From assembly GCA_958296245.1 (NCBI GenBank), contig OY282458.1:2036197-2100196 (forward strand): 64,000 bases of DNA, written 5' to 3'. Both the position numbers and the translations under genes were made by a program. Positions 1 to 64,000 of this stretch are shown piece by piece. The notes beneath the pieces are model-generated. The model was not told where the DNA came from. It was given only the letters and a program-made list of their open reading frames with translations, and did not search any database. Positions within the stretch are counted from its first letter, which is position 1; every line of letters begins with the position of its first letter. This stretch comes from an uncultured Dehalococcoidia bacterium. Its GTDB lineage: Bacteria; Chloroflexota; Dehalococcoidia; Lucifugimonadales; G958296245.

Positions 1-1706
1 CAGTTGGGTCTTTGCCCCTGAACGAGGAACGCCGCCGTGGCGCAGGCCAAGCCGATGAGGAAATTGTAAGCCCCCATGGTGAGTAAATGGTGAAACGCCA
101 GGCCGAACAAGGCCATCACGATAACCCATCCCACGACCAAATCCCTGCCCAAGGACTTCGGCACAGTCCAGAGCAACCGCATCAAGAAGAACAGCGAAAG
201 CAAGTATAACGCCAATGGAATGATGCCCGCTTCGCCAATCAGCATCAGGTACACGTTGTGGACTCCGGTCGGTATCCCTTCGTTTCCGATAAGGGCGCCC
301 TCCATATAGTGGAGCTGATACAAGCCGTGACCTACGATGGGCGAGGCCAGGGCTTTTTCGGCGCCCAATTCCCAGAGGTATACCCGCCGCGCCAGACCTC
401 CCACTCTGTATGAACAGGTCTCTCCCCGAATGGACGACATGTCCCATCTAACCTGTTCCAGCCGAGGGGCATTCGCTTCGCTTGCCGCCATTACCGGGCC
501 CACGTCCACGGTCTGCGCCCAGTAGATCTCACCCTCTTTTTCGTAGTACACGTAGCTGTGCAGGAACTTGCCCCTATCCGAGTCGGTCGGGGTGTAGCTG
601 CAGGACCCATCCCCTGCGACGTCGGTCCAGGTGGCGTCGTCGGGTACGTTGTCGCCCCCGGCGCTGGCGTCGGCTCGCCGCCAACGCCAGGGATTTACCG
701 GGTCGTCGTCAGCCCAGTGCCGCCAGTCGTAAACCAGGTAGGCGGTGATGAGCGTCCCGACCCGCTTGGCCTCGTCCTCTTCTCGAATCCCGGCGTAGCC
801 GGGTTTCACTGCCGACGTATCCGGAAGCACCCTCTGAAGCTCCTTAGGAAACGTCTCGGGTAGTGCCCCGAGCGTTGTGGGAGTTCTCGGTTGCCCGAAT
901 AACACAATTCCCTGAAAGTACACGGTGATCCAAACCAGGACGCCGGCCAGGAGCAGAATAGTCAGGCCGGTATGCAAGAGGTCTTGCCTCAGGCGGCGGA
1001 CGTTCAGCAGCAGGAACGAAGCCAGCATCACGCCCAGAACAATAGCCGCCGTATTGGAAAACGATAAGATTCCCGCGGCGCATCCCAAGACCAGGGCGAG
1101 ATACCCAAGGAGGCGTTGCCGTCCGTTGGATTGAAATGCCAACGCCAGCGCCACCGTCATGCAAGCGATGAAGCCCGCGTCGTTGGGGTCGGTAAAAGCG
1201 CCGGTCAGGCGAAAGGGAAGCCGATACTCCGGCAGCACGCCAATATCGCGCAGCAACGGCGAGGCCAGAACAATGGCGCAGCTTGCCGCCAGAATCACGA
1301 GCGTCCACTTCAACACCGTCTCGGCCCCGATTCGCTCCAGCATCCATCGGCCGCCAACTATGGCAGCCAGGGTGACGACGAAGAAAAAGCCCTGACGCGC
1401 CACGTCTTCGGTCAGCAGCAATTTGGAGTCGGCGGCGAGCGAAGCGCCGGAGGAAATGAAGAGGTAGGACGCTATCGAGGCGAGAAGCAACAATCCAGGC
1501 GTCCCAAGAGACTTCCACCGGCGGAGGCTCACGAAACCCAGCAGAAGCAGGCAACATAGGAGCATAACCCCAAGGACGAGCGGCTCTATCACACCGCCTT
1601 GCAGTCTTATGTGGACCAGGACGGCCAGCGCCCAGAAGGAAAACCCAATGCAGGCGACCGACGCGAACTCCAGTCTCCTCCAGAGTAACGGAATAAGCGG
1701 CAACAT
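1..1706 (-). CDS. O-antigen ligase/polymerase-like membrane protein, 3' end cut by window edge
   Basis: Translating the minus strand from an ATG at 1706 gives an uninterrupted, strongly hydrophobic protein that is still open at base 1. The N-terminal ~300 residues hold many membrane segments. Near residues 459-460 and 483 are the GHG and HN-VYL motifs, in the arrangement typical of WaaL/Wzy ligases and polymerases, followed by more membrane helices. The family joins or polymerises lipid-linked glycans on the outer face of the inner membrane. Residues about 320-405 form an Ig-like insert (W-R-W, YTPTDSDRGKFL, GPV) in the large external loop. The same insert occurs in three other envelope proteins here. 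The frame was found by hand; the overlapping open frame on this strand at 844-1557 is a shadow. Ligase versus polymerase cannot be decided. Confidence 0.85.
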   Translation of the reverse strand, partial: MLPLIPLLWRRLEFASVACIGFSFWALAVLVHIRLQGGVIEPLVLGVMLLCCLLLLGFVSLRRWKSLGTPGLLLLASIASYLFISSGASLAADSKLLLTEDVARQGFFFVVTLAAIVGGRWMLERIGAETVLKWTLVILAASCAIVLASPLLRDIGVLPEYRLPFRLTGAFTDPNDAGFIACMTVALALAFQSNGRQRLLGYLALVLGCAAGILSFSNTAAIVLGVMLASFLLLNVRRLRQDLLHTGLTILLLAGVLVWITVYFQGIVLFGQPRTPTTLGALPETFPKELQRVLPDTSAVKPGYAGIREEDEAKRVGTLITAYLVYDWRHWADDDPVNPWRWRRADASAGGDNVPDDATWTDVAGDGSCSYTPTDSDRGKFLHSYVYYEKEGEIYWAQTVDVGPVMAASEANAPRLEQVRWDMSSIRGETCSYRVGGLARRVYLWELGAEKALASPIVGHGLYQLHYMEGALIGNEGIPTGVHNVYLMLIGEAGIIPLALYLLSLFFLMRLLWTVPKSLGRDLVVGWVIVMALFGLAFHHLLTMGAYNFLIGLACATAAFLVQGQRPN

Positions 1707-1848
1707 ACGTTTTATCTTTGAGTCATGTAACTGTTCAGACTTCGTGAGGTCCTTTTTCGACTGGCGCAGCCCCGATACTGGTCGAGCTCTTCAACTCCAG
1801 CGATTTCTCCGATACTTCTTTGCCTGAACCTGCAATGGTAATGATAGC

Positions 1849-2781
1849 CTACCTAGAGCCGAGGAACTTATCCCCGTTGAAGTGGATCAAGTGGTCCGGA
1901 ATCTCGGCGACCCAAACCTCAGTCTCCCACGCAATGTTTTCCACGTGCCGCTTGAATTGCCTGAAGTCCAGGAAAGCGCTTACGTACAGTCGCGTGGCGA
2001 CACAGTCCTTCAAGGTGACTTCCAGTTCCTCCACCCGCTTGGGACTCATGGGGCCGTGAGACGTGACGGCCTCCACGAGGAACAGCCAGCTCCGTTCCTC
2101 ATCGTAGAGCACCACGTCGGGCAGCTTGTCATGCTCGGTAATCGGGACGCCAAGATGGTCCAATTTCCCCCGATCCAGATGCAGCAGCTTGCGAGCGGCG
2201 TCGCCCAGATACAACAGGATTGACCCCGATGCAAACCTCGGCCCGAAGTCCGTCACCACCAGGGCTTGCAGCCGGTTGTGCCTGCCGGGAGACAGGCGGA
2301 TTTCCTCGCCCGCCGAGGTGCGGATCGGAATCTCCCGCATCTGGCGGCGCCGCTGGTATATTTCCAAGAGTGCGCCGTGGCTGGAGCGGAAGGCGAGTAG
2401 CTCGGATTCCCAGGTGCTGCGGCCATAAAGCCGGAGCACTCTCAGGGCTTCGTCGGTGAGGCCGTAGTGATAGTGGGGACTGTTGGTGGGGAGGTCGGGG
2501 GCGTCGGGATTACGGTCAACCAGCCGCGCCTGCTCGAACTGATGGATGACTTGACGGCGCACCACCTCACGAGTGTTCTCCGCGTATTCCCTACCATGGG
2601 TGTCCCGCATGAAGCCAAGAATCTGGTGGATGGTGCGGGACGGTTTGGATGCCGCGTTCCAAGTGTCGTCCTCGGAGAGTCCGGCAAGAGCCAATAGGGT
2701 CAAGCAGGAGATGTCGTTCCGCTGGGCGGGAGGCAGGCCAAGCTGCTCCAAGATGTCCCGTGCTTCATCAATCTTGCTCAT
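1849..2781 (-). CDS. BsuBI/PstI-family type II restriction endonuclease
   Basis: The 310-residue product has the C-terminal signature of BsuBI/PstI restriction enzymes: LPDVVLYDEER near residues 220-230, followed by LVEAVTSHGPMSPKR near 235-249. D222 and E237 are the likely metal-binding residues of a PD-(D/E)XK-like site. The N-terminal half is helical and typical of the family's winged-helix/DNA-reading part. Family members cut CTGCAG-type palindromes, but the specificity here cannot be read from the sequence. It lies just downstream of, and codirectional with, the methyltransferase at 2795-4477 (13-bp gap), so the two form a restriction-modification operon. Full length for the family. Confidence 0.9.
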   Translation of the reverse strand: MSKIDEARDILEQLGLPPAQRNDISCLTLLALAGLSEDDTWNAASKPSRTIHQILGFMRDTHGREYAENTREVVRRQVIHQFEQARLVDRNPDAPDLPTNSPHYHYGLTDEALRVLRLYGRSTWESELLAFRSSHGALLEIYQRRRQMREIPIRTSAGEEIRLSPGRHNRLQALVVTDFGPRFASGSILLYLGDAARKLLHLDRGKLDHLGVPITEHDKLPDVVLYDEERSWLFLVEAVTSHGPMSPKRVEELEVTLKDCVATRLYVSAFLDFRQFKRHVENIAWETEVWVAEIPDHLIHFNGDKFLGSR

Positions 2782-2794
2782 CCCGCGGTTGGCC

Positions 2795-4477
2795 CTATCC
2801 CGCCAGTAGCCCGGCTGAGAGATTCAGAGTCCTGGCAACCAGGACGTCTATTTCGGGAAGGCCCGTCCCAGAGTCGAGTCCGGCGTGTATCTGACCTCCT
2901 ATTGCACGGATGTCCTGTTCGGCTGGAAGCGGCATGATCCGCAACTCAGTGGCGCTGACTTGGGTATTCCCGTTGGACAGGCGGAAGTATCGGTCCAGGA
3001 AGGTCGAACTGAGTAGGGCTGCGAGCCCTTGGGCCAACTCCCTATCCAATTCTCTCGAAACTCCGCGAATGTAGTTCAGATGGTTCTCCAGTCCCACCAT
3101 GCCCGCGTTCAAGCGTCCTTGTACCATGGGAGCGGCCACCAGGCGCCGCTTCTCTTCCTTGGCGCTGAAGCGCCGCAGAAGTACGTAAGTCCCGTCCTCT
3201 ACCAAGAGCCTCGAGGACTCTGGCGTATCCCTGATCCACTGCGGCTTGTCGTTTCCTGTGGAAGGCCATTCGATTCGCATGGGGAGCACATGGTGCATCC
3301 ACAGCAGCGGAACGGTGTCGGGGCCTCCACCCCGTACCAAGAACCGGGTGGCCCTGAATGGGACCACAGGGCCGGTGGAGATGTCCAAGCCCAGAGAATG
3401 CAATGTGTTGGGCCACGATCGAACGACTTGAACCAACTCCAAGTCCGCTTCACAAACGGGGATGCACAGTACCTTGTGAGCGCTGGATAGGTCCAACACG
3501 GAATCCAAGGGCGCCATGAGGCCTTGGCGATCGGCAAGGTCGTGAGCCGCATTGCTATGAGATACGAGCACCTGACCTTCAGTGAGGGCTTTGCCTTCCA
3601 TCCGTCTCCGCGCCGTAATCACCAGGTTCTCTTGGAGCACGGTCTGACTCTTGAACACGTCCCTTCTGGACTCGAATAGATGGATTGCCGTGGGTACCAC
3701 ACGCCGGAAGAAGACCTCTCGGAATCTTCTGAAGTACGGCCCTGACGCAAAGCTCCTCGGCACGATGTACACGAGCCTCCCGGACTCTGACAGGAGCTCG
3801 GCGGAGATCGCCATGAACAGAGCATAGATGTTCGGCTGCCCATGCACCACGGACGCCCCTACGACGGCCCGCGGGTCGTGCTTGCCTATCTTGAAGTACG
3901 GAGGATTGGAAATCACGAGGTCGTACTCGGGGCGGAGCCTTGTGAGACTTCTTCCTGGCCCGTTAATCTTCGACGTAGTTTCGAGCGTGGCCGCGTTCTC
4001 CAAAACGAAGTCTTCATGCTTCACGTCAAATGTCAGGGCGACGCCGCGTTGAACAAGCCATTCGCGTGAGAAGGCGAGGACGAGATGCGTGAGATTGACC
4101 AGCATTGGATCTGTCTCATAGGCATCTACGTGCAGGCTTTGGACGGTCCCACTACCGAAGGCCGCCTCGCAAACCGCAGCCGACAGAATACCTGTCCCGC
4201 TCCCAGGGTCCAGCACCCGCAGGTAGGGTCCTCCGTAAGGAAAGCATTCCGCCATGAATCCGGCGATGGATGCAGGCGTCTGGTAGTGACCGCCGTTCTT
4301 CCGATGGTCGTACTTGGTGAATGACCGATGGGTCTCTCCGATGATTTCGGCATACTGCACCGGCGTGGAATCCTCGATTGGCAGAGGAACGTTCAGTCCG
4401 GCCGGGAACAAGCCGGGCGGAATCTCAAAAGGACGCCCTATCGAGACGTTCTTGCCTGTCAGTTTGGTCGTTGTCAT
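2795..4477 (-). CDS. N6-adenine DNA methyltransferase partnering the BsuBI/PstI-type enzyme
   Basis: The 560-residue protein has SAM-binding motif I (VLDPGSGTG, about residues 88-96) and catalytic motif IV NPPY (191-194), as in Eco57I/BsuBI-type adenine methyltransferases. The C-terminal ~300 residues would carry target recognition. It should methylate the site cut by the adjacent endonuclease. The open frame extends to 4600, but the extra 41 codons run across a tRNA-Val fragment and are basic and non-conserved in character. The start is therefore placed at ATG 4477 (MTTTKL). No strong ribosome-binding site is visible. The pair sits between two glycan-gene segments, consistent with insertion beside a tRNA-derived attachment site. 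Confidence 0.88.
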   Translation of the reverse strand: MTTTKLTGKNVSIGRPFEIPPGLFPAGLNVPLPIEDSTPVQYAEIIGETHRSFTKYDHRKNGGHYQTPASIAGFMAECFPYGGPYLRVLDPGSGTGILSAAVCEAAFGSGTVQSLHVDAYETDPMLVNLTHLVLAFSREWLVQRGVALTFDVKHEDFVLENAATLETTSKINGPGRSLTRLRPEYDLVISNPPYFKIGKHDPRAVVGASVVHGQPNIYALFMAISAELLSESGRLVYIVPRSFASGPYFRRFREVFFRRVVPTAIHLFESRRDVFKSQTVLQENLVITARRRMEGKALTEGQVLVSHSNAAHDLADRQGLMAPLDSVLDLSSAHKVLCIPVCEADLELVQVVRSWPNTLHSLGLDISTGPVVPFRATRFLVRGGGPDTVPLLWMHHVLPMRIEWPSTGNDKPQWIRDTPESSRLLVEDGTYVLLRRFSAKEEKRRLVAAPMVQGRLNAGMVGLENHLNYIRGVSRELDRELAQGLAALLSSTFLDRYFRLSNGNTQVSATELRIMPLPAEQDIRAIGGQIHAGLDSGTGLPEIDVLVARTLNLSAGLLAG

Positions 4478-4540
4478 CTGTGTGATTCTAAAGTGACAGT
4501 AAATTCTCTTGGCCGCGAATCTCAGTGCGCAGGCGCCAAA

Positions 4541-4588
4541 GTTCCGCCGGACTCGAACCTGCGGCCTTCTGCGTGTAAAGCAAACGTC
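4541..4588 (-). pseudogene. tRNA-Val(TAC) anticodon and T-arm fragment
   Basis: On the minus strand there is an anticodon stem-loop (TTTGC-TTTACAC-GCAGA) with anticodon TAC, a short variable region, and a T-loop TTCGAGT in a stem with one mismatch. No D arm or matching 5' acceptor strand precedes it, and the bases after the T stem do not pair with anything upstream. It is therefore a fragment and not a working tRNA. Such fragments commonly mark the att end of an integrated element. Here it lies directly upstream of the restriction-modification pair. Confidence 0.5.
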
Positions 4589-4753
4589 TTTGATCCCCAC
4601 CCGCCCGGTCAGGGGTGAGAATCTCTTCTCCCTTCGGGTCTCTCAGAGTCTGAACAGTTTCTCAGTCATGGCAGTTTGGCCTGCGGCCTGCGGGCGGCAG
4701 GCCAGGCCGCGGCGCCTTTCCCTCCGATCTCTTGCCGCGCCGGCCCCTCGTGG

Positions 4754-7360
4754 TCACGGTAGGGGGATCTCCTCCGACCAGAGCTCTGTGTCTCCCTCGA
4801 ACTGGCCGACGCGGATGCTGACGACGTCGTATTCCGGCAAGGCGCGGACGGCCATGCATCTCCCGACCTGCCTCAGGCCATGCAATTGGAAGGCAAAGTC
4901 GAGATTATCGAATCCGTACTGCTGCCGGCTGCTGGGAAGGTCCTCCACGTCGGCGGGGACCAGGTGCATGAAGAAAATGGGGCCCGTGTCCTCCGCAACG
5001 CACGGGTCCTTGACGAAGATAAGGCTTCCCATACTGAGATAAATGTCGAAAACGCCGCGGGCCGCCGGCTCGCCGGAAGCCGACGACGACAAATAGCCGT
5101 CAAACCACCACCAGTTCTCCTTGAACCAGTGCTCCGCTTCCCAAAGAAGGTTCCCGGCGCTGTCAACCTGTCCGGTTCGGATGCCTAAGGCATCCTTGTC
5201 GGGAAGCTGGCGCTCAAGGATGCAAGTCCCGTCCGTCCGGGACTTGCTCCATGCGAAATCCAGGGTATCGTGTTCCAGCGTCCACTTTCGGGAATCCAAC
5301 GAATAGACGCTCAGCGGGAACCGCGTACCGTGTTCGTCCTTCCAGCTGCAGCTCCGGTTCTCATAGGTCAGCATGTTTCCGTGGAGGTACACGTCGTACT
5401 TGGAACGAATGATAATGATGCGATCCTGTACGGGTCCGGACGGCTTGGTAGTCGCTTTCAATCGGTTGCCGAGGTGGTCAACGTAGTATAGCGAAGCGCG
5501 CAGGCGATGCCCGACGTCGGCAGCCGTAGGGGTGTACGCGTAGGTGGGACTTGGACGGGGTAGGCTCGTCCAGCCATCGGCATCGCTGCCTTTCTCCCAC
5601 CGCCACGCTTCCCCAGGCGGCCGCCGGCCGTGGGACTGATTGAAAAAGACGGTGAACAACTTGCCCTCCACCGGAGCGTTAGAACTGCTGAACATAGCGG
5701 CGGGCCAGAACTCCCGTTCGCGCAGGCGATACACCTTACCGTCCGCCAGTTCCGCCGCCAACTCCAGCAAGGGCTCCCGGGACAAGGCGTTTCGGCGGTC
5801 GTCGTACTGCTGCCGAGAGCATCCTCCCCACCAGTCATCGAAATAGAGGACATGCACCTCTCCGTTGTCAGCTGCTCCCGACAATGCGGGCCGCAGACCG
5901 TCCGGTTCACACGGTAGTCCGTAATGGCGTGCCGGACCGTTGGCGTAGAGGCTCGTGACGCCCTGGGAATTGCTCAAGATAGCGCCGGTCAGAGCCGCCT
6001 CCCGAATGTACTGCACACTCTCCGAATCCTTCCACCGCGGTCCGCCATACCCCTGTTTCACACCGGCATTCCAAGCCGTTAACTCGCGGTTATGCAGCAC
6101 AACCAGCCAGGCCGCCTGCAGGAACAGCGCCAACACCAGGACGGCTGCCAGAGTGCCCCCCGGACCTATAGCTTGAAATACCCGCCGGCCCGGAACGATT
6201 CCCCGCTGCGCCCGCTTCCGCGCATAGCGTAGAGCGCCCACCCTGGGCGGCTTGACGGCCACGATGTCGGCCCGCTTCCGCGCGTAGCGTAGAGCGCCGT
6301 CCATCAGCAGCAGCGCCGCTAACAGGAGCGGAATATACGCCGGGGTGAGGTATCTCCACTGCAATCCATCCCAGGCGCTTCCCGACATAAACGCGGCGGC
6401 GAGCATCGTCAGGTACGCAAGCGCAAAGCCGCCGCATACGCGCAACGGGCCCCAGGCAACATCCGAAGCAACCGGAGCGTCCCTTTTCCGGTCCAGGCGA
6501 CGGAGGAACGCAAGGCCGGCGGCCATCACGAGCGCCAACAAGAACGGTGCGGTCAACCCGAAGAGCCACCAGTCCCCGACGGCGAGCCGCAAGTACTCGT
6601 CCACGATGAAGGAAAATGAGTAGGCGTCCCGGCCTCTTCCGCCGGTCGTTGAGCCGTCAACCAGAAAGTTCCGCAGCATCCACAGACCCAACGGCGCCGC
6701 GGCAATTAGCATATAGACGACGATGCGCTTCATCTTCTCCAGCGGCGCAACCCGCGCTGCAAGCAGCATCGGGACCACCGCCAAGATCACGAACACGCCT
6801 ATGTAGCGGGTCAGCCAGGCCAGCGCGCTGAACGCCGCCGCCCACATCAGGGATGCGCGCCCGCGTCCGTCCAAGTGGGCGTCGATCTGCGTCAGCACGA
6901 GCGTTATGAACAGAATGAAAGCAGCCTCGCTCATAGCTTGGGAGGCTATTTCGACAAGCGGAAGGGCCAGGGCGATCGAGATGCAGCCCCAGAGCCACAG
7001 GAGCCGGGACTGCAGATGGCGCCGCAGCCACCAACCCGCAACAAGAACGGTCAGCCCGAAGATGACCGCGTTGAGCGGCCCGGCGAAGGCATAGGGATCT
7101 AATCCGAACAGTCCCCCGCCGGCGAGCATCGCCGGATACAGCGGCGGCCAGTACACAAGAGGGCCACCACCCAAGCTAACAAAGCCATCACCCGCCAGGA
7201 GATTGCGGGCCACCGTGACGTAGTTGACTGGGTCCCACCACATATACGGCCCGTAGCTGGCCAGCCGCAGAAGCACGAGACCCGCGCCCAGCACGGCTGC
7301 CGCGGCGACGATCGCCCTGTCCAGAGTCTCCTTCGGGCGCATGGAGAACAAACGAGTCAT
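4754..7360 (-). CDS. GT39/ArnT-like membrane glycosyltransferase with Ig-like and duplicated surface domains (copy A)
   Basis: The 868-residue protein starts with a hydrophobic multi-pass domain (about residues 1-430). It has the early DPVNY and SEAAFILF segments of PMT/ArnT-like lipid-linked sugar transferases, so it probably glycosylates a lipid or protein on the periplasmic or outer face. An Ig-like module follows (about 575-650: WRWEKGSDADGW, YTPTAADVGHRL, GPV). Then come two related ~100-residue domains (about 660-765 and 770-865), each with a DVYL/DIYL start, a central LDFA segment, two cysteines and an IRTGQ/IRVGQ end. Residues near 355-385 contain a local duplication of GALRYARKRA. 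It is paralogous to the next gene. The acceptor and donor are unknown. Confidence 0.8.
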   Translation of the reverse strand: MTRLFSMRPKETLDRAIVAAAAVLGAGLVLLRLASYGPYMWWDPVNYVTVARNLLAGDGFVSLGGGPLVYWPPLYPAMLAGGGLFGLDPYAFAGPLNAVIFGLTVLVAGWWLRRHLQSRLLWLWGCISIALALPLVEIASQAMSEAAFILFITLVLTQIDAHLDGRGRASLMWAAAFSALAWLTRYIGVFVILAVVPMLLAARVAPLEKMKRIVVYMLIAAAPLGLWMLRNFLVDGSTTGGRGRDAYSFSFIVDEYLRLAVGDWWLFGLTAPFLLALVMAAGLAFLRRLDRKRDAPVASDVAWGPLRVCGGFALAYLTMLAAAFMSGSAWDGLQWRYLTPAYIPLLLAALLLMDGALRYARKRADIVAVKPPRVGALRYARKRAQRGIVPGRRVFQAIGPGGTLAAVLVLALFLQAAWLVVLHNRELTAWNAGVKQGYGGPRWKDSESVQYIREAALTGAILSNSQGVTSLYANGPARHYGLPCEPDGLRPALSGAADNGEVHVLYFDDWWGGCSRQQYDDRRNALSREPLLELAAELADGKVYRLREREFWPAAMFSSSNAPVEGKLFTVFFNQSHGRRPPGEAWRWEKGSDADGWTSLPRPSPTYAYTPTAADVGHRLRASLYYVDHLGNRLKATTKPSGPVQDRIIIIRSKYDVYLHGNMLTYENRSCSWKDEHGTRFPLSVYSLDSRKWTLEHDTLDFAWSKSRTDGTCILERQLPDKDALGIRTGQVDSAGNLLWEAEHWFKENWWWFDGYLSSSASGEPAARGVFDIYLSMGSLIFVKDPCVAEDTGPIFFMHLVPADVEDLPSSRQQYGFDNLDFAFQLHGLRQVGRCMAVRALPEYDVVSIRVGQFEGDTELWSEEIPLP
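6207..6296. repeat. Short direct repeat inside copy A of the GT39-like gene
   Basis: A ~28-bp sequence (cccgcttccgcgc-tagcgtagagcgcc) occurs at about 6207-6234 and again at about 6268-6296. The region between encodes extra residues absent from copy B, so copy A carries a small in-frame duplication in the loop before its C-terminal surface domains. Confidence 0.7.
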
Positions 7361-7442
7361 GGCAGTTTGGCCGGCCGCCCGCGCCCGCAGGCCAGGCCGC
7401 GGCGCCCTTCCCTCCGACCCCTTGCCGCGCCGGTCCCGGTGG

Positions 7443-10154
7443 TCACGGCACGGAAATCTCCTCCGACCAGAACTCTGTGTCTCCCTCGTACTGGCCGACG
7501 CGGATGCTGACGACGTCGTATTCCGGCAAGGCGCGGACGGCCATGCATCGCCCGCCCTGCATCAGACCATACCATTGGAAGACAAAGTCGAGATTATCGA
7601 ATCCGTACTGCTGCCGGTGGCTGGGAAGGTCCTCCGTGTCAGCGGGGACAAGGTGCACGAAGAAACTGGGTCCCGTGTCCTCCGCAACGCACGGGTCCTT
7701 GACGAAGACCAGGCCTCCCATACCGAGATAAATGTCGAAAACGCCGCGGGCCGCCGGCTCGCCGAAAGTCAACGACGACAAATAGCCGTCAAACCACCGC
7801 CGGTTCTCCTCGAACCAGTGCTCCGCTTCCCAAAGGAGGTTCCCGTCGGGGTCAACCTGTCCGGTTCGGATGGTGAAGATGTCCTTGTCGGGAAGCTGGC
7901 GCTCAACGACGCAGGTCCCGTCGTACTTCCAGGAAGACTTGCTCCATGCGAAATCCAGCGTATCGCGTTCCAGAGTTCCACTTTCGGAATCCAACGAATA
8001 GACGCTCAACGGGAACCGCGTACCGTACTCGTCTTCCCATATACAGCTCCGCTTCCCATAGATTAGCCTGTTTTCGTAGAGATACACATCGTACCTGGAA
8101 CGAATGATGCGCTCTGCTTCCGAAGTCCACGCCTCCCCTTTTCCGTCTTCACTTCCAAGCGGCTCCGAGACCATTCTCTGGATGTCCGGCTGTACGGGTT
8201 CGGATGGCTTGGTGATCGCTTTCAATCGGTTGCCGAGCTGGTCAACGTAGTAGACCGAAGCGCGCAGGCGATGCCCGACATCTGCAACAGTGGGGGTGTA
8301 AACGTAGGTGGGCTGTTGAACGGGGAGGCTCGTCCAGCCATCGGCATCGCCGCCTTTCTCCCACCGCCACTGTTCCCCGGGCAGTTCGCGGCCGTGGGAC
8401 TCGTTGAGAAAGGCGCCGAACGGCTTGCCCTCCACCGGAACGTTAGAACTGCGGAACATAGCGGCGGGCCAGAACTCCCGTTCGCGCAGGCGATACACCT
8501 TACCGTCCGCCAGTTCCGCCGCCAACTCCAGCAAGGGATCCCGGGACAAGGCGTTTTGGAGGTCGTCGTACTGCTGCCGAGAGCATCCTGCCCACCGGTC
8601 ATCGAAATAGAGGACATGCACCTCTCCGATCTCAGCTGCTTTCAACAATGCGGACTGCAGACCGTCCGGTTCACACGGCAGTGCATAATGGCGTGCCGGA
8701 CCGTCGACGTGCAAACCCGTGACGACCTGGGCATTGCTCAACATCGCGCCTGTCAGAGCCTCCCCCCGAAGGTACTGCACGCTCTCCGAATTCCTCCACC
8801 GCGGTCCGGCAAACCCCTGTTTCACACCGGCATTCCAAGCCGTTAACTCGCGGTTATGCAGCACAACCAGCCAGGCCGCCTGCAGGAACAGCGCCAACAC
8901 CAGGACTGCTGCCAGAGTCTGCCTCCCCCCGATCCTATAGCTTGAAATCGCCGACGGCTCGGAACGATTCCCCGTGGCCACCCGCTTCCGCGCATACCGG
9001 AGGGCGCCGTCCATCAGCAGCAGCGCCGCTAACAGGAGCGGAATATACGCCGGGGTGAGGAATCTCCACTGCAATCCATCCCAGGTGCCTCCCGACATCA
9101 TCGCGGCGGCGAGCATCGTCAGGTACGCAAGCGCAAAGCCGCCGCATACGCGCAACGGCCCCCAGGCAACATCCGAAGCAACCGGAGCGTCCCTTTTCCG
9201 GTCCAGGCGACGGAGGAACGCAAGGCCGGCGGCCATCACGAGCGCCAACAAGAACGGTGCGGTCAACCCGAAGAGCCACCAGTCCCCGACGGCGAGCCGC
9301 CAAAACTCGTCCACGATGAAGGAAAATGAGTAGGAACCCTTGCCTCTTCCGCCGGTCGTTGAGCCGTCAACCAGAAAGTTCCGCAGCATCCACAGACCCA
9401 ACGGCGCCGCGGCAATTAGCATATAGACGACGATGCGCTTCATCTTCTCCAGCGGCGCAACCCGCGCTGCAAGCAGCATCGGGACCACCGCCAGGACCAC
9501 GAACACGCCTATGTAACGGGTCAGGCAGGCCAGCGCGCTGAACGCCGCCGCCCACATCAGGGATGCGCGCCCGCCGCCCTTCAGGTGGGCGTCGATCTGC
9601 GTCAGCGCGAGCGTTATGAACAGAATGAAAGCAGCCTCGCTCATAGCGTGGGAGGCTATTTCGACAAGCGGAAGGGCCAACGCGATCGAGATGCAGCCCC
9701 ACAACCACAGGAGCCGGGAGTGCATATGGCGCCGCAGCCACCAACCCGCGACCAGAACGGTCAGCCCGAAGATGACGGCGTTGAGCGGCCCGGCGAAGGC
9801 ATAGGGATCTAACCCGAACAGTCCTCCGCCGGCGAGCAGCGCCGGATACAGCGGCGGCCAGGACACAAGAGGGCCACCCATACCGACAAAGCCATCACCC
9901 GCCAGGAGATTGCGGGCCACCGTGACGTAGTTGACTGGGTCCCACCACATAAACGGCCCGTAGCTGGCCAGCCGCAGAAGCACGAGACCCGCGCCCAGCA
10001 CGGCTGCCGCGGCGACGAGCGCCCTGTCCAGAGCCTCCTTCAGGCGCATGGAAGACAGGTCGTCTTCGCTTCCCGGAAAGCCCAGCGCAGCAGCCGCGAC
10101 GACGAGCGCCCTGTCCAGAGCCTTCTTCAGGCGCATGGGGAACAAGTCAGTCAC
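7443..10154 (-). CDS. GT39/ArnT-like membrane glycosyltransferase, paralog of the neighbouring gene (copy B)
   Basis: This is a close paralog of the protein at 4754-7360, with the same order: membrane catalytic domain, Ig-like module (WRWEKGGDADGW, YTPTVADVGHRL), then two related cysteine-containing C-terminal domains. It has an extra ~20-residue linker before the first of those. The open frame runs to 10376, but the homologous start is GTG 10154 (VTDLFPM aligns with MTRLFSM of copy A). An ATG lies at 10136. The first ~29 codons are duplicated: MRLKKALDRALV at 10136 and MRLKEALDRALV at 10049. Translation may therefore begin at any of the three. Its substrate is not evident. Confidence 0.8.
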   Translation of the reverse strand: MTDLFPMRLKKALDRALVVAAAALGFPGSEDDLSSMRLKEALDRALVAAAAVLGAGLVLLRLASYGPFMWWDPVNYVTVARNLLAGDGFVGMGGPLVSWPPLYPALLAGGGLFGLDPYAFAGPLNAVIFGLTVLVAGWWLRRHMHSRLLWLWGCISIALALPLVEIASHAMSEAAFILFITLALTQIDAHLKGGGRASLMWAAAFSALACLTRYIGVFVVLAVVPMLLAARVAPLEKMKRIVVYMLIAAAPLGLWMLRNFLVDGSTTGGRGKGSYSFSFIVDEFWRLAVGDWWLFGLTAPFLLALVMAAGLAFLRRLDRKRDAPVASDVAWGPLRVCGGFALAYLTMLAAAMMSGGTWDGLQWRFLTPAYIPLLLAALLLMDGALRYARKRVATGNRSEPSAISSYRIGGRQTLAAVLVLALFLQAAWLVVLHNRELTAWNAGVKQGFAGPRWRNSESVQYLRGEALTGAMLSNAQVVTGLHVDGPARHYALPCEPDGLQSALLKAAEIGEVHVLYFDDRWAGCSRQQYDDLQNALSRDPLLELAAELADGKVYRLREREFWPAAMFRSSNVPVEGKPFGAFLNESHGRELPGEQWRWEKGGDADGWTSLPVQQPTYVYTPTVADVGHRLRASVYYVDQLGNRLKAITKPSEPVQPDIQRMVSEPLGSEDGKGEAWTSEAERIIRSRYDVYLYENRLIYGKRSCIWEDEYGTRFPLSVYSLDSESGTLERDTLDFAWSKSSWKYDGTCVVERQLPDKDIFTIRTGQVDPDGNLLWEAEHWFEENRRWFDGYLSSLTFGEPAARGVFDIYLGMGGLVFVKDPCVAEDTGPSFFVHLVPADTEDLPSHRQQYGFDNLDFVFQWYGLMQGGRCMAVRALPEYDVVSIRVGQYEGDTEFWSEEISVP

Positions 10155-10219
10155 GGCCGTAAGGTGTTCTATGTTGGCTAAGCTGAAGGTGGGACTTGCC
10201 GGGGAGATTGTACGCTTGT

Positions 10220-10345
10220 CTATGCCCCGGCCTGTATGAGGACACTGCCTCCGTTCTCGACTTGGATGTTCAGGTTGTGCCTGTCGAGTAGCAGCATACC
10301 CACAAGCGGGGGCGTGCCGGCGGTGTTCACAACCCCCTCGATCAC
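10220..10345 (-). pseudogene. Internally deleted retropepsin-like aspartic protease
   Basis: A 41-codon frame starts at GTG 10345, overlapping the stop of the upstream gene (GTGA), and reads VIEGVVN...PPLVGMLLLDRHNLNIQ. Its beginning resembles the usual N-terminus of clan AA retropepsin-like proteins (M-I-E-G-x-V-N). Its second half resembles their C-terminus (LVGM-LL--H-L-I). The catalytic D-S/T-G segment and about 80 residues between are missing. This is an internal deletion, not a simple truncation. The product would be inactive. Confidence 0.6.
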
Positions 10346-10632
10346 CTGCTCCTCCGCAGGGACCCACCTCCAACACTACCTATCACGCGGTATCCAACCC
10401 GAATGGACCAGACGTCGACAGCCTCTGGGCACTGCGCCCGCAGACACCCCGCTGCGGTCCGAAGGTCATCGGAGATGGCCCAACTCCCGCTGTCCACGTC
10501 AACGGCGACGTATTCACCATCGTGGTCGGCTTCTACCTGCCTCTTGATGTCCCGCTCGTATATTGCATCGCCCAAGCGGGTAGTCTCATCCTTGGGCCTG
10601 CGCGGGCGCGGCGGTGTCTGTGCGTGCGTCAT
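10342..10632 (-). CDS. Small hypothetical protein of the kind paired with retropepsin-like proteases
   Basis: The 96-residue product contains LGDAIYERDIKRQVE, then GEYVAVDVDSGSWAISDD, and ends with a RVGYRVIG segment. This pattern is known in small soluble proteins encoded directly upstream of clan AA aspartic proteases; their function is unknown. ATG 10632 is chosen because GGAAGGGG lies just upstream, although the frame is open to 10731. Its stop overlaps the GTG of the deleted protease, so the two were translationally coupled. An intact module of similar layout occurs at 58074-58743. Confidence 0.7.
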   Translation of the reverse strand: MTHAQTPPRPRRPKDETTRLGDAIYERDIKRQVEADHDGEYVAVDVDSGSWAISDDLRTAAGCLRAQCPEAVDVWSIRVGYRVIGSVGGGSLRRSR

Positions 10633-10803
10633 TCGCACCCCTTCCCAATGCCCTCCGTTACGGTGCATTCTACCGCTTTGAGGCGGTGTCGGGCAACGCA
10701 GCGTGACTGAGCATAACTGTTCAGAGACCACACCTACCTTCCTTCATCCTGAGCACCCTTACGCCCCGGCAGCGGGGCCGAGCCAGTGCGAATAACTGAG
10801 CAG

Positions 10804-11898
10804 TTACTGCTTCCGGCACAGGCTGCGCAGCTCGACGGCCACGCGGTCGTACCAGTCCGCGCTCCGAAAGTGGTCACCGCGCCGTTTTGCTCCCTCGCAG
10901 AGCCGCCTGTACAGATCAGGCTCATCCAGCAGCCGCTTGATCGCGGACTCGACCGCCGCCGCGGAACGGGGTTCCACCAGCAACCCGCTCTTTTCGTGTT
11001 CGACCAGCTCGGAAACGCCGCCCCACCTGGCGGCAACGACAGGCAGGCCGCACTGGAAGGCTTCGAGGATAGCGCCGGGGTAACCCTCGCTCCTGTAGTA
11101 GCTGGGATACACCAGCAGGTCGTGTTCACTGAGGACCCGTGGCATTTCCGCCGGGTCCAGGACGCCGCCGTAGGCCGCCCTGGGGTGGTCGTCGAAAAGA
11201 GAAAAATCCGTGTCGGACATGCCGGGGCCGAAGACGTTGAGATGACAATTCTCCGGCAGGCGGCGGCACGCGTCGAGGGCTTCGGTCAGCCCCTTGTCCA
11301 TGTCCAGACGGGCGGCGAAAATCAGCTTTTCCACCCTGCCGCGCCCGGTCCGGGCGGGCGCCTCGACGTCCCTCGTATTCGGGAACCACTTGAAGTTGTC
11401 CCGGTTATCGAAGTTGCGGCGCAGATACTGCGTCTCCACGTACACCAGCGAAGAGCGCATATAGGTCCGGTCGGCCAGCCAGCGTGCGAACGCGCCATAT
11501 CCCAGGTAATCCACCATCATGTCGCCGCCGCTTATACGCAGCACCAAGGGCCGGCGCGTAATTTTGCAGACGGCCCATAGGAACGATGCCAAGCTCAGCG
11601 CCGAATAGGGCGCGATGATGAGGAACGCGGCGTCGGAGCGCCGTATCTTCCTTACGGCTCCCCAAGCCACTCTCAGGAACCTCGCCAGGCGATTGGCCCT
11701 GATTTTCCAGGCGGGCAGATTGGTCACGCCCCCCGACGTGTCGATGACGTCCACCTCGAAGCCGCGCTCCCCCAATTCCCGCACCTGCTCATCGGCCATC
11801 ACCTTGTTGCCCCCGACCACGTTGGTATCGGATGCCCCGGCCTTCTGTATAGGAGCGATGAGCAGGATGCCGGGCCGTCGGCTCTCCTTCCCGGTCAA
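10804..11898 (-). CDS. Family 4 glycosyltransferase
   Basis: The 364-residue product has a GT-B layout. The N-terminal part has GGNKVMADEQVRELGERG, typical of donor/acceptor domains. The C-terminal domain has the GT4 pattern PSYYRSEGYPGAILEAFQCGLPVVA, with the conserved E, P and G residues, followed by LVEPRSAAAVESAI. It should transfer a nucleotide sugar to a growing lipid-linked oligosaccharide at the cytoplasmic face. The frame is open far upstream. The likely start is TTG 11898, which overlaps the stop of the flippase gene (TTGA) and lies downstream of GGAG. It is the third of three tightly packed minus-strand genes (GT2, flippase, GT4). Confidence 0.88.
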   Translation of the reverse strand: MTGKESRRPGILLIAPIQKAGASDTNVVGGNKVMADEQVRELGERGFEVDVIDTSGGVTNLPAWKIRANRLARFLRVAWGAVRKIRRSDAAFLIIAPYSALSLASFLWAVCKITRRPLVLRISGGDMMVDYLGYGAFARWLADRTYMRSSLVYVETQYLRRNFDNRDNFKWFPNTRDVEAPARTGRGRVEKLIFAARLDMDKGLTEALDACRRLPENCHLNVFGPGMSDTDFSLFDDHPRAAYGGVLDPAEMPRVLSEHDLLVYPSYYRSEGYPGAILEAFQCGLPVVAARWGGVSELVEHEKSGLLVEPRSAAAVESAIKRLLDEPDLYRRLCEGAKRRGDHFRSADWYDRVAVELRSLCRKQ

Positions 11899-13358
11899 CG
11901 TGATTCTTGCTCCTTCTCGATTTGAGCATAGGCGGCGGACCTCCCCATGATCCCGCCGGACAGCGCGGACCGACCCGCGGCCCACAGGAAGCTCGCGTCG
12001 CTGCGCCGAGGCAGCCAGACCGCGGGCAGACCCGTTCGAGTCGTTCTGTGGAAGACTATGGAGAGGAATAACCATCCGCACACCATGCCGATGGTCATGC
12101 CCCACGCCGCCGCCTCGACGCCGAGTCTCGGGTAGAGCAGGAGAAGCGCGCTGAGATTGGCGCACAGTCCCAGGAAGACCGCCCACGAGCAGACATGCGG
12201 GCGGTTGGCGCCCTTGAAGTGCGTCATGAAGATTCCCGAGACGGCGTAGGCGAGCATCCCCGGCGCGATAATCCACAAGAGCGGGACCGTCGGCAGGAAG
12301 GCTTCCGAGAGCAGCAGCCGCACCAGAGGCGCGCTGAGCGCGAGCAGTACGAGCATGGGAATCGCGGTGCCCACGAAGACCAGGCGCAGGCAGAGCGCGA
12401 CCATCTCGACGCGCTCCGCGCCCGCGACGCGGGGGAACAGCGCGTTGCCCACCGCGTTGGAGACCAGCATGAACCCAAGCATGAGCGCGCTCGCGGCTGC
12501 GAACAGCCCAATTTCGCCCTGGCTGGCGATCAATCCAAGGATGACGACGCCGAAGTGAGGTTCGACGGCGTTGCCGAGCCGCGCGGCATGGTATTTCAAG
12601 CCGTAGCCGAGAACGCGGCTGATACTCGAGCGGTGCGGCATCTCGAAGGCCAGCCCGTGACGACGCCGCAGGTACAGCAGGCAGGCGGCTATCATGACGC
12701 CATGCCCGGCGGCAAAGGCGATGACGGCGCCGTCCACCCCAAGCCCCAGTCCTCGGACGAGAGCCAGGAGCGTGAGCACGTTCGCCGCGACGCGGAGCAT
12801 TGAAAAGGCCGCCAAGCGCCTGAAGCGCCGGAGCGCGACGAGTTGGTGGTCGAGCGCGATGGAGATGGCCGTGAGGGGGGCCAGCGCAAGCGACAGCAGG
12901 AACGTGTGTGTATCCGCCTGTTGAAAGAAGGCGAGGCCGCCGTATATCAGCGGGACCGCCAGCGCGGCGGCCAGCCCGCCGCCGGCGAAGCAGATAATCA
13001 GGGCTGAGGACACGCCTTGCGAGACGCTCATCTGCCGCGCCGCCACGAAGTACTGCGCGCCCTGTTGCGCGCCGGGCGTGAGGAGCAGACCGAGCAGAGA
13101 CCCGAACGCGATGCAGACGGCGTAGGCGCCCCTTCCTTCGGGAAGCAGCATGTAGGCCAGCAGCCCCTGTATCAGCAGGGTCAGACCCGCCATGCCGGCC
13201 AGGGTCGCAAACATTACGGACACGTCCTGCCCGCCGGTTGTGGCCGGGACTTCCGGCGCGTCTGTCGTTGCCGGCTTCGATTGGATCATGACGCGGACTG
13301 GCGAACCGGACGCTGAACCTCGAGCCACGCGGCGCTTGCCAATGGGTCCAGAGTTCAT
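11895..13358 (-). CDS. MOP-superfamily polysaccharide flippase (Wzx-like)
   Basis: About 487 residues, with a charged 40-residue N-terminal tail and then 12-14 predicted membrane segments spread evenly, as in Wzx/MurJ/MATE-type lipid-linked oligosaccharide flippases. The function would be to move undecaprenyl-linked repeat units across the membrane. The ATG at 13358 is preferred, with a TTG one codon upstream. It overlaps by one base a TGA that would terminate the upstream GT2 gene if that gene's G tract were one base shorter. The 3' end overlaps the GT4 start by four bases. A second, divergent flippase lies at 31199-32554. Confidence 0.87.
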   Translation of the reverse strand: MNSGPIGKRRVARGSASGSPVRVMIQSKPATTDAPEVPATTGGQDVSVMFATLAGMAGLTLLIQGLLAYMLLPEGRGAYAVCIAFGSLLGLLLTPGAQQGAQYFVAARQMSVSQGVSSALIICFAGGGLAAALAVPLIYGGLAFFQQADTHTFLLSLALAPLTAISIALDHQLVALRRFRRLAAFSMLRVAANVLTLLALVRGLGLGVDGAVIAFAAGHGVMIAACLLYLRRRHGLAFEMPHRSSISRVLGYGLKYHAARLGNAVEPHFGVVILGLIASQGEIGLFAAASALMLGFMLVSNAVGNALFPRVAGAERVEMVALCLRLVFVGTAIPMLVLLALSAPLVRLLLSEAFLPTVPLLWIIAPGMLAYAVSGIFMTHFKGANRPHVCSWAVFLGLCANLSALLLLYPRLGVEAAAWGMTIGMVCGWLFLSIVFHRTTRTGLPAVWLPRRSDASFLWAAGRSALSGGIMGRSAAYAQIEKEQESR

Positions 13359-13400
13359 CAATCTCTTTTCAATGACGTCCTTAACTTCTTCAAGAATGCC

Positions 13401-14390
13401 CTAAATATCGGGGGGGGGGGGGGGGGGTAGCTTCATCAGGGACGGAATGAAGAAGCCTATCCCCCAGCTCAGGTGCATGGCCGCCAGCACCGGCGGAAGG
13501 AGGACGGCCGCCGCGTCCCGCCGCCAAAAGCCCACGACCGCCGCCCCGACCGCGAGGGTCAGAACGTAAGCAAGCAGCAGCGCCGCCAACAGCCAGGGGA
13601 ATCCGGCCAGGGCCAGCGCCGCCCCGGCCACCAAGCCCAGCACCAACCCAGGAGCGGCAAGGTGGCGAGGGCGAGCCGAGCCCGGATGCCTCAAGATAAC
13701 CGCCGACTTCCCTCGGCCGTAGTTGAAATACTGCCGCGCCAGCGCCCAGAAGGTGCCGCGGGGCCGGTAATTCACCACCAGTTCGGGATCGAACCATACG
13801 ATCTTTCCCCGCTTGCGCAACCGGTAGTTGAACTCATAATCCTCGTTCCAGGCCAGGTTGGTATATCCTCCGCCCATCTCCTCCAGCGTCCCACGAGAGA
13901 ACACGCCCAGGAAGGCGGTGTCGGCGACTCCCTCCTGCCCGCCCAGCCGATGGCGAGCGTTGCCTGATCCCAATGGGGTGTTCATGGCCATCGCCACCGT
14001 TCGCTCGAAGGGGGTGGTCCCCACCGCCAGTTGCCGCCCGCCGACGTTTGCCGCCCCTGTTCGCTCCAGGGTTTCCACGGCGCGGCGCACGTAACAGGGC
14101 GGAAGTACCGTATGGGCGTCGCACCGCGCCATGATGTCTCCGGTGGACACCCGAAACGCTGCGTTGGCTCCGGGCACGAGGGTTCTTTCCGGATTGGGAA
14201 TCAACTTCACCGACGGGTGGGCCCGCCGGACAAGTTCGGACATGGTCGGGGTTTCGGAGCCGTCGGCGACGATGACCTCTATCGGCCCCTCATAGTCTTG
14301 AGCCAATATCGAATCAAGGGTGAGAATTATGGTCGCTTCGGCATTGCGCGCCGGAATTATTACCGATACGCGCGGGGGGGAGGCGTTCAT
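13401..14390 (-). CDS. Family 2 glycosyltransferase with homopolymeric C tract near its 3' end
   Basis: The 329-residue product starts with VSVIIPARNAEATI and has the GT-A donor site (ARCDAHT) and NEDYEFNYRLRKRG acceptor motif. Hydrophobic helices follow near the C-terminus, so it is a membrane-anchored inverting GT2. ATG 14390 is chosen for the GAGGG ribosome-binding site; the frame is open to 14447. Near the end the coding strand has 18 consecutive C (G on the plus strand, 13410-13427), read as six prolines then D-I-stop. With 17 C the frame would continue for about 16 more residues and stop at a TGA overlapping the flippase ATG. Tract-length change would switch the C-terminus and the coupling. 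Confidence 0.88.
   Translation of the reverse strand: MNASPPRVSVIIPARNAEATIILTLDSILAQDYEGPIEVIVADGSETPTMSELVRRAHPSVKLIPNPERTLVPGANAAFRVSTGDIMARCDAHTVLPPCYVRRAVETLERTGAANVGGRQLAVGTTPFERTVAMAMNTPLGSGNARHRLGGQEGVADTAFLGVFSRGTLEEMGGGYTNLAWNEDYEFNYRLRKRGKIVWFDPELVVNYRPRGTFWALARQYFNYGRGKSAVILRHPGSARPRHLAAPGLVLGLVAGAALALAGFPWLLAALLLAYVLTLAVGAAVVGFWRRDAAAVLLPPVLAAMHLSWGIGFFIPSLMKLPPPPPPDI
13410..13427. repeat. Homopolymeric G18 tract (possible phase-variation site)
   Basis: Eighteen consecutive G are present on the plus strand inside the GT2 gene, four codons from the stop in this reading. Tracts of this length are highly prone to slipped-strand mispairing. The exact count in a single assembly may also be a sequencing consensus error. 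Confidence 0.9.
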
Positions 14391-14451
14391 GGAATAACCC
14401 TCGGGGTTCGAAGGTTGCTGATCTTCTCGATGTTCATGGCGCCGCATCCTG

Positions 14452-15543
14452 CTACGGCCGGTCTCGTTGTTCGCGCCGCTGACGGAGTGGGGAGCCCATC
14501 CGCTCCGCCTGGGATTGCAACTGTTCGCTGATGACGCTCATTACCCGCACCGTTTCGAGGCCGTCCTCGGACGTGACGGCTGGGGGCAGGCCGTTGACGC
14601 TTCGCTTGAAGAACTCGCTGATGGTCCTGTCATGGATGTTCCTGAATCGGCCCGCGAGATAGTCGAAGCCATTGGCGAAGGCGCCTGAGGCGATCTGGGC
14701 GGCCTCGCTGACAGCAGAAAGGCCGATTCCCCAAGGGGACTGGTCCACCCTACGGTAGTTGACGAGCAGCTTGCTCTGCATATCGATCTTCATCATGCCT
14801 TCAGTGCCCCACAACTCCAATAGAAAGGCCGAGTGGTTGCTGGTGTACGTTAGCACAATGCTGCTGGCGGCATGGTCGCCCATAAGCTCCAGTCTATAGT
14901 CCTCGAAGGGCGACCATGGGTACTCCGGCAAGATTTTTCGGCCCAGGACACGGACATCGCGGATAGGACCGATGAATGCCTGGGAGAGGTACACCACGTG
15001 GGGCCCTGTCTCTCCTATCGACCCGCCGGGCAGCCGGTTGGCGAAGTGACCGGGGTCCGTCGTCCACAGAGTGACCGGGGTGGAGTAGAAGATGCGCATC
15101 CCGGTCAGGTCCCCTATGCCGCCGCGCTCGATACGCTTGCGAGCCTCGATGACCCACGGGTGGAACATCTCGGTATGAGCCACCCCGACCCGGCCTTTGG
15201 ATCCCCGCTCGGCCTCGATGATCCTTTCACACTCCCCCACCGTCGTAGCCAAAGGCTTCTCAATCAGTACGGTGGCGTCCGCCTCCAGGGCCGCCGCCGC
15301 TATGTCGGCATGGGCGCTCGGCGGTGTGCATACGTCAACGAAGTCGGGGCGCTCCACGCCCAGCATCTGCTTGACGTCGTCATAGGCCGCCGGAACTCCG
15401 AATTGGCGGCTCACCGCTTCGGCCCGGGTGCGGTCGAGATCGCAGACGGCGGCGATTCTCACGTCGCGGCGCAACCGGAGCCAGGCCGGCAGGTGCTTCT
15501 TGGTTGATATGAACCCGGCTCCTACGATGGCTACCGTGTACAC
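14452..15543 (-). CDS. Gfo/Idh/MocA-family oxidoreductase
   Basis: About 363 residues. The N-terminal Rossmann fold opens with VAIVGAGFISTKKH, has the family's VDVCTPPSAHADIA and VLIEKPLATTVGE segments (the K of EKP is the usual catalytic/NAD site), and is followed by the C-terminal beta-sheet domain. Family members oxidise or reduce sugar nucleotides or cyclitols with NAD(P). In this setting it probably prepares an activated sugar for the surface glycan. GTG 15543 (VYTVAIVG) is favoured over the longer frame to 15579 because a G-rich ribosome-binding site precedes it. A paralog is at 34476-35546. Confidence 0.85.
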   Translation of the reverse strand: MYTVAIVGAGFISTKKHLPAWLRLRRDVRIAAVCDLDRTRAEAVSRQFGVPAAYDDVKQMLGVERPDFVDVCTPPSAHADIAAAALEADATVLIEKPLATTVGECERIIEAERGSKGRVGVAHTEMFHPWVIEARKRIERGGIGDLTGMRIFYSTPVTLWTTDPGHFANRLPGGSIGETGPHVVYLSQAFIGPIRDVRVLGRKILPEYPWSPFEDYRLELMGDHAASSIVLTYTSNHSAFLLELWGTEGMMKIDMQSKLLVNYRRVDQSPWGIGLSAVSEAAQIASGAFANGFDYLAGRFRNIHDRTISEFFKRSVNGLPPAVTSEDGLETVRVMSVISEQLQSQAERMGSPLRQRREQRDRP

Positions 15544-15778
15544 CCGGCGCCCCCCTCGCAGTCCCCGCCGTCGTCCCAAGCGAGCAGAATCGCGGTATTG
15601 AGCAGGTACATGGCGATGCCCGGGTTCTGCCGTTTCTGATCAGCCCCAAGTGGGATGGCATCGTGACACCCGGCACACTTGGGGTTACCTCCTCCGACCG
15701 GTCCAGGTGGGAGCCGTGCTCCCCCCACGCCAGTATAACCGCTCCTCCATGCAAGTCTCCATACAAGCCGCCCTAAGC

Positions 15779-15822
15779 CGTCATTCCGAACGCAGCGCCG
15801 GCGGAGTGAGGAATCTACGGCA
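15779..15822. repeat. Short interspersed repeat-like sequence
   Basis: The stretch has the form CATTCCGAACGC...GGAGTGAGGAATCT. A related element (GTCATTCCCGCGAACGCGGGGATCC) lies at about 18776-18800. Both are intergenic, partly palindromic and resemble the dispersed CATTC-type repeats seen in several bacterial genomes. Genome-wide copy number cannot be judged from this window. Confidence 0.45.
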
Positions 15823-15823
15823 A

Positions 15824-15940
15824 TCAATCGAGCATGGCGGAGCCGAGCTTCTGTTCCCATTGAATCGGCAAGTCCAGCAGCATATCCTTGGACAGCGCCC
15901 AAGACCATTTGAGGTACGGATTCGAGGAGGCTGTGAACAT
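15824..15940 (-). pseudogene. Unrecognised protein fragment
   Basis: The last 38 codons of a long minus-strand frame read like real protein (MFTASSNPYLKW, DMLLDLPIQWEQ, KLGSAMLD), unlike the low-complexity translation upstream of it. It could be a remnant of a truncated gene or a very small gene. No family was recognised. Confidence 0.2.
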
Positions 15941-16030
15941 GGCTTCGACCAAGCGCCTACTGCCAACCGGCGGGTGCGGCGCAGAGGCGGACAGGCGGCG
16001 TTCTGAGGGCAAACGAGGGGGCGAAGCACG

Positions 16031-17626
16031 ATGACGACTGCACGACGGAGACGGAAGACCCCCGGCGCGGACGCCGAATCGAGCAGCGGCGCTTTGACAG
16101 GCTACGAGGCCGATCTCTGGCTGATGGCCGACGCGCTGCGGGGCAGCATGGACGCCGCCGAGTACAAGCACGTCGTGCTCGGCCTCATCTTCCTCAAGTA
16201 CATCTCCGACGCCTTCGAGGAAGCCTACGTCAAGCTGGAGGCTGAGCGGGACCAGGGCGCCGACCCCGAGGACATGGACGAGTACCTCGGCAAGAACATC
16301 TTCTGGGTGCCGCAGGAGGCGCGCTGGCCGCACCTCAAGAAGCAGGCGCGGCAGCCGACCATCGGCCAGCTGGTGGACGACGCCATGGCCGCCATCGAGC
16401 GGGACAACCCGACGCTCAAGGACGTGCTGCCCAAGGACTACGCCCGCCCTGCCCTGGACAAGGCCCGCCTCGGCCAGCTCATCGACCAGATTACCAACAT
16501 CCGGGTGGGGGACGCGGAAGCCCGCTCCAAAGACGTGCTGGGCCGGGTGTACGAGTACTTCCTATCCCAGTTCGCCAGCGCCGAGGGCAAGAAGGGCGGC
16601 GAGTTCTACACCCCGCGCTGCGTGGTCAAGCTCCTCGTGGAGATGCTGGAACCCTACCAGGGCCGCGTTTACGACCCATGCTGCGGCTCCTCCGGCATGT
16701 TCGTCCAGTCGATGGAGTTCATCCATGCCCACGCCACCGGCAACGGCAACGGGGGCAGGGCGCGAGGTGACATCTCCATCTGGGGACAGGAATCCAACCA
16801 CACCACTTGGCGGCTGGCCAAGATGAACCTGGCCATCCGGGGCATCGAGGGGCAGATAGCCCACGGCGACAGCTTCCACAACGACCGCCACCCAGACCTG
16901 AAGGCCGACTACATCCTGGCCAATCCCCCCTTCAACGTCTCCGACTGGGGCGGCGAGCAGCTGATCGACGACAGGCGATGGCAGTACGGCGTGCCGCCAA
17001 GGGGCAATGCCAACTTCGCCTGGGTGCAGCACATGGCCCATCACCTGGCGCCCCGGGGCACGGCCGGCTTCGTCCTTGCCAACGGCTCCATGTCGTCGAA
17101 CCAGTCGGGAGAGGGCAAGATACGGAAGAACCTCATCGAGGCGGACTTGGTGGACTGCATGGTGGCCCTGCCCGGCCAGCTCTTCTACTCCACGCAGATA
17201 CCCGTCTGCCTCTGGTTCCTGGCCAGGGACCGCAGAGGCGGCAAAGACCGAGACCGGCGGGGCGAGGTGCTGTTCATCGACGCCCGCAAGCTGGGCCGCA
17301 TGGTGGACCGCACACACCGGGAACTGACCGGCGGCGACGTCGCCCGCATCGCAGACGCTTACCGCGCATGGCGCGCCGCGCCTGACGCCGGCGAGTACGC
17401 CGACGTGCCCGGTTTCTGCAAGAGCGCGGCGCTGGAGGATGTCCGCAAGCACGGCCACGTCCTCACCCCGGGCCGCTACGTCGGCGCGGAGCCGCAGGCG
17501 GACGACGGCGAACCCTTCGCGGAGAAGATGACCCGCCTCACCATCGAGTGGCGGGAGCAGCAGACGGAGGCGCGGCGGCTGGACGCGGAGATAGCGGCGA
17601 ACCTGGAACGGCTGGGGTTTGGATGA
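16031..17626 (+). CDS. hsdM: Type I restriction-modification DNA methyltransferase subunit HsdM
   Basis: The 531-residue protein has the N-terminal helical HsdM domain ([25 protein letters not shown] region). The N6-adenine methyltransferase core has motif I DPCCGSSG at 215-222 and catalytic NPPF at 298-301, and full length is typical. It methylates adenine in the bipartite site read by HsdS and is needed for restriction by HsdR. A purine-rich GAGGGGG lies upstream of the ATG. The last ~18 codons ([19 protein letters not shown]) recur at 18666-18730 downstream of a toxin-antitoxin cassette, evidence that the cassette was inserted at this gene's end. Confidence 0.95.
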
Positions 17627-17645
17627 ACACGTCGGAGGAAGAACG

Positions 17646-17900
17646 ATGATTCGGCCAACCGAAGTAGAACCACGAGACGGATACCGCGTCTGGCTCCGAT
17701 ACTCGGACGGGGCCGCAGGTGAGATAGACCTGTATTACCTAGCAGGCCGTGGCGTGTTCGAAGCCTGGAACGACCCGGCCTGCTTCGCGAAAGTTCGTAT
17801 AGCGCCGTCCGGAGGGGTCGCCTGGGGAGAGGACATTGAGCTCTGCCCGGATGCCCTCTACATGCAGCTCACCGGCAAGTCCGTCGAGGCGGCAACTTGA
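17646..17900 (+). CDS. DUF2442-type small protein
   Basis: The 84-residue product has the DUF2442 pattern: an early V-P-DGY-VWLRYSDG, then GEIDL, LAGRGVFEAW, and GGVAWGEDIELCPDALY. Family members are small cytoplasmic proteins often encoded beside DUF4160 partners and suspected to be antitoxins. No DUF4160 gene is adjacent here. The ATG at 17646 follows GGAGGAAGAACG, so it is preferred to the frame start at 17619. It lies 19 bp downstream of hsdM. Confidence 0.8.
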   Translation: MIRPTEVEPRDGYRVWLRYSDGAAGEIDLYYLAGRGVFEAWNDPACFAKVRIAPSGGVAWGEDIELCPDALYMQLTGKSVEAAT

Positions 17901-17942
17901 GGCCGCGCCCCGGAGTGACTATAATCTAGCCAGACTGTCTAG
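17897..17942 (+). promoter_or_regulatory. Promoter and palindromic operator of the Phd/PIN module
   Basis: TTGAGG (17897-17902) and TATAAT (17920-17925) are separated by 17 bp. Immediately downstream, 17926-17942 is an imperfect palindrome (CTAGCCAG-A-CTGTCTAG, 7 of 8 positions paired). It lies just before the antitoxin start, the usual place for an autoregulatory antitoxin operator. Confidence 0.65.
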
Positions 17943-17953
17943 CCGGAGGACTC

Positions 17954-18208
17954 ATGACCGATTGGAGTTTGCAGGACGCCAAGAACCGCTTCAGCGCCGT
18001 GGTCGATGCCGCATTGAACGGCTCTCCTCAATTGGTAACCAGGAGGGGCCAACCCGCCGTCGTAGTGCTGTCGGTGGGAGAGTATGAGCGCCTCCGCAAC
18101 TTTGAAAAAGCGAACTTGCCGACGCTGGCCGAGCTCTTGCTCGCCATGCCGCAGGATGACGGGGGATTCGAGCGGCTGCCCCTGCCGGCACGGCCCTTGG
18201 ACCTCTGA
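17954..18208 (+). CDS. Phd/YefM-family antitoxin
   Basis: The 84-residue product starts WSLQDAKNRFSAVVDAAL and continues with VTRRGQPAVVVLSVGEYERL, the standard Phd/YefM DNA-binding fold. The acidic, proline-rich C-terminal tail is typical of the toxin-neutralising segment. It binds and neutralises the downstream PIN toxin and should repress the operon through the palindrome at 17926-17942. GGAGG precedes the ATG. Its stop overlaps the toxin ATG (TGATG), which implies coupled translation. Confidence 0.9.
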   Translation: MTDWSLQDAKNRFSAVVDAALNGSPQLVTRRGQPAVVVLSVGEYERLRNFEKANLPTLAELLLAMPQDDGGFERLPLPARPLDL

Positions 18209-18612
18209 TGTTTCTGCTCGACACCGACGTCCTGTCGGCCTTGCGAAGACGAGAGCGGCATCCCGGCGTGGTCCGGTGGCTGGAAGCCCAACAGACGGTG
18301 GACTTATACCTGAGCGTAATATCGGTGGGTGAAATAACCAAAGGAATCGTCCAACAGGAGCGCAGCAACCCATCCTTTGCGCGGGAGTTGACCGTCTGGC
18401 TGGCCCGATTGCTCACGTGGTACGGAGACCGGGTCTTGGGTGTCGACGCGCCCACAGCCCGCCGGTGGGGGCGCCTGTCCGGGTCCCTTGGGCGCGACGG
18501 CGCAGACCTGATAATTGCCGCCACGGCGCTGGAACACGGCCTAACCGTGGTGACCCGCAACGTCAGGCACTTCGAGCCGACGGGCGTTCAGGCCCTCGAT
18601 CCTTTCGGGTAA
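18208..18612 (+). CDS. PIN-domain VapC-type toxin
   Basis: The 134-residue protein has the PIN-domain acidic residues: D in FLLDTDVLSALRR, E in SVISVGEITKG, D in DGADLIIAATALEHG, and a terminal TRNVRHFEPTGV segment. VapC-type toxins are magnesium-dependent RNases that cut tRNA or rRNA. It pairs with the overlapping Phd-type antitoxin. The pair and the DUF2442 gene lie between hsdM and a duplicated hsdM tail. Confidence 0.92.
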   Translation: MFLLDTDVLSALRRRERHPGVVRWLEAQQTVDLYLSVISVGEITKGIVQQERSNPSFARELTVWLARLLTWYGDRVLGVDAPTARRWGRLSGSLGRDGADLIIAATALEHGLTVVTRNVRHFEPTGVQALDPFG

Positions 18613-18652
18613 GAAACCGATCTCCAAAGGCAATATCAGGACCGACCCGCTC

Positions 18653-18730
18653 ATGACTATCGAAGAGGCGCGGCGGCTGGACGCGGAGATAGCGGCGGAC
18701 CTGGCGCGGCTGGGGTTTGGGAAGGGATAA
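18653..18730 (+). pseudogene. Duplicated 3' end of hsdM
   Basis: A 25-codon frame ([25 protein letters not shown]) matches the last ~18 codons of HsdM almost perfectly at DNA level (18666-18720 versus 17569-17623). It therefore marks the far side of a ~1-kb insertion carrying DUF2442 and the Phd/PIN genes, or the remnant of a second hsdM. Confidence 0.8.
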
Positions 18731-18887
18731 CAGCCTTCCCAAAATCTCAACTGACTCCCCTAGTGGATTTACCCCCTCCGTCATTCCCGCGAACGCGGGG
18801 ATCCATCCCCGACGGGTGCATCACTACGACCCAGGAGGCAGTTCGTTACGCCGCTCCTCGGGGTTGGCCGATGGGGTGACTTGGCCC

Positions 18888-18916
18888 TTGACAGCATATT
18901 GGGAACACTGTACTTT
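18888..18916 (+). promoter_or_regulatory. Promoter upstream of higBA
   Basis: TTGACA (18888-18893) is followed after 17 bp by TACTTT (18911-18916). An AT-rich stretch with TGTAGT repeats follows before higB, a plausible operator region for HigA. Confidence 0.6.
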
Positions 18917-18947
18917 GTAGTCAATTGGGAGGCTATAACATCCTGTA

Positions 18948-19241
18948 GTGCGGATCATATCAAAAAGAGCGCTTCGGAAATTCTGGGAGAGCCATCCGGA
19001 ATCCGAGCAACCGCTACGTGCATGGCATCGGGAGGTGAAACAAGCGGATTGGCCTACGCCGGCTCATGTCAAGGAGCGATACCCCAACGCCAGTATAGTT
19101 GGTGGAGACCGGGTGGTATTCCGAATCCGGCGCAATGACTATCGAATCGTGGCGAGGGTGTCCTATCCGGGGCGGATTGTGTACATACGGTTTGTGGGCA
19201 CCCATAGAGAGTACGACCGCATCGATGCAGAGGAGGTGTGA
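18948..19241 (+). CDS. higB: HigB-type toxin (RelE superfamily mRNA interferase)
   Basis: The 97-residue basic protein begins MRIISKRALRKFWE, has the WHREVKQADWPTPAHVK segment, and ends with VFRIRRNDYRIVARV, RIVYIRFVGTHREYDRID. This is the complete HigB fold, ending with the catalytic-region histidine and tyrosine. HigB-type enzymes cut mRNA on the ribosome. The toxin gene precedes its antitoxin gene, the usual order for higBA. A TTGACA promoter lies 55 bp upstream. Confidence 0.9.
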   Translation: MRIISKRALRKFWESHPESEQPLRAWHREVKQADWPTPAHVKERYPNASIVGGDRVVFRIRRNDYRIVARVSYPGRIVYIRFVGTHREYDRIDAEEV

Positions 19242-19243
19242 AC

Positions 19244-20479
19244 ATGGCACAAATACGGGCGATTCGCTCGGAAGAGGACTATGACGCTGCGCTGGCCCGG
19301 ATCACCGAACTTATGGACGCACTGTCCGGGCAGGTAGAGGATGCGGACGACCCCAACCAGGTCGAACTTGATGTTCTGGCGGACTTGGTGGAACTATATG
19401 AGGGTCGGCGCCACCCCATCGGTCTTCCCGACCCTGTTTCCGCCATCATGTTCCGAATGGACCAGGCCAACCTGACCTCACGCGACCTTACGCCCTTCAT
19501 CGGGAGCCGGGCTAAAGTCTCGGAGGTGCTTTCGGGGAAACGGGTCATCACCATGTCCATGGCCCGCGCGCTCCACCGCCACTTGGGAATACCCGCCGAC
19601 GTCCTCTTGCAGGAACCGGGCGCCAGCTTGCCGGACACACCACCGGGCCTCGAGTTCACCAGATTTCCCCTCAAGGCTATGGCCAATGCCGGTTGGATTC
19701 CCCACGTCCAAAACCTGAAGGACCAGGCGGAAGAGTTGGTCACTGGCCTGATGGAGCGGGCTGGCGGGCGGGCATTCGCCGCCGCTCCTCTGTACCGCAA
19801 GAACGATAGCCGGAGAATCAACGCCCAGACCGACGATTACGCCCTCAGGGCGTGGTGCTGGCAGGTATTGGCCCAAGCTAAGGAGAAGCCGCCCCTCATC
19901 GAGTACCAGACCGGCGCGGTTAGCCCGCAACTCCTCCGGCAGGTCGCGCAATTCAGTGTATTGGAAGACGGCCCAGCGCATGCCAAGAAATTCCTGGCCC
20001 AGCATGGCGTCGGCCTTGAGTACGTGAAGCATCTGCCCAGAACTCATCTCGACGGCTCGGCGCTGCGGCTTCCCGACGGAAGGCCGGTAATCGGCCTGAC
20101 TCTGCGTTATGACCGGATAGACAACTTCTGGTTCACCCTGTTGCACGAATTGGGCCACGTGGGGCTGCACCTGGACGATTGCAGCGGCGAGGTCGGATTC
20201 GTGGACGACCTCAGCCTGCGCGGTGTTGAATCCGGCCGAGGGGACACCAAGGAGCAGGAGGCGGACCAACAAGCGCAGGATGCCCTGATCCCGCAGGAGA
20301 TATGGGACGCCGGCGTGATCCTGAAAAACCCGGCGCCCATGGCGGTGCTGCAAATGGCATCGAAGGCTGATGTCCACCCGGCGATCATTGCCGGGCGCGT
20401 CCGCCATGAGTTGGACAACTACCGCCTCCTGTCCCAGTTCGTAGGCAGCGGCCAGGTGCGGCGGCAGTTCGAGAATTGA
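19244..20479 (+). CDS. HigA-like antitoxin fused to an ImmA/IrrE-type metallopeptidase domain
   Basis: The ~411-residue protein is far longer than an ordinary HigA (~100-130 residues). Residues 1-140 hold the HigA N-terminal helices and an HTH (LTSRDLTPFIGSRAKVSEVLSGKR). The C-terminal half contains HELGHVGLH, the HExxH zinc site of M78/ImmA peptidases, and a downstream helical tail with EQEADQQAQD. It likely neutralises HigB and represses the operon. The peptidase may make it self-cleaving or stress-responsive (inference). GGAGG precedes ATG 19244, which lies 2 bp after the higB stop. Confidence 0.85.
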   Translation: MAQIRAIRSEEDYDAALARITELMDALSGQVEDADDPNQVELDVLADLVELYEGRRHPIGLPDPVSAIMFRMDQANLTSRDLTPFIGSRAKVSEVLSGKRVITMSMARALHRHLGIPADVLLQEPGASLPDTPPGLEFTRFPLKAMANAGWIPHVQNLKDQAEELVTGLMERAGGRAFAAAPLYRKNDSRRINAQTDDYALRAWCWQVLAQAKEKPPLIEYQTGAVSPQLLRQVAQFSVLEDGPAHAKKFLAQHGVGLEYVKHLPRTHLDGSALRLPDGRPVIGLTLRYDRIDNFWFTLLHELGHVGLHLDDCSGEVGFVDDLSLRGVESGRGDTKEQEADQQAQDALIPQEIWDAGVILKNPAPMAVLQMASKADVHPAIIAGRVRHELDNYRLLSQFVGSGQVRRQFEN

Positions 20480-20501
20480 GCCACGAGAAAGGAGAATACT
20501 C

Positions 20502-20804
20502 ATGCCAAGATATGGGCGAAAGTCATCGCGCAGCGCCTCTGGCAATAAGCGCAGCGTGCGAGGGTACACCCTCCGGGGCCGAAACGGGCGCATCAATTAT
20601 ATTGGGGTATCGAACAACCCTGACCGCCGCGCGGCTGAACACAAGAAGGATGGAAAGCGCGGCTCCATGAAGGTCGAGACGCGGTCAATGTCGCGCGAGT
20701 CTGCGCGGCGATGGGAGTCTGGCAGACTCGCAACCTACCGGAGAAACAACGGCGGCAAGAACCCGCCGGCTAACAAGTCCCGAAGCGGTAGATGGCCGTT
20801 CTAG
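20502..20804 (+). CDS. Small GIY-YIG nuclease-like protein
   Basis: The 100-residue basic product has YTLRGRNGRINYIGVSNNPDRR followed by AAEHKKDGKRG and a conserved ESARRWESGRLATYR. This matches the GIY-YIG core: first tyrosine, YIG, arginine and a later glutamate. It is little more than the catalytic domain. Such stand-alone domains occur in defence islands and near R-M systems. A role as accessory nuclease is inference. It lies 22 bp after the HigA-like gene. Confidence 0.6.
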   Translation: MPRYGRKSSRSASGNKRSVRGYTLRGRNGRINYIGVSNNPDRRAAEHKKDGKRGSMKVETRSMSRESARRWESGRLATYRRNNGGKNPPANKSRSGRWPF

Positions 20805-20818
20805 GAAAGGGAGACTTC

Positions 20819-21064
20819 ATGACAGTCCAGGAGCTAATCCGTCTGCTGCAAACGTACCCGCCCGACCTGCGCGTGGTCGTCAACGGCTACGAGGACGGCT
20901 ACGATGATCTGTCGCCAGAGCAGGTAACCCCAGCAGAGATAAGCCTGGGCACAGGCACTCACGATTGGGAGGGCGCGCATGGAGACGCCCGCGATCTGAA
21001 CAGGGAAGCGGCTGGCGGCGTTGAGGTGGTCGATGCGCTGGTGTTGCAGCGGGCGTCCAATTGA
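20819..21064 (+). CDS. Small hypothetical protein
   Basis: The 81-residue acidic product starts MTVQELIRLLQTYPPDLRV and contains VVNGYEDGYDDLSPEQV. Proteins with this beginning are common small genes of unknown function in mobile and R-M regions. GGGAGA upstream of ATG 20819 supports this start over the open frame from 20792. Confidence 0.6.
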   Translation: MTVQELIRLLQTYPPDLRVVVNGYEDGYDDLSPEQVTPAEISLGTGTHDWEGAHGDARDLNREAAGGVEVVDALVLQRASN

Positions 21065-21153
21065 CGTCAGAGAGCTTCCACCGCGAGACCGAGCGGGACT
21101 ACGTGGTAGTGCAGAAGGGAGTAGTGGACGAGTCGGAGGTTGAGAGTGGGTGA
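21061..21153 (+). CDS. Possible 30-codon gene between the small hypothetical gene and hsdS
   Basis: A TTG overlapping the preceding stop (TTGA) opens a 30-residue acidic frame (LTSESFHRETERDYVVVQKG...) that ends 8 bp inside the likely hsdS start. The overlaps at both ends would suit translational coupling. No family was recognised and chance is a real alternative. Confidence 0.3.
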   Translation: MTSESFHRETERDYVVVQKGVVDESEVESG

Positions 21154-22471
21154 GTGGCGAGAGGTGACGATGGGGGATGTCTGCGAATTCCGTGCAGGGT
21201 CAGTTTTCAAACTACAGTACCAGGGGCAGGATGCAGGTGATTATCCGTTTATCAAGGTCAGTGACATGAATCTGCCAATGAACAGAGTCAACATCCATGG
21301 CGCAAACAACTGGATCAATCATAGCGTCGCTGATGCACTAAAAGCCCAACCACTTCCACCTGATACGATAGTCTTTGCCAAGATTGGAGAGGCACTGAAG
21401 CACAATCGGCTTCGAATGCTCGTTCAAGCCACCGCCATTGACAACAATATGATGGGGGCCATTCCCAGTCCAAGGTTGGTTGACCCTCGGTTCTTATACT
21501 ATGCGATGCATCAATTCGATTTTGGCGAGTTGTCTTCTGGAACTGCGCTTCCATACCTCACCGTTGCCTCACTGGCTGAGCTCGCTCTGAGACTCCCGCC
21601 CCTGGCCGAGCAGCGGGCCATCGCCCACGTGCTGGGGACGCTGGACGACAAGATCGAGCTGAACCGGCGAATGAACGAGACGCTGGAGGCGATGGCGCGG
21701 GCGCTGTTCAAGTCCTGGTTCGTGAACTTCGACCCGGTGCGCGCCAAGATGCAGGACCGCGACACGGGCCTGCCGCCGGACGTCGCCGCGCTGTTCCCGG
21801 ACCGGCTGGTGGACTCGGAGCTGGGGGAGATCCCGGAGGGGTGGGAGGTGAAGGCGTTGGGGGATGTGGCAAGTATCACTAGGGGGCGTTCCTATAGGCG
21901 GGTTGACTTATCGGAATCGAACGTTGCCCTAGTCACGTTGAAGTCCTTTGCCCGCGGCGGTGGTTATCAACCTGATGGCTTGAAGCCATACTCCGGGCCT
22001 TACAAGCCAGAGCAGATCGTAGAATCTGGCGACGTAGTGGTTTCCTGTACGGACGTGACGCAAGCCGGGGATGTGATTGGGCGTTCGGCCCTGGTTCGAC
22101 GGAGTCCAATGTACCAGACGCTGGTTGCGTCATTGGATTGCTTGATCCTCCGTCCAAGACCTTATACAGTCACTCAGGTGTTTCTTTACCTGCTTGGGAG
22201 GAGTGAGCAGTTCGCCGCTTATATGTATAACCATACAACAGGTACGACGGTACTGCATCTTGCCCCAAATGCGGTGTTGGGCTATTTGATTGCCCTGCCT
22301 TCTGTTCCGCTCGTCCGCGCATTTACTGATCTTGTCATCCAAATGATGAGGAAAATCGAGATGGCGGAGTTGGAATGTGAAAACCTAGCCGCCCTGCGGG
22401 ATGCGTTGTTGCCGAGGCTGGTGTCGGGAGAGGTGAGGGTGAGGAGCACAGTGGAACGCTCCGGAGTGTGA
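21146..22471 (+). CDS. hsdS: Type I restriction-modification specificity subunit HsdS
   Basis: The ~441-residue protein has two target-recognition domains, each starting with a W-E/R-V-x-GD segment (WREVTMGDVCEF; WEVKALGDVASITRG). They are separated by the conserved spacer LPPLAEQRAIAHVLGTLDD-KIELNRRMNETLEAMA and followed by a second conserved helix. It sets the bipartite DNA site for the HsdM/HsdR complex. GTG 21146 is the likely start. By eye the two recognition domains are much less GC-rich than the conserved helices, the usual mark of domain exchange. It is separated from hsdM by 3.5 kb of TA and small genes. Confidence 0.93.
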   Translation: MGEWREVTMGDVCEFRAGSVFKLQYQGQDAGDYPFIKVSDMNLPMNRVNIHGANNWINHSVADALKAQPLPPDTIVFAKIGEALKHNRLRMLVQATAIDNNMMGAIPSPRLVDPRFLYYAMHQFDFGELSSGTALPYLTVASLAELALRLPPLAEQRAIAHVLGTLDDKIELNRRMNETLEAMARALFKSWFVNFDPVRAKMQDRDTGLPPDVAALFPDRLVDSELGEIPEGWEVKALGDVASITRGRSYRRVDLSESNVALVTLKSFARGGGYQPDGLKPYSGPYKPEQIVESGDVVVSCTDVTQAGDVIGRSALVRRSPMYQTLVASLDCLILRPRPYTVTQVFLYLLGRSEQFAAYMYNHTTGTTVLHLAPNAVLGYLIALPSVPLVRAFTDLVIQMMRKIEMAELECENLAALRDALLPRLVSGEVRVRSTVERSGV

Positions 22472-22475
22472 TCTG

Positions 22476-23051
22476 ATGAATCAAACTAGCGGGATTCCAC
22501 ATGGTGAAGGGCTAAAGCTACTTCGATTCATCATGGTCTTAAGTAGTATGTCTCCGTTGTTCATCCTATGGAGTATTCGCGGTGTCGATATAATTCCTGA
22601 CGTGTACTTCATTACCGGTTGCGTGGCGATGGCTATATTGCCAACAGGAATTCTGTTATTTCGAGAGTTCCTTGCTAAAAGACAGAACGACACTCGTTCA
22701 CTCGTGATAGGCAGAACAGAAGATCATCGCGGCCATGTTCTTGTTTATCTTTTCGCGATACTTCTCCCTTTCTATCGACAGAATGTAGATACATGGAGAG
22801 ATTTCTTCGCTCTCGTTGTTGCGTTACTGTTCATCTTGTTTCTGTTCTGGCATCTGAACTACCATTACATGAACATAATTTTTGCTGCACGAGGCTATCG
22901 CGTACTAAATATACTGCCTCCTGACGAAGATAATGAATACTCAAGCGTGACGAACTTTACTTTGATTACTCGTCGTACCACGGTGAGATCGAGTGAACGA
23001 GTAGTGGCGTACCGCTTGAGTAACATGGTCTATATGGAGAAGGGCAAGTGA
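22476..23051 (+). CDS. kwaA: Kiwa anti-phage system membrane protein KwaA-like
   Basis: The 191-residue protein has about four membrane segments (near residues 17-35, 44-62, 85-102 and 108-125) with the early LSSMSPLFILWSIR segment. The hydrophilic C-terminal third resembles KwaA. KwaA forms an inner-membrane complex that senses infection and works with KwaB. The downstream gene overlaps by 4 bp and is DUF4868-like, which supports the call. Base composition is visibly AT-richer than hsdM/hsdR, so recent acquisition is likely. It lies 4 bp after hsdS, inside the R-M locus. Confidence 0.75.
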   Translation: MNQTSGIPHGEGLKLLRFIMVLSSMSPLFILWSIRGVDIIPDVYFITGCVAMAILPTGILLFREFLAKRQNDTRSLVIGRTEDHRGHVLVYLFAILLPFYRQNVDTWRDFFALVVALLFILFLFWHLNYHYMNIIFAARGYRVLNILPPDEDNEYSSVTNFTLITRRTTVRSSERVVAYRLSNMVYMEKGK

Positions 23052-23962
23052 ATCTGAACTTTGACACTGAAAACGTTGAAGTAATAGAATTTGGGGCCGG
23101 TTGTCATCCTGATACGGGAAGAACGTTCGCTACTGTGCCTGTCCACCTGGGGGTACAACGCATCCTTCAAGACATGGTGATAGCCACTTGTCAAGAGATG
23201 ACGAAGGATGGGATGGAACCTCCATCTACTTTCGATCCAGCCGACAAGCACGCGAGCGTAGAGTATCTGACGTTGCCTATTGACGATGATCTGGCTGTTA
23301 GCGTCAAGACTCTTCACCAGGCGTCCAACCTACCCATTGCTGACAACTACTTGGATTGGATAACAAGATCTTTCTGCTATTTCGCACGGCTGTGGGATCA
23401 ACAAGGGAGACAATTGACCGCAATTCGACGAGCGACACAGTTCAAGGGTGCTCTCAGCAAACAACACCGTATACTGTCATGGAGTGGTGATCAACTTCGC
23501 ATAGTTGAAGGCCCAATTTTTCAACTTAACACCGATTTTGATGTTATAATGGACTCAGATTTAGTTCACATCATCCATCCGACTAGCTTTAAGATATTGG
23601 GGCAGATTAACAAAGCAATCGCGGAAGCCGTCCCTCGGAATATACAAGTGATTGAGAACAAAATCGGGTATATTAACTGGACCACGATAGAAGAGTACGC
23701 GGCCACACGCTCGCGGGCAGCAAATTTATTGGCTTCTATTCGTACTTATGGTCACGCAGATAACTTGGATCGAGTGGCCTTACTGGACCTATGCTCAAGA
23801 ACAGGAGTCGAGGTGAACGACTCTGGTAGTGAAATTATAGTTCCTGAGAATCAAGTGCTTGGCTTTCTCGAAGTCCTAGATCGCCGGAGATATGAAGTAA
23901 ATCTAGTAGCCAACGTTCCAGAGCAATTCAGAGCTCCCAGTCGGCAGAGGCTCGGCGGATAG
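23048..23962 (+). CDS. kwaB: Kiwa anti-phage system protein KwaB-like (DUF4868)
   Basis: The 304-residue soluble protein has the DUF4868/KwaB pattern. An N-terminal alpha/beta region is followed by YFARLWDQQGRQLTAIRRATQFKG, then IFQLNTDFDVIMDSDLVHII and HPTSFKILGQI. The C-terminal helical part ends with FLEVLDRRRYEVNL. KwaB acts with KwaA at the membrane and binds phage DNA-directed processes such as those of RecBCD. Its start overlaps the kwaA stop. It is followed after 7 bp by a truncated second copy of the hsdR start, so the Kiwa pair sits between hsdS and hsdR. Confidence 0.78.
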   Translation: MNLNFDTENVEVIEFGAGCHPDTGRTFATVPVHLGVQRILQDMVIATCQEMTKDGMEPPSTFDPADKHASVEYLTLPIDDDLAVSVKTLHQASNLPIADNYLDWITRSFCYFARLWDQQGRQLTAIRRATQFKGALSKQHRILSWSGDQLRIVEGPIFQLNTDFDVIMDSDLVHIIHPTSFKILGQINKAIAEAVPRNIQVIENKIGYINWTTIEEYAATRSRAANLLASIRTYGHADNLDRVALLDLCSRTGVEVNDSGSEIIVPENQVLGFLEVLDRRRYEVNLVANVPEQFRAPSRQRLGG

Positions 23963-23969
23963 GATCACA

Positions 23970-24107
23970 ATGACCACCGACACCGAGCAGGCCGCCCTCG
24001 ACTGGTTCGCTGGCCTGGGCTGGCGGATCGCGCCTGGGCCGGACATCGCACCTGACACGTCCGGCGCGGAGCGGGCCGACTATGTGCAGCCGACTATGTG
24101 CAGGTGA
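23970..24107 (+). pseudogene. Truncated duplicate of the hsdR 5' end
   Basis: A 45-codon frame begins MTTDTEQAALDWFAGLGWR and ends ...[14 protein letters not shown] before going out of register. It matches the first ~45 codons of the intact hsdR at 25150 very closely, including at DNA level. The original hsdR start was probably here. The 24143-24993 cassette now separates it from the complete gene. Confidence 0.85.
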
Positions 24108-24142
24108 GGACGGGGGAACGGAGCCCCTACGGAGGTAACAAT

Positions 24143-24826
24143 TTGAGCGACCCATGCCCAACACTTCACTCTCTGATTGCACTTGGCTTTGAGCCGCGGA
24201 AGACTCAAGCTGGGCTAGAAGGTGTCGGCTATAGATTCGTTCATCTCGATTTGGACGCTGTCCACGTGACGAACATGTATGGGCGGAACGTGGTGCTGCT
24301 GAGTGGTGTTGTCGACACCGGCCGCACTCTGGGACTCATAGAGGACCAAATCCCTGACGACTTGGCAAGCGATTTGGAAGCTGCGGCCTGGGTCAGCTAC
24401 GCCCTTAAGCCTTACAGGTCCAAACTGGAACCCTTGCCGGATTGGTTTGTCGAAGGAGAACGTCACTGGGACCTCGTGCCGTTCGTACAAAAGCAGCGAG
24501 CCTACTCGGCCCGCCCAAAGTGCTATATCGACAGGGACTATTGCCGACCCCTTCGGCGCAATCTGTTGGAAGAACTCTCCTGGCTCGACGGAGAGACTAA
24601 GATGACATTCAGTTTTGACGGGCGCGTCCTCAGCATCGTCCTGAACGAACGCGTCCATGAGGTGGTCGCATCGGGAGACAGTTGGCCGTCCTCCTACCAA
24701 GTTGTTGTATCCCCAGAGACGAAATTGCCTACTAGGTTTAACTCCTCGCGAGTTGAAGTAAGCGTGTTTGAAGGCTACATGAGTTTGGGCCGGCTTCGCC
24801 TGGGGCCGTGTGAGCCGGTCGCGTGA
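24143..24826 (+). CDS. Hypothetical protein in the hsdR-flanked cassette
   Basis: The 227-residue product starts at TTG 24143, preceded at good spacing by GGAGG; the frame is open from GTG 24098. It is mixed alpha/beta, with segments GVGYRFVHLDLDAVHV, LIEDQIPDDLASDLEAAAW, CYIDRDYCRPLRRNLLEEL and a beta-rich C-terminal half. No membrane helices, signal peptide or recognisable catalytic motif were seen. It overlaps by 4 bp a short frame with a Fic-like winged-helix end. Because it sits in a defence locus between a broken and an intact hsdR, an antiviral role is possible but unproven. Confidence 0.65.
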   Translation: MSDPCPTLHSLIALGFEPRKTQAGLEGVGYRFVHLDLDAVHVTNMYGRNVVLLSGVVDTGRTLGLIEDQIPDDLASDLEAAAWVSYALKPYRSKLEPLPDWFVEGERHWDLVPFVQKQRAYSARPKCYIDRDYCRPLRRNLLEELSWLDGETKMTFSFDGRVLSIVLNERVHEVVASGDSWPSSYQVVVSPETKLPTRFNSSRVEVSVFEGYMSLGRLRLGPCEPVA

Positions 24827-24993
24827 AATTCTCGCTGGGAGCCGGAATCCAAAGATCGACCGCGAATCGCATCCTGCGGATAGCCCGTGATGGTGGGCTG
24901 TTGCAAGAGGTGCTTCCGGCAAGAGGTAGCCGGCCTGCGTTCCTCGCCTTTACCGAGCTTCTGAACGTCGCTGAGGGAAGGCAAGTCTTTTGA
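24823..24993 (+). pseudogene. Fic-protein C-terminal winged-helix remnant
   Basis: GTG 24823, overlapping the preceding stop (GTGA), opens a 56-codon frame with STANRILRIARDGGLLQEVL and FLAFTELLNVAEGRQ. This resembles the C-terminal winged helix of Fic-family proteins, where such a segment follows the HPFxxGNGR domain. The Fic domain itself is absent. It may be a free-standing small DNA-binding protein or a remnant. Confidence 0.4.
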
Positions 24994-25149
24994 TGCTCAC
25001 CGGTTAACGACAAATTGATTTGTGGCTCACAAAACCGTTTTCGTGATGCACAAATGCGTTTGCCGTTAATTCATGATCCACAAATCCACCTGCCCTCTTC
25101 ATCGCAGCCGTGACACCGGGCCGCATAGCATACCCCAGCAGTGAGCGCC

Positions 25150-28287
<3,138 letters not shown>

Positions 28288-28318
28288 GCGAGGTAGATAG
28301 GTCCGGTAGGCGGAAGCG

Positions 28319-28552
28319 TCAGCGGTCCCATGACGCCCGTTCGTCCTTAAGGTAGGACTCCACGTCCTCTGTGGTCTTGAAGAGGCGTTGGCCTGGCGCT
28401 TCGTTCAGGATGTCAACGGCGGACCGATGCAGTGATCCGGAAGAGTGAAGCACGACTACGTTAACAGACTCCCCCACCGGAAGCTCCTGATCCACGATTT
28501 CGATCTTGCCCCCGGGCAGCACCGTCGTCCTGACGTGCAACGCTTTTTGCAT
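28319..28552 (-). CDS. Small antitoxin-like protein
   Basis: The 77-residue product starts MQKALHVRTTVLPGGKIEI, continues with VNVVVLHSSG and ends LFKTTEDVESYLKDERASWDR. This is the pattern of small antitoxin-like proteins, with a beta-rich N-terminus and a C-terminal helix ending in ERDSWDR-type residues, that usually precede PIN toxins. No toxin is adjacent here. It converges on hsdR. A degraded relative lies at about 57868-57960. Confidence 0.6.
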   Translation of the reverse strand: MQKALHVRTTVLPGGKIEIVDQELPVGESVNVVVLHSSGSLHRSAVDILNEAPGQRLFKTTEDVESYLKDERASWDR

Positions 28553-28921
28553 GGTGAGTGGCTCCTCATTGGCGCCGCGGCACGTCCACCTTCTGTCATC
28601 CAGTCTTACCACGATATTGCGTCACTGGTAGCTCTCTGTCAACCGTCACCGGACGCCTTGAGCCTGGGGGCAGGCAGTTGGGTCAGGCGGAACCCGAGAT
28701 GCGGACGCGAGAGACCTCCTTAATAATAGAGACCCGAACAGTTGACCCTTCCTGCAAGAGGTCATTTCGGAAACGGGAGTAGTAGTATAATGCCGCATGT
28801 TGCGCCGTCCTTGGGCCGGCGTCGTGTTTCTGTGCCATGGCGCGGGCAGCAATCCGGTGAACGGCCAGCCTGAAGTGCGTAGGGATAGTGTACGGTGAAT
28901 AGCGACTTGGAGGAGATGGCC
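28553..28921. other. Divergent intergenic region
   Basis: This 369-bp stretch lies between the antitoxin-like gene and the PaREP1-like gene. TATAAT at 28786-28791 is a good -10 for rightward transcription, without a convincing -35 at 17 bp. No further gene or repeat is apparent. Confidence 0.5.
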
Positions 28922-29377
28922 ATGCCGCCGCGGGTACGGGAAGCGCCGGGGCGCAGGGATGCCCGCATCCGCGAGCATCTGGCGCAGACGCGGGACTACT
29001 GGCTGAAATGGCCGGCGCACCTGACCGAGGGTGACTATTGCCAGGCTGGGGAGAAGGGCTGGGGCGCCGTCACGCAGTTAACCAAAGCGGTGGCTACCCT
29101 GCGCAGTTGGGACCACTACGACCATGACGCCGTACGGGAGGCCATCACGGCCTTGGCCGATGAACTGCCGGAGCAGTCGGCGATCATTTACCGCGGCCTG
29201 ACTGCTGCGGAGGCCCTACACGGCAACTTCTATGAAGTCTATATGAACGAGGGGAAAGCCGAAGTCGCCTTAGATGACGTGCGCCCCCTGCTGGGAGTAC
29301 TGTGGGGCTTGCTGCCTGCCCAGTACACCGGCGGTGCATCCTTTGAGGAATGGACCGAAGCCGCGCTAATTGGCTAA
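28922..29377 (+). CDS. PaREP1-like (HEPN-type) protein
   Basis: The 151-residue helical protein contains YWLKWPAHLTEGDYCQAGEKGWGA, then VATLRSWDHYDHDAV and LHGNFYEVYMNEG. This is the pattern of PaREP1-family proteins, which adopt a HEPN-like helical bundle. The biochemical role of the family is unknown. GGAGGAG upstream supports ATG 28922; the frame is open from GTG 28895. Its stop overlaps the open frame of the next gene. Confidence 0.65.
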   Translation: MPPRVREAPGRRDARIREHLAQTRDYWLKWPAHLTEGDYCQAGEKGWGAVTQLTKAVATLRSWDHYDHDAVREAITALADELPEQSAIIYRGLTAAEALHGNFYEVYMNEGKAEVALDDVRPLLGVLWGLLPAQYTGGASFEEWTEAALIG

Positions 29378-29450
29378 CCCATTCTCCCCTGACACGGGCG
29401 CAGGCGCAGACATCCCTCCTGGGACGTCGCCCAGGCTAGGGAGTAGACCG

Positions 29451-30764
29451 TTGAAGATCACCGTCATCGGGTTGGGTCACGTGGGCACTGTGGCCGCCGC
29501 GGGGCTCGCATCCGCCGGCCACGACGTTCTGGGCGTTGACGTCGAACCGTCGCGCATCCTGTCCCTCCAACGTGGAGAGGTGTTCCTGTACGAGCCAGGA
29601 CTCCAACCGATGGTGCAGGCCGGGGTCAGGAAGGGCAACCTGCACTTTGCGCACCGCGACGAGGCGGCGGCGCCCCTCGGCGACGTGGCGATCATTGCCA
29701 CCGGGACGCCTCCGGCAAGCAGCGGCACCGCCGACCTGCGGCAGGTCAGGTCCGCGTTGGACTGGATCAAGTCCAAAGAGCCGCGTGGACTTGTGCTGGT
29801 CATGAAGAGCACCGTCCCGCCAGGCACCGGGCGGAGGATCATAGAAGACGATCTCAGAGGCGCCGCCATCTCTTATGTCTCCGTACCGGAGTTCCTGCGA
29901 GAGGGCCGCGCCGTCGCCGATTGGAGCTCCCCCGAGCGGATAGTCGTAGGAGCCGATCCCAACGACCTCAGGTCCCTCGATCTCGTGAAGCAGGCGCACG
30001 CCGGTATGGCAGCACCGTTCGTGTTTACCGACGTGACCAGCGCCGAGATGATCAAGTACGCCAGCAACGCGTTCCTCGCCACCCGCATATCGTTCATCAA
30101 CGAGATCGCCGCCTTATGCGACAGCGTGGGCGCTTCGGTGGACGCCGTGGGCGAGGCTCTCGCCATGGACCCCCGCACAGGCGCCAGGATATTCGCCGGC
30201 GTGGGATATGGAGGCTCTTGCTTTCCCAAGGACGTCCGCGCCCTCAATCACATCGCCCTGACCAGTGGGGTCGAGGTCGAGCTGCTGAGATCGGTCATCA
30301 ACGTCAACAACCGGCAGAGGCTGCTGCCGCTCTACGCGCTGCGCCGCCGGTTCAATGGAGCCGTCTCCCGACTCCGGGTAGCGGTCCTGGGCCTGGCGTT
30401 CAAGCCGGACACCGACGACGTCCGCGAAGCGCCATCCCTGGACTTAATCAAGGCCCTGGTCAATGAGGGGGCTGAGGTCTGCGCCTACGACCCCCAAGCC
30501 AGCGGAACAGCCAGGGAACACCTCCCCGAATCCGTGCGTCTGGCCTCCCATCCGGTCGAGGCCGCGAACCAAGCGCAAGCAGCAGTCCTCCTGACCGAGT
30601 GGGACCAGATCGTCAACGCCGACTGGGCATCAATAGCCCAACGCATGCGGCCCCCAAAGTTCGTGTTCGATGGCCGGAACGCTCTGAGCAAGTCCCAAAT
30701 GCTGGGCCTGGGCTTTACGTATCTCGGCGTAGGGCGTGGAGGGCGGGACCGAATGGACTATTGA
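29451..30764 (+). CDS. UDP-glucose/GDP-mannose 6-dehydrogenase family enzyme
   Basis: The ~437-residue protein has an NAD-binding start (KITVIGLGHVGTVAAAGLASAGHDVLGVD), the ESTVPPG-like KSTVPPGTG, the catalytic-cysteine motif GVGYGGSCFPKDV, and the C-terminal LGLAFKPDTDDVREAPS nucleotide-sugar segment. It oxidises a UDP-hexose (or GDP-mannose) to the uronic acid for polysaccharide synthesis; most likely the UDP-glucose type. TTG 29451, with GGGAG upstream, fits the family's normal N-terminus better than the frame start at 29370. It begins the second glycan operon. Confidence 0.9.
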   Translation: MKITVIGLGHVGTVAAAGLASAGHDVLGVDVEPSRILSLQRGEVFLYEPGLQPMVQAGVRKGNLHFAHRDEAAAPLGDVAIIATGTPPASSGTADLRQVRSALDWIKSKEPRGLVLVMKSTVPPGTGRRIIEDDLRGAAISYVSVPEFLREGRAVADWSSPERIVVGADPNDLRSLDLVKQAHAGMAAPFVFTDVTSAEMIKYASNAFLATRISFINEIAALCDSVGASVDAVGEALAMDPRTGARIFAGVGYGGSCFPKDVRALNHIALTSGVEVELLRSVINVNNRQRLLPLYALRRRFNGAVSRLRVAVLGLAFKPDTDDVREAPSLDLIKALVNEGAEVCAYDPQASGTAREHLPESVRLASHPVEAANQAQAAVLLTEWDQIVNADWASIAQRMRPPKFVFDGRNALSKSQMLGLGFTYLGVGRGGRDRMDY

Positions 30765-30797
30765 GAGGGAACGTGGAGCCAGCCTGACCGTATAGCA

Positions 30798-31202
30798 ATG
30801 CAAGGAATAACATTGAATCGGTTCATCCGGCAGTTCTCCGTCTATTGGGCGCCGCTGTTCGTCTGGATGGGCGTCATCTTCTGGGGGACGAGTCTCAGCG
30901 GCGGCTTTGTAGGAAGATTCGATACCGGCGTACCGTTCGCCTTCGACGCGGCCCACGTTGTCGAGTTCGCCATTCTGGCGGCCCTGGCCTATCGAGCGTT
31001 TCGTACTTGGGAGGGCTTTCCTTCGCTCCCGGCGCTGTGGGGCGCCGTCGCGGCGTTCACCGTGCTATACGCCATTTCCGACGAGGTGCATCAATCGTTC
31101 ATTCCGGGGCGTTGGCCCAGCGGCGCCGACCTGGCCCTCGACACCGTGGGCGGAGTAGTAGGGCTGGCATTGGCCGACGTGCTGTTGCGGGGAAGGGCAT
31201 GA
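30798..31202 (+). CDS. VanZ-like membrane protein
   Basis: The 134-residue protein has four membrane segments and the VanZ signature: HVVEFAILAALAYRAF in helix 2 and YAISDEVHQSFIPGRWPSGADLALDTVGGVVG near the C-terminus. VanZ-like proteins occur in many surface-glycan operons; their biochemical function is not settled. The stop overlaps the flippase ATG (ATGA). Confidence 0.88.
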   Translation: MQGITLNRFIRQFSVYWAPLFVWMGVIFWGTSLSGGFVGRFDTGVPFAFDAAHVVEFAILAALAYRAFRTWEGFPSLPALWGAVAAFTVLYAISDEVHQSFIPGRWPSGADLALDTVGGVVGLALADVLLRGRA

Positions 31203-32554
31203 ATCCGTTAATTGCACGGCTGCTCCCGGCCTCCGACCAACGCGCGGCGCGACAGACGTTGTGGATAGGCGCGATAACGATTGCCCAGTTCATGGCCAGC
31301 ATAGTTCAGGTGGCGCTTTCTGCCCGGATCCTTGGGCCCGAAGGCTTGGGGGTCCTGGCTATCATCATAGCGTTGACTTCGCTTCTCTTTCGGTTCGTGT
31401 CCCTGCCGGGCAACGAAGTCATTACAACGTTCGTGACTCGCAGTGTGGCTGAAGGCCGCATGGAGGAGGCGACAGGTACGCTGCGGTTCACCTTTGTAGT
31501 ATCCCAGGCGCTTTCCCTTGTCTCCTACACCCTGCTGGCGGTTGCGGCCCTAGCCGTGAGCGGCCTGCTTGGATACACGGAGGACTACAGGCCGTCGCTG
31601 CTTGTGTACGGGGTCGGGGGCGTTGCAATGGCCACGGTCAGGGAAAGCATGGCGTTGCTTAGACTGGCCGACCATCTGCGGTTGGGGTTTGCCGTTGCGG
31701 TGGTCAGCGCGGCGACGAGGATCGCCTTTCTTCTGGCGGCATGGTCGACTGGGGGCGGGCTAATCAGCGTGGTGTTGGCCTACGTAGCAGGGGACGTGGT
31801 AACCGGGGTCGGGATGTTCATTGCCGCCGCGTCCTCGGAGAGGAAAGCGGGTCTGCCGGGGTTTCTGCGCTCGTTGTCGGCTAGAGTACCGGGCCGGGAC
31901 GTCATCGCGTTCCAGGTCGGGTCGTTCTGGAGGGCGTCGGTTGAAGCCGTCATCCTGCATATCGACGTAATCCTGATAGCCAACATCGTCAGCTTGGGCC
32001 AGGTTGGGCTGTACCGAGCGGCGCACCAGATTATCGACGCCGCCAAGCATCCCTTCCGCTCCATCTCCACCGGCGTGCAGGCCGAATACAGCCGACAGTG
32101 GTACGGCGGAGACATGGCCGCCGTTCGCCGAATTTCCCGTCATTTTGCGTTATTGTCGCTCGCTATAGCTGTTGCCGGATACGGACTGCTTGCTATAATC
32201 CACGAACCGATTATCCGGATTATGCTGGGTCCCAGTTTCGAAGAAGCCGCCTTCCCGTTGCTGTTCCTACTTCCAGGGGCCTTGGCCTTCGCGGTCATTG
32301 CGCCCCTTTACGTCCTGCCCGCCGCGACGGGGAGAGCCATTCCCCATCTGGCGGCGTCGGCGGTGGCGCTGGCGGCTATGGTTACGGCGATGTTGATCCT
32401 GGCCCCCAGGTACGGAGCGGAGGGGGCGGCGTGGGCCAACTCCATTGGCTGGATTGCTTTCGCGGCGGCTTTCGTCCCGTTTATAGTCGCTACGCTGCGC
32501 CCTGGTCACGGCGCCGGCCCGGTAGAGGCACAAGGCCGGAGGAGCGTGGGTTAA
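31199..32554 (+). CDS. Polysaccharide flippase (Wzx-like, second copy)
   Basis: The 451-residue protein has about 12 membrane segments. Its start is typical of Wzx/polysaccharide transport proteins (IAQFMASIVQVALSARILGPEGLG), with later VEAVILHIDVILIANIVSLG. It would export lipid-linked repeat units for the ligase or polymerase encoded next. ATG 31199 overlaps the vanZ stop by 4 bp, so the longer frame starting at 30845 is rejected. Sequence resemblance to the flippase at 11895-13358 is low, so two separate export routes may exist. Confidence 0.9.
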   Translation: MNPLIARLLPASDQRAARQTLWIGAITIAQFMASIVQVALSARILGPEGLGVLAIIIALTSLLFRFVSLPGNEVITTFVTRSVAEGRMEEATGTLRFTFVVSQALSLVSYTLLAVAALAVSGLLGYTEDYRPSLLVYGVGGVAMATVRESMALLRLADHLRLGFAVAVVSAATRIAFLLAAWSTGGGLISVVLAYVAGDVVTGVGMFIAAASSERKAGLPGFLRSLSARVPGRDVIAFQVGSFWRASVEAVILHIDVILIANIVSLGQVGLYRAAHQIIDAAKHPFRSISTGVQAEYSRQWYGGDMAAVRRISRHFALLSLAIAVAGYGLLAIIHEPIIRIMLGPSFEEAAFPLLFLLPGALAFAVIAPLYVLPAATGRAIPHLAASAVALAAMVTAMLILAPRYGAEGAAWANSIGWIAFAAAFVPFIVATLRPGHGAGPVEAQGRRSVG

Positions 32555-32584
32555 GCGTGCTGCAAATCGGGAGGTTTCGTTGAA

Positions 32585-34474
32585 ATGGGCGCCGCCGTGA
32601 CCAGAGCAGCAACTTGGGTCGGCTCGGTTTCCTCGACCTGGGCCTCGCTGCCATCCAGGGCTTCCGGCGCCGACGTGGGCGTCCTGTCCATGTATTGCGC
32701 CTCCATTGCGCTTGCCCTGTTCGCCTTCGGCTTCGTGATTCGCGGCGGAACGCAGCTGTTCGGACCCATAAACCTGACACTGGTGTTCCTGCTGGCTACC
32801 ATACTCTGCGTTGGCGTCCACCTCTGGGCTGCCAGGGAGATCAGGTTCCAGCTTATTTGGGCGGATGCGGCCCTGATTGGCTTGGCCCTAGTGATGCTGG
32901 CAAATAGCAGCTCGACTGCCGGTATGGAGAAGGGTCTGCGGTTCGTGGGGCTGGTGCTGGCGCCCTACTTCCTGGCTCGTGTCATCCTGGTCGATTTCGT
33001 TCGGGTGAAGCTCTTCCTAACTACGATATTGGCGGCGGCAACGGTTTTGGGACTCGGTGTCGTAGCCTTCTTAACCCTGCCCGACGCGGTCGCCAACCTG
33101 TTGCCGTATGAGATAACGGAATGGAATCAGCGCCTGGTTTTCCTGGAAGCCAACCCCATTCAACTAGGGATGTTCTTTATGGTCGGGGCAATGTTATACA
33201 TTGGTCTGATGTCCGGTTGGCGGCGCATTTGGATGGTTCCGGGCCTAGCCGTGATAGGGGCGCTGCTTTACGACATGCTAATCATCGGCACTCGCGCTTC
33301 GCTGGTTGCCGTATTTGGAACGTTGTTGGCCGCCTTCTCGATTGCCCTCATTACGCGCAGATTCAGCAACTTCCCCGTTCTGTTGATTGCTCTCGGCGCA
33401 ACGAGCTTCCTGTTCTACACGGTTTTTGCATCCGCATTCGTGCTGTCGACAACGCCAATCGGCGAAGCCGGCATCAGGTATGAAGCCGGCGTCTGGTACG
33501 AAGATGAACAGAAGCGGGTGGGAGAAGTCATCTCCGCCTTCCTGGTATACGACCGGGAGCACAGGGCCGACGATGAAAACTACGACTCCTGGCATTGGCA
33601 GAGAGCCAACCCTCTGCCCGACGATGCCAGTATGCCAGACGACGATACCTGGACCGACATCGACGACGCCAGGATAAAAGGCGTCCCATCATACGATTAC
33701 ATCCCGACCGATGATGACGGCGGCAAATTCCTGCGCGCCTATGTGCGCTACGAAAAGGAGGGCGAGAACTACCGGGCGCAGACGGCGGCCATCGGCCCGA
33801 TAGCCACAGCGCAACAGACCACCGTCGCCGACGCAAGCGAAGACGCCGACGAAGGTGAAGGCGCCGAGGAAAATGAAGTCATCGAGAGAAAACTCCCGCA
33901 GATCGGGATACCGCTGCCCAATCAGGAGCGCTACGAGACCCTGGTCCTGGCGATCCAATCTCCAGACGGCGCGGAAGAAGAGAAGCTTCGCCTGCAGGTA
34001 ATAGAGAACAGATTCGGTTTGCTTGAAGAAGCCCTGACCAAATTCAGGACCAATCCCCTCTTGGGCGCAGGCGCCGCGGGGATGGACAATTACGCCCACA
34101 ACATTTTTGCGGAGACGGCGGCCGAGATGGGTCTGATGGGGCTTGCCTTCCTGTTGGCAGTCTTTGCCTTTGTGCTGAGGAGCCTCTGGAAGTTCTTCGT
34201 CAAGCTTGACCAGCGAAACCCCTACTTTCACATTATCACGGCGGTGTTCCTGGCAGCGGCCGCGCTTTTCATCCAAAAGCAGTTCTCCACCAATCTGGCG
34301 CACCATAAGGACCTGATTATCTTCGCCGCCATAATACTCAACCTGCCGCTTCTCATGGGTATGCCAAGCCCGGAGGTCAGCGGGGGCATCCGCGAGAAGT
34401 TCCCGCCCCGCCTTCGGTTCCTCGCGCCGGCCAGGGACAGCGTGCCGGTGGGCGACGATAAGATACGACCGTGA
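32585..34474 (+). CDS. O-antigen ligase/polymerase-like protein with Ig-like and acidic insert
   Basis: The 629-residue protein has an N-terminal membrane region (about 1-300), a large external loop (about 305-470) and a C-terminal membrane region with NYAHNIFAETAAEMGLMG, the HN-E motif of WaaL/Wzy enzymes. The loop contains an Ig-like module (SWHWQRA, DDDTWTDI, YIPTDDDGGKFL, GPI) followed by a strongly acidic stretch (EDADEGEGAEENE). The same module is in the ligase at 1-1706 and the two GT39 proteins. The gene is 30 bp after the flippase and 1 bp before an oxidoreductase gene. Confidence 0.85.
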   Translation: MGAAVTRAATWVGSVSSTWASLPSRASGADVGVLSMYCASIALALFAFGFVIRGGTQLFGPINLTLVFLLATILCVGVHLWAAREIRFQLIWADAALIGLALVMLANSSSTAGMEKGLRFVGLVLAPYFLARVILVDFVRVKLFLTTILAAATVLGLGVVAFLTLPDAVANLLPYEITEWNQRLVFLEANPIQLGMFFMVGAMLYIGLMSGWRRIWMVPGLAVIGALLYDMLIIGTRASLVAVFGTLLAAFSIALITRRFSNFPVLLIALGATSFLFYTVFASAFVLSTTPIGEAGIRYEAGVWYEDEQKRVGEVISAFLVYDREHRADDENYDSWHWQRANPLPDDASMPDDDTWTDIDDARIKGVPSYDYIPTDDDGGKFLRAYVRYEKEGENYRAQTAAIGPIATAQQTTVADASEDADEGEGAEENEVIERKLPQIGIPLPNQERYETLVLAIQSPDGAEEEKLRLQVIENRFGLLEEALTKFRTNPLLGAGAAGMDNYAHNIFAETAAEMGLMGLAFLLAVFAFVLRSLWKFFVKLDQRNPYFHIITAVFLAAAALFIQKQFSTNLAHHKDLIIFAAIILNLPLLMGMPSPEVSGGIREKFPPRLRFLAPARDSVPVGDDKIRP

Positions 34475-34475
34475 G

Positions 34476-35546
34476 ATGGGCTGTATGACCTCACATGATC
34501 ACCAGGTGAGAACAGCGTTATTAGGATGTGGGTATTGGGGAAAGAACCTGCTGCGCGTACTCATGGAATCCCGCGACTCCCAGGTGCAGCAGGTAGTAGA
34601 CTCGTCGCACGCCGCCCAAGAATACGTAAGCTCCCGTCACCCGGGACTGCGCGTCTCCGGCAATGAGTCGGACATCTTCGATTCCGATTCGATCGACGCG
34701 GTGGTAATCGCCACTCCGGCGAACGACCACTACCGGGCCGCCCGGCTGGCCTTGCGCGCCGGAAAACACGCTTTCGTTGAGAAGCCGCTGGCTGCCAGGG
34801 CGGACGAAGCCCAGGAGTTGGTAGACTATGCCAGCCAAAAGGGGCTGGTATTGATGGCCGGACACACGTTCCTGTTCAACTCGGCCGTCAACTACCTGAA
34901 GGACATGATAGACTCCGGCAGCCTTGGCGACGTCCACTACATCTACAGCCGCCGGCTCAACCTGGGGATAGTCCGGTCCGACGTGAACGTGCTGTGGAAC
35001 CTGGCGCCCCACGACGTATCCATCATCCAGTACTGGCTTGAGTCCGAACCTGAGACCGTGAGCGCAGTGGGCGGAATCTACCTTCAGCCCTCCCTTGAGG
35101 ACGTCGTATTCTCGACGCTGCGCTTCCGAGAAGGGCAGCTCGCCAACATCCATCTGAGTTGGCTGGACCCGCACAAGGTGAGAACGGTGACCGTCGTGGG
35201 CAGCCGGAAGATGGTGGTCCTAGACGACGCCTCGACCGAGGCCAGGGTGGTGATCTACGACATGGGGGTGGACATTTCCAGCGGCACAAAAGACACCGAC
35301 AGCCCGGGCGGGTTCTTGGTATCGCACCGCTACGGCGACACCATTATTCCAAAGATTCCCTACCCCGAGCCGCTGGCTCAGGAAATGCGACATTTCCTTG
35401 ACTGCATACGGAGCGGCTCTGAGCCAGTCAGCGGCGGCCAACATGCGGTCTCGGTGGTCAGGACCATTGAGCGGATACAAGCGGAGCTGCACAGAGGCAG
35501 CCCGTCGTCAGCGCCCGGCGCGCCTCGCCGGAGCGTCGCAGAATAG
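34476..35546 (+). CDS. Gfo/Idh/MocA-family oxidoreductase (WlbA-like)
   Basis: The 356-residue protein has an N-terminal Rossmann fold (ALLGCGYWGKNLLRVL), DAVVIATPANDHY and HAFVEKPLAARADEA with the catalytic EKP. In the C-terminal domain it has GHTFLFNSAVNYLKDMI and NLAPHDVSIIQYWL. That set resembles dehydrogenases acting on UDP-sugars such as UDP-GlcNAcA 3-dehydrogenase. With the dehydrogenase at 29451 and the aminotransferase at 39095, a UDP-amino-uronic acid pathway is a reasonable inference. ATG 34476 follows the previous stop almost directly; another ATG is at 34485. Confidence 0.88.
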   Translation: MGCMTSHDHQVRTALLGCGYWGKNLLRVLMESRDSQVQQVVDSSHAAQEYVSSRHPGLRVSGNESDIFDSDSIDAVVIATPANDHYRAARLALRAGKHAFVEKPLAARADEAQELVDYASQKGLVLMAGHTFLFNSAVNYLKDMIDSGSLGDVHYIYSRRLNLGIVRSDVNVLWNLAPHDVSIIQYWLESEPETVSAVGGIYLQPSLEDVVFSTLRFREGQLANIHLSWLDPHKVRTVTVVGSRKMVVLDDASTEARVVIYDMGVDISSGTKDTDSPGGFLVSHRYGDTIIPKIPYPEPLAQEMRHFLDCIRSGSEPVSGGQHAVSVVRTIERIQAELHRGSPSSAPGAPRRSVAE

Positions 35547-35555
35547 ATCTGCCGT

Positions 35556-36878
35556 ATGCGCGTTGCCCACGTTACGATCAGCTACCAGGAGGGCTTGGGG
35601 TACGAGGAGAATCATCTCCCCTTCTTTCAAGCCGGGATGGGCGCTGACGTCTCCGTCATAACCTCCCCCCTGCCTTTGGCCTGGTGGCAGGGGCTGGAGC
35701 ACCTCCAGACCGGGACCGTCCCCGGCGTCTACGAGGAGCGAGGCGTCAGGATACACCGCTTGAAGGCCAGATTCCGCTTCAGAAATGGGACCCAGTTCTT
35801 GCTGGAGGGCCTCAAGAACACCCTGAGAGAAACCAAGCCCGACATTCTGCACATACACAACCCCATCGGATCCTTGACTGTTCAGGCTCTGTCGGCGGCC
35901 AAGGCCTTGGGCCTGCCGGCGGTCATAGACTGCCACCTCTGGCGCTTCCTCACTTATCCTCGCGGACCGGTGAGACGGGCATACTATCAGCTGTTCCGGC
36001 GCTTGCTTCTCCCCCACTACGACTCCGTCATCAAGCGCTATATCCCCCTGGGCCCAGAGCCCGAGGACATCCTGCACGACCTGTTCGGAATCCCCCACTC
36101 CCGTATGACACACTCCACCCTGGGGGCCGATACCCGCTCCTTCAGGTACGACGAGTCCGCCAGGCTGGAGACTCGGCGGTCGCTGGGAATCCCCGGCGAG
36201 GCCAGGGTGATACTGTTCGGCGGACGGATTGACCCCGGGAAAGAGGTGGAGACGCTGGTGGAGGCTTGGAACTCGCTTGCCGGCAAGTACGATCCGTACC
36301 TCCTGCTGGTGGGTCCGGCCGTGTCCGGCATGGCCGAAGAGCTTACCCAGACTGCGCTTCCCAACGCAAGGAGCAGGCTCATCTTGACCGGACTCGTTCC
36401 CAATACCGAGTTGCCCAACTATATGTCGGCGGCCGACATATCGGTATGGCCTGGGAACCCGGGCATAACCATGAACGAGGCGATGGCCTGCCGCAACGTC
36501 CTTATACACTCGGATGAGGCTGCGGGGAGGCATCTTACGCTGTATGGGAACGGCGCGGCGTTCGAGAGGGGCAACGCCCGCTCCCTGGCAGGCGTGCTTG
36601 ACTCGATTCTCGCCGACCCGGCCCGGCTGGCTAATATGAGACTGCGCTCCCGCCGCCTGGCGGAAGAGGTCTTCGACTGGAAGGTAGTCGCCGCTAGGAC
36701 ACTGGGGATTTACAACGACGTCTTACAGGGTACGAATACGGCCGCGGCAATTTGGGGGCCTGCGATTCAGAGGAACGAGGTGTTACTGCCAGACGTCGCA
36801 GCCATGACCAGCCCAGAGTCAGCAGATACAGAGCGCGGCGCATCCCCGCTGCGCAACGTTGGACACGAACCGCGCTGA
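35556..36878 (+). CDS. Family 4 glycosyltransferase with altered C-terminus
   Basis: The 440-residue GT-B protein has PDILHIHNPIGSL in the N-terminal domain. The C-terminal domain has VILFGGRIDPGKEVETLVEAW and a WPGNPGITMNEAMACRNV donor site. Its last ~50 residues (NDVLQGTNTAAAIWGPAIQRNE...) look out of register. A second copy of the same DNA at 37244-37323, one base longer, reads NGVLAGYEYGHGNLGAC... and ends overlapping the next gene's ATG. The present 3' end therefore seems to be a frameshifted duplicate created when an antitoxin gene was inserted. Confidence 0.87.
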   Translation: MRVAHVTISYQEGLGYEENHLPFFQAGMGADVSVITSPLPLAWWQGLEHLQTGTVPGVYEERGVRIHRLKARFRFRNGTQFLLEGLKNTLRETKPDILHIHNPIGSLTVQALSAAKALGLPAVIDCHLWRFLTYPRGPVRRAYYQLFRRLLLPHYDSVIKRYIPLGPEPEDILHDLFGIPHSRMTHSTLGADTRSFRYDESARLETRRSLGIPGEARVILFGGRIDPGKEVETLVEAWNSLAGKYDPYLLLVGPAVSGMAEELTQTALPNARSRLILTGLVPNTELPNYMSAADISVWPGNPGITMNEAMACRNVLIHSDEAAGRHLTLYGNGAAFERGNARSLAGVLDSILADPARLANMRLRSRRLAEEVFDWKVVAARTLGIYNDVLQGTNTAAAIWGPAIQRNEVLLPDVAAMTSPESADTERGASPLRNVGHEPR

Positions 36879-37323
36879 ACTATCCGGCACGGTTGCGTTT
36901 CCTCTCGGCAGACGCCGGGAGCCGAGGCTCCCACAGCGTCTTGACATTCAAGAAGTCCTCGTAGCTCGCGTCGGGCAGTTCGGTCAGTCTGCCCCTCAGC
37001 GTACGGAGAGACGGTTTCCCCACCGTGGGGCGCTGCACGGGCGTGAGCCTGCCGCACGGCTCCCCCCGGCGGGTGATGATCACGTCTTCGCCATCATCGA
37101 GGCTTCGGAGTATCTCGCTGACCCTGGCCTTGAACTCTCTTATGCCGTAGGTAGTCATGCCGCACGCCGTCATGTGGTTATATCCTGAAGCGTCGTGACC
37201 ACATAACTTACCTGGCAGGCGGGTGAGACAACGCCCCCGTTGCCCGCTAGGACACTGGGGATTTACAATGGCGTTCTTGCAGGGTACGAATACGGTCACG
37301 GCAATTTGGGGGCCTGCGATTCA
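36691..37323. repeat. ~80-bp direct repeats flanking an antitoxin gene
   Basis: 36691-36769 and 37244-37323 are about 90 % identical (both start ccgctaggacactggggatt and end tgcgattca). They represent two versions of the 3' end of the GT4 gene and bracket the minus-strand Phd antitoxin gene. Confidence 0.85.
36880..37158 (-). CDS. Orphan Phd/YefM-type antitoxin
   Basis: The 92-residue product starts MTTYGIREFKARVSEILRSL and contains GEDVIITRRGEPCGRLTPV, the standard Phd/YefM beta-hairpin pattern. A variable C-terminal tail follows. No PIN or Doc toxin gene is adjacent. ATG 37158 is chosen from motif position; the frame is open to 37299. It is transcribed against the glycan operon and is flanked by duplicated ends of the GT4 gene, so it is a recent insertion. 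Confidence 0.8.
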   Translation of the reverse strand: MTTYGIREFKARVSEILRSLDDGEDVIITRRGEPCGRLTPVQRPTVGKPSLRTLRGRLTELPDASYEDFLNVKTLWEPRLPASAERKRNRAG

Positions 37324-37364
37324 ATGGCAAGGGTCTGGACCGCAGCCTCAGTCATGGGTCACGC

Positions 37365-38153
37365 ATGAGCGAAGCCCGCTCCTCGAAACACAGACTTATA
37401 ATTCAGACTCGATTCGATAAGATAGCGGCCACCTACGAGGACACCGTCGGAGCGCGGCGGCAGGCTTTCAACGACTCCGTTGACCAGATCGTGTTGGACT
37501 ACGCTCGGGCCGAGGCGCGCCCGCTGTCGGTGTTGGATGCCGCCTGCGGGACCGGCTCGCGTTGGACCCGGATGAAGGAGGCGTTGCCCGGTATTCAACT
37601 CTATGGGTTTGACGCCAGCCCTCAAATGGTCGCAATCGCCAAGTCCCGAGAGAGGAGCGGATTCAGCGTAGTCAAGGTCTGCGATCTGACCGGCATTTCA
37701 TATCCCGACGAGTCCTTCGACCTGGTCACCTGCCTCTTCTTCCCGTTCTCCTGCCTGACCTCTGCCGTCGATAGACGGAAAGCCGCACAGGAGCTGGGCC
37801 GGATGCTGCGGCCGAATGGACTGCTGTTCGTGGATGCGATAAATCGCTGGCACCTGGGCGAAGGGGAAGGATTCCACCGGAGCTGGCCGACCGCGATCTG
37901 GGAGTATCTCCGGTCGGTGGTCGACCCCAACCTCGAAGCCGGCGACAAGGTATACTCCACCCAACTGGATGGCAGCCCCCTGGAAGGGTTCATGCACGGG
38001 TACTCGAAGAGCTCCTTCAGACGCTTGTTTACGGAGGCTGGACTGACCATCGAGCGGGAGTACGTCATCGGCTATAACACGGGGGAAATCCATTCCAAGG
38101 CCACCCGCGGGAATCTGCTCTTGGTCTGCCGCCTCAAGGGCTTGGACCACTAG
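37365..38153 (+). CDS. Class I SAM-dependent methyltransferase
   Basis: The 262-residue protein has motif I VLDAACGTGSRW, then YGFDASPQMVAIAK, FDLVTCLFFPFSCL and LGRMLRPNGLLFVD, the standard UbiE/class I order. It probably methylates a sugar of the surface glycan (inference from context). Its ATG overlaps by 4 bp the stop of the older GT4 3' end at 37366-37368, showing that these two genes were once directly coupled. Confidence 0.87.
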   Translation: MSEARSSKHRLIIQTRFDKIAATYEDTVGARRQAFNDSVDQIVLDYARAEARPLSVLDAACGTGSRWTRMKEALPGIQLYGFDASPQMVAIAKSRERSGFSVVKVCDLTGISYPDESFDLVTCLFFPFSCLTSAVDRRKAAQELGRMLRPNGLLFVDAINRWHLGEGEGFHRSWPTAIWEYLRSVVDPNLEAGDKVYSTQLDGSPLEGFMHGYSKSSFRRLFTEAGLTIEREYVIGYNTGEIHSKATRGNLLLVCRLKGLDH

Positions 38154-38182
38154 GCACCCCCAGGAAAGGAATAGACCCTATA

Positions 38183-39040
38183 ATTAGCGGCCTGAAGCCC
38201 TCATGCCCCCTCTGCGGACATTCCAGCACTTTGCAGTTCTCCACGCGTGGATACACAGTCTTTGCCTGTCAGGGCGACTGCGGTTTGCTCTTCGTGCATC
38301 CCTATCCTGGGGAAGAGAGAGTACATCATGAAGCCGCGCACGGCCATGAAGACATGGAAATCTCCGACCCTGAAACCTACTACTGGGCTTCTGTGGAGTA
38401 CTACAACCTGTGGTTTCCGCTAATTGACGCCTCGGCTGGAGATACAGGAACGGTGCTTGACGTGGGGTGTGGAACGGGCCGCCTGCTGGAGCTGTTGAGT
38501 CTCAAGTTGGCAGGCGTGGGCATCGAACCCAACCCGGCCAGAGCCGCAAAAGCCCGCCAAGTCTCCGGCGCTGCCATTATTGAATCAACCTTCGAAGCCG
38601 CAACAGAACTGGAGCCTGGCTCATTCGATAGAATCATGTTCATCAATGTGGTTTCTCACATTCCCATCAGCAGCTTTCCTTGGCTCTTTGGTCGTTTACA
38701 AGACCTGCTTAAACCGGGAGGGGCAGTAATCTTGAAAACTGGCGAGAGCAGTCCTACGGTAGGACGGTGGGATATCTTCGATTGGGAGATACCGGACCAC
38801 GTTCACTTCTTCGGTCTGAATACCATGACCTATCTGGCGGACAAATATGGGTTCGACATCGTTCGTCATCACCGGAGAGCTCACGCGGAGGATATGTTTT
38901 CCAAAGAGTTGTGGAAGGCATCGGGGAGAAGCCGACTCCGGAATCTCTTCAAGAAGATGTTGGTACAGGTCCCCTTCGCCCTGCAAGCGCTTCGGTACTG
39001 TTCAATCGGGTCCGCGGCGTCCGTGTTTATTCCAGCCTGA
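38183..39040 (+). CDS. Zinc-ribbon class I SAM methyltransferase, non-ATG start
   Basis: The protein has motif I VLDVGCGTGRLLELL, GVGIEPNPARAAKAR and LKPGGAVILKTGES. The first ATG/GTG/TTG in frame is TTG 38231. However, codons upstream encode SCPLCGHSS, the first half of a zinc ribbon whose second half (CQGDCGLLFVHP) lies downstream. Such CPxCG-C-CG heads are normal in sugar methyltransferases, so translation must begin upstream of 38204. AGGAAAGGA at 38162-38170 precedes ATT 38183 and CTG 38192; one of these is the likely start. It probably acts on a nucleotide sugar. Confidence 0.82.
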   Translation: MSGLKPSCPLCGHSSTLQFSTRGYTVFACQGDCGLLFVHPYPGEERVHHEAAHGHEDMEISDPETYYWASVEYYNLWFPLIDASAGDTGTVLDVGCGTGRLLELLSLKLAGVGIEPNPARAAKARQVSGAAIIESTFEAATELEPGSFDRIMFINVVSHIPISSFPWLFGRLQDLLKPGGAVILKTGESSPTVGRWDIFDWEIPDHVHFFGLNTMTYLADKYGFDIVRHHRRAHAEDMFSKELWKASGRSRLRNLFKKMLVQVPFALQALRYCSIGSAASVFIPA

Positions 39041-39094
39041 TAGTATTGGCGCCGAAGGACGGCGCCGCTAGAAATTAGGAGAAGTGAGGATTCC

Positions 39095-40207
39095 CTGTCC
39101 ACGCATCCCATCCCCCTAGTCGACCTGAAAGCGCAATACGCCGCCATCAAACCGGAAATCCGGTCCGCAATTGATGAGGTGCTTGACAGCGCCCAATTCA
39201 TAAACGGCCCTGAGGTATCCAATTTCGAGCAGAGGTTCGCCGCCTTCTGCGGCACAGAGTTCGCTGTAGGCGTAGGCAACGGCACCGACGCCCTGACCCT
39301 GACGCTCAAAGCCCTGGGAGTCGGCCCCGGCGATGAAGTGATAACTACCGCCAACACCTTCATCGCCACCGCCGAGACCATCGTTGTAGTCGGGGCAACG
39401 CCGGTCTTCGTTGACGTGGACCCGGCCCACTACAACATGACTGCCGAAGGCCTCAGCGCGGCCATCACTCCCAGGACCAAGGCGGCCATTCCGGTCCATC
39501 TATACGGACAGCCGGCGCCTATGGCGGAGATAATGGAGGTTGCCCGGCGGCGATCCATCAAGGTCATCGAGGACGCGGCGCAAGCTCATGGGGCCGAGTA
39601 TAATGGCAAACGAGCGGGAAGCTGGGGCGATGCGGCGGCCTTCAGCTTCTATCCGGCCAAGAATCTGGGGGCCTATGGCGACGCCGGGGCTGTGGTTACG
39701 AACGACGAAGAGCTGGCCGTCGCCGTGCGAATGTTGCGGGACCACGGACGGACCGACAAGTACCTGCACGAATACGTTGGAGTCAACAGCCGTCTGGACA
39801 CGCTCCAAGCTGCCGTTCTGGGGGTAAAGCTGAACCATATGGAGGAGTGGAACGAGGCGCGGAGGGCGGTCGCCGCGAAATATGACGCGGCCCTGGGCGA
39901 GTTTCCGTGGTTGACTCTGCCCGCCCAGATGCCCGGCGGCAGACACGTCTATCATCTCTACGTCGTCCGAAGCGACCGGAGGGAAGAGCTGAGGCAACAC
40001 CTTTCCGACAGCGGGATTGGCGTCGGGATACACTACCCGGTCCCGTTGCACCTCCAGCCGGCGTTCCGGGCGCTTGGGTACGGCATGGGCGATTTCCCGG
40101 TTTCTGAGCGGCTTGCCGGTTCCATCCTGTCGATTCCGATGTATCCGGAAGTGAGCGAGGCGCTGTCGCACCGGGTCGTTCAGACCATCGGGGCATTCGA
40201 TGGCTAG
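39095..40207 (+). CDS. DegT/DnrJ/EryC1/StrS-family PLP sugar aminotransferase, non-ATG start
   Basis: Reading from CTG 39095 gives a ~370-residue protein, the normal family length. It has PLVDLKAQYAAIKPEI at the N-terminus, VGNGTDALTLTLKALG, VIEDAAQAHGAEYNGK, and the PLP-lysine segment AFSFYPAKNLGAYGD. GTG 39179 would cut off the conserved first ~28 residues. GAGG lies 5 bp before the CTG. The family transaminates keto-sugar nucleotides. WlbE/DegT-type enzymes follow a WlbA-like dehydrogenase, which fits the gene at 34476. Confidence 0.88.
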   Translation: MSTHPIPLVDLKAQYAAIKPEIRSAIDEVLDSAQFINGPEVSNFEQRFAAFCGTEFAVGVGNGTDALTLTLKALGVGPGDEVITTANTFIATAETIVVVGATPVFVDVDPAHYNMTAEGLSAAITPRTKAAIPVHLYGQPAPMAEIMEVARRRSIKVIEDAAQAHGAEYNGKRAGSWGDAAAFSFYPAKNLGAYGDAGAVVTNDEELAVAVRMLRDHGRTDKYLHEYVGVNSRLDTLQAAVLGVKLNHMEEWNEARRAVAAKYDAALGEFPWLTLPAQMPGGRHVYHLYVVRSDRREELRQHLSDSGIGVGIHYPVPLHLQPAFRALGYGMGDFPVSERLAGSILSIPMYPEVSEALSHRVVQTIGAFDG

Positions 40208-40216
40208 CGGGACTCC

Positions 40217-40975
40217 ATGAAAATCTCTATCGTAGTCCCGGTGTTCAACGACATGCGGGTTGGCCGCGCCTTGGAGTCCATACTGTCCCAGCAACACGAG
40301 CACGAGCTCGAAATTATCGTCGTGGACGCCGGCTCCACGGACGGGACGTTGGCCGTCCTCGAAGCGTATCGGGATAGAATCACAATCCTTATCAGCGAGC
40401 CGGATAAAGGTATCTTCGACGGCGTAAACAAGGGCATTGCCAGGACTTCCGGGGCCTCTCACGACGTGGTGCATTTCATGAGCGCCGATGACCAATACGT
40501 AGATCCATTTGTAATTCGTGCCGTTATGGATGTCTTCCAGTCGGAGGAAGATATTGATGCTTGTTACGGCGACCAAATTTACATGAACGAAGCCGGCAAG
40601 ACAGTCCGATATTGGAAGGCTGGCAACTACCGTAGAGCAAAGATACACTTTGGCTGGTTGCCTCCACACATGGCGTTCTTCGTGCGGAAGCGCATCTATG
40701 AACATCATGGCATGTTCAATTTGAGGTATCCTATCGCAGCGGACCAGGATTTCATGTTGCGGCTGCTATACAAGCACCGGATCAAAGTGAGGTATTTGAG
40801 ACGAATACTGGTGAATATGGCGCCGGGCGGCAACGCCACCAAGAACATCCTGAGAATTTTCAAGGCCAACCTGGAAGTGGCCCGTATCTGCTGGAATGAT
40901 GGCCTGCCCGGACTGTTGCTGTTCCCCGTGCTAAAGCCCGCCAGGAAGGTATTCCAGTTTATAAGCCGTCCTTAG
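40217..40975 (+). CDS. Family 2 glycosyltransferase
   Basis: The 252-residue protein begins KISIVVPVFNDMRVGRALESI, has EIIVVDAGSTDGTL and the donor/metal site MSADDQYVD, and lacks membrane helices. This is the compact WcaA-like GT2 type that adds one sugar to the lipid-linked unit. The start lies 9 bp after the aminotransferase stop, in the same operon. Confidence 0.9.
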   Translation: MKISIVVPVFNDMRVGRALESILSQQHEHELEIIVVDAGSTDGTLAVLEAYRDRITILISEPDKGIFDGVNKGIARTSGASHDVVHFMSADDQYVDPFVIRAVMDVFQSEEDIDACYGDQIYMNEAGKTVRYWKAGNYRRAKIHFGWLPPHMAFFVRKRIYEHHGMFNLRYPIAADQDFMLRLLYKHRIKVRYLRRILVNMAPGGNATKNILRIFKANLEVARICWNDGLPGLLLFPVLKPARKVFQFISRP

Positions 40976-41054
40976 ATGACTTTCATCAAGGAGAAGCGCC
41001 CAATGAACGTCGTTGTCGCCTGAGCCGGCGGCTTCAAATGCCTCTGCTTGCCCA

Positions 41055-41552
41055 ATGAATAACCGGCGGCCCGAACGAGAGTCCATATGGAGCGTTGGAC
41101 GCAGGTGGCTGCCTTGGTGTTTGGGCCTGATATTCGCCCTGACGATTGGGTGGACGGCATTCATCGCTGTCACCGAGGTTTCCGGCGGCAAGCATGATGG
41201 CATGGCGGCGACTGTGAGGGTGGTGGTCAGCGAAAGCGCGCCGGCCGTACAGCTGATAGTCGTTTATGCTATCTTCATCATAACGGTCTTGGACATCGCC
41301 GGAGGTGCGACGATGGTTACATACAGGTACTTGGAAAGGAAGTTCCTCAAGCCCCTTGAAGAAAAACTTCGGGCCGAGGCCCGGGCGGAGGGCGTAGCCG
41401 AGGGCATAGCGGAGGGCCGGGCGGAGGGCGTGGCGGAAGGCGTGGCCGAGGGCCGATCTGCGACCCAGCACGAGTGGGAAGGGTGGAACCGCCGCCGCGA
41501 GGAGGCGGCTGCGAGAGGTGAGCCTTTTAGCGAACCGCCGCCGGGCAGTTGA
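41055..41552 (+). CDS. Small membrane protein with AEG-repeat tail (copy 1)
   Basis: ATG 41055 (MNNRRPERESIW) gives 165 residues; a TTG at 41013 would add 14. Two membrane helices (WLPWCLGLIFALTIGWTAF and LIVVYAIFIITVLDIAGGA) are followed by a cytoplasmic-type segment YRYLERKFLKPLEEKL. A tail of A-E-G-R/V repeats follows, then a basic end. The tail may be a flexible or coiled spacer. Function unknown. It is almost identical to the next gene and inserted between a GT2 gene and the epimerase. Confidence 0.6.
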   Translation: MNNRRPERESIWSVGRRWLPWCLGLIFALTIGWTAFIAVTEVSGGKHDGMAATVRVVVSESAPAVQLIVVYAIFIITVLDIAGGATMVTYRYLERKFLKPLEEKLRAEARAEGVAEGIAEGRAEGVAEGVAEGRSATQHEWEGWNRRREEAAARGEPFSEPPPGS

Positions 41553-41626
41553 TACGAAGAACTCGGAGGCAGTTATGAACACTGTTGTCGCTGGGGGCGG
41601 CGGCTTCAGACGTTGTCGCTTGCCCA

Positions 41627-42160
41627 ATGAATAACTGGCGGCCTGAACGAGAGTCCATATGGAGCATTGGACGCAGGTGGCTGCCTTGGTGTTTGGGCCT
41701 GATATTCGCCCTGACGATTGGGTGGACGGCATTCATCGCTGTCACCGAGGTTTCCGGCGGCAAGCATGATGGCATGGCGGCGACTGTGAGGGTGGTGGTC
41801 AGCGAAAGCGCGCCGGCCGTACAGCTGATAGTCGTTTATGCTATCTTCATCATAACGGTCTTGGACATCGCCGGAGGTGCGACGATGGTTACATACAGGT
41901 ACTTGGAAAGGAAGTTTCTCAAGCCCCTCGAAGAAAAACTTCAGGCGGAGGCCCGGGCAGAGGGCCGGGCGGAAGGCGTGGCAGAGGGCCGGGCGGAAGG
42001 CGTGGCAGAGGGCCGGGCGGAGGGCGTGGCAGAGGGCCGGGCGGAGGGCGTGGCCGAGGGCATATCTGCGACCCACCGCGAGTGGGAAGGGTGGAACCGC
42101 CGCCGCGAGGAGGCGGCTGCGAGGGGCGAGCCTTTTAGCGAACCGCCGCCGGGCAGTTGA
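41627..42160 (+). CDS. Small membrane protein with AEG-repeat tail (copy 2)
   Basis: ATG 41627 gives 177 residues, the same protein as copy 1 over the two membrane helices and the YRYLERKFLKPLEEKL segment. It has 12 more residues of the A-E-G-R/V repeat. The repeat is encoded by near-perfect gccgggcgga-type units, so its length can vary by replication slippage. It ends 22 bp before the epimerase ATG. Confidence 0.6.
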   Translation: MNNWRPERESIWSIGRRWLPWCLGLIFALTIGWTAFIAVTEVSGGKHDGMAATVRVVVSESAPAVQLIVVYAIFIITVLDIAGGATMVTYRYLERKFLKPLEEKLQAEARAEGRAEGVAEGRAEGVAEGRAEGVAEGRAEGVAEGISATHREWEGWNRRREEAAARGEPFSEPPPGS

Positions 42161-42182
42161 TACGAAGAACTCGAAAGCAGTT

Positions 42183-43136
42183 ATGAACACCGTTGTCGCC
42201 GGGGCCGGCGGCTTCATCGGCCATCACCTCGTCAAGCGGCTGAAAGCCGGAGGCCATTGGGTCCGGGGCGTGGACATCAAACCGCCCGAGTTCGAGGACA
42301 GCGCCGCCGACGAGTTCGTGATTGCCGACCTGCGCAATTTTGAGAGCTGCCTGCAGGCCGCCGACGGCATGGACGACGTCTACCAACTGGCCGCCGACAT
42401 GGGCGGCATCGGCTACATCACCGCCAACCACGCCTTCCTGACCCGCAACAACACCCTCATCAACAGCCATATGCTGGAAGCGGCGCGAGTTTCGCGGGCA
42501 AAACGATACCTCTACACCAGCTCCGCCTGTGTCTACCCCAGCTTTCTGCAGACCGCCGAGGACGTCACCTCCCTCCGGGAAGACGAGGCCATCCCCGCCG
42601 ACCCGGAGAAGGGCTACGGGTGGGAGAAGTTGTTCGCCGAGCAGCTGACCTCCTACTACCACGAGGAGTGCGGCTTGGACGCGCGCATCGTCCGCCTCCA
42701 CAACGTCTATGGCCCCCTCGGGACCTACGACGGCGGAAAGGAGAAGGCCCCGGCGGCGGTCTGCCGCAAGGTAGCCCTAGCCGAGGATGGCGGAGGCATC
42801 GATATCTGGGGCGACGGCGAACAGACCCGCAGCTTCTGCTACATAGACGATTGCATCGAAGGGCTGCGGCGCATCATGGAGTCGGGTTACACCAAGCCGG
42901 TAAACCTGGGCACCGAGGAGCTGATTACCATCAACCAGTTGCTGGATGCCGTATGCGCCGCCGCCGGAAAGCATCTAACCCGCAACTATGACCTGACCAA
43001 GCCGCAGGGAGTGCGGGGCCGCAACAGCGACAACACCGTCCTGAACGAAATCATCGGCTGGCAGCCGAAAACAGCCATCGGGGACGGTATCAAGCACACC
43101 TACCGCTGGATAGCCGGCGAACTAGCCAAGCGTTAG
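42183..43136 (+). CDS. NAD-dependent sugar-nucleotide epimerase (GDP-mannose 3,5-epimerase-like)
   Basis: The 317-residue SDR protein starts MNTVVAGAGGFIGHHLVKRL (NAD motif) and has the family's DMGGIGYI segment. It also has YTSSACVYPS, the catalytic Y-x-x-x-K as YGWEK, and WGDGEQTRSFCYIDDC. These fit GDP-mannose 3,5-epimerase-like enzymes that make GDP-L-galactose or GDP-L-gulose. ATG 42183 is clear from the NAD motif; the frame open from 41877 runs through the inserted repeat units. It ends the glycan operon. Confidence 0.9.
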   Translation: MNTVVAGAGGFIGHHLVKRLKAGGHWVRGVDIKPPEFEDSAADEFVIADLRNFESCLQAADGMDDVYQLAADMGGIGYITANHAFLTRNNTLINSHMLEAARVSRAKRYLYTSSACVYPSFLQTAEDVTSLREDEAIPADPEKGYGWEKLFAEQLTSYYHEECGLDARIVRLHNVYGPLGTYDGGKEKAPAAVCRKVALAEDGGGIDIWGDGEQTRSFCYIDDCIEGLRRIMESGYTKPVNLGTEELITINQLLDAVCAAAGKHLTRNYDLTKPQGVRGRNSDNTVLNEIIGWQPKTAIGDGIKHTYRWIAGELAKR

Positions 43137-43271
43137 ATAGCGATGCAACGTACGAACGGGTAGCCATTGGCCTTGTTCCCCAACGCCATCCGCCCTAGCA
43201 GCGATGCTCCAATGGGTGTTGGCGCCAGCAGACGGGAACCCTCTTTTCGCCCGACAGAATTTCTGTGAACG

Positions 43272-46621
<3,350 letters not shown>

Positions 46622-46638
46622 GCAGACGCAGGCCCCAT

Positions 46639-46729
46639 CATCTATCCCCGCGTGTGCGGGGGAACCTTGCCCTCAGGCTCGCGACGCGTTAACCTAACAG
46701 GGCCTATCCCCACGGTAGTCGGGGAATCC
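46639..46729 (-). CRISPR. Inverted degenerate mini-CRISPR (CreR-like crRNA gene) between cas3 and cas8e
   Basis: Read on the minus strand there is a degenerate repeat (46729-46701: hairpin CCCC...GGGG then ATAGGCC), a 34-nt spacer (46700-46667) and a second repeat (46666-46639) matching 26 of 28 positions of the main array repeat. After handle AUAGGCCC the guide begins TGTTAGGTTAACGC. The plus-strand sequence just downstream of the cas8e promoter, from 46788, is TGTTAAGTTAAAGC. Of the first 14 positions only 6 and 12 differ, the positions flipped out in Cascade complexes. Matching falls off beyond about position 21. This predicts Cascade binding without cleavage, hence repression. Confidence 0.8.
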
Positions 46730-46751
46730 TTGGGCGATCCGACCCAGAGGC

Positions 46752-46780
46752 TTGACCTCGAAGGATTTCCACTATACTAT
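46752..46780 (+). promoter_or_regulatory. Promoter of the cas8e (Cascade) operon
   Basis: TTGACC (46752-46757) is followed by a 17-bp spacer and TACTAT (46775-46780); TATACT at 46773-46778 is an alternative -10. The region is the most AT-rich part of the gap and lies 43-70 bp before the cas8e ATG. Confidence 0.65.
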
Positions 46781-46784
46781 ATAT

Positions 46785-46820
46785 AACTGTTAAGTTAAAG
46801 CTGCGCAATCAAGAGCCAAA
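46785..46820 (+). promoter_or_regulatory. Predicted Cascade target site in the cas8e leader
   Basis: AAC (46785-46787) would act as PAM, and the protospacer-like sequence starts at 46788. Its first 14 positions match the mini-CRISPR guide except at 6 and 12, and 21 of 33 positions match overall. The PAM's last base equals the eighth handle base (C), as in the main array, where spacers often begin with G or C after the 28-nt repeat. Occupancy would block initiation or early elongation of the cas operon. Confidence 0.7.
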
Positions 46821-46822
46821 AA

Positions 46823-48433
46823 ATGCTTAACCTTCTCACAGATCCCCTAATACGATACGACCGATCCGGGCATGGCGAGGCCTCCCTGCCTGAAGTTTAC
46901 GCCGCGCTGGTGGCCGACGAGGTTGAAGCCTTCCCTGCTCTGCGCCCCCACCAGCGCCACGCCTGGCACGCCTTCCTGGTCCAACTGGGCGCGATGGCCA
47001 TGCACCGAGCCGGCCTGGAGGATCTGCCTACGACCGCCGGGGAATGGGCCAACATCATCCGCGGCCTCACCGGAAAGGACTTCCCCGGCGACGAGCCGTG
47101 GCATTTGGTGGTGGACGACATCACCAAGCCCGCCTTCATGCAGCCACCCGCCAAAGACTGGACAAAGTACGACAAGAAGGAACTATTTCAGTCACCTGAT
47201 GCGCTGGATATGCTGGACACAGCCAAGAATCACGATTTGAAAACATTGGTGGCAATCGATGCAAAAGCCGAGGATTGGATATTTGCGCTGATTGCCATGC
47301 AAACAATGAACGGCCAAGTTGGCCGAGGTAATTACCCCATAGCCCGGATGAACAGCGGCGACGGTAGTCGCACTGCGTTTAGTATTACTCCATTTCTTCG
47401 TACAGGTGGGCGTATCCAGCGCGACATTAGTGTCTTGTTGGCTCGTTCGTCGGAAATCATGGAGGAACTGCCATTCAACTGGGACGGGCTGGGGCTTTTG
47501 TGGACAAAGCAGTGGGATGGTGAAAGGGAGAAATTACCTCTCAGATCCCTTCATCCGTTCTTCATAGAAGTGTGCCGCCGACGCCGATTATCAGTTGACG
47601 GCAACTCGTGTCTCTACGCAATGAAAGCCCCCAGTGAAGGACGCCTGGTTGCAGCGGCTAAAAATCGAGGGGTGGTTGGCGATCCTTGGACGCTGATCAA
47701 CTTGGCAGACAAGAATGGTGCCAAGGCTCTGACTTTGCAATCTGGCAGTTTCAGCTATAGAGAAGTTACCAAATACCTGACGTCGGGAGACTGGAAACGT
47801 CCAATTCTATCTCGTCCTATGCAAGGGGAAAAGAACATCAGTCTGACGATGCTTGGGATTCGACGGAAGAAGGGCGGACAAACAGAGGGTTACTACGAAC
47901 GCGTCGTTCCAGTTCGATCAGAGAGACTTCGCACTGCAATGCTTCGAGGTGCGGTGGGCCTTGATTCAGACGACTTGGGAATCATCTCCCAAGGCCGTAT
48001 TACGCAGGTAGGCAAGGTGCAAGCAATACTCAGGGATGCCGTCGCAACTTTCATTGCTCGCGGCAAGAACCTCAAAACCGACCTGACCCCAAAGGAACGC
48101 CAGCGTGTTAGGACTGATGCCACAATTTGGTCAAACCGCCTCGACGAAATCGTTGACGCCACCTTTTTCGACGACCTGCAAGACGAGTTCGAGGCCCCGG
48201 AGAACGAGCGACAGGGCATCCGCCGCCGATGGCTGCTTAACGATGAGGACAAGAGCGGCATAGTGAACCACGCCCGGGCTCTGCTCTACGATGCCGAGGA
48301 TTCGCTGCCCTGTCCGGCCATATCCCGCTACAAGGCGCGAGTCAATGCCGAAGGGTTGTTCGAGGGGCGGTTGCGCGGGAACCGCGGGTTGCCGGACCTG
48401 TTTACAAAAAGTGATGAGGAGGTCCAGGAGTGA
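46823..48433 (+). CDS. cas8e: Cascade large subunit Cas8e (Cse1/CasA)
   Basis: The 536-residue protein starts MLNLLTDPLIRYDRSG, the usual Cse1 beginning, and has WHAFLVQLGAMAMHRAG, TKPAFMQPPA, and a C-terminal four-helix region with DLQDEFEAPEN. It recognises the PAM and recruits Cas3. By eye, about 47160-48170 is clearly less GC-rich than both ends of the gene, which suggests replacement of the middle segment by recombination. Its stop overlaps the next start by 4 bp. Confidence 0.93.
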   Translation: MLNLLTDPLIRYDRSGHGEASLPEVYAALVADEVEAFPALRPHQRHAWHAFLVQLGAMAMHRAGLEDLPTTAGEWANIIRGLTGKDFPGDEPWHLVVDDITKPAFMQPPAKDWTKYDKKELFQSPDALDMLDTAKNHDLKTLVAIDAKAEDWIFALIAMQTMNGQVGRGNYPIARMNSGDGSRTAFSITPFLRTGGRIQRDISVLLARSSEIMEELPFNWDGLGLLWTKQWDGEREKLPLRSLHPFFIEVCRRRRLSVDGNSCLYAMKAPSEGRLVAAAKNRGVVGDPWTLINLADKNGAKALTLQSGSFSYREVTKYLTSGDWKRPILSRPMQGEKNISLTMLGIRRKKGGQTEGYYERVVPVRSERLRTAMLRGAVGLDSDDLGIISQGRITQVGKVQAILRDAVATFIARGKNLKTDLTPKERQRVRTDATIWSNRLDEIVDATFFDDLQDEFEAPENERQGIRRRWLLNDEDKSGIVNHARALLYDAEDSLPCPAISRYKARVNAEGLFEGRLRGNRGLPDLFTKSDEEVQE

Positions 48434-49047
48434 CCACTACGGAAATTGCTCAATCGGCTGACGCTCAGGAACAGCGCGGGCGGGTGCAATCTTGGGGTGA
48501 CGTAGTGAGCTTGGCTAGCAGTATAGCCCAGCTTGCCGAACGTCACCGCGGCGACCTAGCCGAGTTGCGGCGGATGGACCCCGACCATCCGGACGCGGCG
48601 GCCTTCTGGCGGCTGCTGGCGTCCCGTGACCTGCTGGGCAACCCCGTCGTCGAAAGCAAGTGGGCGCTCATCCTACACGGCATCGCGCTGATGACTCCGA
48701 CAACCGGCGGAGACGGCCATGAGCGTACCGCCCACGATGGTTCTGTTCCCGTGGGACAGGCGTTGTTCCTCGGCGGTGAGGCGCAGCGGAAACAAGCCTT
48801 TTACAGCGAGGCGCGGCTCAACCGGCTACTGACGGCCCGGGGGCCGATGCTGAGGGACCTGCTGGCACGTATGTTCAGGATGCTCGCCACATCCGGGGCG
48901 TCTTTCGACTGGCGCGAAATGGCCTGGTTCATCCTCAACGAAGGCTACAACGAAGACAAGGCCGAACAGGGCCGCCGCAGCATCGCTCGCGGCTACTACC
49001 AGGCGGAACGGCGCAGCTCACAACAATCAGACAGTCAAGGAGAATGA
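48430..49047 (+). CDS. cas11e: Cascade small subunit Cas11e (Cse2/CasB)
   Basis: The 205-residue helical protein has the Cse2 pattern: DLAELRRMDPDHPDAAAFWRLLA near residues 38-60, an ALILHGIALM helix, and a C-terminal FDWREMAWFILNEGYNEDKA. It forms the dimer along the belly of Cascade that stabilises the R-loop. Start GTG 48430 overlaps the cas8e stop. The order cas8e-cas11-cas7-cas5-cas6 is canonical for type I-E. Confidence 0.92.
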   Translation: MTTTEIAQSADAQEQRGRVQSWGDVVSLASSIAQLAERHRGDLAELRRMDPDHPDAAAFWRLLASRDLLGNPVVESKWALILHGIALMTPTTGGDGHERTAHDGSVPVGQALFLGGEAQRKQAFYSEARLNRLLTARGPMLRDLLARMFRMLATSGASFDWREMAWFILNEGYNEDKAEQGRRSIARGYYQAERRSSQQSDSQGE

Positions 49048-49049
49048 CA

Positions 49050-50210
49050 ATGACAACCCCAAGGTTCCTGCAAATCCACACCCTGCACTCCTACCCGGCG
49101 GCGCTGCTGAACCGCGACGACAGCGGCTTGGCCAAAAGGATGCCATTCGGCGGCGCGGTCCGAACCCGCATATCGTCCCAGTGCCTCAAGCGCCACTGGC
49201 GAAAGGCAGAGGACGAGTTCTCTTTGAAGAACATTGAGGGTTTTACCGATTCCGTGCGCTCACGAAATGCAGTCTCTCTGGGTGTGATAGAACCACTACG
49301 AAATGACAAAGCAGTTAGCGAGGAAGTTTTGCAAGCGGTTGAGGAGGTTTTTCAGGAGAAGGTCTATAGTGACAGCGGTACTCAGCCTTTGCTGCTTGGC
49401 TTACCCGAAGTGGAGTACTTGAAGAAAAAAGCCGCCGCTATCATCGAATGCTCGAATGACGCCAAAACCGCTAGCGACGCTGCTAATCTGTTATTCAGTA
49501 CGCAACGCCGCAACGAAGAACACGACAATTTCCGGGCTTTTAGGGAACAGACCAAATTCCCCGGAGGGCTAATCAGCGCACTGTTTGGAAGAATGATGAC
49601 CTCAGACCCCGGCGCAAACATCGAGGCCGCCATCCACGTGGCCCACGCCTTCACAGTGCACCTAGAAGAGAATGAAAGCGACTTCTGGGCTGCGGTGGAC
49701 GACCTTCCGAAAGAAGAAGAAGGTTCTGGTGCGGCGCATTTGAATGACATGGAGCTGACCGCCGGGCTGTTCTACGGCTACGTTGTGGTGGACGTTCCGG
49801 GGCTGGTATCAAACCTGGAGGGCTGCCAGGCCGAGGAATGGGAAAACACCGACCGGGAACTGGCCGCCAAGGTTGTCGAACACCTGACCCACCTCATCGC
49901 CACTGTGTCCCCCGGCGCCAAGCTCGGCTCCACCGCACCCTATGCCTGCGCCGACCTCGTGTTGATCGAAGCGGGCAGCCGCCAGCCCCGCAGCCTCGCC
50001 AATGCCTACCGCGACCCGTCAAGAGCACAGGTCACCGACGCCACAGATGCCCTGGTCGGGTATCTGGGCAAGCTGGACAATGCCTATGGCGCAAAGGAGG
50101 CCCGCCGGGTGATGTCCGTGGAGGACTGCGAAATCCCCAATGCGGAACGCCTGTGCCTGGACGACCTGGCATCCTGGGCGGCTGACGCCATCCGCAACGC
50201 CAAGGTGTAA
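49050..50210 (+). CDS. cas7e: Cascade backbone subunit Cas7e (Cse4/CasC)
   Basis: The 386-residue protein begins with LQIHTLHSYPAALLNRDDSG and GGAVRTRISSQCLKRHWRKA, the start of Cas7e. Near the C-terminus it has PGAKLGSTAPYACADLVLIE. Six copies coat the guide and flip out every sixth base. AAGGAG at 49037-49042 favours ATG 49050 over 49044. The segment about 49200-49750 looks less GC-rich than the rest, similar to the pattern in cas8e. Confidence 0.93.
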   Translation: MTTPRFLQIHTLHSYPAALLNRDDSGLAKRMPFGGAVRTRISSQCLKRHWRKAEDEFSLKNIEGFTDSVRSRNAVSLGVIEPLRNDKAVSEEVLQAVEEVFQEKVYSDSGTQPLLLGLPEVEYLKKKAAAIIECSNDAKTASDAANLLFSTQRRNEEHDNFRAFREQTKFPGGLISALFGRMMTSDPGANIEAAIHVAHAFTVHLEENESDFWAAVDDLPKEEEGSGAAHLNDMELTAGLFYGYVVVDVPGLVSNLEGCQAEEWENTDRELAAKVVEHLTHLIATVSPGAKLGSTAPYACADLVLIEAGSRQPRSLANAYRDPSRAQVTDATDALVGYLGKLDNAYGAKEARRVMSVEDCEIPNAERLCLDDLASWAADAIRNAKV

Positions 50211-50983
50211 TGATGGCCAGGCATTTGATAATCAATCTGGAATCGCCGTTGATGGCCTTCGGGGGGGAGACCATCGACTATCTCGGCGTCATCCGGCCCT
50301 TTCCGGCAGCGTCGATGATCACCGGGCTGCTGGCAAATGCGCTGGGCTGGCGGCGCGTCGAGCGACAGCGGCACCAGGGCTTGCAGGACCAGATGGTCTT
50401 CGCCGCCCGCATCGACAGGGAACCCCACGGTGGCCTCAGCACGCGAGACTTCCAGACCGCACAACTGGCCGCCAACGACAAGGGTTGGACCACCAGGGGC
50501 GCGCCGGAGAAACGGGCCGGAGGAGCCCCTACCTATAACGCCCCACACCTGCGTTACCGCGACTACTGGGTTGATATGCGCGTGACCGTTGCCCTACGGC
50601 TGGAGCCGATAGACGGGGATCCGACACTGGACGGGCTGGAAAAAGCCCTGGAAGAACCGGCGCGTCCGCTGTTCATCGGGCGCAAGCCTTGTCTGCCGTC
50701 CAGCCGGCTGTTCGCCGGGTTCAGGGATGGAGATACGTCGCTGGCGGCGCTGCTGGCGCATCCCCTGCCGGACGAGACGGCCAGCCGCGCCGCCGTGAAG
50801 ACCCTCTGGCCTGAGGCGGAAGGCTTACCGGAGATTGAAGCCAGCCGCGCCTATATGCTCACCGACCAGCGCAACTGGACTTCCGGCCTTCATGGAGGCG
50901 GCAGGCCGGTATGCGAAGGCGCTATTGACCGGGATAAGTTCGCCGTAGAAGCCGCGTCTCCGGAGAAGGAAGAGCAGACATGA
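50210..50983 (+). CDS. cas5e: Cascade subunit Cas5e (CasD)
   Basis: The 257-residue RAMP protein starts MMARHLIINLESPLMAFGGE and has PFPAASMITGLLANALGW. It then has TYNAPHLRYRDYWVDMRVTV and the ARPLFIGRKPCLPSSRL segment typical of Cas5e. It binds the 5' handle of the crRNA. ATG 50210 shares a base with the cas7e stop. The 3' end overlaps cas6e by 4 bp. Confidence 0.92.
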   Translation: MMARHLIINLESPLMAFGGETIDYLGVIRPFPAASMITGLLANALGWRRVERQRHQGLQDQMVFAARIDREPHGGLSTRDFQTAQLAANDKGWTTRGAPEKRAGGAPTYNAPHLRYRDYWVDMRVTVALRLEPIDGDPTLDGLEKALEEPARPLFIGRKPCLPSSRLFAGFRDGDTSLAALLAHPLPDETASRAAVKTLWPEAEGLPEIEASRAYMLTDQRNWTSGLHGGGRPVCEGAIDRDKFAVEAASPEKEEQT

Positions 50984-51735
50984 CCATAGCAACCAGCGCC
51001 GCCCCGGAAACGGCCACCCTGCAAATGGTCCGCGCCGAGGTCAGGGTGCGCGAGTTCCAACGTTGGATGGGGACGAGGCGTCTGCAAGACCCGGACCATG
51101 CGATGCACTGTTTGTTGACCGAGTGCTTCGGGGACCTGGCGCCCAAGCCGTTCCGGTTGATAGCCCCCCGCGGCGCGTCAACCGGCTGCCTTTACGGGTA
51201 CGGGCGGGCGGGCGCCGATGCCCTGCGAGAGTCGGCCGACATCTGCGCCGACCCTCTCCAGGCCCAAATCATCCCTGCCTCGACCATCGACAGCAAGCTG
51301 ATGCCCCAGCAGTGGACGGCGGGTAAACGCCTCGGATTCGAGGTCCGTATCCGGCCTGTGGTGCGCCGTACCTGCAACGCCAAAGACCGACCCAAGAAAG
51401 AGTGTGACGCCTTCCTTCACGAGGCCCTCCAATACCCGGAAAAGGGCGGTATGAAACGGGGCCGGGAACAGGTGTATGCCGAGTGGCTATCTGGGCGGCT
51501 TGACCGTAAGGGCGCAGCAATACTGGACTTTGAGAATACCAAGCTGATGTCTTTCCAACGCACCCGCGCTGTCCGCAAGCTGCGCGCCCGCCACAGCGAG
51601 GGCCCCGACGCGGTGATGCGTGGTGTCCTAACCGTCACAGACTCCGCAGCCTTCGCCGCCCTGTTGTCCCATGGCATCGGCCGTCACCGGGCCTATGGCT
51701 ATGGGATGCTGCTTTTGCGTCCGCCCCGCGAGTGA
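50980..51735 (+). CDS. cas6e: crRNA-processing endoribonuclease Cas6e (Cse3/CasE)
   Basis: The 251-residue double-RRM protein has WMGTRRLQDPDHAMHCLLTECFGD near the N-terminus, which contains the conserved catalytic-region histidine. It has the C-terminal glycine-rich SHGIGRHRAYGYGMLLLRPP loop that defines Cas6e. It cuts pre-crRNA on the 3' side of the repeat hairpin, leaving an AUAGACC-N handle here. The 130-bp gap to cas1 is unusual in this otherwise overlapping operon and holds repeat-like sequences. Confidence 0.92.
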   Translation: MTIATSAAPETATLQMVRAEVRVREFQRWMGTRRLQDPDHAMHCLLTECFGDLAPKPFRLIAPRGASTGCLYGYGRAGADALRESADICADPLQAQIIPASTIDSKLMPQQWTAGKRLGFEVRIRPVVRRTCNAKDRPKKECDAFLHEALQYPEKGGMKRGREQVYAEWLSGRLDRKGAAILDFENTKLMSFQRTRAVRKLRARHSEGPDAVMRGVLTVTDSAAFAALLSHGIGRHRAYGYGMLLLRPPRE

Positions 51736-51773
51736 GGTTTTCTCCTGCACTTTAACAACCGAATAGCTGCGTC

Positions 51774-51861
51774 CCGGTTCCCCGCAAACGCGGGGGCATG
51801 CCCTGGGACGGGATGTTCGCCGAGACTCGAAAATGCATTCTTGCATACGCGGGGAAGGGAG
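51774..51861 (+). CRISPR. Degenerate CRISPR repeat-like pair between cas6e and cas1
   Basis: 51774-51801 (GGTTCCCC-GCAAACGCGGGGGCAT core) resembles the array repeat with one deletion and a few substitutions. About 60 bp downstream, GCATACGCGGGGA (51843-51855) matches the 3' half of the repeat hairpin in 12 of 13 positions. The spacing equals one repeat-spacer unit. The first element is also framed by GTCCC/GGGAC, so a larger RNA hairpin is possible. A relic array or regulatory RNA is inferred; no target was identified. Confidence 0.45.
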
Positions 51862-51869
51862 ATTGCCCA

Positions 51870-52787
51870 ATGCTGAGAGGGCGCTTAGGACTGGAGACTG
51901 CCAGGATACCCCATGCCGACCGGCACGGGCTTTTGTGGCTATCCAGGGGCGCGCTTACCGTGCGCGACGGTACGCTGCGCTTCGAGCGGCTTGGAGAGCC
52001 GGACGGCGGCAGCTCGTTGGAAGCCGGCGAGTACGGCATCCCGTTCCAGTCCCTGTCCATGGTCCTGCTAGGGCCGGGATCTACGGTGAGCCATGACGCC
52101 TTGCGGTTGATGGCGCGCCACGGTACGGCGCTGGTCGCTGTAGGCGAGGACGGCGTACGGTGCTACACCGCACCCCCGTTGATGTCTGACACGTCGGACA
52201 TTGCCCGGAAGCAGATGCAGGCATGGGCCGATGCTGATGGAAGCCGCATGACCATTGCCAGGAAGATGTATGCCCTGCGGTTGGGGGAGGTGCTGCCCCA
52301 GCAGAACCTCCCGGCGCTGCGCGGCGTCGAAGGCGCCCGCATGAAGCGGACCTACCAGACCCTGGCGCAACGCTACGGCATTCCCTGGAGGGGGCGCCGC
52401 TACGACCGGAACGATCCGACGTGGGCGGACATTCCCAATCAGGCTATCAACCACGCTTCGGTGGCCGTGACCTCGGCGGCCGTAATTGCCGTTACGGCGG
52501 TGGGCGCAATCCCCCAGTTGGGTTTCATTCACGAACACAGCGGCGAGGCCTTTGTCTTGGACATTGCCGACCTGTTCCGGGACACCATCCTGTTGCCCGC
52601 AGCGTTCCAGTCGGCCAGGGCCGTGATGAACAACCCCGCGCTGAACATCGAGCGGCACACCAGGCGCACCACTGGGGAATTGCTCCGCGCCAAGCGCGTG
52701 ATCCCCAAGATGATCGACCGCATCAAGACCCTCTTCGACGATGTAGTTCTCCCCGATGATGGGCGGGAAGCCCCTACGGAAGAGTAG
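51870..52787 (+). CDS. cas1: CRISPR adaptation integrase Cas1 (type I-E)
   Basis: ATG 51870 (MLRGRLGLETARIPHADRHG) gives 305 residues, the normal Cas1e length; GGGAGA precedes it. The frame is open from 51798, but that part is non-coding repeat-like DNA. Conserved features are GPGSTVSHDALRLMARHG, NHASVAVTSAAVIAV, and the catalytic GFIHEHSGEAFVLDIADLFRD carrying the active-site H and D. With Cas2 it integrates spacers at the leader end of the array. Confidence 0.95.
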   Translation: MLRGRLGLETARIPHADRHGLLWLSRGALTVRDGTLRFERLGEPDGGSSLEAGEYGIPFQSLSMVLLGPGSTVSHDALRLMARHGTALVAVGEDGVRCYTAPPLMSDTSDIARKQMQAWADADGSRMTIARKMYALRLGEVLPQQNLPALRGVEGARMKRTYQTLAQRYGIPWRGRRYDRNDPTWADIPNQAINHASVAVTSAAVIAVTAVGAIPQLGFIHEHSGEAFVLDIADLFRDTILLPAAFQSARAVMNNPALNIERHTRRTTGELLRAKRVIPKMIDRIKTLFDDVVLPDDGREAPTEE

Positions 52788-52808
52788 GACGAAGATGAGG
52801 AATAGAAC

Positions 52809-53096
52809 ATGACCGTGGTTGTTACCGTCAACGTGGAGGCTCGTTATCGGGGATTCCTGACCTCAGCGATGCTGGAAATAGCGCCCGGAGTATACACCTC
52901 CCCGCAAATGACCAGTGGGATAAGAGAAAGGATCTGGGATGTTCTGTCCCGGTGGTATTACGAGCTTGGCCAAGGTTCGATAGTGATGACTTGGCGGGAC
53001 TCTACAGCCGTAGGCGAGCAGCGGATCCGCACCCTGGGCGAAGCCCCGAAGGACATCGTAGATGCCGATGGCGTCTACCTAGTAAAGTACCGCTAA
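52809..53096 (+). CDS. cas2: CRISPR adaptation protein Cas2 (type I-E)
   Basis: The 95-residue protein is full length for Cas2e: VVVTVNVEARYRGFLTSAMLEIAPGVYTS, IRERIWDVL and a C-terminal GVYLVKYR strand. It has no DnaQ extension. The stop codon is only 6 bp before the first CRISPR repeat, so any leader signals must lie inside this gene. Confidence 0.93.
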   Translation: MTVVVTVNVEARYRGFLTSAMLEIAPGVYTSPQMTSGIRERIWDVLSRWYYELGQGSIVMTWRDSTAVGEQRIRTLGEAPKDIVDADGVYLVKYR

Positions 53097-53102
53097 GCAA
53101 GG

Positions 53103-56100
53103 GGTTCCCCCGCACACGCGGGGATAGACCGTTACCCGAATCCCTGTCGGGAGAGTTAAGCACGGTTCCCCCGCACACGCGGGGATAGACCGTATCATCC
53201 CGCAAGACTTCATCCAGGAAGAGAGGTTCCCCCGCACACGCGGGGATAGACCGTCGGCGCGCTGGTCAACGCCCGGCTCGCGGCCGGTTCCCCCGCACAC
53301 GCGGGGATAGACCTCGGCCAGCTCTTTCCGAGGAGACCCGCCCCTCGGTTCCCCCGCACACGCGGGGATAGACCGTCCGACCTGGCCGGCTGGAGGGCCT
53401 TGGTCAAGGTTCCCCCGCACACGCGGGGATAGACCGTCGGCAAGCACGTTCAGACGCTGAGCTCGGCAGGTTCCCCCGCACACGCGGGGATAGACCCTGC
53501 GCCGTCGAAGATGTCATCCTTGCCTCGCTGGTTCCCCCGCACACGCGGGGATAGACCGCACGAGGCCACAACGACCTACCGACGGCATACGGTTCCCCCG
53601 CACACGCGGGGATAGACCGTACGCACGCGCCGCCGCCTCGATCTCGGCCCGGGTTCCCCCGCACACGCGGGGATAGACCGGCATCGACAGAGTGGAAGAT
53701 CAAATATGCCAAGGTTCCCCCGCACACGCGGGGATAGACCGCGGGCGTTGCGGACGTTCGGCGACCAGTTCGGGGTTCCCCCGCACACGCGGGGATAGAC
53801 CGCATGGCCGCGACCCGGTTGGCCGTGATGCCGTGGTTCCCCCGCACACGCGGGGATAGACCTCTTGGACGGCGTGACCGCCGCGCCCGCCTGGAGGTTC
53901 CCCCGCACACGCGGGGATAGACCCTTGACCCTTGTCTGGCGGCGGCTGCTGTCCGGGGTTCCCCCGCACACGCGGGGATAGACCGTCTCCAGGATAGACC
54001 TTGGCACACCTGGGGTCGGTTCCCCCGCACACGCGGGGATAGACCGCCAGGGGTCAACGGGCTGGTCGTCGTGGTGGTGGTTCCCCCGCACACGCGGGGA
54101 TAGACCCTGACGAAGCCGCTTATCAATGGCCTCGAAGTTGGTTCCCCCGCACACGCGGGGATAGACCGTAAGCATCCTCGCCGCCGCCGCGCTTTGGTGG
54201 GGTTCCCCCGCACACGCGGGGATAGACCCTCCATAGTACCGATGCAGTACGACGGAGATCAGGTTCCCCCGCACACGCGGGGATAGACCCAACGTCGGGG
54301 ATGCGATCAACGGGCTGGCGAGGGTTCCCCCGCACACGCGGGGATAGACCCCGCGCTCACGGCCATCAGCGCGAGCAGTGGAGGGTTCCCCCGCACACGC
54401 GGGGATAGACCGGTCTGTGGTTGGAGCGGCCGCGGCTATGATAGGGTTCCCCCGCACACGCGGGGATAGACCCTTATCTCGTCCTGTACGGGGTCGGGCA
54501 CTGCCGGTTCCCCCGCACACGCGGGGATAGACCCTAGACGGCGGTAGCCGGGACCGACCTATACCCGGTTCCCCCGCACACGCGGGGATAGACCGCGTGG
54601 ATGATACCAGATTCTGAGAAGAGGTTGGGTTCCCCCGCACACGCGGGGATAGACCCCCGACCGGTGAGGGTTGCAGGATTAGCCCTGAGGTTCCCCCGCA
54701 CACGCGGGGATAGACCTCATGCGGTTCATTCGCAGCGCGTCCGATGGTGGGTTCCCCCGCACACGCGGGGATAGACCGTAGCGAGGCTGCTGGAGACAGC
54801 GGCCCGGAGGGGTTCCCCCGCACACGCGGGGATAGACCGTCGAACGAGGAGGACGAGGAGGAGCCTGCGCCGGTTCCCCCGCACACGCGGGGATAGACCG
54901 TATACCACAGGAGACGGCCTTGTGCCGGGTTTGGTTCCCCCGCACACGCGGGGATAGACCCATATCTGGACAGTCGACTCGTCGCAAGGCGTAGGTTCCC
55001 CCGCACACGCGGGGATAGACCGCGAGAACGTCGAAGTAAGCGACGAGAGAGGCGGGTTCCCCCGCACACGCGGGGATAGACCCACGTGCTGGGAGGTCAT
55101 TGACGCGGCGCACGGGGTTCCCCCGCACACGCGGGGATAGACCGCCCGCTGCTCATCGTCCGTTGCCCGCCGCCCCGGTTCCCCCGCACACGCGGGGATA
55201 GACCTTCAAGGTTGCGGGCGGTCTTGACCCGCATGTTGGTTCCCCCGCACACGCGGGGATAGACCAACCCGCAGTTCGAGGGCATCAACGACTACGTGGG
55301 TTCCCCCGCACACGCGGGGATAGACCTCAGCGCTCATGTATCTGGGCGGTTTCAACCCGGGTTCCCCCGCACACGCGGGGATAGACCTCATGGTAGATGG
55401 AGACCCGCTGGCCGCCCAGGGGTTCCCCCGCACACGCGGGGATAGACCGATATGCGACCTATGGCAGCCGCACCAGTCTTGGGTTCCCCCGCACACGCGG
55501 GGATAGACCGATATGCGACCTATGGCAGCCGCACCAGTCTTGGGTTCCCCCGCACACGCGGGGATAGACCGATATGCGACCTATGGCAGCCGCACCAGTC
55601 TTGGGTTCCCCCGCACACGCGGGGATAGACCATCTACATCACGGGGGCAGGACGACAAACGAGGGGTTCCCCCGCACACGCGGGGATAGACCGCCGATGG
55701 AGGCGGCCCAGCCGCCGCCGCCCAAGGTTCCCCCGCACACGCGGGGATAGACCGCAAACGTCGCTGCCAGGCCCTCCTGGGGCAGGGGTTCCCCCGCACA
55801 CGCGGGGATAGACCGCCCAGACCGAGCTTGCTCGTGAGTAGGTTCGAGGTTCCCCCGCACACGCGGGGATAGACCTCGCACGGTTGCGCCAGCCTCTCGA
55901 CCCCGCGCGGTTCCCCCGCACACGCGGGGATAGACCGGTGGCGTTGGTGTGTCTGGAGCGTAAGGCGCTGGTTCCCCCGCACACGCGGGGATAGACCTCA
56001 AGGGTGGTCCTGGAGGAGTGCAGGTAGGCCGGTTCCCCCGCACACGCGGGGATAGACCGTGAGTGGGGTGACGGGAATGGACTTCAGAATCGGTTCCCCC

Positions 56101-57034
56101 GCACACGCGGGGATAGACCCGTCTCCTGGTGGTGCGCCAAGACCTCAGTACGGGTTCCCCCGCACACACGGGGATAGACCGGCGCGGGAGGACTGGGGGT
56201 TGATTAGGCAGTAGGTTCCCCCGCACACGCGGGGATAGACCCGCCCCACGTCGATCTATCGAACGCCGCGCTCTGGTTCCCCCGCACACGCGGGGATAGA
56301 CCCTGTTTCTACGAGGGCGTCGTTCCCCGGTCTCGGGTTCCCCCGCACACGCGGGGATAGACCTCCCCTTCAGCGCCCACCAGCGCCCCCGTAACGGGTT
56401 CCCCCGCACACGCGGGGATAGACCGAAGGCCCCAGCCGTCCCCGCCGCGTCCCCCGAGGTTCCCCCGCACACGCGGGGATAGACCCCACACCGAACACCG
56501 CCGGGCCTATTCCCCACTGGTTCCCCCGCACACGCGGGGATAGACCGATTGCCGCCCAGGTGCTTGACTCCGGCATGAAGGTTCCCCCGCACACGCGGGG
56601 ATAGACCTGGATCGGCGAGCACGAGGCGCGGCGGGTGATAGGTTCCCCCGCACACGCGGGGATAGACCGTCAGCACGGCTCGGAGGTTCGAGGGGTTTGC
56701 CGGTTCCCCCGCACACGCGGGGATAGACCTAGGGGGTGCGGGGGGTAAGCCCCGGGGGAGTCGGTTCCCCCGCACACGCGGGGATAGACCGCGCGATGCA
56801 GAGGGCGAGATTCCCCTCTCAAGGGTTCCCCCGCACACGCGGGGATAGACCCAGAAGGTGCGGAGCGAGGTCGAGATGGAGGCCGGTTCCCCCGCACACG
56901 CGGGGATAGACCGAGCATCGCCCATATCATCAGGAAGATGAAGGCGGTTCCCCCGCACACGCGGGGATAGACCCCACACCCACACGCTCTGGCCCGCCAC
57001 GTCCACGGTTCCCCTGCACATGCGGGGATTGACA
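53103..57034 (+). CRISPR. Type I-E CRISPR array, about 65 repeats
   Basis: The 28-bp repeat is GGTTCCCCCGCACACG followed by CGGGGATAGACC, with hairpin CCCCGC-ACAC-GCGGGG. Starts run from 53103 to 57007 at a regular 61-bp period, giving 65 repeats and 64 spacers of 33 nt. The first spacer base is most often G. The repeat at about 56155 has one substitution, and the last (57007) has three, including CCTGCACATG. That marks the right end as leader-distal, so transcription is rightward. Three consecutive spacers (55449, 55510, 55571) are identical. The array starts 6 bp after cas2 and ends 6 bp before the DprA-like gene's stop. Confidence 0.98.
55421..55631 (+). repeat. Triplicated repeat-spacer unit in the array
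   Basis: Spacers at 55449-55481, 55510-55542 and 55571-55603 are identical (all begin gatatgcgacctatggcagc). This shows tandem amplification within the array by recombination between repeats, not three separate acquisitions. Confidence 0.95.
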
Positions 57035-57039
57035 TGCTG

Positions 57040-57717
57040 CTACGCCGTCGCGCCTACGCTTCTTGAGGGGCGAGGCGTGTTCATCTTGATGATCCGCTCC
57101 GCCTCTATGACCTCTGCCCCCATGCCCGCGAGGTTCGCGTTCGCGGGGCTGGCCAGCGTCAGGAGCGGCTTGCCGGAAGCGGCGAGCTTGCGGGCTAGGG
57201 CCTCGGTCCTGCCGCTGGGCGCGGCGTGGGTTATGAAGACTCGGCTGGCGAGGGCTGCGACCATCTCGTTGCGCCGGGCTGCGAGCTCCGTCGTCGGGCG
57301 GCGTCGGGATTCGGGGAAGGGCGACAGTACCAGCATCCTACCGGCGTTCAGAGGGTCGCGCCAGTCGCGGGGGATTCGCATCTTCTCGACGCTGCGCGCC
57401 GGGCAGACGACCACGGGCTGGCCGCCTCGGAGCAGCAGGCGCAGGCACTCCTTCTCCATCGGCGTTTGGAATCCGCCTATGACGGGGACTCCGGCGTCGC
57501 GCATGGCTCTGGCGAGGTCGTAGGTCTTGAGGATGAGGTCGCCGGGGCAGCGGTTGGAGCAGAAGAGGGCGGTATGTTGGGCGTCCAGCGCTTCGGGGTC
57601 GCCGATGGCGTGGAAGCGGGCGTCCTCTCCGCTCGGCGCCATCAGGGGGGCAGCGCCAAGAGCAAGCGATATGGCGGAGGCCGCGGGAGCGCCTGTTCGG
57701 GCGCGGTTCTGGTCCAT
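57040..57717 (-). CDS. DprA-like (SLOG superfamily) Rossmann-fold protein
   Basis: The 225-residue product has FCSNRCPGDLILKTYDLARAMRDAG, then VIGGFQTPMEKECLRLLLRGGQPVVVCPAR, and LSPFPESRRRPTTELAARRNEMVAALA. This is the order seen in the Rossmann core of DprA-like proteins. There is no C-terminal winged helix. Full DprA loads RecA on incoming single strands. Stand-alone SLOG proteins often act as nucleotide-signal sensors, so either role is possible. It is convergent with the array and ends next to the last repeat. Confidence 0.75.
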   Translation of the reverse strand: MDQNRARTGAPAASAISLALGAAPLMAPSGEDARFHAIGDPEALDAQHTALFCSNRCPGDLILKTYDLARAMRDAGVPVIGGFQTPMEKECLRLLLRGGQPVVVCPARSVEKMRIPRDWRDPLNAGRMLVLSPFPESRRRPTTELAARRNEMVAALASRVFITHAAPSGRTEALARKLAASGKPLLTLASPANANLAGMGAEVIEAERIIKMNTPRPSRSVGATA

Positions 57718-58073
57718 GCCGAGAAATCTAGCACAGGCGTTCGCGCCGCGTCAAGGGGTTGCGCGACCTTATGTTCGCATCCGTTCTCCCGATGTCTCGA
57801 AATGCGGTCCCGGCTCCATCAAGGCTTCACGGAGTAAGGCGTCGGGAGCTCATCGGCGGTCGAAGCAGCGGCGGCGGTCCCATGACGCCCGTTCGCCTTC
57901 TAGGCAGGACTCCACGCCCTCAGGGCTCGGCTGCGACGGGGAGTCCTCGAGGCGCAGAAGGTCCCTTGGAAGCTCACCGGCATTTGAATAGGCGCGGCGT
58001 TCTTCGCCATCTATCGAGTCAGGCCAAGGGGTGTATGCTACACTCTCAGTCACCAAGGCAAGGGGGAGTCGTC
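57718..58073. other. Intergenic region with antitoxin remnant and possible promoter
   Basis: This 356-bp gap holds a degraded antitoxin-like fragment (about 57868-57960) and, before the gene at 58074, TATGCT/TACACT hexamers near 58034-58042. It also has a good ribosome-binding site, AGGGGGAG. Nothing else is recognisable. Confidence 0.45.
57868..57960 (-). pseudogene. Remnant of an antitoxin-like gene
   Basis: The minus-strand translation ends EGVESCLEGERASWDRR, matching the end of the antitoxin-like protein at 28319-28552 (EDVESYLKDERASWDR). DNA similarity around gcggtcccatgacgcccgtt is high. The N-terminal beta-rich part is not preserved and no start is in place, so this is a decayed copy. 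Confidence 0.45.
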
Positions 58074-58313
58074 ATGGGTCTTAGCAAGGAGATAGCCGCC
58101 TACGACCGCATGAGGAGCTACTTGGAGACGGACTACTTCGGCAAGTGGGTGGTGGTGCATGACGAGCAGCTTGTGGGAGCCTACGAAACCTTTCAGGATG
58201 CCGCGCACACGGCGATGGAGCGCTTCGGACGCGGCCCATACCTTATCAGGCGCGTGGGCGCCCCCCCGCTGACCCTGCCGTCTTCCGCGCTGTACAGGCC
58301 TGTACGCGGCTAG
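58074..58313 (+). CDS. Small DUF5678-like protein upstream of a retropepsin
   Basis: The 79-residue product has EIAAYDRMRSYLETDYFGKWVVVHDEQLVGAY and ends AMERFGRGPYLIRRVGAP, a DUF5678-like pattern. AGGGGGAG precedes ATG 58074; the longer frame from 57759 is rejected. Such genes commonly lie directly upstream of a clan AA aspartic protease, as here. The biological role of the pair is unknown. The decayed module at 10220-10632 has the same arrangement with a different small protein. Confidence 0.65.
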   Translation: MGLSKEIAAYDRMRSYLETDYFGKWVVVHDEQLVGAYETFQDAAHTAMERFGRGPYLIRRVGAPPLTLPSSALYRPVRG

Positions 58314-58404
58314 GGCAGATTGCGGGTTCGAGGGCCGCCCTGACACGCTGGAACACCTCGGCCCGACGGTCTCGGTTCGGATTGGATTCGACGATGACTT
58401 CGAG

Positions 58405-58743
58405 TTGGGGAAAAGGGATATCCCCAACCTGCCCTCAGACATGCTCCATGCGCTAGTGGACACTGGCGCGGCGCTAAGTTGCATTGACTCGTCCCTAGCC
58501 ATGCAGTTAGGCCTGCCGGTTGTGGACCGGCAGGGCGTTGCTGGAGTTCTTGGGGCTGGCGAAGTGAATATGCACCTCGCCCAACTCAATATACCCAGCC
58601 TTGGCGTCTGGATTTCGGGTCGATTTGCCGGCGTCCATCCGGCCGCGGGCGGACAACCTCATTCCGCTCTCATCGGCAGAGACTTCCTGCGAAATTTCAG
58701 GATGGTATATGATGGACGTACAGGATCCGTCACTATTCAGTAA
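58405..58743 (+). CDS. Retropepsin-like clan AA aspartic protease
   Basis: The catalytic motif is ALVDTGAALSCIDSSLA, followed by the hydrophobic-hydrophobic-G motif ALIGRDFLRNF near the C-terminus: a single-lobe retropepsin. The first usable start codon is TTG 58405. However, the same frame upstream reads PDTLEHLGPTVSVRIGFDDDFE, which looks like genuine protein, so translation may begin near 58320 from a non-standard start overlapping the upstream gene. The enzyme would act as a dimer; its substrate is unknown. Confidence 0.75.
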   Translation: MGKRDIPNLPSDMLHALVDTGAALSCIDSSLAMQLGLPVVDRQGVAGVLGAGEVNMHLAQLNIPSLGVWISGRFAGVHPAAGGQPHSALIGRDFLRNFRMVYDGRTGSVTIQ

Positions 58744-58837
58744 CGAATAGGGTAAGAAGACAGCTCTTCATTTAGATCTCAAGCCCACGCGGTATTTGAT
58801 GTCATAGTTGATGATGAAGTCCAGTTTGACTGCCCTG

Positions 58838-61800
58838 CTAGTCATCCTCGGTGCCCTCGAACGAAGTCCTCACCACCAGCGAATACTCCAGCTCTATCTC
58901 CTGCCAGATATCGCTGAGCCCCAGAGCCTCCAACCATATCTTGTCAGCCTTGTCCGTGATGTGCCGACACCTAGCCAGGTTGTAGTTCCCGATGTTCTTG
59001 CCAGCGTTCAGCTTGAACACCAGGTTCTCAGTCATGGCGCTCTCTAACTCTGGCAACAAGGCCAAGAGATGTTTCCGCTGCTGTTTGGTCAACTGCCCTG
59101 GCCCTATAGGTGCGCTGGCAAAGCTCTTGTGGGTTACATGGAAATCGTCGCCGATTGCGACCCACCACATGTACATCAACAACCCGTTCGCCAATAGGAT
59201 GGAGAGGTCTCTGTCGTGTTCCTCGCGGAATCGAGCGGAACCATATTGGGTTTGCGCTAAAGTTGTGCCATCAACCCCGGTCACCGGAGGCTTTCTTACA
59301 CAGAACGTCAACCAATTGTAAGCTGTCTGCTTGAAATGAAGAGCATGGCCTGCACGGCCAGTAGAGAACTCGTTCTGGAGTCGGTAATCCCCATTCCCCA
59401 GCAGGGATTCGAAGCCTCGAATCAGCTGGGTTCTGCCAATCTTGGGAATGAGCCCTTCGAACGCTGCCGGAGAGAAGGGGGAGTACGACAAGCTATCAAA
59501 TAGAGTTGGACGCTGAGAGTGAAACCACCTGTGCAGCCGCGTAGTGAAGCAGCGCTTCGACGCCCCGGATGACTTGTGGCCCAAGTAGATTGTATTGCGA
59601 ACCCGAGTATCGAAACTGAACAGGGCTGAGGGAATGCGCCCAAACGACGAAAACCATACGGAACTGCATTCTTGATACAGGTGGGCGCGCAGACTGGCAA
59701 ACCCTGAACTGAAGGTGATGCTCAGCGGCACGATCATGCTGGTGCGTCCGTTGGTTCGACATACGTTGACGCTTCTTTCTACGACCGTGGCGTATATGTC
59801 TGGACTTCCCGCTGTTAGGAACCCCTTCGTCGTATACGACTGGAGTACCTTTCGCCTCGACACGTAGGGCGGGTTGCCGATGATGACGTCGAAGCCGCCT
59901 TTGCGCATGATGCCGTAGAATTCGGCGAACCAGTGGAAGGGCTGGTGGCTGGTCTGCCAAGCCACGTAAGCGTCCGATTTGTTCGGGTCCACGCCGTACT
60001 CGCCGGCCAAGAGGCGATCCAACCGGTCGGCCAAGGTGTGGAGGCGGTCTCGGAGTGCCTGCTTGTCGGCGGCAGTTACCTCCCCTCCGAGCATAGTCTG
60101 TTGCCGCCTGAACTCGTGGGCCATCCAGTCCACGCCGCGGGCATCCTCCACAATACGGTCGAGTGCAGCCTGCTCCTCCGGGAACACCTGCCGGTGCTGT
60201 CCGTCGGGCATGATGGTCATGGCTTGGCGCACGGCGTCCAAGGACGTGAAGCCGACGAGGGTGTTGCCCGCGCGGATGTTGAAGTCGATGTCCGGCAGCG
60301 GCTCTATCTGGTCGTAGCTCTTCAGTTGTGCGACGAGCTTGAGGAAGAGGCGCAGCTTGCAGATCTCCACCGCCTCTTCCATGATGTCCACGCCGTAGAG
60401 GTTGTTGAGGACGATGGACTTGAGGATGAAGTACCGCTCGCTGGGGTGCTCATCCGCCTCGTCCAGTACCTTGCGGAAGTCCTCAAGATGCTTCGGGCTG
60501 CGCTTACGCTCGGACCTTTTGGCATCATCCAAGAAGCCGCGCATCCCCTCCAGGCAGGCGGTGTAGAGGGGTTCGAGGATGTTGAGGGCTGCGAAGAGGA
60601 ACGCCCCGGAGCCGCACGTGGGGTCGAGCACCGACACGCCCCGCATGGCGTGCCAGAAGGCGCGCAGGAGCTCCGGCCCCTCGCTCTGGGCGATGACGTC
60701 CTTGGCGAACTGCTCCACGTCCAGGTTCAGGGTGATGAGGTCGTTGACCTCCTGCACTTCGCCCGACGCCAGCTTGGCGCGCACCTCGGCGTAACGCTGG
60801 CGGCGGGCCGCCACCTCGCGCCAAGTCTCGGTGGGCAGGGCGTAGTCGTCGGGGGCCGGGCTGTTCCAGCCGCCGCGCTTGGACACGTCGCCGACTCCGG
60901 CGGCGACGTCGTCGGGCAGATCGAAGGACGCGTCCAGGGGTTTCGGGTCCTCAGCCTGCCGAGCGTTCCAGGCGATGCCGTGGCCGACGGCGGGGTAGAC
61001 GTAGCGGTCGGGGTCGTCTTGGAGCAGACGCCACACGCCGCCGTCGGGCGCGAAGGCCACCCGGCATTCCTTCTTGGCGGCGTCGAACAGGAAGGGGATG
61101 ACGGTGTTGCGTCCGATGTAGCCTGTGATGTCCTCCTTGGTGTAGTAGGCGCCCATCTGCTTTTGGTTGACGTACTTCTCGAAGATGTAGCCGAGCACGT
61201 CGGGGTTGATCTCGTTGTCCTCGCGGTGCGGACGCTCGTCGAGGTGCCAGTGGTAGGCGTCGAAGAAGTCGAAGACTCGCTCGAAGGCTTCGTCGGGGAT
61301 GCCGATGCCCGGGTTGTCGCGCTCCAGGTCGTGGACGTCGAAGAGACCGCCGTTGAGGAATGGGACTTCGCCGAGATGGTCTGCGAGGTCGGGCTCGCGC
61401 TCGGCTTGGGGCTGTCCCAGCCCCTCGTGGAAGAGGCGGAGCAGGAAGATGCGGTAGAACTGCTGGAACTGGCCGGGGCCTGCCTGTTTCTGGACGATGC
61501 GCAAGCGGTTGCGGAGGTAGTCAAGGTCGCCGTCCAGGAAGCCCTGCTTCTGGATGAAGTAGACGAACATCATGCGGTTGAGCATGAGGGATGCGTACCA
61601 GCAGCGGTCTCCCTGGGCGGAGATGCCCTTGATGAAGTCTCCGAAGGCGGTCAACTCCGCCCTGAAGTGCTCGTAGAAACGCTTAGTCACCCTGTCAACG
61701 TCGAATGCCTTGCTGACGCGGGACGTGACGACGGGAACACTCAGGCTCCCTTCCTCTTCAATTGCAAAGGCCAGGCCCTGTAGACGCTGAAGCAAGTGGT

Positions 61801-62176
61801 CCCCGCTCTGGCCAGCAGCGAAGGTGAACTCCCGGTAGGCGGCGGGCTTGCCGCTCTCCCGCTTGACCCACTGCCATATCTGCGTCTTGCGGCCGGGGTC
61901 GGTGAAGACGATGATGTGTTCGTAGGCGCTCTTGGCGACCTGGCTCTCTATCTTGCGCCGAACCGGGTATTCCGGGATGTTGTTCTCGACGCTGGAGTCG
62001 CACTCGTAGACGACGACATCCTCCTTCTCCGCGACGGGCTTCAGGGAGTAGCGGCGGTCGTTCACGTGGACGACCGGGGGGTCAACCCTGTGGTAATTCC
62101 AGCCGAGTTCCACGAGGAGGGCCTCGAAGTCGAAGGCGTGGAGGTGGGGCCTTAGCTCTTCAATGGCAACCGGCAT
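58838..62176 (-). CDS. Eco57I/PglX-like large DNA methyltransferase (possible DrmMI or type IIG relative)
   Basis: The 1112-residue protein has an N-terminal nuclease-like region (IESQVAKSAYEHIIVFTDPGRK near 75-97). The adenine-methyltransferase core has motif I VLDPTCGSGAFLFAAL and catalytic FDVIIGNPPYVSRRK, and a ~350-residue C-terminal target-recognition part. It is the type found in type IIG enzymes and in DISARM/BREX loci. The adjacent SNF2-like helicase suggests a class 1 DISARM-like or helicase-assisted R-M system. The other DISARM genes would lie beyond the window, so the assignment is open. Confidence 0.8.
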   Translation of the reverse strand: MPVAIEELRPHLHAFDFEALLVELGWNYHRVDPPVVHVNDRRYSLKPVAEKEDVVVYECDSSVENNIPEYPVRRKIESQVAKSAYEHIIVFTDPGRKTQIWQWVKRESGKPAAYREFTFAAGQSGDHLLQRLQGLAFAIEEEGSLSVPVVTSRVSKAFDVDRVTKRFYEHFRAELTAFGDFIKGISAQGDRCWYASLMLNRMMFVYFIQKQGFLDGDLDYLRNRLRIVQKQAGPGQFQQFYRIFLLRLFHEGLGQPQAEREPDLADHLGEVPFLNGGLFDVHDLERDNPGIGIPDEAFERVFDFFDAYHWHLDERPHREDNEINPDVLGYIFEKYVNQKQMGAYYTKEDITGYIGRNTVIPFLFDAAKKECRVAFAPDGGVWRLLQDDPDRYVYPAVGHGIAWNARQAEDPKPLDASFDLPDDVAAGVGDVSKRGGWNSPAPDDYALPTETWREVAARRQRYAEVRAKLASGEVQEVNDLITLNLDVEQFAKDVIAQSEGPELLRAFWHAMRGVSVLDPTCGSGAFLFAALNILEPLYTACLEGMRGFLDDAKRSERKRSPKHLEDFRKVLDEADEHPSERYFILKSIVLNNLYGVDIMEEAVEICKLRLFLKLVAQLKSYDQIEPLPDIDFNIRAGNTLVGFTSLDAVRQAMTIMPDGQHRQVFPEEQAALDRIVEDARGVDWMAHEFRRQQTMLGGEVTAADKQALRDRLHTLADRLDRLLAGEYGVDPNKSDAYVAWQTSHQPFHWFAEFYGIMRKGGFDVIIGNPPYVSRRKVLQSYTTKGFLTAGSPDIYATVVERSVNVCRTNGRTSMIVPLSITFSSGFASLRAHLYQECSSVWFSSFGRIPSALFSFDTRVRNTIYLGHKSSGASKRCFTTRLHRWFHSQRPTLFDSLSYSPFSPAAFEGLIPKIGRTQLIRGFESLLGNGDYRLQNEFSTGRAGHALHFKQTAYNWLTFCVRKPPVTGVDGTTLAQTQYGSARFREEHDRDLSILLANGLLMYMWWVAIGDDFHVTHKSFASAPIGPGQLTKQQRKHLLALLPELESAMTENLVFKLNAGKNIGNYNLARCRHITDKADKIWLEALGLSDIWQEIELEYSLVVRTSFEGTEDD

Positions 62177-62583
62177 CAGGCGCCTTCCTGCATTAGGAGA
62201 AGCCGCGCGCCGGAGAGCGAGGCCATCCGTCGGTCCAACGTCAGGACCTCCAAGCCGGCGCGGGAGTACCCATCGGCGATGAGGCGGTCGAACAGGCCGG
62301 GGGCGGCGAGGGCATCGAGGGCGGCCCGTCCGTTCAGCGGGGACACCAGGCCGCTGGTCAGCACGCCGAGCAGCGCAGCGCAGGCGTCGACACTCGACAC
62401 CCCATAGTGATGCCGCACGGCGGCGTATGCCTCCCCGATGACCTGGTTAGAGGCGAATGTCTCGCATGACTGTTCCTCGACCAGGACGCGGAGTCCGCTC
62501 ACGCAACGCTCGAAGCCGCCTTGGGGAAGCCCGGTGACCAGACGGACAAGCACCGAGGTATCAATACCGTATCGCTGGGCCAT
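62176..62583 (-). CDS. vapC: PIN-domain VapC-type toxin
   Basis: The 135-residue protein starts YGIDTSVLVRLVTG (first PIN aspartate) and has NQVIGEAYAAVRHHYG (glutamate). It later has LFDRLIADGYSRAGLEVLTLDRRMA (aspartates of the C-terminal half). It is a probable tRNA/rRNA-cleaving RNase, held in check by the overlapping AbrB-type antitoxin. Its stop overlaps the ATG of the methyltransferase gene. Confidence 0.87.
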   Translation of the reverse strand: MAQRYGIDTSVLVRLVTGLPQGGFERCVSGLRVLVEEQSCETFASNQVIGEAYAAVRHHYGVSSVDACAALLGVLTSGLVSPLNGRAALDALAAPGLFDRLIADGYSRAGLEVLTLDRRMASLSGARLLLMQEGA

Positions 62584-62812
62584 GGCCTCGCTCCCTGAGG
62601 TCCCGGAACTTTCGGATATCGAAAGGCTCGACGTTGGGATCGATCAGGTCATGGAGCATTCCGAGTTTGGACAAGTCAATCCGTCTGGGCTTGAGGATAT
62701 AGCCCTCGTCTCCCTTCTCCAACACCAGTTGGCCGCCGGGGCCCACGCCCAACTCGTCCAGCACGCGCGCCGGGAAGGTGACCTGCCGCTTCGACGTAAT
62801 TTTGACTATCAT
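62561..62812 (-). CDS. vapB: AbrB/MazE-type VapB antitoxin
   Basis: The 83-residue product starts MIVKITSKRQVTFPARVLDELGV and continues GGQLVLEKGDEGYIL, the SpoVT/AbrB swapped-hairpin DNA-binding fold. A C-terminal tail (RKFRDLRERGHGPAI) would bind VapC. It overlaps vapC by 23 bp. The pair is inserted between the helicase and methyltransferase genes. GGAGGAAGAG precedes the ATG. Confidence 0.88.
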   Translation of the reverse strand: MIVKITSKRQVTFPARVLDELGVGPGGQLVLEKGDEGYILKPRRIDLSKLGMLHDLIDPNVEPFDIRKFRDLRERGHGPAIRY

Positions 62813-62867
62813 GGTCTGCTCTTCCTCCTTACTGCAAGCGTATATATGAGCGCGGAGATTGCTTCAG

Positions 62868-64000
62868 CTACGGATTGTGCTCGAATAGCCCCAAGGAGCA
62901 GATGATCTGCGGCTCGTGGGCCTCGGCTGCGCCGTCATCCGTCAGGCACAGCCGGTCCTCCTCACGCAGTGACATGACTATATGGGCCAGTTGGGTGTCA
63001 TCCACGCCGCTGCTGAGTTGGCGATTCAGTGTATCGACCGCCGACTGGCGCAGAGGGTAGCGGTATACGTCGTTGATGGCCTTGTGGAGCGCGTCTACGT
63101 CAAACAGCTGGCCTCTGATATCGTCCGCGTACTTCTTGAGGCGGGTGTAGGTACGAAACCTTGCGCCGGAGGGCCGCCCGAGCTGCCCGCCAACCCGCTT
63201 CTCCTCCCGGACGACGTGGCGGACGCCCTCGGCGACGAGCGGGTGATGATTTTCGTGGTGCGGCTGCGCCGGGGTGTCGGGCTTGCACTCGGCGGCGGAG
63301 AGAATTTCGAGCTGCGACTCTGTGATGCTACGGCCCTCGCGGTCGACGTAGGCGAGGGCGTCGTTGCCGTCGGCGGTGCGCATGAAGACGAGGACGCCCT
63401 CGGGCCGCTGGGCGATGGGAGCGTGCTTACGCGACGAGAACACGACGTCGGGCAGGTCGGCGACGGCCTTCTCCAGCTTCGGGTCCGCGCTGATGGCGTT
63501 CTTCCATATCTGGTAGGCGTGGGATGCCAGGTCAACCTCGCCGTCGGGGTCTCCGTCCAGGATACCCGCCCGCTCGTGGTAGAGGTTCAAGATGGTCTGG
63601 TCGTCGTCCTCGTCCTCGAAGAACGCCTCGTCCGCGCCGACGACCTCGGCGTTCTCCTGAAGCCGCGTTTGCACACGGTTGCGAAGGTTGATGATGCGCT
63701 CCACGCCGTCGGCGGGCAGAAAGGAATGGCAAAGTATCTCTTCCGCCTTCTGCCCGATGCGGTCCACCCGGCCCGCCCGCTGGATGAGGCGGATGATGGC
63801 CCAGGGCAGGTCGTAGTTCACGACTACGTGGCAGTCCTGGAGGTTCTGGCCCTCGCTGAGCACGTCGGTGGCGACGAGGACGCGGAGCTCCTGTTCCGGC
63901 GCCGCTAGGCCCGGTCGCCGGTTGCTGTTGGGGCTGAATCGCCATGCAAGCCGGGTGGGGTCGTCGGAGCTTCCGGTAACGCCGGCCATGTCCTTCACGC
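62868..64000 (-). CDS. SNF2/DEAD-like helicase, C-terminal part (5' end beyond window)
   Basis: The visible ~375 residues contain the second helicase domain: VLVATDVLSEGQNLQDCHVVVNYDLPW (motif V region) and RLIQRAGRVDRIGQKAEEI (motif VI with arginine finger). An acidic linker and a helical C-terminal domain follow. Relatives are DrmD-type and other DNA-translocating helicases that work with Eco57I-like methyltransferases. The gene continues past base 64000. It is upstream of, and codirectional with, vapBC and the methyltransferase. Confidence 0.8.
   Translation of the reverse strand, partial: VKDMAGVTGSSDDPTRLAWRFSPNSNRRPGLAAPEQELRVLVATDVLSEGQNLQDCHVVVNYDLPWAIIRLIQRAGRVDRIGQKAEEILCHSFLPADGVERIINLRNRVQTRLQENAEVVGADEAFFEDEDDDQTILNLYHERAGILDGDPDGEVDLASHAYQIWKNAISADPKLEKAVADLPDVVFSSRKHAPIAQRPEGVLVFMRTADGNDALAYVDREGRSITESQLEILSAAECKPDTPAQPHHENHHPLVAEGVRHVVREEKRVGGQLGRPSGARFRTYTRLKKYADDIRGQLFDVDALHKAINDVYRYPLRQSAVDTLNRQLSSGVDDTQLAHIVMSLREEDRLCLTDDGAAEAHEPQIICSLGLFEHNP

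Follow-up and report, generated by a model that had tools for sequence, protein, structure and literature searches.

A degenerate mini-CRISPR upstream of cas8e as a probable CreR gene of a type I-E Cascade operon

Between cas3 (ending at 46621) and cas8e (starting at 46823) of the 64,000-nucleotide stretch of DNA analysed here (the window), a degenerate mini-CRISPR was found on the minus strand, as seen from the sequence and from its alignment to the array repeat. We consider it very probable that this mini-unit is a CreR gene, encoding a crRNA-like RNA by which type I-E Cascade represses its own cas8e promoter. An inverted degenerate repeat-spacer unit had already been recognised at this place in a sequence-only reading, and its coordinates were confirmed (Table 1).

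The two repeats of the unit are worn in different parts. The 5' repeat, psi-R1, lacks the conserved left part but keeps the hairpin stem (fold of -10.4 kcal/mol) and the handle ATAGGCC, followed by C at 46700 as its 8th base. In the 3' repeat, psi-R2, the left part and the stem are intact (-13.1 kcal/mol) and the handle is worn (ATAGAT). In the type I-E processing pathway, a guide RNA needs a 5' handle and a 3' Cas6e stem. Taken together, psi-R1 with its 5' handle and psi-R2 with its 3' Cas6e stem would supply the bare minimum for a single guide RNA. In a BLAST-type search of the whole genome the mini-unit was the sole ectopic repeat, the other 64 matches all lying in the array. A canonical immune mini-array has intact repeats and a foreign-derived spacer; here the psi-repeats are worn and the spacer matches the promoter of its own operon.

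Table 1. Coordinates of the mini-CRISPR, its target and the surrounding type I-E locus in the window.
Feature	Position	Strand	Sequence or basis
cas3	43865..46621	+	cas3 core and HD models
psi-R2, 3' repeat	46640..46666	-	GGTTCCCCCGCACACGCGGGGATAGAT; 2 mismatches to 28-nt array repeat
Guide (psi-spacer), 33 nt, read from 46699 downwards	46667..46699	-	TGTTAGGTTAACGCGTCGCGAGCCTGAGGGCAA
psi-R1, degenerate 5' repeat	46701..46729	-	GGATTCCCCGACTACCGTGGGGATAGGCC; alignment to array repeat
Predicted cas8e promoter TTGACC-17-TACTAT	46752..46780	+	consensus scan, 9/12
Predicted divergent mini-CRISPR promoter TTAACT-16-TATAGT	46771..46798	-	consensus scan, 9/12
PAM-like AAC of self-target	46785..46787	+	AA before 25/27 best targets across loci
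Protospacer-like target of guide, at predicted cas8e transcription start / 5' leader	46788..46820	+	TGTTAAGTTAAAGCTGCGCAATCAAGAGCCAAA
cas8e (cse1), first gene of regulated operon	46823..48433	+	TIGR02547 above cut-off
cse2, cas7e, cas5e, cas6e	48430..51735	+	TIGR02548, TIGR01869, TIGR01868, TIGR01907
cas1e	51798..52787	+	TIGR03638
cas2-like ORF (putative)	52809..53096	+	from translation
Canonical I-E array	53103..57035	+	28-nt repeat, 61-nt period

The surroundings of the operon may be described briefly. The canonical array begins a few bases past the stop codon of the cas2-like ORF (53096-53103), and therefore any leader would fall within that ORF. Its 29th repeat base varies (G 33, C 17, T 11, A 2), so the array handle is read as AUAGACCN; the last repeat (57007-) is degenerate. 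One array spacer (GATATGCGACC...) is present three times in succession at 55421-55603. The array is followed by a DprA-like protein (57040-57717, minus strand), which scores slightly under the Pfam cut-off, and by a type IIG restriction-modification enzyme (58838-62176, minus strand). On the other side, a DEDDh exonuclease adjoins cas3 (43272-43928, minus strand), and an N-terminal fragment of a similar DEDDh protein is found between the CreR target and cas8e in the related locus L014.

When the guide TGTTAGGTTAACGCGTCGCGAGCCTGAGGGCAA is compared with the target TGTTAAGTTAAAGCTGCGCAATCAAGAGCCAAA, 22 of 33 positions agree overall, with 10/10 at positions 1-5 and 7-11. The sequence-only reading had counted 21 of 33, so that the partial match is real and its figure is corrected by one; its observation that the guide mismatches at positions 6 and 12 and that the seed otherwise pairs fully was borne out. 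Pairing fades past about position 14-21. The AAN-plus-seed pattern AANTGTTANGTTAA has a single occurrence in the genome, a single contig of 2.69 Mb, with 0 control hits in the same pattern search. Among 20,000 shuffled guides with the AA PAM, none reached 10/10 and 11 reached 9, and the best seed match of the array spacers used as control (n=63) was 7.

For comparison with other genomes, 53 cas8e loci were fetched. From the cas3-cas8e gaps, 28 mini-units, including that of the window, were picked by hairpin and handle before the target search; two of them (L025 and L035) were extracted from the hits of an earlier search. An own-locus target with an AA PAM and a seed score of 9/10 or better was found for 22 of these 28 preselected mini-units, which are not fully independent as related loci share some ancestry, against a mean of 0.94 and a maximum of 7 when the guides were permuted over the regions. 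The count is conservative: L022 and L029 were scored as negative, yet both have targets. In L022 the first 14 target bases equal those of the guide, so that masking of the guide's own copy removed them, and in L029 the search region was too short. Without a PAM filter, and with L053 included, 25 of the 27 best hits with a seed score of at least 9 were preceded by AA (p 2e-28), and AA therefore independently marks these hits as Cascade targets. No convincing unit was seen in loci with almost no gap between cas3 and cas8e, such as L011, L015-L017, L019, L057, L059, L067, L068 and L070. These results suggest that a cas8e with a promoter of its own is commonly autorepressed. An agnostic scan of whole loci was also tried; its many 9/10 hits stemmed from weak sites resembling a handle and were taken as noise.

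The nearest relative with the operon is L014 (labelled uncultured Dehalococcoidia, Chloroflexota; the same locus as G378), which has the same gene order and a psi-R1 nearly identical to that of the window. Within the first 14 guide bases outside positions 6 and 12, the two guides differ at positions 8, 13 and 14, and each change is mirrored to the same base in the target. Positions 6 and 12 drift without matching, and past position 14 guide and target are uncoupled. Compensated changes over positions 1-17 were also counted in other pairs of loci: 5/6 for L010/L013, 3/4 for L038/L039, 8/9 for L039/L042 and 9/11 for L041/L043. Covariation is weaker for L045/L046 (3/9 compensated). We account for this by the hit chosen in L046, which lies on the minus strand, is not preceded by AA and is unlikely to be the true target of that locus. 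Judged from these alignments, the guide-target relation is kept in evolution, which argues against a relic or a chance match. Comparing guide and leader in related genomes had been proposed in the sequence-only reading as a check, and with 22 of 28 loci and the mirrored changes in L014 it came out in favour. Its broader proposal, that the operon autoregulates through a dedicated guide, gains support from the same results and from the promoter-like targets described below, with the mechanism itself staying at the level of prediction.

The mismatch profile was compiled from 26 guide-target pairs, among them L053, which was added once its target was known and stands outside the 28 preselected units, and L024, for which a plus-strand target was picked by hand although a site on the minus strand had the same score. 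Mismatches were found 23 times at position 6, 22 times at position 12 and 18 times at position 18, with other positions up to 17 showing 0 to 10. Positions 6, 12 and 18 are the bases flipped out by Cascade. Taken together they are mismatched in 63/78 cases, which is not different (p 0.3) from the 75% that unpaired bases should show when they drift freely. Restricting the count to positions never used for the choice of pairs, there are 40/52 mismatches at positions 12 and 18 against 26/130 at positions 13-17 (p 1e-12). Mismatches are more frequent at positions 9 and 15 as well, with 18/52 compared to 16/208 (p 4e-6), a hint that the middle of a block may tolerate them. The former expectation that related guides would mismatch their seed at positions 6 and 12 only was too strict, since position 9 is mismatched in 8 of the 26 pairs and positions 1-3 are occasionally mismatched. 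Past about position 21, pairing over the 26 pairs is at background level. Two further ideas were dropped: G-U wobble as the source of the position-9 mismatches, most of which are not wobble pairs, and a link of the 8th handle base to the third PAM base (C/C in the window), which is absent in other loci. A literature search on mismatch periodicity of Cascade gave no useful paper.

The targets also stand at promoters. In the window, the cas8e transcription start predicted from the sigma-70-like consensus match falls near the PAM, and the -35 element of the predicted mini-CRISPR promoter falls inside the guide target. Across loci, targets sit on sigma-70-like promoters when compared with AA sites of the same regions (Mann-Whitney p 2e-10). 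Minus-strand units lie a short distance from their own targets, and the best sigma-70-like site for such a unit overlaps the target in 17/17 tested, a test which is inflated by AT-richness and in which many of the sites are weak. A different layout is seen in the loci labelled Acidobacteriota/Thermoanaerobaculia and Gemmatimonadota: there the plus strand carries the unit, which lies in the predicted cas8e leader between the target and the gene. With either layout the guide would restrict its own supply.

The following mechanism is proposed. Transcription of the minus strand from the promoter diverging from that of cas8e would give a psiR1-psiS-psiR2 RNA, which Cas6e would trim to a guide with the handle AUAGGCCC for loading into Cascade. 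CreR-Cascade on the AAC-flanked target at 46788, the predicted cas8e start, would then block RNA polymerase. The same target overlaps the promoter predicted for the mini-CRISPR, and the RNA therefore probably keeps its own synthesis in check. With the seed paired in 5-nt blocks and the pairing fading further along the guide, Cas3 attack should not fire. The basis for the expected sparing is incomplete distal pairing, as understood from work on R-loop completion. Cascade of E. coli binds in vivo with a PAM and as few as 5 seed pairs (PMC5904413), and therefore seed-weighted pairing should be enough for binding. Repression would be released when abundant array crRNAs compete for Cascade, or in the presence of anti-CRISPR proteins, both leaving less CreR-Cascade. 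The case for direct control of cas8e is clearest for the window and for just a few loci besides (L018, L025 and L056), since even in L014, the closest relative, 333 nt and a small ORF separate the target from cas8e.

Some explanations do without such control of cas8e. The guide may belong to a CreTA/CrePA-like module in which it represses a toxin, either an RNA or a small protein, so that Cascade becomes addictive and cas8e is merely downstream. This would suit the many relatives which have 280-510 nt with small ORFs between target and cas8e, an eight-cysteine protein being encoded there in six of them. However, the start of the target in the window is only 35 nt from the cas8e ATG, which leaves no room for a protein toxin, and the small ORFs differ from clade to clade; a toxin module is thus unlikely in our view. 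Still less probable is a functionless relic mini-array with an accidental self-targeting spacer. Degenerate repeats and partial pairing are what a relic would show, but decay would not keep the seed, and here guide and target covary over diverged relatives with mismatches that obey Cascade geometry.

A chance match of a stray repeat unit to an AT-rich promoter hardly deserves belief, as the sequence-only reading had already judged. It is true that the target region is AT-rich and that the window guide scores 9/10 in the region of one other locus, but the absence of an equal match among 20,000 shuffles, the single genomic site and the 22 of 28 loci against 0.94 under permutation refute this explanation statistically. 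The minus-strand RNA might also be imagined to pair antisense with the cas8e leader mRNA rather than to act via Cascade on DNA, given that guide and leader have sequence in common. The guide is in the same sense as the leader and so cannot pair with its mRNA, and the handle, Cas6e stem, PAM and 6-nt spacing are features of Cascade, which makes antisense pairing extremely improbable. The preferred reading is therefore that of a CreR gene acting on the cas8e promoter.

Two sets of ORFs downstream of the targets may be mentioned. In L013, L020, L024, L028, L030 and L060, small ORFs with eight invariant cysteines (zinc-finger-like) lie between the CreR target and cas8e, and those searched had no Pfam match above the cut-off and no PADLOC match. 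This ORF is undescribed and absent in the window; in the six loci it would be the first gene of a CreR-controlled operon. The second set belongs to L041, L043, L045 and L046: these ORFs, 76-81 aa long and downstream of the target, span the mini-CRISPR and have their ends just over the start of cas8e, so that the guide may be embedded in a reading frame.

A combined reading of these results is a real possibility, which falls a little short of probable. The type I-E CreR pairs across phyla would be an evolutionary read-out of Cascade geometry, with positions 6, 12 and 18 mismatched at the neutral rate and with positions 9 and 15, in mid-block, as a second class in which mismatches are tolerated. 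A guide placed under its own target, either by way of a shared divergent promoter or within the cas8e leader, would make the loop self-limiting, and the eight-cysteine protein would come under control of this loop as well in six loci.

Among known systems, CreA of CreTA (PMC9458426, PMC8501985) shares with the present unit a psiR1-psiS-psiR2 guide, the use of Cascade and promoter repression by partial pairing. The difference is in the target, which is the cas8e promoter in the window, without a toxin gene between target and cas8e. CreA targets a toxin promoter, and here the next gene is cas8e, 35 nt on. In SpyCas9 autorepression, mentioned in PMC13131331, the effector likewise represses its own promoter and anti-CRISPRs relieve the repression. 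SpyCas9 differs in being a type II effector that uses a long tracrRNA and no mini-CRISPR. CreR (cas-regulating RNA; Liu et al. 2023 Cell Host Microbe 31:1481, pmid 37659410), as presented in PMC12948488, PMC13131331 and PMC12737573, is known from types I-B, I-E and V-A and resembles our case in a mini-CRISPR adjoining cas genes, worn repeats and a partial match to a cas promoter, with type I-E among the described types; judged through these citing papers, no decisive difference was found. The window has a degenerate-repeat mini-CRISPR beside the cas operon (46640-46729) and a limited, seed-weighted match with a PAM in the cas promoter (22/33, 10/10 in the seed, AAC, a promoter-like site), and in terms of sequence the unit is like CreR on every count. 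CreR autorepression has been published for type I-E (PMC13131331), and so the autoregulation claimed here is not new in kind. On strong evidence from covariation, RNA-guided self-regulation of type I-E is now extended to lineages that are for the most part uncultured. Also, the ~26 natural guide-target pairs, which presumably repress without self-cleavage, give a testable rule for the pairing that Cascade needs to bind without calling Cas3, and such a rule would be useful for Cascade-based gene repression.
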